Origin: Crambe crambe
Taxonomy: Eukaryota > Porifera > Demospongiae > Poecilosclerida > Crambeidae
Direction: 5' to 3'
Assembly: GCA_963924555.1 (NCBI GenBank)
Contig: OZ004587.1
Coordinates: forward strand, 7,022,075 to 7,086,074
DNA: 64,000 nucleotides
Shown piece by piece: positions 1 to 64,000 of the stretch (positions are counted from its first letter, which is position 1; each line of letters opens with the position of its first letter). Position numbers and translations under genes: made by a program. The notes under the pieces are model-generated. The model did not search any database. It was given only the letters and a program-made list of their open reading frames with translations, and was not told where the DNA came from.

Positions 1-115
1 CACAATGATATTGGTTCTTGATGCCATTGCTGGTGCTATTGAGCACTGCTCTAACCTGGACTTGCTTGGTATCTGTCATATTGGATTTCACTACCTGAAT
101 CAGGGGTGTATCCAC
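1..115 (+). pseudogene. Decayed LRR fragment of an NLR-like gene
   Basis: The first 15 bases read HNDIG, and after a frameshift and small deletion the next frame reads DAIAGAIEHCSNLDLLGI. This matches the LRR consensus of the large NLR downstream (HNDIG, then LADAIKHCSNLHTLDI). No open frame continues in either direction past about position 170. I read it as the broken 3' tail of another NLR-type gene whose body lies left of the window. A genuine 3' exon with a sequencing error is the main alternative. Confidence 0.6.
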
Positions 116-1323
116 AGAATTTTGAGTGGTCCGGTGTGCTTGTATGAAGATTTTTGGATGGATATTTTATCTGCTTGAGTCATGGTGCTTTTGGATAATA
201 AAAGTGGCCGGTCCGGTGAAAACCGGACCAACCGGAGTGGTGGATATGTCTTTTGATTGTGAAGGTACAGAGACTGTAAAGCCAGGTCCCAGCAGTTGTA
301 ACAGTCACAGTTCTCAGATCCAGGGCAAGGTCCTACAGCTTACCAGAATGTTTCCTGTGCTACCTTGGTGGCATAGCTACTATGCTTACATATTATTGTG
401 AACCGAAAGCCTGTAAGCTTTTTAGCTTTTTCCCTGTACGTTTCTGCGCACGCGCATTAAAATGACACACCTATATGGCCTAGGCCACATCCGTCACTAG
501 CGCTAGCCTGAGCTGCCCACAGTGATCTTTGCTTGAAGTTTAAGAGTAACGTATTATAAAGAGAAAAGTATAAATTATCCACGAAGAAGGTAATTAGATA
601 ATGAACTAGCTAGTTCTACTTCGCCATAATAATAGCCAGGATCCTAGCTACGTATCACCCCGTGTAAAGCTAGCTAGGTAGTATTTAATACCTAGCTACG
701 TATTGTCTGCTAGCTAGCTAGTCCATTATGAATGAACAAGGTGTTAAGCTTTCACTAAACTTCAAAAAGACTGACACTTACAAAATGAAATGATAACTAA
801 TGACGTCAGAAATAAACTCATAATTATGATAGATAATTATGTTTGCTCAGTCATAACAAAATGAAGTCAACCTATTACACAGAGTTCATAGCAAACAAAC
901 TAGCTATATAAAACCCATAACTCCATTATAATGTTTGTTTGAAGTGACACACCAAATATAAAATGCCTCAAATAATTATCTGTACTTGGGTCAAAATCTT
1001 TATCAGGTCTAACTACAGTATGTTAGTATTTACTGTAGTCTAGCTATGTTAGTAGGGTGTTTTTTTATTGTTGTTGTTGTTGTTGTTGTTTTTACGAAAA
1101 ATTACACTGGCTAGCTAGCTACTACTTTCAGAAGACTGGCTAGGTAGCTATGAAGCTACATCTGGCCCTGACTCAAACAGAAATCATATATAATTATACA
1201 GATGTCAGATACATGTATCTAATGCTCAAAACAGAATCCATATAATTTAACCAGAAATAATTTAATAACAGGATGTTTGATAAACATGACCATTTAATTG
1301 TTTCCTCTCCCCCCTCCTCTCAG
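116..1323. other. 5' flank and probable 5' UTR intron of the NLR gene
   Basis: No convincing coding frame is present. A GC-rich NRF1-like palindrome (TGCGCACGCGCA) lies at 445-456. A plausible donor (AAG then GTAATT) lies near 590, and a pyrimidine-rich acceptor ends at 1323, so a short non-coding first exon around 460-590 spliced to the coding exon is likely. The remainder is AT-rich DNA with TAGC-rich stretches, a small inverted repeat near 672-711 and a (TTG)n run at about 1069-1090. Confidence 0.4.
445..456. promoter_or_regulatory. NRF1-like palindrome, candidate NLR promoter
   Basis: TGCGCACGCGCA resembles the palindromic NRF1 recognition core. It sits about 130 bases before a plausible splice donor and 885 bases before the NLR start codon. 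Related motifs recur at the other putative promoters in this window. Confidence 0.35.
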
Positions 1324-1340
1324 AGCCAAGTGCATATGAA

Positions 1341-4300
1341 ATGTCTACCAAAGGAGTATTTTGTTTGAAAGACTATGTAGCTGAACGAGCGAGTAAGTAC
1401 AAGGATGAGTTAGCTACTTGCCTAAAACCCATTGATTATGACCTAGCTTTCTTAGTAACAAGAGCAAAAAATGCTCAACTGTTACAACTCGGCACACTTT
1501 TAGAAAAAATAATGGAACTGTCAAATGCTTACCAAAAAATGTCCACAAATAAACCGCTTAAGGAAAAAACTTTGAAACAGTATGAAGAAAGGTTTATATC
1601 TCGTCTCCAAGGTACAAATCTGGAAGATTTGGTTAAAATAGCACAAGGGATTAAATTTATGCATATCGATGAGTTACTATTGAAAATGGTAGCTGCAAAA
1701 CACACTCACGAAAAAGATGACTTTGCTGAAAGTTTAGACAGATACAAGAATGCATTAGCAGCATTATATGAAGATCATCTTAATTTAGATGTACCTTTCT
1801 TATTGGCAAAAGCAAAAAAGGCCGAACTAACAAAATTGGTTGAGCTGTTAGAGAAACTTTTGAAACTAGTTAATATACATTGGGAAATATCCACATTGAA
1901 TAAGACTATGAAGGAATATGAATATAAGTTAATAGCTCATCTTGATGCTATAGATTCAAAGGATTTGGCGAAAAAGACAGGCTGTAATGTGTTTGATGAA
2001 CTACTAATGATGATGGTAGCCATAAAAAATGTTTGTAAGGAAGATGATGTACCTGAGAAATGTAAGAGTGAAATTTACTTGTTAAAAACATATCTCATGA
2101 GATCAGCTAATCTTGAGCTGGCCTTTTCAGAGGCTGAAACTCAGCATGTAGAACTCAGTGAGTTATTAGATATAACAATTAAACTTAAAAAAGTCTGCCT
2201 AGAAGTATCCTCACTGGATAGGTACTTAAAGGATTATAAAGATGAGTTAGTTGCTCACCTCCAAGTTACAGATTTGATTGATTTGGCAACAAAAGCAAGT
2301 GAAATCAGATTTGTAAATATTGATAAGCTGCTGACAGAAATAGCAATTTCAAAACGTACTTGGAAAGGAGAAAGTATGAATAAATATAGAAATAAGTTAG
2401 CTGTTTGTGTCAAAGGTATTGATTTCAATACAACATTAGTCAAAGAGGCTAGAATGACTCAGCCAGCAGAACTCAGTGGTCTATTAGAGAAAATATGGCG
2501 ACTAGCAGATGCCTACCGAAAACTATCCACTGAGCAAGAGTATGGGAAAAAGAAACTGAGAGAATACGAAGATCAGTTTGTAGCTCATCTCAAAGGTATA
2601 GATCTTAATGATTTGGCAGTAAAAGCAAGAGAACTTGGAGATGCAAGTGTTGATAAGGCACTATCAGAAATAGCAGATATAAAGCACACACATGAAATGA
2701 GAGAAGTAACTGAAACCATGACGAAGTTAAGGGAAGAGTTGCCAGCTTATCTCAAAGCTGTAGACTTAGATCTATTTACAAAGGCTAAAAAGGCGGGGCT
2801 AAAACATATAGTAATATTATTAGAGAAAATGATAGAAGTGATAAATGCTTATAAACAAATATCCTCAGAAAACCCACGTAAAGAAAGCACTTTGAAAAAG
2901 TGTGAAGATGAATTGATACTTCATCTTTATAGGACGGACATCGAGCAATTAGCGACAGCAGCAACAAGAATTAAATGTATGAATGCTGATAAGCTGCTAT
3001 ATAAAATGGCAGAAGCTAAACACACTCATGAAGTGGATGATGTAGAAGAAAGTCTGGTTAAGTATAAGGCTGAATTGAAAGATTGTCTCGTTGATTTCGA
3101 TTTTGATCTACAACTCACAGTTACAAAGGCAAAACATGCTCAGCTGGTACAACTCAGTGAGTTGTTAGAGAAAATGATGCAACTTGTGAATGCATATCGA
3201 AAAATGTCCACTAAGAAACCACTTGACCGAAAAACTCTAAAAGAATATGAAGATAATCTAATAGCCCATATCCAAGTTGCAGATTTAGACAATCTGGTGA
3301 TAAAAGCAAAGGGTATTAGATTTATGAATGTTGATGAGCTTCTATCAAGAATACTCCGTACAAAACACTCTTATGAAGACGACTGTGAGAAAATCCTTCC
3401 TTTTGCTATGAAGGCTCTGAAGTGTTATGAAAAAGAATTGATAGCTAATATTATTGAGAATGCTAGCTTCCTGCAGAGTTTAGTTCAGGATGCACACACA
3501 ACTAGGCTCATCCCTGAAAAGGTGAAGATCATCTTATCTTCAACCTGCAGCAGTGTGCCACCTTCACTAATATGCAGGTATCTAATCCTACATGTGTACA
3601 GGAGGATAAATGATCATGATTCCTTTGATATTTGGCTAAGTTTATTGTCTAAGTGTGAAAGAGTTGACGGTGTACTAGGCCAAGTGAAACTGTATTATGA
3701 GAGAAAAGCCTCACTTGATACTAATAGAGTTAATGGTCTTACTGCTGAGGAGAAAACAGCAAGTCATTTTGAAGATTTTTGCTTTAAAGATGAACACGTT
3801 TCGAATTTGACAGACATTTTGGCAGCTCACTCCAGCTATTGGAGACAAATTGCTATATCTCTTGGTTTACCTCACAACGAGATAAGTAGCATTGAGTCAA
3901 TGATGCATGTGTACAAAGTCATTGGCTGTTTAAATGAAGTATTGCACATATGGGTGATGCACAAGTATGACTATGCTAAACCTCCTACACTGAATAATCT
4001 TAGAAATGCATTGTGCAGTGAAATCGTTGGGCTTGGCGTGGAAGCGACAATTATTGAGGAAAAGCTAATTAATAGGGGCATTGTATCATTAGGGTGTAGA
4101 AGTTCAGTCCAGAGAGTACTCTCAGTGGAAGACGAGGAAGTCTTTAAAATTCTTGGCCAATCTCAAGATACCACAGTCTTTGAGGATAAACAAGCTTTAT
4201 TGTTTGAAGTAAAAGTGAGTTCTAGTTTGGAGGATTCTCTTGCTTATCAGTGGTACAAAGATGGGGAGAAACTTGATGATAGCATGCGAGATTGTAAGTG

Positions 4301-7300
4301 CTATGGTGCCAAAGAAAGTATCATCAGTATTTTTATTGATATTCCAACAGTAGAAGGCTCTTATACATGCGAGATCCAGCAAGGAGCTGGTGTTACTGTT
4401 TCAGAGCCAATAGTATTGACTATGGAGACTCCATTGGATCAGTACAGAGAAAAGCTTGAAGATTTTTATACAGCAAAGCCTGAAGTCCCTGAGGATACTT
4501 GGCCTCCAGTAAGTATTGACACGTATATCAACTTGGCTCTAATTAAACAGCAAGGCATTGATAATGCTGGAGAATATGCTCGCTGCACTATTCGAGGAGA
4601 TGCTGATGATGTCTTTAAGGATAAAGAGAAAATTGAGTATGAGAGTGTTTTTGATAGGTTGGGTAGTGGGGCACGTCTTTTGATTGAAGGTCGTCCAGGT
4701 AGTGGAAAGACCACCCTAGTCCACAAGGTCAGCAAAGATTGGGCTAAAGATAGTTTGAAGTTTGATCAAGTCAGACTCTTGTTTTTAGTCCATCTCCGTG
4801 GATTTCTTAGTGATCCCAACATCAAACTGCACAATATTCTTGAATGCTATTATAACAGTGAAACCAGTCCAGCATTAAAGGACATTTTGAAGTATGCAGA
4901 TAAACACAATGGTTTGGGGCTTTGCTTTATCCTTGATGGATTAGATGAATACTTACCCAAGAAAAAAGATACATTTATCCATAAGCTCATCAAAAGATTA
5001 GAGCTTCCCAAAGCTGTTGTCATAGTAGCCTCTCGTCCTGTTGCTGCAGCGGATTTTAGGCCTATAGCAACAAGGCAAATAGAGGTCCTTGGATTTCTAA
5101 AAGAACAGATATCTGAGTATATAAAGGAGTATAACTTTTCAGATGAATCAAAATGTTCTGAATTACTCAAGTACCTTGATCACCATCCTAATGTGCATCA
5201 CATGTGTTATTTGCCCATTCATGCTGCCATGGTGTGTTTTCTCTGTCAAATTGGTAGAAGCCTTCCTGAAACAGAAACTGGTATATACAAAGAATTCACT
5301 ATATGTTTTTCTCTGCGTACATTACGTAAATTGAATGAAGAAGAAGATATTTACATAGACTCTATTCAAGCCTTACCATCTTCTGAGAGGGAGTCTTATT
5401 TGAAGATTTGCAAACTTGCCTTTGAAACCACTGTATCATCAAAACAAGTCATGAATGAAAAAGAGGTCAAAAATTATTTTGACGTCCATAGTAACAGAGA
5501 TTATCTTGGACTTATCAATGTTGATAAAGTAGCTTTGAAACATGGCTTTCAAAAATTATACACATTCCTTCATCTTACTTTTCAAGAGTTTCTAGCAGCA
5601 TGTCATATCTCTAACCTTGAAGAAGATGAGCAAACTAAACTTATCAACGAGTATGGTAATGCCAAGCAGATGCAAGTAGTTTGGAAGTTTTATTGCGGGT
5701 TAGTTAAATTTGGTAATCACATTAAATTTAACAGTTTACTTGATAAAACACAATATGGAATGCTGTACAGAGTCCAGTGTTCCTTTGAGTCTCAACAACC
5801 CAACACGTGTGATAGCATAATAGAGGATGGTAGTCTCTCTTTCAAGGACAATTTCTTTACTCCTTCGGACTTCACTGCCATTGCTTTTGCTATCTCCCAT
5901 GCAGCTCACATCAGTAAACTTGTATTCGATGAATGCACTTTAAGACAAGAAGGAATAGATATCCTTGAGGAGAAGGCTGGAGACAAGCTATCATTAGTAA
6001 CTAGTTTGTGCTTTCATGGTCATAATTGTGTTCCTGAACAATTAAAATTTGTGAATAAATTGATACACATTTTACCTTCCTTGGAAATCTTGGACATTAC
6101 TAACACTCAGCTTGGAGAAGAAGCAGTAAGAGCTCTAACTAGTGATCTGACTCATTCCAATCTTCAAGTGCTTAAAATTGATGTCGCAGAGAATAATCCA
6201 CTTTATTTTTCAGATAACCTTCCACAAACTTTGATAGAGTCTTTCATGTCCAAGTGCAGCAATTTTATCAATGTGTGCTTTCCTGACTATTCCAAGAAAA
6301 ATCTATCTGCTCTGCTGAGTCTTCCGAATTATCTTTGCTCTGTTGACAACTTATCTGATATAAATATGAGTTTTCATCTTCTCCACTCGGTGGAAGTTAA
6401 AATCCTTTCTGATGATCTCAGAATGAGCTCTGTTTGCAGTAGACTTAGCCTTATCAACTGTGGCATCACTGATGAAGGAGCTAAGACTCTCTCTGGTGGT
6501 ATCAAATGCAGCAAGATTGAAATTCTTGAGCTTAATCTTAATCTCGTTAGTAATGAAGGAGCACTGGCTCTTTCTCACAGTATCAAATCATGCCTCAGTC
6601 TCCATACTCTAAATCTGAGCTGCAATCTTATTGATGATGATGGAGCATTGGCCATAACTGCTGGCATACCACGAACTGTCTTCAAAGATTTCAAACTCTT
6701 TTTATGGAACAATAAGATCACTAAGTGTGGTGCTGATGCCTTGCTTAAAATCAAAAGTAATGTTATTCTTGACTCGCTTGATATTGAAAGTAGAGATATA
6801 GGAGATCTTGGAGCAGTTGCTGTGTCTTCATACATAAAAAATTACCAGGAAGAAATACAAACTTCTATTGATACATTGGAACAAGATTTCATGAGCTTAC
6901 ACCAACTTAACTTATCTGGCAATTCTATTAATAATGAGGGTGTGACAAAAATCGCTGATTCACTGAGAAACTGCACAAGCCTGACTTCACTCGACTTATC
7001 AAGCAACTCATTTGGTGTCAATGGTGTACAAGCACTCACAGATGCTCTGAAAAGCTGCACAGGCATTGCTTCACTGAATTTAGCATGCAATTCAATGGAT
7101 GATGACAGTGTGATAATACTTTCTGACAGTTCTTTGAAAAATTTCAAAAACTTGGCATTCCTCAATCTTTCAAGCAATTCAATTGGTTCTAATGGTGCTA
7201 AAGCACTTGCTTATGCTCTGAAAAACTGCACACACCTAACTTCGCTCAACTTATCCAGCAATTTGATGGGTGATGTTGGTGTGGTGGAACTTGCTGATAA

Positions 7301-8774
7301 TCCTTTGAGAAATAGCATGTATTTAACATCACTTGATCTCTCCAGGAATTCCATTGGTTCTTATGGTACCGAAGCACTTGCTGGTGCTCTGAATAGTTGC
7401 ACATGCTTAAAGTCACTAGATTTATCTAGCAATTCTATCGGAGACGATGGTACTAAAGCACTTGCTGGTGCTCTGAAAAGTCATACAAATCTGCTTTCTC
7501 TAAATATCAGCAAAAATAATATCGGTAGAAGTTCATCAAGTGCTCTTGCTGATATCATTAAGAATTGCTCTAAAATGCATACTCTTAAAATTGGCCACAA
7601 TGATACTGGTGATGCTGGCATAAAAACACTTTCTAAACATTTGAAGAAGTGTTCAGACTTACACACGCTCAGCTTAGGGCAAACTTACATTGGCCAAAAT
7701 GGCACGAAATCTCTTGCTAAAGCTCTTAAAAATTGTACAACATTATGTACAATTGATATTCATGACGCTTGTATATGTGGGGATGGTGTGAAATCCATTG
7801 CTTCTGTGTTGAAATCTTGTGGTAACCTGCATACTCTTGACATTGCTAATAATGGGAAGGACAGTACTCTGGCTCTAAGCGATGCTATTAAGTCTTGTGG
7901 TAGCCTCTGCAAACTCAATGTTTCTGGTAACAACCTTGGAAGAGACGGTTCACAGGCTCTCACCAGTGCTATTTTACACTGCTCTAACTTGCATTTTCTT
8001 GACATCAGCCATAATTGTATCGGTAGGGATGGTGCAAAATCTCTTGCTAGTGTTTTTAAGCACTGCACTAATCTACACACCCTTGATATCAGCCACAATC
8101 AAATTGGAAAGGATGGTATGAACACTCTCGCTGTTACGCTCAAGCTCTGCAGTCAACTACGATCTCTTAATGTCAGTTACAATGAAATTGGTGCAGAAGG
8201 TGCCAAGGCACTTGCTGATGCTCTTATTGGTTGTTGTAGTAACCTTAACACACTCAATATTGGCCATAATGACATTGGTAACACTGGTACACAGTCTCTT
8301 GCTGATGCCATAAAGCACTGCAGTAACCTGCATACACTAGATATTTCCAGTAACAAAATCAGTCGTGATGGTGCCCGGGCTCTTGGTGCAGCTATTGGAT
8401 GCTTCAGTCAATTGCATACTCTCGTCATTAATAATAATGCTCTTGAGTATTACATTAGTACAATATGTCGTGCTCTGAAGTACTGCAGTAATCTTCATTC
8501 ATTGGATATTTCTCATAATTCAATCAGTAGAGATGGCGTGGAGGATCTAACTGATGTCATGAGGTGTTGCAGTAAACTGCATCATCTTAATATCAGCCAC
8601 AATGCTATTGAAAAAAATGATGCTAAGGCCATTGCTGACGTGATTAAATTCTGTACAAGCCTCACTACTCTGGACTTTGGCTACAATCCTATTGGTATTT
8701 CTGGTGTTGACGCTCTTAGGGCCGCCAGTAAGGACTGCAGAAACTTGGACATAAATACTAGACAGACAACTTAG
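1341..8774 (+). CDS. NLR-like receptor: six helical repeats, Death, Ig-like, NACHT, LRRs
   Basis: A single 2477-residue exon. Residues about 18-682 are six copies of a ~110-residue helical repeat (each starts KYKxEL-like and ends KHTHExDD-like). Residues 690-795 form a further helical block, and 815-912 a Death domain (YWRQIAISLGL core). Residues 945-1029 are Ig-like (W971, YTC at 1008-1010). A NACHT NTPase follows, with Walker A GRPGSGKTT at 1117-1125 and Walker B CFILDGLDE at 1195-1203. About 27 ribonuclease-inhibitor-type LRRs of ~28 residues fill 1580-2470. Family knowledge: NACHT-LRR proteins are cytosolic sensors that oligomerise and signal through death-fold domains. The ATG at 1341 is the first in frame; an acceptor AG at 1322-1323 shows that an upstream exon exists, probably 5' UTR, though the frame is open back to it. 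The Ig-like insertion and the long repeat array are unusual for NLRs. Confidence 0.93.
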   Translation: MSTKGVFCLKDYVAERASKYKDELATCLKPIDYDLAFLVTRAKNAQLLQLGTLLEKIMELSNAYQKMSTNKPLKEKTLKQYEERFISRLQGTNLEDLVKIAQGIKFMHIDELLLKMVAAKHTHEKDDFAESLDRYKNALAALYEDHLNLDVPFLLAKAKKAELTKLVELLEKLLKLVNIHWEISTLNKTMKEYEYKLIAHLDAIDSKDLAKKTGCNVFDELLMMMVAIKNVCKEDDVPEKCKSEIYLLKTYLMRSANLELAFSEAETQHVELSELLDITIKLKKVCLEVSSLDRYLKDYKDELVAHLQVTDLIDLATKASEIRFVNIDKLLTEIAISKRTWKGESMNKYRNKLAVCVKGIDFNTTLVKEARMTQPAELSGLLEKIWRLADAYRKLSTEQEYGKKKLREYEDQFVAHLKGIDLNDLAVKARELGDASVDKALSEIADIKHTHEMREVTETMTKLREELPAYLKAVDLDLFTKAKKAGLKHIVILLEKMIEVINAYKQISSENPRKESTLKKCEDELILHLYRTDIEQLATAATRIKCMNADKLLYKMAEAKHTHEVDDVEESLVKYKAELKDCLVDFDFDLQLTVTKAKHAQLVQLSELLEKMMQLVNAYRKMSTKKPLDRKTLKEYEDNLIAHIQVADLDNLVIKAKGIRFMNVDELLSRILRTKHSYEDDCEKILPFAMKALKCYEKELIANIIENASFLQSLVQDAHTTRLIPEKVKIILSSTCSSVPPSLICRYLILHVYRRINDHDSFDIWLSLLSKCERVDGVLGQVKLYYERKASLDTNRVNGLTAEEKTASHFEDFCFKDEHVSNLTDILAAHSSYWRQIAISLGLPHNEISSIESMMHVYKVIGCLNEVLHIWVMHKYDYAKPPTLNNLRNALCSEIVGLGVEATIIEEKLINRGIVSLGCRSSVQRVLSVEDEEVFKILGQSQDTTVFEDKQALLFEVKVSSSLEDSLAYQWYKDGEKLDDSMRDCKCYGAKESIISIFIDIPTVEGSYTCEIQQGAGVTVSEPIVLTMETPLDQYREKLEDFYTAKPEVPEDTWPPVSIDTYINLALIKQQGIDNAGEYARCTIRGDADDVFKDKEKIEYESVFDRLGSGARLLIEGRPGSGKTTLVHKVSKDWAKDSLKFDQVRLLFLVHLRGFLSDPNIKLHNILECYYNSETSPALKDILKYADKHNGLGLCFILDGLDEYLPKKKDTFIHKLIKRLELPKAVVIVASRPVAAADFRPIATRQIEVLGFLKEQISEYIKEYNFSDESKCSELLKYLDHHPNVHHMCYLPIHAAMVCFLCQIGRSLPETETGIYKEFTICFSLRTLRKLNEEEDIYIDSIQALPSSERESYLKICKLAFETTVSSKQVMNEKEVKNYFDVHSNRDYLGLINVDKVALKHGFQKLYTFLHLTFQEFLAACHISNLEEDEQTKLINEYGNAKQMQVVWKFYCGLVKFGNHIKFNSLLDKTQYGMLYRVQCSFESQQPNTCDSIIEDGSLSFKDNFFTPSDFTAIAFAISHAAHISKLVFDECTLRQEGIDILEEKAGDKLSLVTSLCFHGHNCVPEQLKFVNKLIHILPSLEILDITNTQLGEEAVRALTSDLTHSNLQVLKIDVAENNPLYFSDNLPQTLIESFMSKCSNFINVCFPDYSKKNLSALLSLPNYLCSVDNLSDINMSFHLLHSVEVKILSDDLRMSSVCSRLSLINCGITDEGAKTLSGGIKCSKIEILELNLNLVSNEGALALSHSIKSCLSLHTLNLSCNLIDDDGALAITAGIPRTVFKDFKLFLWNNKITKCGADALLKIKSNVILDSLDIESRDIGDLGAVAVSSYIKNYQEEIQTSIDTLEQDFMSLHQLNLSGNSINNEGVTKIADSLRNCTSLTSLDLSSNSFGVNGVQALTDALKSCTGIASLNLACNSMDDDSVIILSDSSLKNFKNLAFLNLSSNSIGSNGAKALAYALKNCTHLTSLNLSSNLMGDVGVVELADNPLRNSMYLTSLDLSRNSIGSYGTEALAGALNSCTCLKSLDLSSNSIGDDGTKALAGALKSHTNLLSLNISKNNIGRSSSSALADIIKNCSKMHTLKIGHNDTGDAGIKTLSKHLKKCSDLHTLSLGQTYIGQNGTKSLAKALKNCTTLCTIDIHDACICGDGVKSIASVLKSCGNLHTLDIANNGKDSTLALSDAIKSCGSLCKLNVSGNNLGRDGSQALTSAILHCSNLHFLDISHNCIGRDGAKSLASVFKHCTNLHTLDISHNQIGKDGMNTLAVTLKLCSQLRSLNVSYNEIGAEGAKALADALIGCCSNLNTLNIGHNDIGNTGTQSLADAIKHCSNLHTLDISSNKISRDGARALGAAIGCFSQLHTLVINNNALEYYISTICRALKYCSNLHSLDISHNSISRDGVEDLTDVMRCCSKLHHLNISHNAIEKNDAKAIADVIKFCTSLTTLDFGYNPIGISGVDALRAASKDCRNLDINTRQTT
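1392..3386 (+). repeat. Six tandem ~330-bp coding repeats in the NLR N-terminus
   Basis: Units begin near 1392, 1737, 2058, 2376, 2719 and 3055. Each encodes the same order of landmarks: a YKxELxxxL helix, AKxAxLxxLxxLLEKxxxLxNAYxKxS, KxYExxLIAHLxxxDLxDLAxKA, xxxxxDxLLxxMAxxKHTHExDD. Copies are clearly divergent, so the array is not a recent expansion. Units 1 and 6 are the most similar by eye. I do not recognise this as a named domain. Confidence 0.85.
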
Positions 8775-9274
8775 CTTTCTCTTTCTCTTTCCCCATCGAT
8801 CACAGAGCTAGCAAGCAAGCAGTTTCAGTGCTAGGCTATAACAAGAAAGAACTGAACTTCTGATTATCTCTGCTTTATCATTAAGACGTACTCAAAACAA
8901 GAAGATGCAACTTATTACGATATTTTTGGGTTACCATGCACTCTGGGGTCCTCGTCCCGTAACCTGGGGTCAGAGGTTAAAGTCTCTGATGCTGACGAGA
9001 GTGCAAATAATAACCACCTTAGTCAGGTTTTTATTCCCAGCTGTGCGTGTGGTGAATTTACTATGTCCAAAACAAAAACAAATTAAACAATGTCATAATT
9101 TTGGTTGGTCAATTTGCTAGGATTCCTCCTATTGGTTTTAAGATTGTAATGCAGCTGATCAGCGACTCAATATAGTTTTCTAGTTAATATTTTATGCTCG
9201 GTCAGTAGCTACATGTCTTTGACCAGCAGTATGTGACCCATTAATGACCTAGTGTGGTGTTTATCTACCTCCTC
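8775..9274. other. Spacer downstream of the NLR gene
   Basis: Contains the NLR 3' UTR. A 71-codon open stretch at 8905-9120 has no recognisable similarity and is probably chance. No clear AATAAA signal was seen. Confidence 0.4.
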
Positions 9275-9302
9275 CAAGGGTGTAGATAAGTTTTTTTCAA
9301 CT

Positions 9303-9333
<31 letters not shown>

Positions 9334-9975
9334 CTAAATATGCATGCATGAATGTATATTATGTGTGAAATGCAGCACTGCATTATCTAGAGGGGTCCAG
9401 TGGCATGCTCCCCCGGGAAAATTTTGAATCTCAGGTGTTCTGAGATTGCTTCTTGTGTGATATGAGGTGATTATATCACTATTAATTTACTATATAACAG
9501 TACATACCAGGGACTGATCCAGGTAGGGGCCTAAGGGACCTGGGCCCCCCCTTTTCCATTACCATTAGCCACAGTATACTCACTGCATGGTTCAATGTAG
9601 CTGTAGATATATTTATTGTGGTTTAAATGAAAGGTAAATTAAAGACATACTTTGAGCCAGAGAAAGACTACATGTAGCTAGACAAGAACAGAAGTATGAG
9701 CCAAAAATTTTCCATGTGCACAGGGCCGGAGCTAGCTATTTTATTGTGGTATCGGTTTCATCTGTGTGAATGTGCAGCACCATTAGGTTATTCAAAGCAT
9801 CTCAGGTAAGGACATTTGAGAATGCTAGTCTCTGAGTGATACAACTTTATTATATAATCATGAGCTTTTAAAAAGGGGTGAACAATAAATAGTGCCAAAA
9901 TTTAGAAATCACATTGTGCACCCATGGTTCGCCATGCTTTCTTAAATCAGCTAGGCTATAGAATTACAACTTCAT

Positions 9976-10119
9976 TGTGGGTGGATGAATACCACATGCA
10001 TTACTAGAGTAATGAAGTGTGAAATTGAAATTGCTGCAAGTTATGTGGTATTCATCCACCCACTAATTAGAGTAATGGAGTATGAAATTGCTGCAAGTTA
10101 TGTGGTATTCATCCACCCA
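9976..10119. repeat. Inverted plus tandem repeat cassette
   Basis: GTGGGTGGATGAATACCACA near 9976-9995 is repeated in inverted orientation near 10043-10062 and again near 10100-10119. The two right-hand copies are part of a ~57-bp tandem duplication (TTAGAGTAATGGAGTATGAAA-like, ending CATCCACCCAC). Confidence 0.7.
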
Positions 10120-10416
10120 CTAATTAATTAATGAAATACATTGGAACGGGATGTGGTGTGATCACAAATAATTTACACAATCTCACGGGTGAACACTTGC
10201 TAGCAAAACTTGTCTACGGCCCTAAAGGACTGTTGAACATCAGACCCAGTCGATATGCATCAGGTTTTTACAATGTGTTGCTCATTTGAGAGGGACCCAT
10301 TTCATCCCTAGAGTCTCCACTACAGTTTTCTGGGTTTTGAAATAATTAATTGCTTATGTTCATGCACTGAAATCCAACATCTTGATTGAGATACTTCAAA
10401 GTTAACCATACATAAT

Positions 10417-10487
10417 CAGGAGCTGATCCAGGGGCCATGGTGCAAGCACACGGCCCCCTCTTTCCAAAAACTCTGGATCAGCCCCTG
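10417..10487. mobile_element. Small hairpin MITE with hAT-like CAGGGG ends
   Basis: CAGGAGCTGATCCAG at 10417-10431 pairs with CTGGATCAGCCCCTG at 10473-10487 (one mismatch). A third related end, CAGGGACTGATCCAG, lies at 9508-9522. CAGGGG-type termini are typical of hAT-related MITEs. No clean 8-bp target duplication is visible. Confidence 0.45.
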
Positions 10488-10950
10488 CACTACATGTACA
10501 CAAGAACAAAACCGACCATTCCTTTACAGTTGCAAAATGAGTTCATCATATATAATACTAAATAATAAGATATACAATTTAAAAATTCTGGGGGGGCTTT
10601 AGCCCCCCAAGCCCCCCCCCCCCCCCCCCCCCCCCCCCCTTACCTACACCCTTGTCCTCACATAGGGAAATATTGTAAATGTACAATTTTGACTGGTGAA
10701 GAACAATGCTGTAGCAGTTAGAACCCAGAACTGATATATAGTTGAATGCACAAGACTATTATAATATAGAGCATGCAGTCTTTGAGTCCGACTGACTGAC
10801 ATTATGTAGAATATTAAAATTCTGATGTTGAAGTGCCAAACAGGTTATTGTCATTAATGTATAATACTGTTGCTATAGCTAATACAAGTCAACCAAAGAG
10901 AGAGAGAGAGAAAGGTTTTAATTAATTCTAATTTTGTCATGACTATTATA

Positions 10951-13900
10951 TCATTGCAAGTGCCTCTGAACGACAACACCTGATGTTTGTCGAGTCCTGC
11001 CACCTCTCTGAGCATACCCGTCTGTGCCACGCCCACTTCCCCTCGCAGAGTGGGACTCCCCGAACCCCCTACTCGTTACTCGGCCTCTGCAGCCTGTGAG
11101 ATTCGACGGCATGAAGTTTCGGGTGATTTGTGACGGTGCATTAGAAGAAGTAGGAAAAGAGACGCCTCTATTTGTCAGATTCTCAAGCATGTGACCAACT
11201 TGGTCCCTTTTTAGGGAACTAGGGAGACCATTCTGCATGTGTCCCGTGTTGTCAGAGCCTTGTGGTGCAGTCCCCTCAAATGCTTTTGCAGGGGGAGGAG
11301 GGAGGTGCGCCGTAGTAGGGTCATTGCTAGGACAGCAGGGAATTTCATCATCACTAGAAAGAAACAGAAAATACAAGAGTGATAAAAGATCGAAACTCCA
11401 ATAAATAACACTCCAAAAGAAGACAGACTTCTCAAGCTAGCTTACCCATTCACATTTTCTCTGTCATCATGAGTCTTGAACATGGTCATGGCTTCCAGGT
11501 TAAGGGCACACACTCCTCTCATGAAGGCCTTCTTCATGTTCTCCTCGTACAGGTCTCTCTCTCCCTTGAGACGACGGATCTCGTCTTGTGCCTCCTCCAG
11601 AAGATTGTGCATCTACAAGACATACATTATAATACTGTAAACCATGCACCCTAAATGACGCCCACCTTCAGTATAATTCTAAATAATGCCCATCATATAT
11701 CAATAAATAATGCCCACCATGATATCAATGATAATAACTGAGATCATAATAATTAATGATCATAAACTTACAGCTGCTAGCTTTTCCTCGTACTCCGCTG
11801 TCAGCTCCATACACACTTCTTCTGCTTTTTTCTGCATTGCATTTAATGTATTCACATTAGGTATGATGGTGGGACTTCCTTCTTTGTTATAATACAACAC
11901 ACAATCCTCCCTCCCTCCCTCCCTCACCTGACAAGCTGCTTCAGCTCTTTGCTTCCAGTCCATTTTAAGAATACCATGCCACGCACTCCACACATGACCT
12001 TTGACCTTACGATTGTAGTGCTGTTTGGCAAGGGATGAAGCGAAAGCTTCACGCTTCTCGTCGCAGTGACGCAACTTCCAGGAGCCAAATGTACGTTGCA
12101 ATTCCAACTTCTCTTTCTGAAATTGTCAATAAAGTACAGGATAGGTAGTCTGCGTGGCCAGACCCTTTACCAACCGCAGCATGGATCATCTGTGCTGCGG
12201 TTGGTAAAGGGTCTGGCCACACAAGACTACAGGATAGGATAGTTTACAGCCAGAATTATAATGGGACTTCTGATAAAGGACACTCTAAAAGCGACAATCT
12301 AAAAGTACCTTTGTATATACACTCTATATGCAAAAATAACTTCCAAAAGAGGACAACCTCTCTACAAAGGACAAAAGGATGGGTCCCAAGTGTGTCCATC
12401 ATTCTGAGGTTCTTCTATTATGAGGTGAACCAGAAACGATCTCTAAAATCCACTTCTCATCAATAGGCCAACAGATAGGACACTCAATATCTCAATATAA
12501 TATTATTTTAGGATGATGGATCAATAAGGACCATGACGTTCTACTATTAGGACACCCCATTATAGGACACATGCTCGATTTTATAGGACACATAATTATT
12601 ATAGAATGCTCCACTCTGGATGTCTGATGAAGTTTTGGCTCAGTGACCAGATCTCAGGACTCACCATTAAAAAAAAAGGCTTTATAGTCTTAGTCTGTTA
12701 GTGGACTATAGTTGTACCTGTTTCTGCATGGCCCTGGTGAGATTTGAAACGATGTGGTCCTTCCTTCCAATGGAGTTCTCGTAAGTGACTAAGAGCTCCT
12801 TGAACCTCTCCAGCTCCCCTTTCAACCGTGCTAGCTCATAGTCTTTCCTGCACAATCATATTAAAGGACAGGGAAGGGCTGGGTTAATCTAAAATGTTGC
12901 TGGGTAACGGGCTTCATCTGATGGACAGGGAGGAGAGGAAGAGAGTGGGAGGGAAAGGGAGGAGAGGCTGAGGGGAGAGTGGGGAGGAGTGGAGAGGGAA
13001 GGGGAGGAGGGGAGAGTGGAGAGGGAAGGGGAGGAGAAGAGGGAGAGTGGGGAGGGAAGGGGAGGAGGGGAGAGTGGAGAGGGAAGGGGGAGGAGGGGAG
13101 AGTAGGGAAGGAGAGGAGAGGGAATAGTAGGGAAGGGGAGAGGGGAAGGGTAGTCATTTTGTTGGAGTTTCGACAAATGGAGAGGGCCGAGGGGGGGGGG
13201 GGGGGAATCATTACGTGAGGATGGAGATAAATTGGGGGTCTATTTCTTTGACTTACTCTTCTCTCTCTTTGCGAAATTCCTCCTGTTGACGTTCCAAGAG
13301 CCGAATACGCGCCTGCTCAAATTCAGCCTATAACCAAAAGAAGGAAAGGAAAGTTAAATAGAAGGACACCCAATGAGGATACTAGGGGACTGTGGCACTG
13401 GAGGGTGGGACTAGCTTAGAAGTATTGATATATCGATTATTATGAGTCGATAACATATCACAGAGAAATGACTATACGAGGTTAAGAGACTGACTCGCAT
13501 GACTAACAATAATGTACACAAGAAAAGAGGCGGGGCATGATAAAGGGGTCCCAATAGTGTCCATTATTTGTAGGTCTCACTGTATCATGATGAGTGTCCC
13601 CCCATTTATGTTACCATGATGTTCCTCTTCAAGTCCAGACACCAGGTATCCAATCGGCCCTCCAGACGTGTCATCTCGGGGTCACCTACAACTCCCTGGA
13701 GATTTATGGAACTATCTTCCCCATCGTTCAAGTCCAGTCCAGCTGAATCATGTGGTCTAAGGTCATTTGACATCAGAGTCTGGTCACTTGGAGTGAAGGA
13801 CGTCATTCGTTGTTGTTGTTGTTGTTGTTGTTGTTGAAGTTGTTGTTGTATACTCATTGCTGTGAATGGTGGAGGCGGGTGAGAAAAGGTTGTGGTCTGT

Positions 13901-14805
13901 GCAGTTGCAGACTGATATGGATTGGTTGTCATGGGATACAATGTGTGAGGTGCTTGAGACGAAAGGACGGTTGGTGCAGGTTGGGAGGTTTGAGTCGTTA
14001 CTATGGGTTGGTATGGATTGGATGAGGGATATGAGAGGTGAGGAGCCTGAGAAGAGGGGATGGTTTGTGCAGGTCGTGAACCTCCGAGTATATTCACTGT
14101 GGAGGGATTAATCAAGATGCTATTAATAACAGACTTCCAAGTCAGGCTTTTCCAATAGTGTTCACAGCCACAAACAACACACATACCACACCCCCCTACA
14201 AGGAAAGACGCATAAACCCCTTTTCTATTGTAATTTCTAATAAGGGCTTCTAATAGGGGATCATCAAGTGATACATCTAGGGACTGGCACATTCTGCCAG
14301 CATAGTTTGGAAATAATAGGTCCATCAAAGCAGGAAGCATAATGCTGGCATAATAGGCTATCGAAAGTGAACTCTATGGTTGATCTTGTGTGACTTGTAG
14401 TGAAATAGCAAAATCTTTCAATACATATGACATCAGCTATGAGCTTAATTAAAAGCTGGAATTAAGCATAATGTGCCATCCCACAATATACCACACCCCC
14501 TTCCATGGATCCATGCAGGAAAGATATAACCACACCCCTTTTTATCACACACCTTCAGGGCCTGGGGGACGTGAAGGTGAACCGACTGTTTCCCGATGAT
14601 GAGACTGAGTCTCTCCCCCTCTATCTGCTTTCTTCAGTGCCACGGACGCCGTGGGTCTTGAAAAATTTATCACCGGAGCAACCACCGCGTAACGGAGCAA
14701 ATCCTCATACTCTTCCCTCAATTGAGTGGAGACCGAACTACCGCGACTTTCTTCGCTTAGGACTGGGGAGCGGCTGCTTAACGAGCTCGAAGAGTCTGAC
14801 GACAT
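10951..14805 (-). CDS. POC5: Centriolar protein POC5 homolog, eight exons
   Basis: Exons on the minus strand are 14805-14553, 14096-13615, 13327-13257, 12847-12718, 12116-11928, 11831-11772, 11612-11446 and 11353-10951. All junctions are GT-AG, all phases agree, and the total is 1755 bases, or 584 residues, close to vertebrate POC5. Recognisable landmarks are the N-terminal [14 protein letters not shown], a [19 protein letters not shown] coiled coil (about 269-312), SFI1-like tryptophan repeats with paired W motifs (about 320-365), and the conserved block [19 protein letters not shown] near 425-445. Residues around 185-200 are poly-Q. POC5 binds centrin in the lumen of the distal centriole and is needed for centriole elongation. 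Start is the ATG at 14805; the open frame continues upstream to a GTG but no further ATG. Introns carry repeats. The assignment rests on remembered POC5 motifs. Confidence 0.9.
12136..12238. mobile_element. Near-perfect hairpin MITE in POC5 intron, with flanking duplication
   Basis: Arms 12146-12181 and 12193-12229 are reverse complements of about 36 bases with one indel and one mismatch around an 11-base loop. The direct repeat ACAGGATAGG flanks the hairpin at 12136-12145 and 12229-12238, as expected for a target-site duplication. Confidence 0.75.
12940..13204. repeat. Purine-rich GGGGAA-type minisatellite in POC5 intron
   Basis: The + strand is almost pure purine (GGGAAGGGGAGGAGGGGAGAG variants) for about 200 bases, ending in a poly(G) run at about 13189-13204. 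Long open frames on both strands here are compositional artefacts. Confidence 0.85.
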
Positions 14806-15384
14806 CTTCTTGATCACAAAATCACAAAAGGCGTAAAAAAACCGCGAGATCCATCATCAATTTAAATTTAAATTTTTGAAACTGAGCGTGCGCAGAAAAG
14901 TGACCCCGCCCTCCCATGTTCCCATAATTGCGCGCGCGGCGGTTTTATTATGCATTATTATGAGTTTCGATGATTGTATTGTTAAAACAGATCCACTCAA
15001 ATGTATTTATTAATAGACGACACATACTTTACGAATACTCATATTTCATATCTCTTCTTTTTCTTATAACATTTCACTTTGAAGTAGTCTATCAAGTATT
15101 GAAGCATCTTCTTTATGAACGCATAAAACCTTCTCAATTTCATACAAAGTAGACCACACAAGGAGATATGGACTTCTTCATACACAACAACCATGGACTC
15201 TTATTTTGAAGTAGGAGGATTGATAAAGAGGGCGTAGAATAAGTGTCAACTTGAAGCTTTGTTTATACAATTGGCGTTTCACTAAATTGCGCATGCTCAG
15301 TGAGAATGTTAACCACGCCTACCACATTCAGCTTTATAAGTAGGAGAGACTTGAGTAAATAGTAGACATATCTTTATAGAAGAA
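14806..15384. promoter_or_regulatory. Divergent promoter between POC5 and the SRCR/FN3 receptor
   Basis: The start codons of the two divergent genes are 579 bases apart. On the POC5 side there is a GCGTGCGCAG motif at 14885-14894, a GC-box-like CCCCGCCCTCCC at 14904-14915 and a CpG-rich CGCGCGCGGCGG block near 14930-14942. On the receptor side there is an NRF1-like TGCGCATGCTCA at 15288-15299 and a TATA-like TTTATAAG at 15333-15340, 45 bases before the ATG. Confidence 0.5.
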
Positions 15385-28784
<13,400 letters not shown>

Positions 28785-29072
28785 CAGTTGTTCCACCCAC
28801 TTAACCAATTACTATAGCTATACATTATAAACACCAACAATCTTGCAACTGTTAATCAATTCACATAGCTAGGCATAACGCAACTCAATTTCCCCCACTC
28901 AGCTAGCTAGCCTTTTTTTTTTTCTTACTTGTGGAGAAACTCCAATCATATTGATTGTAATAGCTATTGTAATAACTATCAATTGCAAAAAACAACAACA
29001 ATAATAATAATAACAACAACGAAAACAACAATAACGTAGTGCTTTACAACTATGATAACTTTAATTTGATTC

Positions 29073-31298
29073 TTAAAAAATTTGGATTCTTCCATTACTA
29101 CTGTCACCGACATACACGAAACCATCCTTATCGACACATATCCCCCAGGGACCTTTCAAGTCACCCTCATTACTGCCCTCCTGTCCAAATGATGTCACGT
29201 ACTCCCCTTTAGTGGTGAACACTGATACATTGTTGTTCTTCAAATCTACTACATACAAGTGCTGACCAGCTACACACACACCAGTAGGACACTTCAACCT
29301 GTTCACACCTTTCTCATCAGAACTAAATGAATGCAGGGATTTACAATCACTATTGAAGACTTCAATACAAGGGTTTTCACCTGATATGCTTACATACAGA
29401 TTGCCATGTTCATCAAAACATGTTCGATTTCCTCCTGTGCTTTCTTTAGATTTTCGATATATCAGTTCTTTGTCGTAAACCTTTATATAATGACTGTTTC
29501 GTTCTAAAACCATAATTTCATCTTTGATGAGTGATACACTCAAACTTCCAGAGACTTCTTGCTCCATTTCTTGTTTCCTGACTTCTTCCATGGTCTTGTT
29601 GGATTTATAAATATTGTTGTTCTCATAATCAACGAAATAAATGTTATCTTCTTCATCAACTGCTACACTGAACGGCTTTTTAAATGCATGGTCTGATCCT
29701 TTGATGCTTCTCAGCCTCTTTCCATCCTTATCCAATGCCACCACACCACCAGTATATTCTGCCACAATTATCTCACCAATTGAGTTAACAGCAAGATCAG
29801 TCGGATATTTAAGACCAGAAATGACCTTGACAGGCTTGCCCAGCTTACTTGGATGAATGGAGACAAACACAGGGAAGGGACTACCAGCTACTTCCTGACC
29901 ATTCACAGTGACAGTTAGTTCATGACGTCCACGAGTGGTGGGTGTGTATGAAATCCGATATTCATTGTCTTCTCTTCGATCGATGTTACACTTAACAATG
30001 CTTCCATCCACAAGCGACTTCAAGTGGCAGTCGACAGCACACTCTCGTTTAGTGCGTTTTCCATTAGTCAGTTTAGGGGTTAGGAAGAGTTCACATTCCC
30101 TGCTAACTTCGGCACTTTTCACTCCTTCACCTCTCACAGTACACTTGGCAGGATCTATTGGAAGCTGAATTAGTTTTGCTTTAGCTTTACAAAACTGCTC
30201 CAAGTCTTGAAAACAGCTCATTTCTACCCCAATGTCCACTTCTTCCTCTGGCATAAAATTCTTCCCCACCTTGCAATGTTCTTTGATTTCTTTCTCTATA
30301 CGACTCTTGATTTCAACGTGCATGCACATAATGTCATCATTTCTTGAATGCTCCACACATTGTTCAGTGTATTCGATAACGCTCTGAACAACGGCACAAG
30401 AAGTGGACAAGCTCTTCTCCTGACCAGAAAGACACTCCAACTTCTTTGTTACTTTCAGTGCAGCTTCTTTCAATAGCTCTTGCCTGCGGCTTTCAATGAT
30501 CTTTTGAAGTTTATTGAATGAGCTATTGATATCATTAGCCACAGAAGCTCCCTGAGCTTCCAAGTCGTTCTTGCTGATTTTAACCTCTTCAACAGCATGC
30601 GACAGATTTACCTTCACGTCTTTTAGAGGTTCCAGGTGCTCAATCAGATTCTTCTTGATCTCAACTGCATATTTCTTGACAAACTCATATTTGTGACTGG
30701 CATGGTCGATGACCGTACAGTCACGACAGATGAGAGTGTTACAGTCAAAGCAAAAAATCTTCATAGCTTCATCATGCTCTTTACACATCTTAACAGGCTC
30801 TTCTCCAATAATTATCTCCTTAGCTCCTTCTTTAAGCTTATCAAGAGGCGTTACAGTATGCCCTGCGAATATTTTCATCAATTTGTGTGACTCTACACAT
30901 CTGGGGCATATAAACTCAACACACTGTCGGCAGAAAGCTTCTGCTTTGTTTCGAGAACACATTTCACACTTGGCATCAACCTTACCATGAGCTCGTTCCA
31001 ACTTGGAGTGCAATTCTTTCATGCGATTGACAAAGAAAGCTGTTGGAAGCTCATCCAAATTACCTTGGGGAATGGTGATGTCTTTACAACATTCAGGGCA
31101 AGAGAATGGCTTTTCGATACCAGCCTTCTGGGTCAGCCTGTGGACACATTGCTTGCAGTAGTAATGGCAACATGGGAGAACCTTGGGCTCGGTGTAGTGT
31201 TCGTGACAGATGGCACACGTAATCTCTTTCTCAAGATCTTCCACGCTCTTCTCTACATCCAAGCGTTCAGCCATGGTTGGAATAGAGCTACTGGACAT
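29073..31298 (-). CDS. TRIM-NHL protein, array copy 1 (most divergent)
   Basis: An intronless 741-residue frame starting at the ATG at 31298 (a second in-frame ATG at 31274 aligns with the paralogs' start). C3HC4 RING at 28-70, two B-boxes (about 108-200), coiled coil about 205-355, a filamin/ABP280-type Ig domain (about 385-485, ending AGSPFPVFVSIHP) and NHL beta-propeller repeats to the C-terminus (GRIQIF). This is the class VII TRIM layout of TRIM2/TRIM3/TRIM71: the RING acts as a ubiquitin E3, and the NHL propeller binds RNA or protein targets. It is first on the left in an array of five same-strand copies and clearly older than the others; its NHL region differs most. It ends 288 bases from the receptor's stop codon, tail to tail. 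Confidence 0.93.
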   Translation of the reverse strand: MSSSSIPTMAERLDVEKSVEDLEKEITCAICHEHYTEPKVLPCCHYYCKQCVHRLTQKAGIEKPFSCPECCKDITIPQGNLDELPTAFFVNRMKELHSKLERAHGKVDAKCEMCSRNKAEAFCRQCVEFICPRCVESHKLMKIFAGHTVTPLDKLKEGAKEIIIGEEPVKMCKEHDEAMKIFCFDCNTLICRDCTVIDHASHKYEFVKKYAVEIKKNLIEHLEPLKDVKVNLSHAVEEVKISKNDLEAQGASVANDINSSFNKLQKIIESRRQELLKEAALKVTKKLECLSGQEKSLSTSCAVVQSVIEYTEQCVEHSRNDDIMCMHVEIKSRIEKEIKEHCKVGKNFMPEEEVDIGVEMSCFQDLEQFCKAKAKLIQLPIDPAKCTVRGEGVKSAEVSRECELFLTPKLTNGKRTKRECAVDCHLKSLVDGSIVKCNIDRREDNEYRISYTPTTRGRHELTVTVNGQEVAGSPFPVFVSIHPSKLGKPVKVISGLKYPTDLAVNSIGEIIVAEYTGGVVALDKDGKRLRSIKGSDHAFKKPFSVAVDEEDNIYFVDYENNNIYKSNKTMEEVRKQEMEQEVSGSLSVSLIKDEIMVLERNSHYIKVYDKELIYRKSKESTGGNRTCFDEHGNLYVSISGENPCIEVFNSDCKSLHSFSSDEKGVNRLKCPTGVCVAGQHLYVVDLKNNNVSVFTTKGEYVTSFGQEGSNEGDLKGPWGICVDKDGFVYVGDSSNGRIQIF

Positions 31299-31420
31299 GA
31301 GATGACATAAACATTACTAGATCTGCTCACTACGTCTGAGACCCACTTACTTTCCCTTTATGTTACAGCTAGCTTCAGTAATCAGTATAGGCTCTGCATG
31401 GGGTAGAATCATAAATATAA

Positions 31421-32459
31421 GAGATTTTACGGGATTGGAAACGGATCACGTGCTCTCGTTCGAACAACCGAGGCACGTTGACAGCTGAATGACAGCACTT
31501 TTGTCAAAGTTGCTGTTTTGACAAGATCCGTGAGGTAAGACTTATGCCAATGATACTATAATACACTAGGGCATAGATTTACTGTATGAAATAAATCTTA
31601 GCTCAGAATTTCAAGTTTATTCCTACAAATACTACTGTAGTGGTTAATGGGACTGTATTCCCTCTCACACTTGATGGAATCAATTGCTGTTGCCCATTTT
31701 CTGATCAAAAGGCATGTAAACTTTAGATACATGGAATAATAATGTTAGTTTTTGTATTAGCTGACATATATTGTCTCTAGCATTTGTTAAAACTGTGATC
31801 CCTCTCCCAAGAAATAGATTAACAATATTGCAACTGTATTAGTTATTTCAGGGAAAAGATAGAACAGTAAATGGAATTGGTGCATTTGTTTTCTATACAA
31901 TAGTCATCCTATGGAGATGGCAAGCTTACTATATTTCCCCCCTAATATCCATAGGGTCCACAGGACAGCTGACTGAGCCGAATTCTTGAGGTGTATGGTG
32001 TCAAAATCCAACAGCCAAAAGCTGCAATAATGCTGATGAGGGAGAACTGAGCAGAAACTGGCAGATAACTTCGGGGCAAAATTACCTAGCTATAATACAA
32101 TAATGAATCTATGTCTAATTTTATCATTTTGGCCTTTCTTTCAAATCAATCACATAAAATTAATGTATAATGAGTAATGATAGGTATAGTTATGATTACA
32201 AGGAAAAAGTTATGAATAATTAATAGCCTCTTTCCTCAGACTCTCCAACTTCAAACTCTCTGACTTTTCACTTCTTCAATACCTTCCCCTTAGCATACTT
32301 GTACTATTCTGTGAGCTGTAGGGGCAGAACATCACTTTAACTGCCTTGAAAAGAGATCTCCTTTCACAACCATTAATATAATTAATGCTGCATGCGCGTG
32401 CGCATCTATCAATCTGTCTGTGTGCAGTTCATTGGGCGTTTCCAATCCCGTAAAACCTC
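31421..32459. mobile_element. Possible ~1.04 kb element with 23-bp terminal inverted repeats
   Basis: A 23-base sequence at 31421-31443 with core TTTTACGGGATTGGAAACG recurs in reverse complement at 32437-32459 with one mismatch. The flanks outside both ends are also similar in direct orientation (GGTAGAATCATAAATATA versus GGTAGAACCATAGATATA). No transposase is visible inside. Confidence 0.4.
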
Positions 32460-32460
32460 A

Positions 32461-32517
32461 TGGTAGAACCATAGATATATGAGCCGTACCGTACGGCTCA
32501 TATATCTATGGTAGAAC
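32461..32517. repeat. Perfect 45-bp palindrome flanked by a direct repeat
   Basis: Arms 32468-32489 and 32491-32512 (22 bases each) are perfect reverse complements around one central C. The core is GAGCCGTAC/GTACGGCTC. TGGTAGAAC occurs at 32461-32469 and 32509-32517, like a target-site duplication. Confidence 0.85.
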
Positions 32518-32732
32518 TAGAACTAGAATTCAGTAATGAAGCCAGCCTCTTGAAATGGAGCACAGTTACGCATGCAACAAAGAGGAGTGAAGAAGGACCG
32601 AGTGAAGGACGGCTTCCCCGGTCTTTACGGCGCCAAGTTTGAATAAAAATAACGAGATCATAATCCATAATGAGCTAAGTGGTGTTGTGGTTGTTTCAAT
32701 CTGAGCCAGTTACATACTCGTAGTTCACTCGC

Positions 32733-32872
32733 CATTCTTATCTTCTGAATAAATGCTGGAATTCACCTAGCTACCTTTTACTACTGAGGAAATGAATATG
32801 ACACCGACATACAGTTTGCAATGTTCATCAGATGATGTGATTGAAATAACCTTTCGTCATCAGGTCTTCAGT
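32733..32872 (-). pseudogene. Decayed NHL fragment of a TRIM-NHL gene
   Basis: The minus strand matches the part of the intact genes that encodes NRVSSDGHGKLYVGA through GGEFLHSF (for example 35340-35465), but with indels and stops. The same relic recurs at about 52915-53045 in the duplicated block. Confidence 0.65.
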
Positions 32873-34051
32873 GCTGTAATAAGAAGGCAATAGCTAGCTA
32901 AAGCAGGGTTAGTTAGAACTATAATTATCAATGCACACTGAAATAAAGACTTAGCTAATTCGCTTGTGAACTTGAAGTTCATGCATGCTATAGCTATTGG
33001 AGGCTCCAATAACATAATATTGGAATGTATTAGCTATTAGTTACAATGGGAAGATCAGACAGTTTTATGTGCACAGAGTTGGGATTAGACATACATATTA
33101 TAGCTATTGGGATAATGGGCAGTCTCTTTAACACTAGAGAGCATTATAAATCAGGGAATAGATTTTACTCACAATTAATATGAGCCATTGATTTTTTTCT
33201 CAATTCTGCATTACATTATGTAAAGTGGACATTGCTTGAGTCTAGTAGCCACAAGTACATCTGTAACAGACATGAAGTAGCTAATGGTTTTCTTACAAAC
33301 AGAACTCTTCAATACGACAACAAAGCACCTTCAGTCCTTCACTTTGTAGTGTATTTTTGGTATGTCAAGACACTGAAAATATTAAATAGCTAGGTGTAGC
33401 TAATAAAATTAATGAGGCAAAACTTTTAAGAATAGTCTAATAGCTACTAGCTAATAGGGCAAAATAATTAATTGTCAAGGTCTACGTATAGGTACAGATT
33501 ATGCCAGCATAATTTTGGGGATAGCTAATCAGGACTTCCTGGAATCAAGCATAATGCCAGAATAATGGGGTAAGCTTATATTTTGAGCATAATGATGAAA
33601 ATAATTGGAGCTGCTGCAAGCCTGAAAACAAAGAATTCGCTATCTAGCTACTTCTGTTCATTGCCTGGTGGTTTCTTGTTATGCTGTGACAGTGCCTAGC
33701 TACCTACGTACCTTGGACCTGAATCCATGAGTGAATTTCTCACATTATTATTATTATTATGATATATTGACAACTAAATGCAGCTGTTAGTTTATGGCAA
33801 TGGCTACTAGTGACTGGGCAAGCATATTACTTATAGTAGTGGGAATAATTACATTGCAAGGGAATAATTTTGGAGCATTGTGGGATAGCATAGCTGGAGG
33901 AATCTTGAGCATAATCTACTTAAGCCTAGTCTGATTACAGTAGATTGCATAAATGACTGACCATTTTTTTTTTTAAGTTTTGTTTTGTTTTTGCTGTTTT
34001 AAGCAACTCAACAGGTAAACAAAAATTCAATAATAATTCCACAAGAAAGAT

Positions 34052-34190
34052 GGGAAGTTATAACAATCACAGACATACAAGAAACCATCATTATCAATGC
34101 AGATTCCCCTCAGTGGTGAATTATATGGATGTGTTGTTGTTGTTGCAGTAACATAAACATACTGACCAGCCACACATACACCACGTGGCT
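34052..34190 (-). pseudogene. Decayed C-terminal NHL fragment
   Basis: The minus strand encodes a degraded version of the last NHL repeats (CVAGQYVYVT, then GICIDNDGFLYVCDC) with an internal deletion and no intact reading frame upstream. It lies about 0.9 kb downstream of TRIM copy 2's stop. Confidence 0.75.
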
Positions 34191-35100
34191 CCTAACTCAT
34201 GCAGCTTATCCATAACTATTCGTAGCAGACATGCAGTAATGGTGTGCACTTCTAGAAAACTCGTTTTCTCATAAACAGAACCAGAACTCTTCTTTGGAAG
34301 ACTACAATTGTTAGCTATTATGCTCCAATTCAGTCCTTCTAATCATTCACATCCCTGCTCACATGAGGACCTGGACATAGCTATAATAATATTGACCATC
34401 ATGGCTATGCATTAATCTAGTTAAGTATAGCTAGTTATTGATAGACACCTTATAACAACTAATGAGAACTATGAACCTAGTATAACCTTGTTCCCAGGCT
34501 ACCATATTACCTTGATCAAAGAACCACCTTGAATAGCTATATATGAACCCTGCTGAACCTCAGACTCACCTTGACCATAAACCCTAGCTACCATATAATA
34601 TTATAGCAGAATCACTCAAATCCCTTGCAACAAAAACCACTGTAGCTACAGGTTAGCTACTAAAGGGGTAGCTATAGTGATGTGTTAAATGTAACTAGTT
34701 TAAATTGATTATGAAATCACCACAAAAACTTGATCTCTACTCTTGACCCCCTATCTGGAGGGTTCATAGAACACTAAGTGGGCACTCTTATCTATTGCGA
34801 TATTAAGCGGATGATCATGAGTTGTGACTAGTAAAGTAGCTACACGTAGTGTACTCACACCGGCAAGACTTAGTGATAGACAAGGCAAAATCTCATTTTG
34901 AGTTTAACTGACAAAAAATTAAGGAACAATGGTTTGAAATGACAATAGCTACAGGATGTGAAATAGACTAGCTGTATATAAAATAATGATACACTATACC
35001 GTACATTTAGCTCTTGTTTTTATTTGTTTGTTTGTTTTGTTTTTTGTTGTTGTTGTTGCTTTGTAACTACACACAATCACTCCACTAGAAAGATGGGATG

Positions 35101-37278
35101 CTAAAAAATTTGAAGTCTATTATTGTAACAATCACAGACATACAAGAAACCTTCATTATCAATGCAGATTCCCCATGGGTGATTCAGGTAACCTTCTTTG
35201 GCACCACGTTGTCCAAATGAAGTAACATGTTCCCCCTCAATGGTGAATATCGATATGTTGTTGTTACTATAATCAGTTGCATACACATACTGACCAGCCA
35301 CACATACACCACGTGGATCACTCAGCTTATTCACACCATTCCTATCACTTCCAAATGAATGCAGGAATTCACCACCTTTACTGAGGACTTGAATACGACT
35401 GTGACTAGTGGCACCGACATACAGTTTGCCATGTCCATCAGATGATACGCGATTGAAATAACCTCTGTCTTCTCTTATCTTCCTGACTACATTCAGTTCT
35501 GTGGTGTATACTTCTAGTTTAGGGTTATATTGTCCAGATACCATGACTTCACTTTCAACCACAGCCACACCACTACAACATCCATGTTCAGTTTGCTTCT
35601 GCAGGACTTTTTTCATGTTTTTATCAAACTTGTAAACATTTTTGCCACACCATTCATCGAAATAAATGTTATCTTCATTATCGACAGCTACGCTGGAAAG
35701 ACCTTTAAACTTATGATCAGATCGTTTGATGCTTCTTAACTTTTTCCCGTTCCTGTCCAACACCACCACATCTCCAGAATTCTCCGCCACAATCATCTCT
35801 CCCTTTGAGTTAAAGGCTATACCAGATGGATGGTTCAGTCCAGGGATGATCTTGACAGGATTGCCCAGCTTACTTGGATGAATGGAGACAAACACAGGGA
35901 AGGGACTACCAGCTACTTCCTGACCATTCACAGTGACAGTTAGTTCATGATGTCCACGAGTGGTGGGTGTGTATGAAATACGATATTCATTGTCTTCTCT
36001 TCGATCAACATGACACTTAACGATGGTCCCATTCACAAGCAACTTCAAGTGGCAGTCGACAGCACACTCTCGTTTAGTACGTTTTCCATTAGTCAGTTTA
36101 GGGATAAGGGAGAATCCACACTCTTTGCTGACTTCAGCACTTTTCATTCCTTCACCACTTATGGTACATTTTGTAGGATCAACACAAACAGTTATCTTAG
36201 CATTGGTCTTCAACAGCTGCTTGAGGTTGTTGGCACAGTTCACCTCCACCCTTGTGTCCACTTCCTCCACTAGCTCAAGATTTTTCCTTTTCTTGATCTC
36301 TTTCTCTATGGGACTCTTGATCTCAGCATGCATGCACATAATCTCATCGTTAGAAGAATGTTTGATAAACTGTTCAGTATATTCGATCACACTTTGGACA
36401 ACTGCACGAGAAGTGGACACACTCTTTTCTTGGCTAGAGAGACGCTCCAACTTCTCTGTCACTTTCAATGCAGCCTCTTTCAACAGTTCTTTCCGATGGT
36501 TTTCGATTATCTTCCGAAGTTCATCAAAGGAGCCATTGATGTCATTGGCCATAGATTCCCGCTGAGCCTCTATGTCACATTTGGTGGATTTTATCTCCTC
36601 AACGGCACATGACATGTCGATCTTAACTTCCTTGAGGATGTCCAACTGCTTGATCAGTTTCTTCTTCATCTCAGGAGCAGATTTCATTACAAATTCGTAC
36701 CTGTGACCTAAATGGTCCTTGATGGTGCAGTCGCGACAGATGAGACAGTTACAATCAAAGCAGTAAATCCTCATCGCTTCACCATGTTCTTTACACATTT
36801 GAAGGGGTGGTTCTTCCTTGATGATTTCTTTAGTTCCTTCTTTCAATTCATCAATCTTGTGCCCAGCAAACATCTTCATTCTGCGATGAGATTCGATACA
36901 CTTCTCACAGACTAACTGGGCACACTGTCGACAGAAACCTTCAGCCTTGTCCACAGAACACAGTTCACACTTGGCTTCCACCTTGCCGTGAGCTCGCTCC
37001 AGCTTGGAGTGCACTGACTTCATGCGATTGACAAAGAAAGCTGTTGGAAGCTCGTCCACATTGCCTTGGGGGAGAGTAGTATCCTTACGACACTCAGGGC
37101 AAGAGAATGGCTTGTCAAGGCCAGTCTTCAGGGTCAGCCTGTGGATGCACTGCTTGCAGTAGTAATGGAGACAAGGAAGGACCTTGGGCTCGGTGTAGTG
37201 ATGATGACAGATAGCACACGTGATCTCCCTTTCAACATCTTCCAAACTTTCCTCAAATTCGTCCTTTCCTTCAGCCAT
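35101..37278 (-). CDS. TRIM-NHL protein, array copy 2
   Basis: Intronless coding exon of 725 residues from the ATG at 37278. RING C3HC4 at C21, C24, C36, H38, C41, C44, C60, C63. B-box 1 ligands C104, C107, C116, C119, C124, C127, H131, H140. B-box 2 ligands C162, H165, C173, C176, C181, C184, H189, H192. Coiled coil about 200-345, filamin-type domain about 370-475, NHL repeats 480-725. All metal ligands are present, so an active E3 ligase is expected. A donor (GAG then GTAAGT) at 37497/37496 and an acceptor near 37310 point to a 5' UTR exon. Its near-identical partner lies at 55106-57283. Confidence 0.95.
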   Translation of the reverse strand: MAEGKDEFEESLEDVEREITCAICHHHYTEPKVLPCLHYYCKQCIHRLTLKTGLDKPFSCPECRKDTTLPQGNVDELPTAFFVNRMKSVHSKLERAHGKVEAKCELCSVDKAEGFCRQCAQLVCEKCIESHRRMKMFAGHKIDELKEGTKEIIKEEPPLQMCKEHGEAMRIYCFDCNCLICRDCTIKDHLGHRYEFVMKSAPEMKKKLIKQLDILKEVKIDMSCAVEEIKSTKCDIEAQRESMANDINGSFDELRKIIENHRKELLKEAALKVTEKLERLSSQEKSVSTSRAVVQSVIEYTEQFIKHSSNDEIMCMHAEIKSPIEKEIKKRKNLELVEEVDTRVEVNCANNLKQLLKTNAKITVCVDPTKCTISGEGMKSAEVSKECGFSLIPKLTNGKRTKRECAVDCHLKLLVNGTIVKCHVDRREDNEYRISYTPTTRGHHELTVTVNGQEVAGSPFPVFVSIHPSKLGNPVKIIPGLNHPSGIAFNSKGEMIVAENSGDVVVLDRNGKKLRSIKRSDHKFKGLSSVAVDNEDNIYFDEWCGKNVYKFDKNMKKVLQKQTEHGCCSGVAVVESEVMVSGQYNPKLEVYTTELNVVRKIREDRGYFNRVSSDGHGKLYVGATSHSRIQVLSKGGEFLHSFGSDRNGVNKLSDPRGVCVAGQYVYATDYSNNNISIFTIEGEHVTSFGQRGAKEGYLNHPWGICIDNEGFLYVCDCYNNRLQIF

Positions 37279-37497
37279 CAGATTAGATAACGATGAAAAC
37301 AGCTGATTTAAACTATGGATAAGAAAAAAATGGGGAGAGGGTAAATTGATGATACTTTGAGCAAGAAATCTCTTCCTTTATACATCTGAGAGAAGCTATT
37401 AACTAGCTATCACTACTCCGCTTAGACAAATAAACATAAGCAAGACCCTCCTCCAGCTATCCCTCCAAGGATCCTATATACAAGTCCGCCACTTACC

Positions 37498-37612
37498 TCT
37501 ATTAAATTGACACGGAGATTAACAGTCGGTTCGACCACAACACCCTAAAAGATGCACCCCTTGTAAGGAGTATGCTAGTACGCATGCGCATATGTTCAAT
37601 GATGGGCGGGGC
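37498..37612 (-). promoter_or_regulatory. Candidate promoter of TRIM copy 2
   Basis: An NRF1-like palindrome ACGCATGCGCAT (37580-37591) and a GC box GGGCGGGGC (37604-37612) lie about 80-115 bases upstream of a splice donor at 37496. The same arrangement recurs in front of the copies at 55106 and 58550. Confidence 0.5.
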
Positions 37613-37755
37613 TTGTTTTATTTTCTTTCGTTTTCGTTTGCTTCTTGTTTTTGTTGTTGTGCTTTTTGTGCAGAGCAGAAAATGGTTTGCTAATGACAGG
37701 TATAAAAATAATGAAGAAAAAAATAACTTTCATTTATCAAGAAAATTATCTCAAG

Positions 37756-37893
37756 TCATGATTTAATACGTCCCAAGGAACTGCCCTTTTTAGCAGGAGA
37801 ACTGTCACACTGTCCCCCCTTAGACCTCCCAATGAGACTGTGACTATGAGCCTTAGGACGTGAGGTCATTACAGGGGAGCGAGATCTCGACAT
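37756..37893 (-). CDS. Small basic RS/S-rich ORF, conserved in three array units
   Basis: A 45-residue frame beginning MSRSRSPVMTSRPKAHSHSL and ending LGRIKS, on the same strand as the TRIM genes and upstream of their promoter. Copies of identical length occur at 57880-57743 and 61336-61199. The block is duplicated as a whole, so conservation alone does not prove coding. A related SSPVMTSRPKAHSHSLID stretch lies at about 39110-39165. It may be a terminal exon of an unrecognised gene or chance. Confidence 0.25.
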   Translation of the reverse strand: MSRSRSPVMTSRPKAHSHSLIGRSKGGQCDSSPAKKGSSLGRIKS

Positions 37894-40555
37894 AAGTACC
37901 AACAATATCATCTTCGCGAGTGGAGTCGTTTGATTGGTGGGTAGGGCTCCTCAAAGAAAGAACTCTGAGTCCTCTCCCAGACTGCCCCCTTGGCCTGCAT
38001 GCTCCCCCTCCTACAGCGCCAGTCCCCCACCTCTCCCTAATCACCACACCCCTTCTACTTTGGAGGAACTAACTGTGAGTAAAAAATGTTGGGAAAAATA
38101 TTTTATACAAGTATGCTCCCACGTAAAAAAGGTAAACTTCTTTATAAAGGTTGGACTATCTCCACACCAAATCTCAGTCCCAAGATCACAAGATCACAGT
38201 AATCATTCATAATAAGAATCACAGTATTAATATTTAAAAAGATACTGGTTATTGCTCTATCTTCTTCCCACCAAGAGATCACTCTGACTACTGCACTCCC
38301 ATTGACAGGTGTGTCCTGTGCAGGTCCACCTTCAGATGCATGACAGAGGCAAGGACTCCAACACAGAAATAGGGACGATGGGACCTGATCCCATTGGTCC
38401 TAAGTTGATGATTGGACCTGGTCCAATTGGTCCCAAGTGGACAAAGGGACCTGGTCCAATTGGTCCCAAGTTGACGATGGGACCTGGTCTCATTGGTCCC
38501 AAGTTGACGAAGGGACCTGGTCCCATTGGTCCCAAGTTGACGTGGATACTCTTATCTATTGAAGTGGATACTCTTATCTATTGCAATATAAAGCGGATGA
38601 TCACTTTATTATTGTTTTAATTTACTGGTATCACCTTAATGATGATTCTTATTATGGAAGAATACAGTGGAATCTCTGAATAATGGATATGCTTAAAACC
38701 TTTCATCCTCTGTAGAGAGGTTTCATTTGTATAAATTGTTAGTAGCTATCAAATACTGTAACTTTAGCTATACTGTGTAGATAACTCAATCTGTTTGTAC
38801 TCACTGGAGCACTCCCATTGGCAGGTGTGTCCTGTGCAGGTGCACCTTCACTCATAATGAGGCTGGCAAAGACTACACGGGAACAATGGGTGTGGTCTCT
38901 TTCTTCCTTACTGTTGATAGGCTTGGACTTTTTTTAATTATAGTTATCATAACAATAAGTTCAAGACTGAATTACCAAATGGATTGGATCTATGGACATG
39001 TAGCTATTTAGCTAGCTGATTAATCCTTGATTTATAGCTAGCTACTCTGTTTTTATCATGTGGATAATATAACTGAAAGATTCAATCACCTTCATTGCAT
39101 GACAATCGATGAGACTGTGACTATGAGCCTTAGGACGTGAGGTCATCACAGGGGAGGAGTGCAGTCGAGAGGATTTCGTGCCAGCAATATCGTCATCGTG
39201 AGTGGAATTGGGCAGGGCTTGATTTGGCACTATTAGAAGGGGTATGGTGATTAGGAAGAGGTGGGGGGCTAGCACTGTAGGAGGGGGGGCAGCCTGGGAG
39301 GGGACTTGGAGTTCTTCCTTTGAGGAGATTTTTTAGAAAGGTTGAGGACATAGTATAAATGTCCACTTGGAGTGATCTCTTGGTGGGAGACAGAAGCAGC
39401 TGGAAGATAGAGCAATAACCAGTATCTTTTTAATGAGTATTTAATACTGCGATTCTTATTATGAAGGAATTGTATCAATGGTAGGAAATTATCTTCATGA
39501 TTAGCTACTGTGACCTTGGGACTGAGATTTGGTGTGGAGATAGCTAGTCCAACCTTCATAGAATATATTTGACTTTTTACCTTGGAGGATACCTTGGAGG
39601 ATGGAGGATACTTATTCAAACATGCTGCTTCCCTCACATAAACATTGGTCTAAAGCTGAGTTATATAGGGTTTGTATAAAAAAACTGTTTTTCCCCACAT
39701 CTTTTACTCACAGTTAGTTCCTCTGGCTACTGCACTCCCATTGACAGGTGTGTCAGGGGCAAGGATTCCAGCACAGAAATAGTGGGTGCAGTCTCCAAAA
39801 ATTAATATCTTCTCTTCTATACTGCTGACTTTAGGCATGGACTTTTTATGATCTGCAAATCAAAATTTGCATACATCAATATGCACATTATCATCAAGGA
39901 TGGACCACACCATTAAATAAATGTCCATGTCACACCCTATAGGGGACTCGGAGCTTGGGCTTCCCAAAATGGCTTCTTTTTACATTTACCTTATTGGTCA
40001 AATTACTAATCAACCCATTTTTTGCTATCTGAATATTGATTACCTAAAAGTGCCTTTAAGTTCAGGCTATGATTTTGGTATCAAAAGATAGCCCATTGAA
40101 AGCCGATTTATTTTAAAGCAGGTGTCCGAAAAAAAATCAATAATCAGATAAACGAATTTTCTAGGTCAAAGTTGGAAGAAAGGAAGTTCTATCTTTCCCC
40201 TATCTGTGTCTCAATTTATAAGCTTCAAATACCATAACTGTGTTAAACCAGTAGTTGATATTGATCACTTACTCCAATAATTATTGTTAATTTATGTGCC
40301 TGTGACGGATTTCATAAAAAGATCACATCATATCCTGTCCTTCATTATTATTTTGATTTTAATTTGATATCTTCACATGGCTCTAAGGACAATGGAGAGT
40401 AATTACGTAATACACAGGACATGCCCCTCACAATCAATGAAGAGTAAGTACGCATGCGTAGAATGAGATTCATAAGGCGCCAAATTTGAAAAACAAACAA
40501 ACCAAAAAAAAAAGCATCAATTATCATAACTCTGCTTTATAGCTAGATATGGGAA
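37894..40555. other. Intergenic unit between TRIM copies 2 and 3
   Basis: Repeated at 61337-64000. It holds an inverted duplication (about 37975-38330 against 39225-39560), a 33-bp minisatellite (38379-38541) and three diverged copies of a CACTCCCATTGACAGGTGTG block (near 38297, 38811 and 39737). Short Pro-rich open stretches occur on both strands, some ending at a GTGAGT donor-like site (near 38071). From about 39890 it is the 3' flank of copy 3. No complete gene is recognised. Confidence 0.5.
38379..38541 (+). repeat. 33-bp minisatellite, five units
   Basis: Units of the type GGGACCTGGTCCAATTGGTC plus CCAAGTTGACGAA, period 33. Because 33 is divisible by 3 and each unit lacks stops, both strands stay open (GPGPIGPKLTK on +, LGPIGPGPFVN on -). 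An equal-length copy lies at 61813-61975. Confidence 0.95.
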
Positions 40556-43500
40556 TTAAAAGATTACAAGTCTATTATTATTACAATCACAGACATACAA
40601 GAAACCTTCATTATCAATGCAGATTCCCCATGGGTTCTTCAGGTAACCTTCTTTGGCACCACGTTGTCCAAATGAAGTAACATATTCCCCCTCAGTGGTG
40701 AATATCGATATGTTGTTGTTACTATAATCAGTTACATACACATACTGACCAGCCACACATACACCACGTGGATTACTCAGCTTATTCACACCATTCTCAT
40801 CACTTTCGAATGAATGCAGGAATTCACCACCTTTACTGAGGACTTGAATACAACTGTGACTAGTGGCACCAACATACAGTTTGCCATGTCCATCAGATGA
40901 TACGCGATTGAAATAACCTCTCTCTTCTCTTATCTTCCTGACTAGATTCAGTTCTGTGGTGTATACTTCTAGTTTAGGGTTATATTGTCCGGATACCATA
41001 ACTTCACTTCCAACCACAGCCACACCACTACAACATCCATGTTCAGTTTGCTTCTGCATGACTTTTTTCATGTTTTTATCAAACTTGTAAACATTTTTGC
41101 CACACCATTCATCGAAATAGATGTTATCTTCATTATCGACAGCTACACTGGAGGGATTTTTAAACTTATGATCAGATCGTTTGATGCTTCTTAACTTTTT
41201 CCCGTCCTTGTCCAACACCACAACATCTCCAAGTAACTCTGCCACGATCATCTCTGCCTTTGAGTTAAAGGCTATACCGGATGGATGGTTCAGTCCAGAA
41301 ATGATCTTGACAGGCTTGCCCAGCTTACTTGGATGAATGGAGATAAACACAGGGAAGGGACTACCAGCTACTTCCTGACCATTCACAGTGACAGTTAGTT
41401 CATGATGTCCACGAGTGGTGGGTGTGTATGAAATACAATATTCATTGTCTTCTCTTCGATCAACATGACACTTAACGATGGTCCCATTCACAAGCAATTT
41501 CAAGTGGCAATCGACAGCACACTCTCGTTTAGTACGTTTTCCATTAGTCAGTTTAGGGATAAGGGAGAATCCACACTCTTTGCTGACTTCAGCATTTTTC
41601 ATTTCTTGACTACTTATGGTACATTTTGTAGGATCAAAATTATATACAGTTATCATAGCATTGGTCTTCAACAGCTGCTTCAGGTCGTTGGCACAATTCA
41701 CCTCCACCCCTATGTCCGCTACTGGCTCGAGATTTTTCCTTTCCTTGCAATGTTCTTTGATCTCTTTCTCTATGTGACTCTTGATCTCAGCATACTTACA
41801 CATAATCTCATCGTTAGAAGAATATTTGACAAACTGTTCAATATATTCGATCACACTTTGGATAACTGCACAAGAAGTGGACACACTCTTTTCTTGGCCA
41901 GAGAGACGCTCCAACTTCTCCTTCACTTTCAATGCAGCCTCTTTTAACAGTTCTTTCCGATGGTTTTCGATTATCTTCTGAAGTTCATCAAAGGAGCCAT
42001 TGATGTCATTGGCCATAGATTCCCCCTGAGCCTCTATCTCACATTTGGTGGATTTTATCTCCTCAACGGTACATGATATATCGATCTTAACTTCCTTGAG
42101 GGTGTCCAACTGCTTGATCAGTTTCTTCTTCATCTCGGGAGTGGATTTCTTGACAAATTTATGGTTGTGACCAGAATGATCCTCGATGGTGCAGTCGCGA
42201 CAAATGAGACAGTTACAATCGAAGCAGTAAATCTTCATCGCTTCATCATGTTCTTTGCAGACTTGAAGGGGTGATTCTTCCATGATGATCTCTTTGACTC
42301 CTTCTTTCAACTCATCAAGAGAAACAATCTTGTGCCCAGCAAAAACCTTTATTCTGTGATGTTGCTTCACACACTCGTCACAGATGAACTGGGTACACTG
42401 TCGACAGAAAGCTTTGGCTCTATCCCCGGAACACAGTTCACACTTGGCTTCCACCTTGCCGTGAGCTCGCTCCAGCTTGGAGTGCACTGATTTCATGCGA
42501 TTGACAAAGAAAGCTGTTGGAAGCTCGTCCACATTGCCTTGGGGGAGAGTAGTATCTTTACGACACTCGGGGCAAGAGAATGGCTTGTTAAGGCCAGTCT
42601 TCAGGGTCAGCCTGTGGATGCACTGCTTGCAGTAGTAATGGAGACAAGGAAGGACCTTGGGCTCGGTGTAGTTATCGTGACAGATAGCACACGTGATCTC
42701 CTTCTCAATATCTTCCAAACTTTCCTCAAATTCGTCCTTTCGTTCAGCAAAATCTGCATGATATTATGAAATTTTGTTCTAAATATGCGTATATATGCAC
42801 AAGGGGGTAATAAGTAATGGAATCCACCTCAGTATAACATGATCGTTGACAACGCCACTAACTTATCCTTATATTTACCCAATTCTTCTTTGATATAATC
42901 CTTCTGACTAAATCTAAAAGGACAGGCACTGGGTTGAGTGGGAATAGAGGCTACTGCATCCCCTAGGGATTCGAACAAAGGTTGCACTATTGAAGGGGAG
43001 GGGTCACTAGTTATAGGTGATGGTGGTGTGGGTGCAACTATTTCCTCAGAAAGATTAGAAGGGGAGGGGCCACTAGGTAAACAGGATGAGGAGGGCATTA
43101 CCATCGTAGTTGCAGCAGAAACTTAATGACATTATTTTAACATGAAAAATTTCATGATTTGCGCATGCATCATGGCAAATCATACAAACACTCACAATAC
43201 TAATTTTATGTATCAAAGAACACTCTGACTGTTGCTTTGGTAAATGAAGTGCTAATCCTCAGCTCACATCTGCTTGTATTACTGATATTAGTTGCTCCAC
43301 TGGCTAAAAGTGTAATTGTCAGCATAATCGTGTGTGTGATGTTGATATTTATATACTGAGCAGGAGATCATTGATCAGTTGGAGGTATTAAACAATAAAC
43401 AAACTACATTTCATTCTTAATCATCTATGTTGCATTCCATAACTAGCACATTACATAATATAAATATGAGTAGGCAAACATGGTAGTAAACACTGGAAAG

Positions 43501-46500
43501 TATGTATCGTCTACTTTGAGGCTGAAGTTGGAGCGTTCTAATTGCTACTGGCTGCAGAGTTGATGTAACAGAGCCTATAGCTATAAATCTGCCTTCTTTC
43601 TGGAATAGAGCCTTCACCCTTGCACATGCACTGAGGGTAAATTAGTTAGACATCTTGACCAATGGGAGGGTCATGGGCTCTATCATTTATAGTAAAGCTC
43701 GGCTATGTTCTAATTAGATACCTTGATCAACAGGATCGACAGTATTTAAAATCCTTGGTCTCTTAGTCCAACCCCCTTCTTCCTGTGCTCCTGCCAAAGA
43801 AATAACAAAATCGTAATTCTTTTGAGTGGAATTTGAATGAGCAAATAGGCCTGAGTGCAAGTTTGGGAGCCACTGCTAACCTTTAAAACAGCAGCAACAA
43901 CAACATCAGATGATTGTTGAATATTTTACTTGCTTGCTTGTCAAATTAATGTTGCACATAGCCCTAGTACCATAGGCTCTTTATTTTACTTTTAGGGGTG
44001 GCCAGGTTTTAGCTATGATCAAAGACACTCACTCATATTGCCATCATCTGAAATGGGAGGTTCAGGTTTAGGTGAAGAAGTATCCTTGTGAGATTGTGTA
44101 CTTTCAAAATCGAGAAGGTAAGTCCCACATTTGAGTAGCTGCACTCCAATGTTTAACAGTTTTCTTTCTTGCTCGCGATTTAATGGAAAAACTTCATGTC
44201 CAAGAGGATATTTAAACTTGAACTCGTAACAACCATCTTCTTCAGCATAAAAATTTAAGGTTAAACCCACTATACTTTTCAAGTCGTGCTCAAAGGTTTC
44301 CACTGAAGTAATCGGACAATCAACTCTAACAAATAAGGAAGAGTAATCTCCTATAACTGCACCAAAGTATGGTGGTGCTGGTGATAATTGTGATTGTGAG
44401 GTTGCACTTGGTAAGTTATAATCAGTTGCTGATAGGTCAAATGCAAGATGAAACTCATAAGTTTTACAGTAAAGTGATTGTACTCCAATGTCAAGCAGTT
44501 GTCTTTCTTGTTTATAACTCAGTGGAAACACTTCTGGTCCACATTCACGAGGATATTTGAATTCATACAGACCATTCTTTTCCTCATGAAAGTTAAGAAT
44601 AGTTAAACCTGATACATTTGATAAGTTCTTCAAGAGACTTTCCATTGAATTCGAAGCTATAGGACGATTAACTCTCACAAATAAAGAGAAAGCATCCATA
44701 GTGTTAGGATAGTATGATGATGCTGGTGACAATGGTGATTGCAGTGGTGGCGATGGATCAACAGTTGATGGCAGTGGTGGTGCAGGTAGTTTTTGTAAAT
44801 GTGCTAATGATGATATTTTCCCCATTGATGGTGAAATGATATCTATGGAATTGTGACATGATTAATTCTATGACATGGTAAATTTCATTAGAAGAAGAAA
44901 AAATGCTATTGGAATGAATATATACATCTGGAAATTTTACATACCTTTTAATTTAGAGTAGAATATTTTTAAAACCCCCACTCCTTTTAGTTGACCTATT
45001 TGTTTCTCATTCAGAGGAAATATTTCATCTAACTCATGAAAAGTGAAGAAAATGAGAGTGATAGATCCAGGTTCCCATCTTCGTAGATATACAGATACCC
45101 CAAGCATTTCTGATAACTGAGGTTCTAGCTCAAAAACTTCTTCTGCTGGAACATTAAAAATTTTATCAGTTACAATGCCGATCTCTGTTTTAACTTGCAT
45201 AGAGGGACTGCTTGTGTTAATAGGTACTTCACAAAGTCTGCGTTTACAATAACATTTTAATCTTGACTCATATTTGGTCAATCTCTCTTTGTCATCACTT
45301 ATGCCAAAGTCTTTAATAACACTCTTCAAAATTCTATAACTGAAGAAAGAACAACGCTTAAATGCTTTTGAAAGTAACTCATCAACCATACAATCAGATT
45401 CATTTATTCCGGGTATTTTGAGAATGCAGAGCGATGTTCTCAGAGCTGCAATTTTTTTACATTTTCTTGATAACGACGTGATAGTTTGAACTACCAGACT
45501 AAGAAATTCATCTTCAATGTTTTTGCTCTCCAATACCAATCTTCCCATGAGCCTTTTCTTTTCTATATCTTCCAAATTCCCAACTTCTAAATAAGGAAAC
45601 TTCTCTTCCATTTCACTGCCACCTAACAAAAACAAAAATAAATAAATAAAATTTTTTTTAAAAAACAACAATAAACAAATAAACAAACAAACAAACAAAA
45701 AAACAAACGAATAAACGAAAAAGGTAATATCAGTGTACAAGTAAACCTACCTTCATCATTTGAAGAAACAGCACTATTTTGAGGGGGATCACATCTTTCT
45801 GGCTCAGAGTTTACATTCTCACAACTAATCATTGCAGTGCTAGTGTTGGAGGTAACTATTATAGGAGAAATATTAATACAGATAATACCTTAGCTCTTTG
45901 GGGAGAGGGGAAGCAATTAGGTTATTCTTATCTTCATGTCAATTAAGGGGGCTCCAACAAGGACTATGCACGCGCAGTTAATAATACATGCACACAACTA
46001 CTTGGGCTGGGGGGGGGGGGGGGGGGGGAGGGGGGGGGGGGGAGAGACTGGTGCTCGAGTGTATCTGCGAGCAATGAACTGAGCGTACAAGATCAGATTA
46101 GCTAGCTAGTTCCATTTCCAGCTATTTTGTGATCGTGATGGCTCTTCACTTCGAAAGTTCTTGAAGAAGGAGGAAAGGGAATGTTTCGATGGAAGCTCAG
46201 TTAAAAGATAGATCGTGAAGTGAAGAGGACCCAGTACACTATCAGCCAAAAAAAAGGGCCCTTGCTGTAGGGTAAAAATGCACAATCTAGTCCCTCAGGA
46301 TAGCGCCCCCTTACACCAGTAAAGGCCTTAACAAATGTTGATGACATAAGAGATATTAATATTATTTTTAATTTAACCCATAATTATAACCTAACTACCG
46401 TATATGAGTTAAAATTTTGGCAGGAGTTTTATTTGGTATTTGTACCAAGGAAGGCTTTTGGCGGACATGGCAGCGCGTTATCGCGTACTTATGCATGCTG

Positions 46501-47465
46501 CTTCCCTCCGGGTTAAGCAATCGGTTGGTCTGGTTTTCAGGAATCTTGCAATAATTATTAAAACATACATATCAGACTTGGATCCACCATCAGTGAAAAC
46601 CAATAGAGACACGTACAACAAGAATCCATCTTGCATGTACCAGAAAAAATGTGGGAGCATAGGTGTTGGAAATGGAATGCTGTAGCACCCCCACTTTTTT
46701 TTACAATGTCCCCTGAGAAAATTACCACACTGGATTATAAGTGCACGAACTATGGTCCTGGGGATCTACTGCTGTGCAGCTCTTAAAGTATAGATAGAGC
46801 TCCTTGCTTAGAAGGAGAAAGACAGTAGGCCTAGAGACAGTAAGCAATGCTGGATATTTGTATTGAGTAGCTATAGTAGCCAGCAGTTTAGCATCCCCAC
46901 TTTCAAACATCCTCCTATGCCTATGAGCTATCTGAAATTATCCTACTGTGCAGCCTTAGCGACTACAGCGATCCACAGCTAGCTAGCTAAATAGATATAG
47001 CCCTGGTATTATATGCTCCTATAATAGTTTACCAAGGCAGCCATGAGTCGATCTTTACTACAGCTATGAGAAATCATAGAAATACCTCAGCAAGTAGCTA
47101 CATGTAATACCTGGTTGAGGACTTGAAGCAGAAGGGTCAGGTACTGGATATTCTTCAGGTGGATATTCTTTATCTAGAATCTCAACAATGTCTTTATATC
47201 TTATGTTCTGACGCAAATGATCGACCAGTTTGTGGTAATTGCGAGGGACAAGTGAAACACATTTCCTTATATCAGTCACTAGCATAGTAGCCTTTTCAGC
47301 ATCTGTCAGATTCGACTTTGGGTCATTAACTTCATCGTAATGTTCTGGTGTGATGAATTTTTGTTGAAAGAGAAAGAGTGCAATATCTTTGTTGTTGGAA
47401 CTGAAAGCAATCTCCAGCTGCTTGATGCACTTGACAATAGTGGAATATTCCTTGGACTCTTCCAT
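40556..47465 (-). CDS. Chimeric CARD - helical block - triple module - TRIM-NHL protein
   Basis: Seven coding exons: 47465-47111, 45855-45751, 45622-44945, 44842-44033, 43790-43722, 43121-42879 and 42753-40556. Every junction is GT-AG and phase 1; total 4458 bases, 1485 residues. Order: CARD-like fold about 10-100; linker to 153; helical block about 160-290 (ends YCKRRLCEVP); three copies of a ~75-residue module with FPLxxxQxxxLxxxGV (about 310-379, then two in 395-630); Ser/Pro-rich linkers to 753; RING C775-C817, two B-boxes, coiled coil, filamin domain and NHL to 1485. The TRIM exon has TTT where paralogs have the start ATG, with an acceptor AG at 42755-42754, so it cannot start like them. 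CARD suggests recruitment to death-fold complexes, and RING suggests ubiquitination. The ATG at 47465 is preceded by an in-frame stop. The gene model rests on splice logic; separate genes remain possible. Confidence 0.75.
44033..45180 (-). repeat. Three protein-level copies of a module in the CARD-TRIM gene
   Basis: Copy 1 is at the end of exon 3 (EIFPLNEKQIGQLKGVGVLK); copies 2 and 3 are in exon 4 (EVFPLSYKQERQLLDIGVQ and EVFPLNREQERKLLNIGVQ, each preceded by SLFVRV and YEFKYP/YEFKFKYP). From memory, the helical block followed by an FPL-Q-L-GV module recurs in sponge and cnidarian multidomain proteins; I know no accepted name. Confidence 0.7.
46009..46040. repeat. Poly(G) tract in the CARD-TRIM first intron
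   Basis: A G homopolymer with a single A interruption, inside the 1.26 kb intron 45856-47110. The rest of that intron shows no coding similarity. Confidence 0.9.
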
Positions 47466-49325
47466 TCAGAAACGGTTGCAAATTCCAACAATAGAAGATT
47501 ATCTGTGGATAAAGAAAAGACAATAACACTGGCTATATATAGCTGTGGCTACCCTGTGTAAACTCTATTGTTTTATCATACTTCAAAGTACATGACTGTA
47601 AGTTATTTACATGACTGTATGTTATTGATATTCTAAGAGGTGTAGCTACTCGTATCTCTGGATTCGTTATTCATGCATGACAATGAATGTATCACATGAT
47701 ATAATAAAGTGCTGTCATCGCATTAGCTATGCACCTCACATTAGCACTGAATGTTTTGGTGCAATAAAAAGGCAGGATGATTTTCAACTGGACCTACTCT
47801 TTAACATATATCTAGGTCTACATGATATCATATCATTCATGGAATATGCATGCATGTGACTCAATAATAATACTTTCTAGTTCATCATCTCCTGCTCAGT
47901 ATCTGCAATAAGTTATATGCACTAGTCAGTAACTTGATAGCTGCAGACCTTTTAACTATTGTGCCGATGTGTGTGCTGATGGTTAGCACTAAGTGGATTG
48001 TTGCTTACCTACACAAGTGCTTTGTGGGCTTCCTACATTAGGCCACTTACATAACTCAACAGAAAAATTAAAAGGATCTATAATTATTATATAGGTTCGC
48101 TTGCTCACTGTCAAATGTTAATTGTAGCTAGCAAGTTCAAAGTTAATTGCAAGTCTTACATTTTCCGCTCTAATAAGAAATTGAAAGTCTATAACACAAG
48201 ATTTTCATGGAGCTTGGCTGATAACAGTGGTCAACTGTTCATTTCATTCTTCCACTTATAGTCATCTAGCCCCAACCCCAGCATTTCACTGTAGCTAGCT
48301 AGTTAGCTTCACTAGACGATTGTACTATGTTGTACTTTTTCAAGAGTCGATTGCATACCAAGTAGGAAAAAAAAAAAAAACAATAAGAGTTTACTTCTTC
48401 TTCGTATTTTTACATTACAGATGTGTCATTAGAGAAGCTGTCGAGGCAATAATTATTTTGATCATAAAATATTATTTTGCTAGTAAGTCAACAGGTGAAA
48501 GGTCAGGAAGCACAACTCACTAGTGTCCCAAGTCACAGATTATTGAAGCTGGAAGGCCATAACCTGATAAAAGATAGGAAATATTTCCATAATACTCTGA
48601 TTATGACCTAGTTGCTTTTGAGAGTCACGTTAGCTATCAATATGGATGATAGTTAAAGATGACTAGATAATCACTTGAACTGTACACACTGCTTAGCAGA
48701 GTCTCATCTCTGTCTGCAAGGCTTGCCACTACAGAAGAAAGCTAAAGAACTCTGCTTGCATGTGTTCTTAGATTGTATGGTAAAGATCATCAACATGGAG
48801 ATGGTAGACCTGATGCGCAGTCCAAAATTAGGCATTCTACGTTAATAGCATGAAGAAGGACGAAGTTGCTTTAGAGATCCGTGATGGCAATGAAGCGCTG
48901 AGGTACTCAGGGAAGAAACATGCTTTGATTATTTAGATATTACATTACATATTTCTTTTTTTCTACTTGGTATATATTTGTTTTGTATTCAATCCCCTCG
49001 TGTCTTTCTCTGCTTATACTCACTTATTGTTGTCATGGCTATTGTTGCTAGATTTATTTTCTTGTTTGTTTCTGTTTAGTTCTTTTTTTGTAGTGCCACC
49101 TTTAGATAGTTGATGCTAGCCCTGATGCTGTGCATTGAATGTAACTGAAAAGAAGCCAGGAATTATTTGTTCCCAGAAGCATCTAGTATAAGCTGTAGTA
49201 TAACTAGCTACATAGGGTTTCAGGTAATGAGGTTAACCTCATGGTTATTTCAGCAGTAATCATTCTACGCCATCTTAGTTCAAAGCTCAACCAGTAAGTT
49301 AAACCAGAAGTGTACAGCTGATTGC

Positions 49326-49434
49326 AAATCCAGAACAACAAAACCAAAATTTACATAGCCTTCTTTCAAATGGCTTTGGAGTTGGGCTACTTGAAAGGAG
49401 GCTATGTAAATTTTGGTTTTGCTGTTCTGGATTT
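49326..49434. repeat. Long hairpin: 44-bp arms, 21-base loop
   Basis: Arms 49326-49369 and 49391-49434 are reverse complements with two mismatches, one of which becomes a G.U pair if transcribed from the + strand. The foldback is compatible with a MITE or with a small-RNA precursor. No protein similarity was seen. Confidence 0.85.
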
Positions 49435-51345
49435 GTACTGCAAGATCACTGCAATCTGCAGTATAAACTATACAGATTTTATTTTATTTTATTTTTTATT
49501 TTTTAATTACAGATAGCTATGGACAGAATTAAGGCTGGGGAAAAAAGGATTAGAAAACTTCACCACTGAAAAAGTTCATGAAATAGTTTTCTTTCACAAT
49601 GTGTACAACTTCAAGCTTCAAGTGGGCAGGGATGATAGTGTGCATTAATAGAGTTGTAAGAATGGTTAGTACAATGCTCTCCAGGTTACTGGCAATCCAT
49701 CAAAAGTAGGAATTTTCCTTAGCTAGCTAGCAAGCAATTAAGCAGCTGCTCAAAATGTTTCTCATGTGCATGTACCATCCTGAGATTAATATTTCTGTCT
49801 CCTAGTGAAACTTGTGAACTTTTCATGATCGTAAAGTTTTCCCATCCTATAGTCATTGGAATGCCCATTTAATTCTTTGTGTATGAATCCCAAAGGGCCT
49901 ATAGTGAAATATCTCTACAAGGTAAAGTCCACAGGGAGGGAAGGGGTGGGGACAAGTCAAAGATTGGTGAAACTATAGGCAAGTATGTATGTATGGATAA
50001 TGACTGTGTCAGAAGAGCCACAGAACTTTCAGTTGAAGAGAGTAAAAACTTATTACTACTTTAATTGAAGTTAGATATACCCTTCGTGGCTGCTGCTGAA
50101 ACCAGTCATTTTTGATCCCTGAGAAAAAAAGTAGCGATGTGATTATATTTGATAGCTTCAGGCTATACTAGTTTAGACTACTTTGCACATGTTCAATTTA
50201 ACATTCCATTCCACCACATAAAGATACCCATTTGCTATGGCTGTATAAGACTGAACTGTGTGTCTTTGGTATAGAGCAACAGCATAATATTATGAAACTC
50301 ATTCAGTGTTTTAATGAACTAACTAGCTAGCTTCTACAACGCAAGTCATGTTATACAGCCACAGTGCTTATGATAAGAAATTGATATTAACTGGACATGC
50401 TGTCCCCACAAAGTATAGTTTGTCCTAACATTTAACTGGATATTGAATTGGTGTGCATTTTGACCAGTACTTTTGTCCTGACAAACAAATAATGACCAGA
50501 CATATGCCAATATTGGCCGGACACTGCCATGCATATTTTCAACAGATGCGTTCGAGGTAACTTCACCTTAAATTGCATTCTGATCAGTTGACCAATCAGA
50601 TTTGGTGTTTCAACACTGTCACTCCAAACATTACCGGTTCATTCATAGTGGTGGGAATACGTACGGCTAACAGGGAAGAGGGATGCTAGGCTTGCTAGCT
50701 AATGGGTCCAGTGTATCCCCTCCACCACTGAATTCAAGCATTCAATCATAGCTATGTTGCTAACTACATACATACACAAGCCCTTCGGGGATGATAGGGT
50801 CCTGGCTAATATTAAGGTAAGTTTGGGATAATTCTGGACAGTCAATGCCTCAAAGAAACTGCAAGGTTTGGAGAGCCAGTCTCTATACCTGCAACTGTTA
50901 TATGCACGCTAAAATCTCATTCTTTCTTCTCGCTGCACCAGTCTAAAACTTACGGAATTAGACTTGACATCGCAATCTCATGTTTGGCTTGGCAAAACAG
51001 TAAGAGAGTGTAGGGGGAAAGTTTAAGTCACCTCTCTCTAAACCACTATTAGTAGCCTGCTAGCTAGCTTTGGCAGAGATTTTGCCTCGGCACCAGGGTG
51101 CCGAAGGTGACTATGGTACATATGTCTTATTAGCATTGGTGACAGAAACAGTTTCAATCTGAGGGGGCACTCACTACATTAATAATTATTGCACATAGTA
51201 AATAATAATGATAATTAAAAAATGCCTTCTCCTAATTTTACAGAATCAGCTGTATCGTGAATAATCAGTTTTATCTTTTGAACATGACATTCTTAAACAG
51301 TGTTTGTGTCATTAAAGTTAACTAGCTTGTCACAGGAGTGCCCCC

Positions 51346-51376
<31 letters not shown>

Positions 51377-52153
51377 ACTTCCAGCACCTATGATTAGTAG
51401 CACACGCAATGATACACGATGATGTGCACGTGCATGCGTATCAAGCACATGCATTAGCTGCCTTAGCTCTAGAGCTAGCTAGCCTACACAAGCTCTACTA
51501 CAGTACTAAGGACAAACAGACAGGCTCAGGCTCCGGCTCCCAGTCACTATGCAGTAACTCTACACTGTGAAGAGAGTGCTGATGCTCTTGGCCTTCTTTG
51601 CCAACAAATCAAGCCCCATTATGACATGCTAAATGACAGCAATGAACAAAAACAACAGAGATTGCAGTGTACACAAATTAGTGATCATTTGAAGTGTCAA
51701 AGAGAGAGCCATGGTGAAAGAGAATCTCAGAACTAAGACTTTGAGCAATGAGAGAATCCAGTACACATACTTCAATTAAGCTATGTATGAGAATAACCAT
51801 TCAAAACAGCAGTTCTAAAGCAAAGAATACTAGTAGTGTAAATACTAACCCTACTACAATAAGCCATGTTGCTCAGTGTGCATTATTTAGAAAGTTTAAT
51901 AATAAAGGTTGCACTGAAGTTGTGCTGAGGCATTCCTAGTCTTTCAAAAGACTAAGTAGTGTCTGAAGTTCCCCCAAACCACTTTTTTTTAACTAACTTC
52001 GACTTTTGCTCCATAACTTCATGAGAGTAAGTGCTAGAACTATCATTTTAGAGAAGAATTCAGCTTTATCCTGAACTTTGTTGTTCGATCATAGCTGCTT
52101 CCATTCCAAAGCTAGAGTTACCCAATTCCAAAGCTAGAGTTACCCATACTTAC

Positions 52154-52251
52154 CTTTAATATGGCGAGTAGCTAGCTAGTTAGCTATTCATTAGCTCAAG
52201 TACTGGTATCTTGGAAAACAACGAGGCTCCACAAATAATACGCATGCGCGT
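52154..52251 (-). promoter_or_regulatory. Candidate distal promoter and 5' UTR exon of the CARD-TRIM gene
   Basis: ACGCATGCGCGT at 52240-52251 lies 86 bases upstream (minus strand) of a consensus donor (AAAG then GTAAGT) at 52154/52153. The spacing mimics the promoter, exon, donor order of the other TRIM copies. Splicing to 47505 would need a 4.6 kb intron, long for this window. Low confidence. Confidence 0.25.
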
Positions 52252-52618
52252 AGTACAAAGGTGGTGCTAGCAGCACAAGATGCAGGTACAGCCATTCATT
52301 CTCGCATGATTACCAATGCCTTCACACTTGTGAACCTTTACCAGGAGTAGAATGGCAGGCAATCACTGTGTATTGATTCAACTCTATAAATCACAGAGCT
52401 AGATGTTCCAATGTATGAATCCATCACGCCCCTAGGGCAAAAATAGTGAGGGGGAAAGGAGTCTGGCTAGCGAGACTATAGGTGAACAAGGATCATATCT
52501 TGCCCAGAATTTTACATAGCAAGCCATGTCACTCATGGATGTCATGAGAAAGTATTAAAGCTTCTAGATCTGTAGCTAATTTTGTAGAGAATAGTGCTAA
52601 GAAAAAAATCACCCAAAC

Positions 52619-52775
52619 ACAAACATTCCAGAGCTCATGAATAAAGATATTGCAAACCACAGTCATAAGGGATCCGAGGTGAAAGCAACTGACCTTTGCC
52701 CCACTCATGTCAATACTGCCTTGAAGATCTGTATGCTAGTATTCCAGAACTTAATGCAAGAAAGATTCTAGAACA
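52619..52775 (+). pseudogene. Broken copy of the receptor's cytoplasmic-tail exon
   Basis: Closely similar to 27932-28085, the part encoding the NIPELMKD to LNAH segment of the SRCR/FN3 receptor tail. It has a 3-base insertion (near 52640), a 5-base frameshifting insertion (near 52723) and an ~11-base deletion near the end. No other receptor exon lies nearby. It abuts the left end of the duplicated TRIM block. Confidence 0.85.
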
Positions 52776-54104
52776 TAACCATATTGTCCAAATGAGCTAA
52801 GTGGTGTTGTGGTTGTTTCAATCTGAATCTAGGACAAAATATGTCAGAAATATTTGGTCCTAGGACAAAATATTGGTAGGACCATGACAATACTCATAGT
52901 TCACTCACCATTCTTAGTATCTTCTGAATAAATGCTGGAATTCACCACCTTTTAATAATGAGGACATGAATATGACACCAACGTACAGTTTGCAATGTCC
53001 ATCAGATATGTGATTGAAAATTTTAATAACCTTTCTTCATCAGGTCTTCAGTGCTGTAATAAGAAAGCAATAGCTAGCTAGCTAGCTAAATCAGGGTTCG
53101 TTAGAACTATATCAATGCACACTGAAATAATGACTTAGCTAATTCTCTTGTGAACTGAAGTTCATGTTTTATAGATAGCCATCGGAGGGTCCAATAGCAT
53201 AATATTGGAACGTATTAGCTAATAGTTACAATGGGAAGATCAGACAGTTATAGTTTTATATGCACAGAGTTGGGATTAGGGATAATAGGCAGTCTCTTTA
53301 ACACTTACAATTTTTCTCAATGCTGCATTACAGTGGGTTATATTTACATTGCTCTAGTCTAGTAGCCATAACTACATTTGTAGCAGACATGAAGTAATGA
53401 TTATCTTACAAACAGAACTCTTCACAAAGTTAGCTAAATAATGCACCTTCAGTCCTTCAGTTTGTAGGGTATTTTTGGTATGTCAAGACACTGAAATATT
53501 AAATAGCTAGATGTAACTAATAAAATTAATGAGGCAACACTTTTTATAGGCCAAATAATTCATGGTCATGGTCTGATTTAGGCCTAGGTAGACCAGCATA
53601 ATTTTGGGGATAATCGGGACTTCCTGGAATCAAGTATAATGCCAGAATAATGGGGAATATTTTGAGCATAATGGAGCTGCTGCAAGCCTGAAAACAAAGA
53701 ATTCGCTATCTACTTCTGTTCATTGCCTGGTGGTTTCTTGTTATGCTGTGACAGTGCCTAGCTACCTACTTACCTTGGACCTGAATCCATGAGTGAATTT
53801 CTCACATTATTATTATTATTATGATATATTGACAACTAAATGCAGCTGTTAGTTTATGGCAATGGCTACTAGTGACTGGGCAAGCATATTACTTATAGCT
53901 AACATTCGAGGGAATAATTTTTGAGCATTGTGGAATAGCATAGCTGGAGGAATCTTGAGCATAATCTACTTAAGCCTAGTCTGATTACAGTAGATTGCAT
54001 AGCTAAATGACTGACCTTCTTTTTTTATTTTATTTTAGTTTTGTTTTATTTTTGCTATTTTAATTAAGCAACTCAACCGGTAAACAAAAATTCGATAATA
54101 ATTC

Positions 54105-54253
54105 CACAAGAAAGATGGGAAGTTATAACAATCACAGACATACAAGAAACCATCATTATCAATACAGATTCCCCTCAGTGGTGAATTATATGGATGTGTT
54201 GTTGTTGTTGCAGTAACATAAACATACTGACCAGCCACACATACACCACGTGG
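54105..54253 (-). pseudogene. Decayed C-terminal NHL fragment (second copy)
   Basis: Counterpart of 34052-34190, encoding a degraded CVAGQYVYVT to FLYVCDC stretch. A 67-codon open frame survives but starts inside the NHL repeat, so it is a relic and not a gene. Confidence 0.75.
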
Positions 54254-55105
54254 CTGTGCACTTCTAGAAAACTCGTTTTCTCATAAACAGAACCAGAACT
54301 CTTCTTTGGAAGACTACAATCGTTAGCTATTATGTTCCAATTCAGTCCTTCTAATCATTCACATCCCTGCTCACATGAGGACCTGGACATAGCTATAATA
54401 ATATTGACCATCATGGCTATACATTAATCTAGTTAAGTATAGCTAGTTATTGATAGACACCTTATAACAACTAATGAGAACTATGAACCTAGTATAACCT
54501 TGTTCCCAGGCTACCATATTACCTTGATCAAAGAACCACCTTGAATAGCTATATATGAACCCTGCTGAACCTCAGACTCACCTTGACCATAAACCCTAGC
54601 TACCATATATAGCAGAATCACTCAAATCCCTTGCAACAAAAACCACTGTAGCTACAGGTTAGCTACTAAAGGGGTAGCTATAGTGATGTGTTAAATGTAA
54701 CTAGTTTAAATTGATTAAGAAATCACCACAAAAACTTGATCTCTACTCTTGACCCCCTATCTGGAGGGTTCATAGAACACTAAGTGGGCATTCTTATCTA
54801 TTGCGATATTAAGCGGATGATCATAAGTTGTGACTAGTAAAGTAGCTACACGTAGTGTATACTCACACCGGCAAGACTTAGTGATAGACAAGGCAAAATC
54901 TCATTTTGAGTTCAACTGACAAAAAAATTAAGGAACAATGGTTTGAAATGACAATACAGGATGTGAAATAGACCAGCTGTATATAAAACAATAATACACT
55001 ATACCGTACATTTAGCTCTTGTTTTTTTTTGTTTGTTTGTTTTGTTTTTTGTTGTTGTTGTTGCTTTGTAACTACACACAATCACTCCACTAGAAAGATG
55101 GGATG

Positions 55106-57283
55106 CTAAAAAATTTGAAGTCTATTATTGTAACAATCACAGACATACAAGAAACCTTCATTATCAATGCAGATTCCCCATGGGTGATTCAGGTAACCTT
55201 CTTTGGCACCACGTTGTCCAAATGAAGTAACATGTTCCCCCTCAGTGGTGAATATCGATATGTTGTTGTTGCTATAATCAGTTGCATACACATACTGACC
55301 AGCCACACATACACCACGTGGATCACTCAGCTTATTCACACCATTCCTATCACTTCCAAATGAATGCAGGAATTCACCACCTTTACTGAGGACTTGAATA
55401 CGACTGTGACTAGTGGCACCGACATACAGTTTGCCATGTCCATCAGATGATACGCGATTGAAATAACCTCTGTCTTCTCTTATCTTCCTGACTACATTCA
55501 GTTCTGTGGTGTATACTTCTAGTTTAGGGTTATGTTGTCCTGATACCATAACTTCATTTTCAACCACAGCCACACCACTACAACATCCATGTTCAGTTTG
55601 CTTCTGCATGATTTTTTTCATGTTTTTATCAAACTTGTAAACATTTTTGCCACACCATTCATCGAAATAAATGTTATCTTCATTATCGACAGCTACGCTG
55701 GAAAGACCTTTAAACTTATGATCAGATCGTTTGATGCTTCTTAACTTTTTCCCGTTCCTGTCCAACACCACCACATCTCCAGAATTCTCCGCCACAATCA
55801 TCTCTCCCTTTGAGTTAAAGGCTATACCAGATGGATGGTTCAGTCCAGGGATGATCTTGACAGGCTTGCCCAGCTTACTTGGATGAATGGAGACAAACAC
55901 AGGGAAGGGACTACCAGCTACTTCCTGACCATTCACAGTGACAGTTAGTTCATGATGTCCACGAGTGGTGGGTGTGTATGAAATACGATATTCATTGTCT
56001 TCTCTTCGATCAACATGACACTTAACGATGGTCCCATTCACAAGCAACTTCAAGTGGCAGTCGACAGCACACTCTCGTTTAGTACGTTTTCCATTAGTCA
56101 GTTTAGGGATAAGGGAGAATCCACACTCTTTGCTGACTTCAGCACTTTTCATTCCTTCACCACTTATGGTACATTTTGTAGGATCAACACAAACAGTTAT
56201 CTTAGCATTGGTCTTCAACAGCTGCTTGAGGTTGTTGGCACAGTTCACCTCCACCCTTGTGTCCACTTCCTCCACTAGCTCAAGATTTTTCCTTTTCTTG
56301 ATCTCTTTCTCTATGGGACTCTTGATCTCAGCATGCATGCACATAATCTCATCGTTAGAAGAATGTTTGATAAACTGTTCAGTATATTCGATCACACTTT
56401 GGACAACTGCACGAGAAGTGGACACACTCTTTTCTTGGCTAGAGAGACGCTCCAACTTCTCTGTCACTTTCAATGCAGCCTCTTTCAACAGTTCTTTCCG
56501 ATGGTTTTCGATTATCTTCCGAAGTTCATCAAAGGAGCCATTGATGTCATTGGCCATAGATTCCCGCTGAGCCTCTATGTCACATTTGGTGGATTTTATC
56601 TCCTCAACGGCACATGACATGTCGATCTTAACTTCCTTGAGGATGTCCAACTGCTTGATCAGTTTCTTCTTCATCTCAGGAGCAGATTTCATTACAAATT
56701 CGTACCTGTGACCTAAATGGTCCTTGATGGTGCAGTCGCGACAGATGAGACAGTTACAATCAAAGCAGTAAATCCTCATCGCTTCACCATGTTCTTTACA
56801 CATTTGAAGGGGTGGTTCTTCCTTGATGATTTCTTTAGCTCCTTCTTTCAATTCATCAATCTTGTGCCCAGCAAACATCTTCATTCTGCGATGAGATTCG
56901 ATACACTTCTCACAGACTAACTGGGCACACTGTCGACAGAAACCTTCAGCCTTGTCCACAGAACACAGTTCACACTTGGCTTCCACCTTGCCGTGAGCTC
57001 GCTCCAGCTTGGAGTGCACTGACTTCATGCGATTGACAAAGAAAGCTGTTGGAAGCTCGTCCACATTGCCTTGGGGGAGAGTAGTATCCTTACGACACTC
57101 AGGGCAAGAGAATGGCTTGTCAAGGCCAGTCTTCAGGGTCAGCCTGTGGATGCACTGCTTGCAGTAGTAATGGAGACAAGGAAGGACCTTGGGCTCGGTG
57201 TAGTGATGATGACAGATAGCACACGTGATCTCCCTCTCAACATCTTCCAAACTTTCCTCGAATTCGTCCTTTCCTTCAGCCAT
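55106..57283 (-). CDS. TRIM-NHL protein, array copy 4 (near-twin of copy 2)
   Basis: 725 residues from the ATG at 57283, with the same RING, two B-boxes, coiled coil, filamin and NHL layout as the gene at 35101-37278. All metal ligands are intact. The two proteins differ at seven positions: T149A, then N to K at the filamin/NHL boundary and five changes in the NHL propeller. The 5' UTR donor (57497/57496 region), GC box (57583-57591) and NRF1-like palindrome (57559-57570) are retained, so it is probably expressed. Its upstream intergenic unit is truncated by a ~2 kb deletion relative to the other copies. Confidence 0.95.
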   Translation of the reverse strand: MAEGKDEFEESLEDVEREITCAICHHHYTEPKVLPCLHYYCKQCIHRLTLKTGLDKPFSCPECRKDTTLPQGNVDELPTAFFVNRMKSVHSKLERAHGKVEAKCELCSVDKAEGFCRQCAQLVCEKCIESHRRMKMFAGHKIDELKEGAKEIIKEEPPLQMCKEHGEAMRIYCFDCNCLICRDCTIKDHLGHRYEFVMKSAPEMKKKLIKQLDILKEVKIDMSCAVEEIKSTKCDIEAQRESMANDINGSFDELRKIIENHRKELLKEAALKVTEKLERLSSQEKSVSTSRAVVQSVIEYTEQFIKHSSNDEIMCMHAEIKSPIEKEIKKRKNLELVEEVDTRVEVNCANNLKQLLKTNAKITVCVDPTKCTISGEGMKSAEVSKECGFSLIPKLTNGKRTKRECAVDCHLKLLVNGTIVKCHVDRREDNEYRISYTPTTRGHHELTVTVNGQEVAGSPFPVFVSIHPSKLGKPVKIIPGLNHPSGIAFNSKGEMIVAENSGDVVVLDRNGKKLRSIKRSDHKFKGLSSVAVDNEDNIYFDEWCGKNVYKFDKNMKKIMQKQTEHGCCSGVAVVENEVMVSGQHNPKLEVYTTELNVVRKIREDRGYFNRVSSDGHGKLYVGATSHSRIQVLSKGGEFLHSFGSDRNGVNKLSDPRGVCVAGQYVYATDYSNNNISIFTTEGEHVTSFGQRGAKEGYLNHPWGICIDNEGFLYVCDCYNNRLQIF

Positions 57284-58549
57284 CAGATTAGATAACGATG
57301 AAAACAGCTGATTTAAACTATGGATAAGAAAAAAATGGGGAGAGGGTAAATTGATGATACTTTGAGCAAGAAATCTCTTCCTTTATACATCTGAGAGAAG
57401 CTATTAACTAGCTATCACTACTCCGCTTAGACAAATAAACATAAGCAAGACCCTCCAGCTATCCCTCCAAAGATCCTATATACAAGTCCGCCACTTACCT
57501 CTATTAAATTCGACCACAACACCCTAAAAGATGCACCCCTTATAAGGAGTATGCTAGTACGCATGCGCATATGTTCAATGATGGGCGGGGCTTGTTTTAT
57601 TTCTTTCGTTTTCGTTTGCTTCTTGTTTTTGTTGTTGTGCTTTTTATGCAGAGCAAAAAATGGTTTGCTAATGACAGGTATAAAATAATGAAGAAAAAAA
57701 TAACTTTCATTTATCAAGAAAATAACAGAAAATTATCTCAAGTCATGATTCAATACGTCCCAAGGAACTGCCCTTTTTAGCAGGAGAACTGTCACACTGT
57801 CCCCCCTTAGACCTCCCAATGAGACTGTGACTATGAGCCTTAGGACGTGAGGTCATTACAGGGGAGCGAGATCTCGACATCAAGGGTGGACCACACCATT
57901 AAATAAATGTCCATGTCACCCCCGATAGGGGAGCTTGGGCTTCCCAAAATGGCTTCTTTTTACATTTACCTTATTGGTCGAATTACTAATCAACCCATTT
58001 TTTGCTATCTGAATATTGATGACCTAAAAGTGCCTTTAAGTTCAGGCTATATCAAAAGATAGCCCATTGAAAGCTGATTCATTTTAAAGCAGGTGTCCGA
58101 AAAAATCAATAATCAAAAATTTTCTAGGTCAAAGTTGGAAGACAGGAAGTTCTGTCTTTCCCCTATCCGTGTCTCAATTTATAGAAGTTAAGCTTCAAAT
58201 ACCACTGCATTAAACCAGATGCCAGAAAAAGTGTCCAGTAGTTGATATTGATCACTTACTCCAATAATTATTGTCAATTTATGAGCCTGTGACGGATTTC
58301 ATAAAAAGATCACATCATATCCAGTCCTTCATTATTATTTTGGATTTTAATTTGATATCTTCACATGGCTCTAAGGACAATGGAGAGTAATTACGTAATA
58401 CACAGGACACACCCCTCATAATCAATGAAGAGTAAGTACGCATGCGTAAAATGAGATTCATAAGGCGCCAAGTTTGAAAAACAAACAAACCAAAAAAAGC
58501 AACGAATTCATCAATTATCACAACTCTGCTTTATAGCTAGATATGGGAA
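57284..58549. other. Shortened spacer between TRIM copies 4 and 5
   Basis: The first ~600 bases match the 5' flank of copy 2 (37279-37893), including promoter motifs and the 45-residue frame. At about 57880 it jumps to sequence matching 39888 onwards, the 3' flank of copy 3. The join shares CAT microhomology. ACGCATGCGT lies at 58439-58448. Confidence 0.75.
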
Positions 58550-60733
58550 TTAAAAGATTACAAGTCTATTATTATGACAATCACAGACATACAAGAAACC
58601 TTCATTATCAATGCAGATTCCCCATGGGTGATTCAGGTAACATTCTTTAGCACCACGTTGTCCAAATGAAGTAACATATTCCATTTCAGTGGTGAATATC
58701 GATATGTTGTTGTTACTATAATCAGTTACATACACATACTGACCAGCCACACATACACCACGTGGAACACTCAGCTTATTCACACCATTCTCATCACTTC
58801 CAAATGAATGCAGGAATTCACCACCTTTACTGAGGACTTGAATACGACCGTGATCAGTGGCACCAACATACAGTTTGCCATGTCCATCAGATGATACGCG
58901 ATTGAAATAACCTCTGTCTTCTCTTATCTTCCTGACTAGATTCAGTTCTGTGGTGTATACTTCTAGTTTAGGGTTATATTGTCCAGATACCATGACTTCA
59001 CTTCCAACCACAGCCACACCACTACAACATCCATGTCCAGTTTGCTTCTGCATGACTTTTTTCATGTTTTTATCAAACTTGTAAACATTTTTGCCATTCC
59101 ATTCATCGAAATAAATGTTATCTTCATTATCGACAGCTACGCTGGAAAGACCTTTAAACTTATGATCAGATCGTTTGATGCTTCTTAACTTTTTCCCGTT
59201 CCTGTCCAACACCACCACATCTCCAGAATTCTCCGCCACAATCATCTCTCCCTTTGAGTTAAAGGCTATACCGGATGGATGGTTCAGTCCAGGGATGATC
59301 TTGACAGGCTTGCCCAGCTTACTTGGATGAATGGAGACAAACACAGGGAAGGGACTACCAGCTACTTCCTGACCATTCACAGTGACAGTTAGTTCATGAC
59401 GTCCACGAGTGGTGGGTGTGTATGAAATACGATATTCATTGTCTTCTCTTCGATCAACATGACACTTAACGATGGTCCCATTCACAAGCAACTTCAAATG
59501 GCAGTCGACAGCACACTCTCGTTTAGTGCGTTTTCCATTAGTCAGTTTAGGGATAAGGGAGAATCCACACTCTTTGCTGACTTCAGCACTTTTCATTCCT
59601 TCACCACTTATGGTACATTTTGTAGGATCAACACAAACAGTTATCTTAGCATTGGTCTTCAACAACTGCTTGAGGTTGTTGGCACAGTTCACCTCCACCC
59701 TTGTGTCCACTTCCTCCACTAGCTCAAGATTTTTCCTTTTCTTGATCTCTTTCTCTATGCGACTCTTGATCTCAGCATGCATGCACATAATCTCATCGTT
59801 AGAAGAATGTTTGATAAACTGTTCAGTATATTTGATCACACTTTGGACAACTGCACGAGAAGTGGACACACTCTTTTCTTGGCTAGAGAGACGCTCCAAC
59901 TTCTCTGTCACTTTCAATGCAGCCTCTTTCAACAGTTCTTTCCGATGGTTTTCGATTATCTTCCGAAGTTCATCAAAGGAGCCATTGATGTCATTAGCCA
60001 TAGATTCCCACTGAGCCTCTATGTCACATTTGGTGGATTTTATCTCCTCAACGGCACATGACATATCGATCTTAACTTCCTTGAGGATGTCCAACTGCTT
60101 GATCAGTTTCTTCTTCATCTCAGGAGCAGATTTCATTACAAATTCGTACCTGTGACCTAAATGGTCCTTGATGGTGCAGTCATGACAGATGAGACAGTTA
60201 CAATCAAAGCAGTAAATCCTCATCGCTTCACCATGTTCTTTACACATTTGAAGGGGTGGTTCTTCCTTGATGATTTCGTTAGCTCCTTCTTTCAATTCAT
60301 CAATCCTGTGCTCAGCAAACATCTTCATTCTGCGATGAGATTCGATACACTTCTCACAGACTAACTGGGCACACTGTCGACAGAAACCTTCAGCCTTGTC
60401 CACAGAACACAGTTCACACTTGGCTTCCACCTTGCCGTGAGCTCGCTCCAGCTTGGAGTGCACTGATTTCATGCGATTGATAAAGAAAGCTGTTGGAAGC
60501 TCGTCCACATTGCCTTGGGGGAGAGTAGTATCTTTACGACACTCGGGGCAAGAGAATGGCTTGTCAAGGCCAGTCCTCAGGGTCAGCTTGTGGATGCACT
60601 GCTTGCAGTAGTAATGGAGACAAGGAAGGACCTTGGGCTCGGTGTAGTGATCATGACAGATAGCACACGTGATCTCCCTCTCAACATCTTCCAAACTTTC
60701 CTCAAATTCGTCCTTTCCTTCAGCCATCGCCAT
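58550..60733 (-). CDS. TRIM-NHL protein, array copy 5
   Basis: Two nearby ATGs are possible (60733, giving MAMAEGK, or 60727, matching the paralogs' MAEGK); the frame is open further upstream but without an ATG. About 727 residues with C3HC4 RING, two B-boxes, coiled coil, filamin domain and NHL repeats, all ligands intact. It differs from copies 2 and 4 by scattered substitutions (for example CLICHDC in B-box 2, AEHRID after B-box 1, EMEYVTSFGQ in NHL). A 5' UTR donor near 60946, NRF1-like ACGCATGCGCAT at 61025-61036 and GC box at 61049-61057 are present. Confidence 0.94.
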   Translation of the reverse strand: MAMAEGKDEFEESLEDVEREITCAICHDHYTEPKVLPCLHYYCKQCIHKLTLRTGLDKPFSCPECRKDTTLPQGNVDELPTAFFINRMKSVHSKLERAHGKVEAKCELCSVDKAEGFCRQCAQLVCEKCIESHRRMKMFAEHRIDELKEGANEIIKEEPPLQMCKEHGEAMRIYCFDCNCLICHDCTIKDHLGHRYEFVMKSAPEMKKKLIKQLDILKEVKIDMSCAVEEIKSTKCDIEAQWESMANDINGSFDELRKIIENHRKELLKEAALKVTEKLERLSSQEKSVSTSRAVVQSVIKYTEQFIKHSSNDEIMCMHAEIKSRIEKEIKKRKNLELVEEVDTRVEVNCANNLKQLLKTNAKITVCVDPTKCTISGEGMKSAEVSKECGFSLIPKLTNGKRTKRECAVDCHLKLLVNGTIVKCHVDRREDNEYRISYTPTTRGRHELTVTVNGQEVAGSPFPVFVSIHPSKLGKPVKIIPGLNHPSGIAFNSKGEMIVAENSGDVVVLDRNGKKLRSIKRSDHKFKGLSSVAVDNEDNIYFDEWNGKNVYKFDKNMKKVMQKQTGHGCCSGVAVVGSEVMVSGQYNPKLEVYTTELNLVRKIREDRGYFNRVSSDGHGKLYVGATDHGRIQVLSKGGEFLHSFGSDENGVNKLSVPRGVCVAGQYVYVTDYSNNNISIFTTEMEYVTSFGQRGAKECYLNHPWGICIDNEGFLYVCDCHNNRLVIF

Positions 60734-63700
60734 CAAATTAGATAACAATGAAAACAGCTGATTTAAACCATGGATAAGAAAAAAATGGGGAGAGGGTAAA
60801 TTGATGATACTTTGAGCAAGAAATCTCTTCCTTTATACATCTGAGAGAAGCTATTAACTAGCTACCACTACTCCGCTTAGACAAATAAACATAAGCAAGA
60901 CCCTCCAGCTATCCCTCCAAAGATCCTATATACAAGTCCGCCACTTACCTCTATTAAATTGACACGGAGTCGGTTCGGCCACAACAACCTTAAAAGATGC
61001 ACCCCTTATAAGGAGTATGCTAGTACGCATGCGCATATGTTCAATGATGGGCGGGGCTTATTTTATTTCTTTCGTTTTCGTTTGCTTCTTGTTTTTGTTG
61101 TTGTGCTTTTTGTGTAGAGCAGAAAATGGTTTGCTGATAACAGGTATAAAATAATGAAGAAAAAAATAACTTTCATTTATCAAGAAAATTATCTCAAGTC
61201 ATGATTCAATACGTCCCAAGGAACTGCCCTTTTTAGCAGGAGAACTGTCACACTGTCCCCCCTTAGACCTCCCAATGAGACTGTGACTATGAGCCTTAGG
61301 ACGTGAGGTCATTACAGGGGAGCGAGATCTCGACATAAGTACCAACAATATCATCTTCGCGAGTGGAGTCGTTTGATTGGTGGGTAGGGCTCCTCAAAGA
61401 AAGAACTCTTGAGTCCCCTCCCAGACTGCCCCCTCGGCCTGCACGCTCCCCCTCCTACAGCGCCAGTCCCCCACCTCTCCCTAATCACCACACCCCTTCT
61501 ACTTTGGAGGAACTAACTGTGAGTAAAAAATGTTGGGAAAAATATTTTATACAAGTATGCTCCCACGTAAAAAAGGTAAACTTCTTATAAAGGTTGGACT
61601 ATCTCCACACCAAATCTCAGTCCCAAGATCACAAGATCACAGTAATCATTCATAATAAGAATCACAGTATTAATATTAAAAAAGATACTGGTTATTGCTC
61701 TATCTTCTTCCCACCAAGAGATCACTCTGACTACTGCACTCCTGTGTCCTGTGCAGGTCCACCTTCAGATGCATGACAGAGGCAAGGACTCCAACACAGA
61801 AATAAGGACGATGGGACCTGATCCCATTGGTCCTAAGTTGATGATTGGACCTGGTCCAATTGGTCCCAAGTAGACAAAGGGACCTGGTCCAATTGGTCCC
61901 AAGTTGACGATGGGACCTGGTCTTATTGGTCCCAAGTTGACGAAGGGACCTGGTCCCATTGGTCCCAAGTTGACGTGGATACTCTTATCTATTGAAGTGG
62001 ATACTCTTATCTATTGCAATATAAAGCGGATGATCACTTTATTGTTGTTTTAATTTACTGGTATCACCTTAATGATGATTCTTATTATGGAAGAATACAG
62101 TGGAATCTCTGAATAATGGATATGCTTAAAACCTTTCATCCTCTGTAGAGAGGTTTCATTTGTATAAATTGTTAGTAGCTATCAAATACTGTAACTTTAG
62201 CTATACTGTGTAGATAACTCAATCTGTTTGTACTCACTGGAGCACTCCCATTGGCAGGTGTGTCCTGTGCAGGTGCACCTTCACTCATGATGAGGCTGGC
62301 AAAGACTCCTACACGGGAACAATGGGTGTGGTCTCTTTCTTCCTTACTGTTGATAGGCTTGGACTTTTTTTAATTATTGTTATCATAACAATAAGTTCAA
62401 GACTGAATTACCAAATGGATTGGATCTATGGATATGTAGCTATTTAGCTAGCTGATTAATCCTTGATTTATAGCTAGCTACTCTGTTTTTATCATGTGGA
62501 TAATATAACTGAAAGATTCAATCACCTTCATTGCATGACAATCGATGAGACTGTGACTATGAGCCTTAGGACGTGAGGTCATCACAGGGGAGGAGTGCAG
62601 TCGAGAGGATTTCGTGCCAGCAATATCGTCATCGTGAGTGGAATTGGGCAGGGCTTGATTTGGCACTATTAGAAGGGGTATGGTGATTAGGAAGAGGTGG
62701 GGGGGCTAGCACTGTAGGAGGGGGGCAGCCAGGGAGGGGACTCGGAGTTCTTCCTTTGAGGAGATTTTTCAGAACGGTTGAGGACATAGTATAAATGTCC
62801 ACTTGGAGTGATCTCTTGGTGGGAGACAGAAGCAGCTGGAAGATAGAGCAATAACCAGTATCTTTTTAATGAGTATTTAATACTGTGATTCTTATTATGA
62901 AGGAATTGTATCAATGGTAGGAAATTATCTTCATGATTAGCTACTGTGACCTTGGGACTGAGATTTGGCGTGGAAATAGCTAGTCCAACCTTCATAGAAT
63001 ACATTTGACTTTTTACCTTGGAGGATACCTTGGAGGATGGAGGATACTTATTCAAATATGCTGCTTCCCTCACGTAAACATTGGTCTAAAGCTGAGTTAT
63101 ATAGGGTTTGTATAAAAAAACTGTTTTTCCCCACATCTTTTACTCACAGTTAGTTCCTCTGGCTACTGCACTCCCATTGACAGGTGTGTCAGGGGCAAAG
63201 ATTCCAACACAGAAATAGTGGGTGCAGTCTCCAAAATATCTTCATAGATCCTCTCTTCTATACTGCTGACTTTAGGCATGGATTTTTTATGATCTGCAAA
63301 TCAAAATTTGCATACATCAATATGCACATTATCATCAAGGGTGGACCACACCATTAAATAAATGTTCATGTCACACCCTATAGGGGAACTTGGGCTTCCC
63401 AAAATGGCTTCTTTTTACATTTACCTTATTGGTCAAATTACTAATCAACCCATTTTTTGCTATCTGAATATTGATTACCTAAAAGTGCCTTTAAGTTCAG
63501 GCTATGATTTTGGTATCAAAAGATAGCCCATTGAAAGCTGATTCATTTTAAAGCAGGTGTCCGAAAAAATCAATAATCAAGAATTTTCTAGGTCAAAGTT
63601 GGAAGACAGGAAGTAGTTCTGTCTTTCCCCTATCCGTGTCTCAATTTATAGAAGTTAAGCTTCAAATACCACTGCATTAAACCAGATGCCAGAAAAAGTG

Positions 63701-64000
63701 TCCAGTAGTTGATATTGATCACTTACTCCAATAATTATTGTCAATTTATGTGCCTGTGACGGATTTCATAAAAAGATCACATCATATCCTGTCCTTCATT
63801 ATTATTTTGATTTTAATTTGATATCTTCACATGGCTCTAAGGACAATGGAGAGTAATTACGTAATACACAGTACATGCCCCTTCACAATCAATGGAGAGT
63901 AAGTACGCATGCGTAAAATGAGATTCATAAGGCGCCAAGTTTGAAAAACAAACAAACCAAAAAAAGCAACGAATTCACAACTCTGCTTTATAGCTAGATA
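60734..64000. repeat. Upstream unit of TRIM copy 5, ending in the next gene's 3' flank
   Basis: Collinear with 37279-40550, including the 45-residue frame (61336-61199), the inverted duplication (about 61425-61750 against 62660-62990), the minisatellite (61813-61975) and, from about 63330, the 3' flank that precedes TRIM stop codons elsewhere. The window ends a few bases before the expected stop, so a further TRIM-NHL gene probably starts just beyond the right edge. Confidence 0.85.
61813..61975 (+). repeat. 33-bp minisatellite, five units (second copy)
   Basis: Same length and unit count as 38379-38541 with a few substitutions, one of which introduces a stop on the + strand (AAGTAGACAAAG near 61868). 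The minus strand stays open. This argues against + strand coding. Confidence 0.95.

Follow-up and report, generated by a model that had tools for sequence, protein, structure and literature searches.

A row of open exons in Crambe crambe raises the question of whether a CARD-like head and a TRIM-NHL ligase have been joined into one gene, or whether two incomplete genes merely lie cut end to cut end. The window, meaning the whole stretch of 64,000 nucleotides that was analysed, corresponds to C10:7022075-7086074, and the genome searched comprised 143 Mb in 119 contigs. The initial annotation had described a seven-exon gene with phase 1 at all six junctions, and the rebuilt chain bears this out: the exons (the first five of Table 1, then 43121-42879 and 42753-40556) join in one frame of 1,485 codons, with a GT/AG at each join, no frameshift and no stop other than the last codon. 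The phase-1 joins that can be checked in relatives, namely the CARD donor, the NLR exon and the repeat-exon donor, are native. The evidence supports a row of chimeric make-up, its exons drawn from different families of immune genes, although the description of a course from CARD to TRIM had overlooked the TRADD-N-like exons and the NLR fragment. The locus is probably a rearrangement junction in a fast-changing immune-gene cluster, where a CARD/TRADD-N/NLR gene lacking its 3' end adjoins a TRIM copy lacking its 5' end. Both genes are truncated, no homology spans the DNA between them, and each part is ordinary in itself. The open phase-1 chain speaks for another reading, a working CARD-(TRADD-N)-TRIM-NHL gene in which 42753 would be spliced to the truncated NLR exon or straight to a phase-1 exon further upstream; on the evidence set out below, such a gene is rather unlikely.

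Table 1. Features of the locus, in positions of the window.
Feature	Position	Strand	Remark
First exon, weakly CARD-like, ATG start	47111..47465	-	Exon family with 97 matches in the genome
Short linker exon	45751..45855	-	Common to TRADD-N-gene loci on C8/C9/C19/C5
Exon with helical N-terminal half and TRADD-N-like C-terminal part	44945..45622	-	Homology and profile links
Repeat exon (a further repeat domain, present twice); native donor GTGAGT	44033..44842	-	
23-codon exon, weakly supported	43722..43790	-	Matched in L037 alone, at 43% over 23 aa
NLR main exon, truncated to its 5' part (Ser/Pro linker, beginning of the helical region)	42844..43121	-	
Proposed fusion donor: exon end 42879, GT 42878-42877	42877..42879	-	Within conserved NLR codons
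Junction zone without NLR or TRIM homology; holds the proposed acceptor AG 42755-42754	42749..42843	-	
TRIM-NHL frame: RING, two B-boxes, coiled coil, filamin, NHL; without ATG	40556..42763	-	

The CARD identity of the first exon is weak. A weak likeness to a CARD, as proposed for the N-terminus, holds, although the match to the Pfam profile (PF00619; E 0.14) stays below the cut-off, with 12.7 bits against 23.9. CARD is matched by 18 of 27 members of the exon family at E up to 1, the best at 3.1e-5, but 19 of the 27 match the unrelated FumaraseC_C (best 0.0014). Comparison of the family by hhalign with eight over-cut-off CARDs of the same genome gave a probability of 44.6% (E 2.3e-4, 38 columns), and a search of the family against solved structures returned no CARD at E up to 1.

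The exon at 45622-44945 belongs to a large family as well, with 149 matches in the genome. The exon itself does not match the TRADD-N profile (PF20694); five of 27 relatives match it below the cut-off (best 0.0032), and C17:4462829-4463485, which resembles the exon at E 5.2e-11, contains a TRADD-N match above the cut-off (27.4 against 23.7 bits). An alignment of these exons against solved structures found only RNA helicases, in the C-terminal part (best E 0.0031), and these hits were taken as chance. The short exon, the TRADD-N-like exon and the repeat exon form a unit that recurs at ten other loci on C5, C8, C9, C15 and C19, a count in which, at several loci, one or other piece is not in the DNA examined. 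Moreover, a CARD exon is followed on the same strand within 6 kb by a TRADD-N exon at eight further loci (66 of 97 CARD and 43 of 149 TRADD-N matches examined), and because the two exons pair so often, a gene head of CARD then TRADD-N is ordinary in this genome. The repeat-exon donor is GTGAGT or GTAAGT in all six relatives; since the native GTGAGT of the window copy could join 42753 in phase, a working fusion would not need any cryptic donor. At five of the ten closest TRADD-N loci in the DNA examined (L041-L044 and L047), the TRADD-N exon is preceded by an exon that we take, by eye and from its motifs, to be death-domain-like. Pfam was silent on it in the five copies scanned, and a search of the window at E up to 0.5 turned up no counterpart. 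A C8 locus (6.30-6.32 Mb) carries one ahead of its TRADD-N unit (L080 4814-5101; again by eye, with Pfam silent), and downstream of the unit lies a repeated frame with hydrophobic stretches, perhaps a membrane-bound end (L081 2391-4400).

A similar arrangement is on record elsewhere among sponges. In Amphimedon, Kaur et al. (2021, PMC8195603) describe 357 proteins in which TRADD-N comes after one, two or three death-like domains and before a variable C-terminus, and the head of the window gene fits this theme. The swapping of C-termini behind death-like and TRADD-N units in that source also lends plausibility to a working fusion.

The sixth exon leads away from the TRIM and into a different gene family. 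It matches loci L016, L013 and L021 at 58-63% over 94-96 residues. Of the 29 other CARD loci examined, these three are the ones where an NLR exon matching at 63% or more stands behind the CARD exon within the DNA covered; L019 and L031 gave weaker matches. L016 is a two-exon gene: behind the CARD exon, its second exon stays open over 1,800 codons or more and encodes NACHT and LRRs. The proposed donor at 42879 lies within codons GKYKDKLVALST, which all three relatives translate through unbroken; at the donor position L016 has the same GTAAAT, L021 has GTGAAA and L013 is without a GT. Such a donor counts against a working fusion, as it is NLR coding sequence. The NLR exon of the window loses homology at about 42844, and its frame meets a TGA at 42831-42829. 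Its acceptor reads TTAAG behind a shortened T-tract, against CGCAG, TGCAG or CACAG in the relatives. No NACHT or LRR was found between the main-exon stop (42831) and the TRIM, nor any remnant of these domains from the upstream gene elsewhere in the window, save for the gene at 1341-8774 and a 24-aa match at 17-88. Because the donor codons are read through in relatives and L016 runs on to NACHT and LRR, the upstream gene is, by homology, what is left at the front of an NLR gene after loss of the NACHT and LRRs. The gene at 1341-8774 is a single-exon NLR of 2,477 codons with a NACHT, many LRRs and sub-threshold Death and Ig matches, whose N-terminus carries a helical unit repeated about five times.

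The DNA between the two genes is the least familiar part of the locus. From about 42843 to 42749 it is homologous to neither the NLR nor the TRIM family, and the 103 bp across the junction have no second match genome-wide in a search that skips simple repeats. These results lend no support to the claim that 42879/42753 is an evolved splice junction: its donor falls in NLR codons that relatives read through, and homology breaks off to either side of the 103-bp stretch. The novel join region offers 17 GT and 27 AG, which yield 39 phase-compatible open pairs, so that an open GT/AG join is expected here by chance. The fusion acceptor has pyrimidines at 10 of 20 positions, against 11-13 in ten related TRADD-N/NLR-exon acceptors; in the native acceptors of eight TRIM copies the number is 17. 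In this comparison, the entry for the NLR fragment was one base short. Its weakness argues against a working fusion, although the native donors (GTATT) and acceptors of the upstream exon family are also weak, and splice-site strength is not decisive. In favour of a fused transcript, no AATAAA or ATTAAA occurs on the minus strand from 43985 to 42353, and a transcript of the upstream gene would therefore tend to run on from the CARD side into the TRIM exon. The window locus is the only one where a CARD exon was found upstream of a TRIM on the same strand within 30 kb (35 TRIM and 48 CARD matches examined), a singularity that again speaks against a working fusion; the other 27 TRIM matches are on C5, C11, C14 and C16, and among the CARD matches listed these contigs have none but one on C5, megabases away by eye. 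The uniqueness of the junction in the assembly, within a repetitive and segmentally duplicated array, could also mean that two array or cluster members were misjoined. Such an assembly artefact is extremely unlikely; the junction contains no gap (N) in the one assembly examined.

The TRIM-NHL copy downstream, T40556, belongs to a family with at least 62 matches in the genome (61 of 617 candidates scored). It has the complete RING/B-box/filamin/NHL C-terminus ascribed to it, each domain lying above its Pfam cut-off, and the RING and B-box cysteines are intact by eye in the translation, which is what a working fusion would need. The loss of the ATG used by its paralogs is confirmed as well, and extends to the native 5' flank: T40556 has none of the flank common to the in-window copies T35101, T55106 and T58550, which are 93-97% alike there over about 680-1,565 bases. 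A search for this flank upstream of the CARD gene gave no match. The stop-to-stop frame of T40556 starts YHADFAERKDEF and has no Met ahead of the RING, the first in-frame Met lying behind it; with no ATG of its own in front of the RING, the TRIM would fit a fusion that supplied one. The acceptor had been placed at the exact limit of homology to the other copies, which is nearly right, although homology to the closest copies begins at 42748, five bases within the proposed exon. In eight of 13 other copies a native 5'UTR intron acceptor stands 30-40 bases before the ATG, and T40556 lacks it; the acceptor is altered in T58550, while L075, L076, L077 and T29073 fall outside the pattern. In T58550 (window 60700-60790), CATGG stands in place of the native CATAG, and this copy may be spliced differently. 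Since ordinary TRIM copies are also open upstream of their ATG, in frames of 758-761 aa, an open frame through the acceptor region of T40556 is not special. The TRIM might instead be expressed alone, from a new promoter or with an unseen 5' exon that supplies an ATG, while the CARD gene ends by itself. The intact frame and the 5' non-coding exon of native copies would suit such expression, but a TAA closes the frame three codons before the acceptor AG, no ATG precedes the RING and the native 5' exon is missing, making it very unlikely.

The surroundings of this copy are themselves in motion. Window 29073-60748 (C10 7.05-7.126 Mb) holds a tandem TRIM-NHL array of at least 11 full-length copies, apparently mosaic through gene conversion. 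The spacer at 38301-40555 matches 61743-64000 at 95.7%, so the array duplicates in blocks. At 38306-38620, the spacer contains a GPIGPKL-type minisatellite that is open on both strands.

If T40556 served in a fused protein, selection might have left a trace on it. In a codon model of 11 TRIM copies with nine terminal branches tested, the T40556 branch shows no sign of purifying selection: its omega of 1.32, the highest of the nine, stands above the 0.59 estimated for the other branches (p 0.016 without correction), and the sole other branch to differ from background is L088, which has a lower omega. Positive selection on the TRIM is not supported, as 1.32 is not distinguishable from an omega of 1 (p 0.42). 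For the RING part, omega reached the upper bound (p 0.0073 against background), with 89 codons too few to lean on. At otherwise invariant sites T40556 has 15 N to 6 S private changes, where the neutral expectation is near 3:1; the ten other copies together have 179:107, and with L083 at 20:7 and L085 at 25:9, T40556 is not outstanding. The lack of visible purifying selection counts against a working fusion, although an omega above 1 could also follow a fusion. Furthermore, the best partner of T40556 switches along the frame, reaching 100% over 70 codons with L083, a pattern that is read here as gene conversion. Because gene conversion and mosaicism violate the tree model, the omega test is weakened. 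Gene conversion can, in addition, hold a useless TRIM copy open. On the upstream side, the window-branch omega is 0.72 for the CARD exon, 0.81 for the TRADD-N exon, 0.41 for the repeat exon (p 0.003 against 1) and 0.54 for the NLR fragment (p 0.11); most of these branches are probably older than the junction.

The case for a rearrangement junction is carried by the donor in read-through NLR codons, the worn NLR acceptor, the matchless junction DNA and the 39 alternative pairs, together with the missing native TRIM acceptor, the omega of 1.32, the mosaic array and its block duplication. Against it stand the openness of all seven exons, the purifying selection on the repeat exon and the lack of an intervening poly(A) signal; moreover, the TRIM breakpoint all but coincides with the start codon, a position that selection for a fusion would account for as well. 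On the rearrangement reading, the upstream side is a CARD-like/TRADD-N-like gene that reaches ~280 bases into an NLR main exon and lacks the rest of it (helical region, NACHT and LRR), and the downstream side is a tandem-array TRIM-NHL copy minus its promoter side, 5'UTR intron and ATG. A breakage and rejoining, at a duplication edge or through a deletion, probably brought the two together, and the TRIM frame was probably held open by gene conversion from array members that are intact. If transcribed and spliced like its relatives, the upstream gene would yield a truncated CARD-TRADD-N protein ending at 42831 without a NACHT-LRR sensor, which could serve at the most as an adaptor or decoy of death-fold/TRADD-N type. 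The TRIM frame would give no full-length product of its own: at best it would lie silent downstream, or yield a protein that starts at an internal Met and lacks the RING. If the cryptic donor were used by chance, a little fused protein might arise, with no sign of selection for the fusion.

A young chimeric gene, in which a CARD-like/TRADD-N-like head and an NLR piece would be spliced in frame to a complete TRIM-NHL ligase, appears doubtful. In a working fusion, NHL and filamin would bind a ligand, and the RING would ubiquitinate the death-fold partners drawn in by CARD/TRADD-N. If true, ligand binding by an NHL propeller would be wired straight to death-fold assembly, and exon shuffling among phase-1 immune exons would be seen in progress. 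A transcript across 42879/42753 would reveal a ubiquitin ligase fused to a death-fold head, a clear new immune gene at birth. If there is no fused transcript, the locus cautions that in such clusters an open chain of exons in matching phase says little for a fusion gene. Either way, the junction shows phase-1 NLR/TRADD-N exons meeting a tandem TRIM-NHL array, which gives open chimeric frames almost free. The initial annotation knew of no described CARD-TRIM-NHL protein, and none was found in the open-licence literature, although TRADD-N fused to TRIM domains has already been published.

Comparison with known systems places each half of the locus on familiar ground. With TRIM-NHL proteins that carry a filamin domain (TRIM2/3/71-like; Subfamily C in PMC3503706), T40556 shares RING, B-boxes, coiled coil, filamin and NHL in one exon, whereas it lacks their start codon and native 5' exon. 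With sponge CARD-NACHT-LRR receptors (NLRC, the class described in PMC12909245; here, for example, the locus L016+L078), the window gene shares the first exon, the first ~280 bases of the main exon and the intron phase; in contrast to them, it has TRADD-N-type exons within the intron and is without NACHT and LRR. The published fusions of TRADD-N to TRIM domains belong to a DEDD2/TRADD-like clade (PMC8195603), as against the CARD/TRADD-N/TRIM-NHL chain of the window. The sponge C-termini named in section 10 of that paper are ankyrin, SH3-LRR, kinase, MATH, SH2, PDZ, caspase, PNPase and HD, TRIM-NHL not being among them. The closest parallel in overall plan is offered by the Amphimedon death-like and TRADD-N proteins (PMC8195603), in which, as in the window gene, an N-terminal death-fold unit is followed by TRADD-N and a variable C-terminus.
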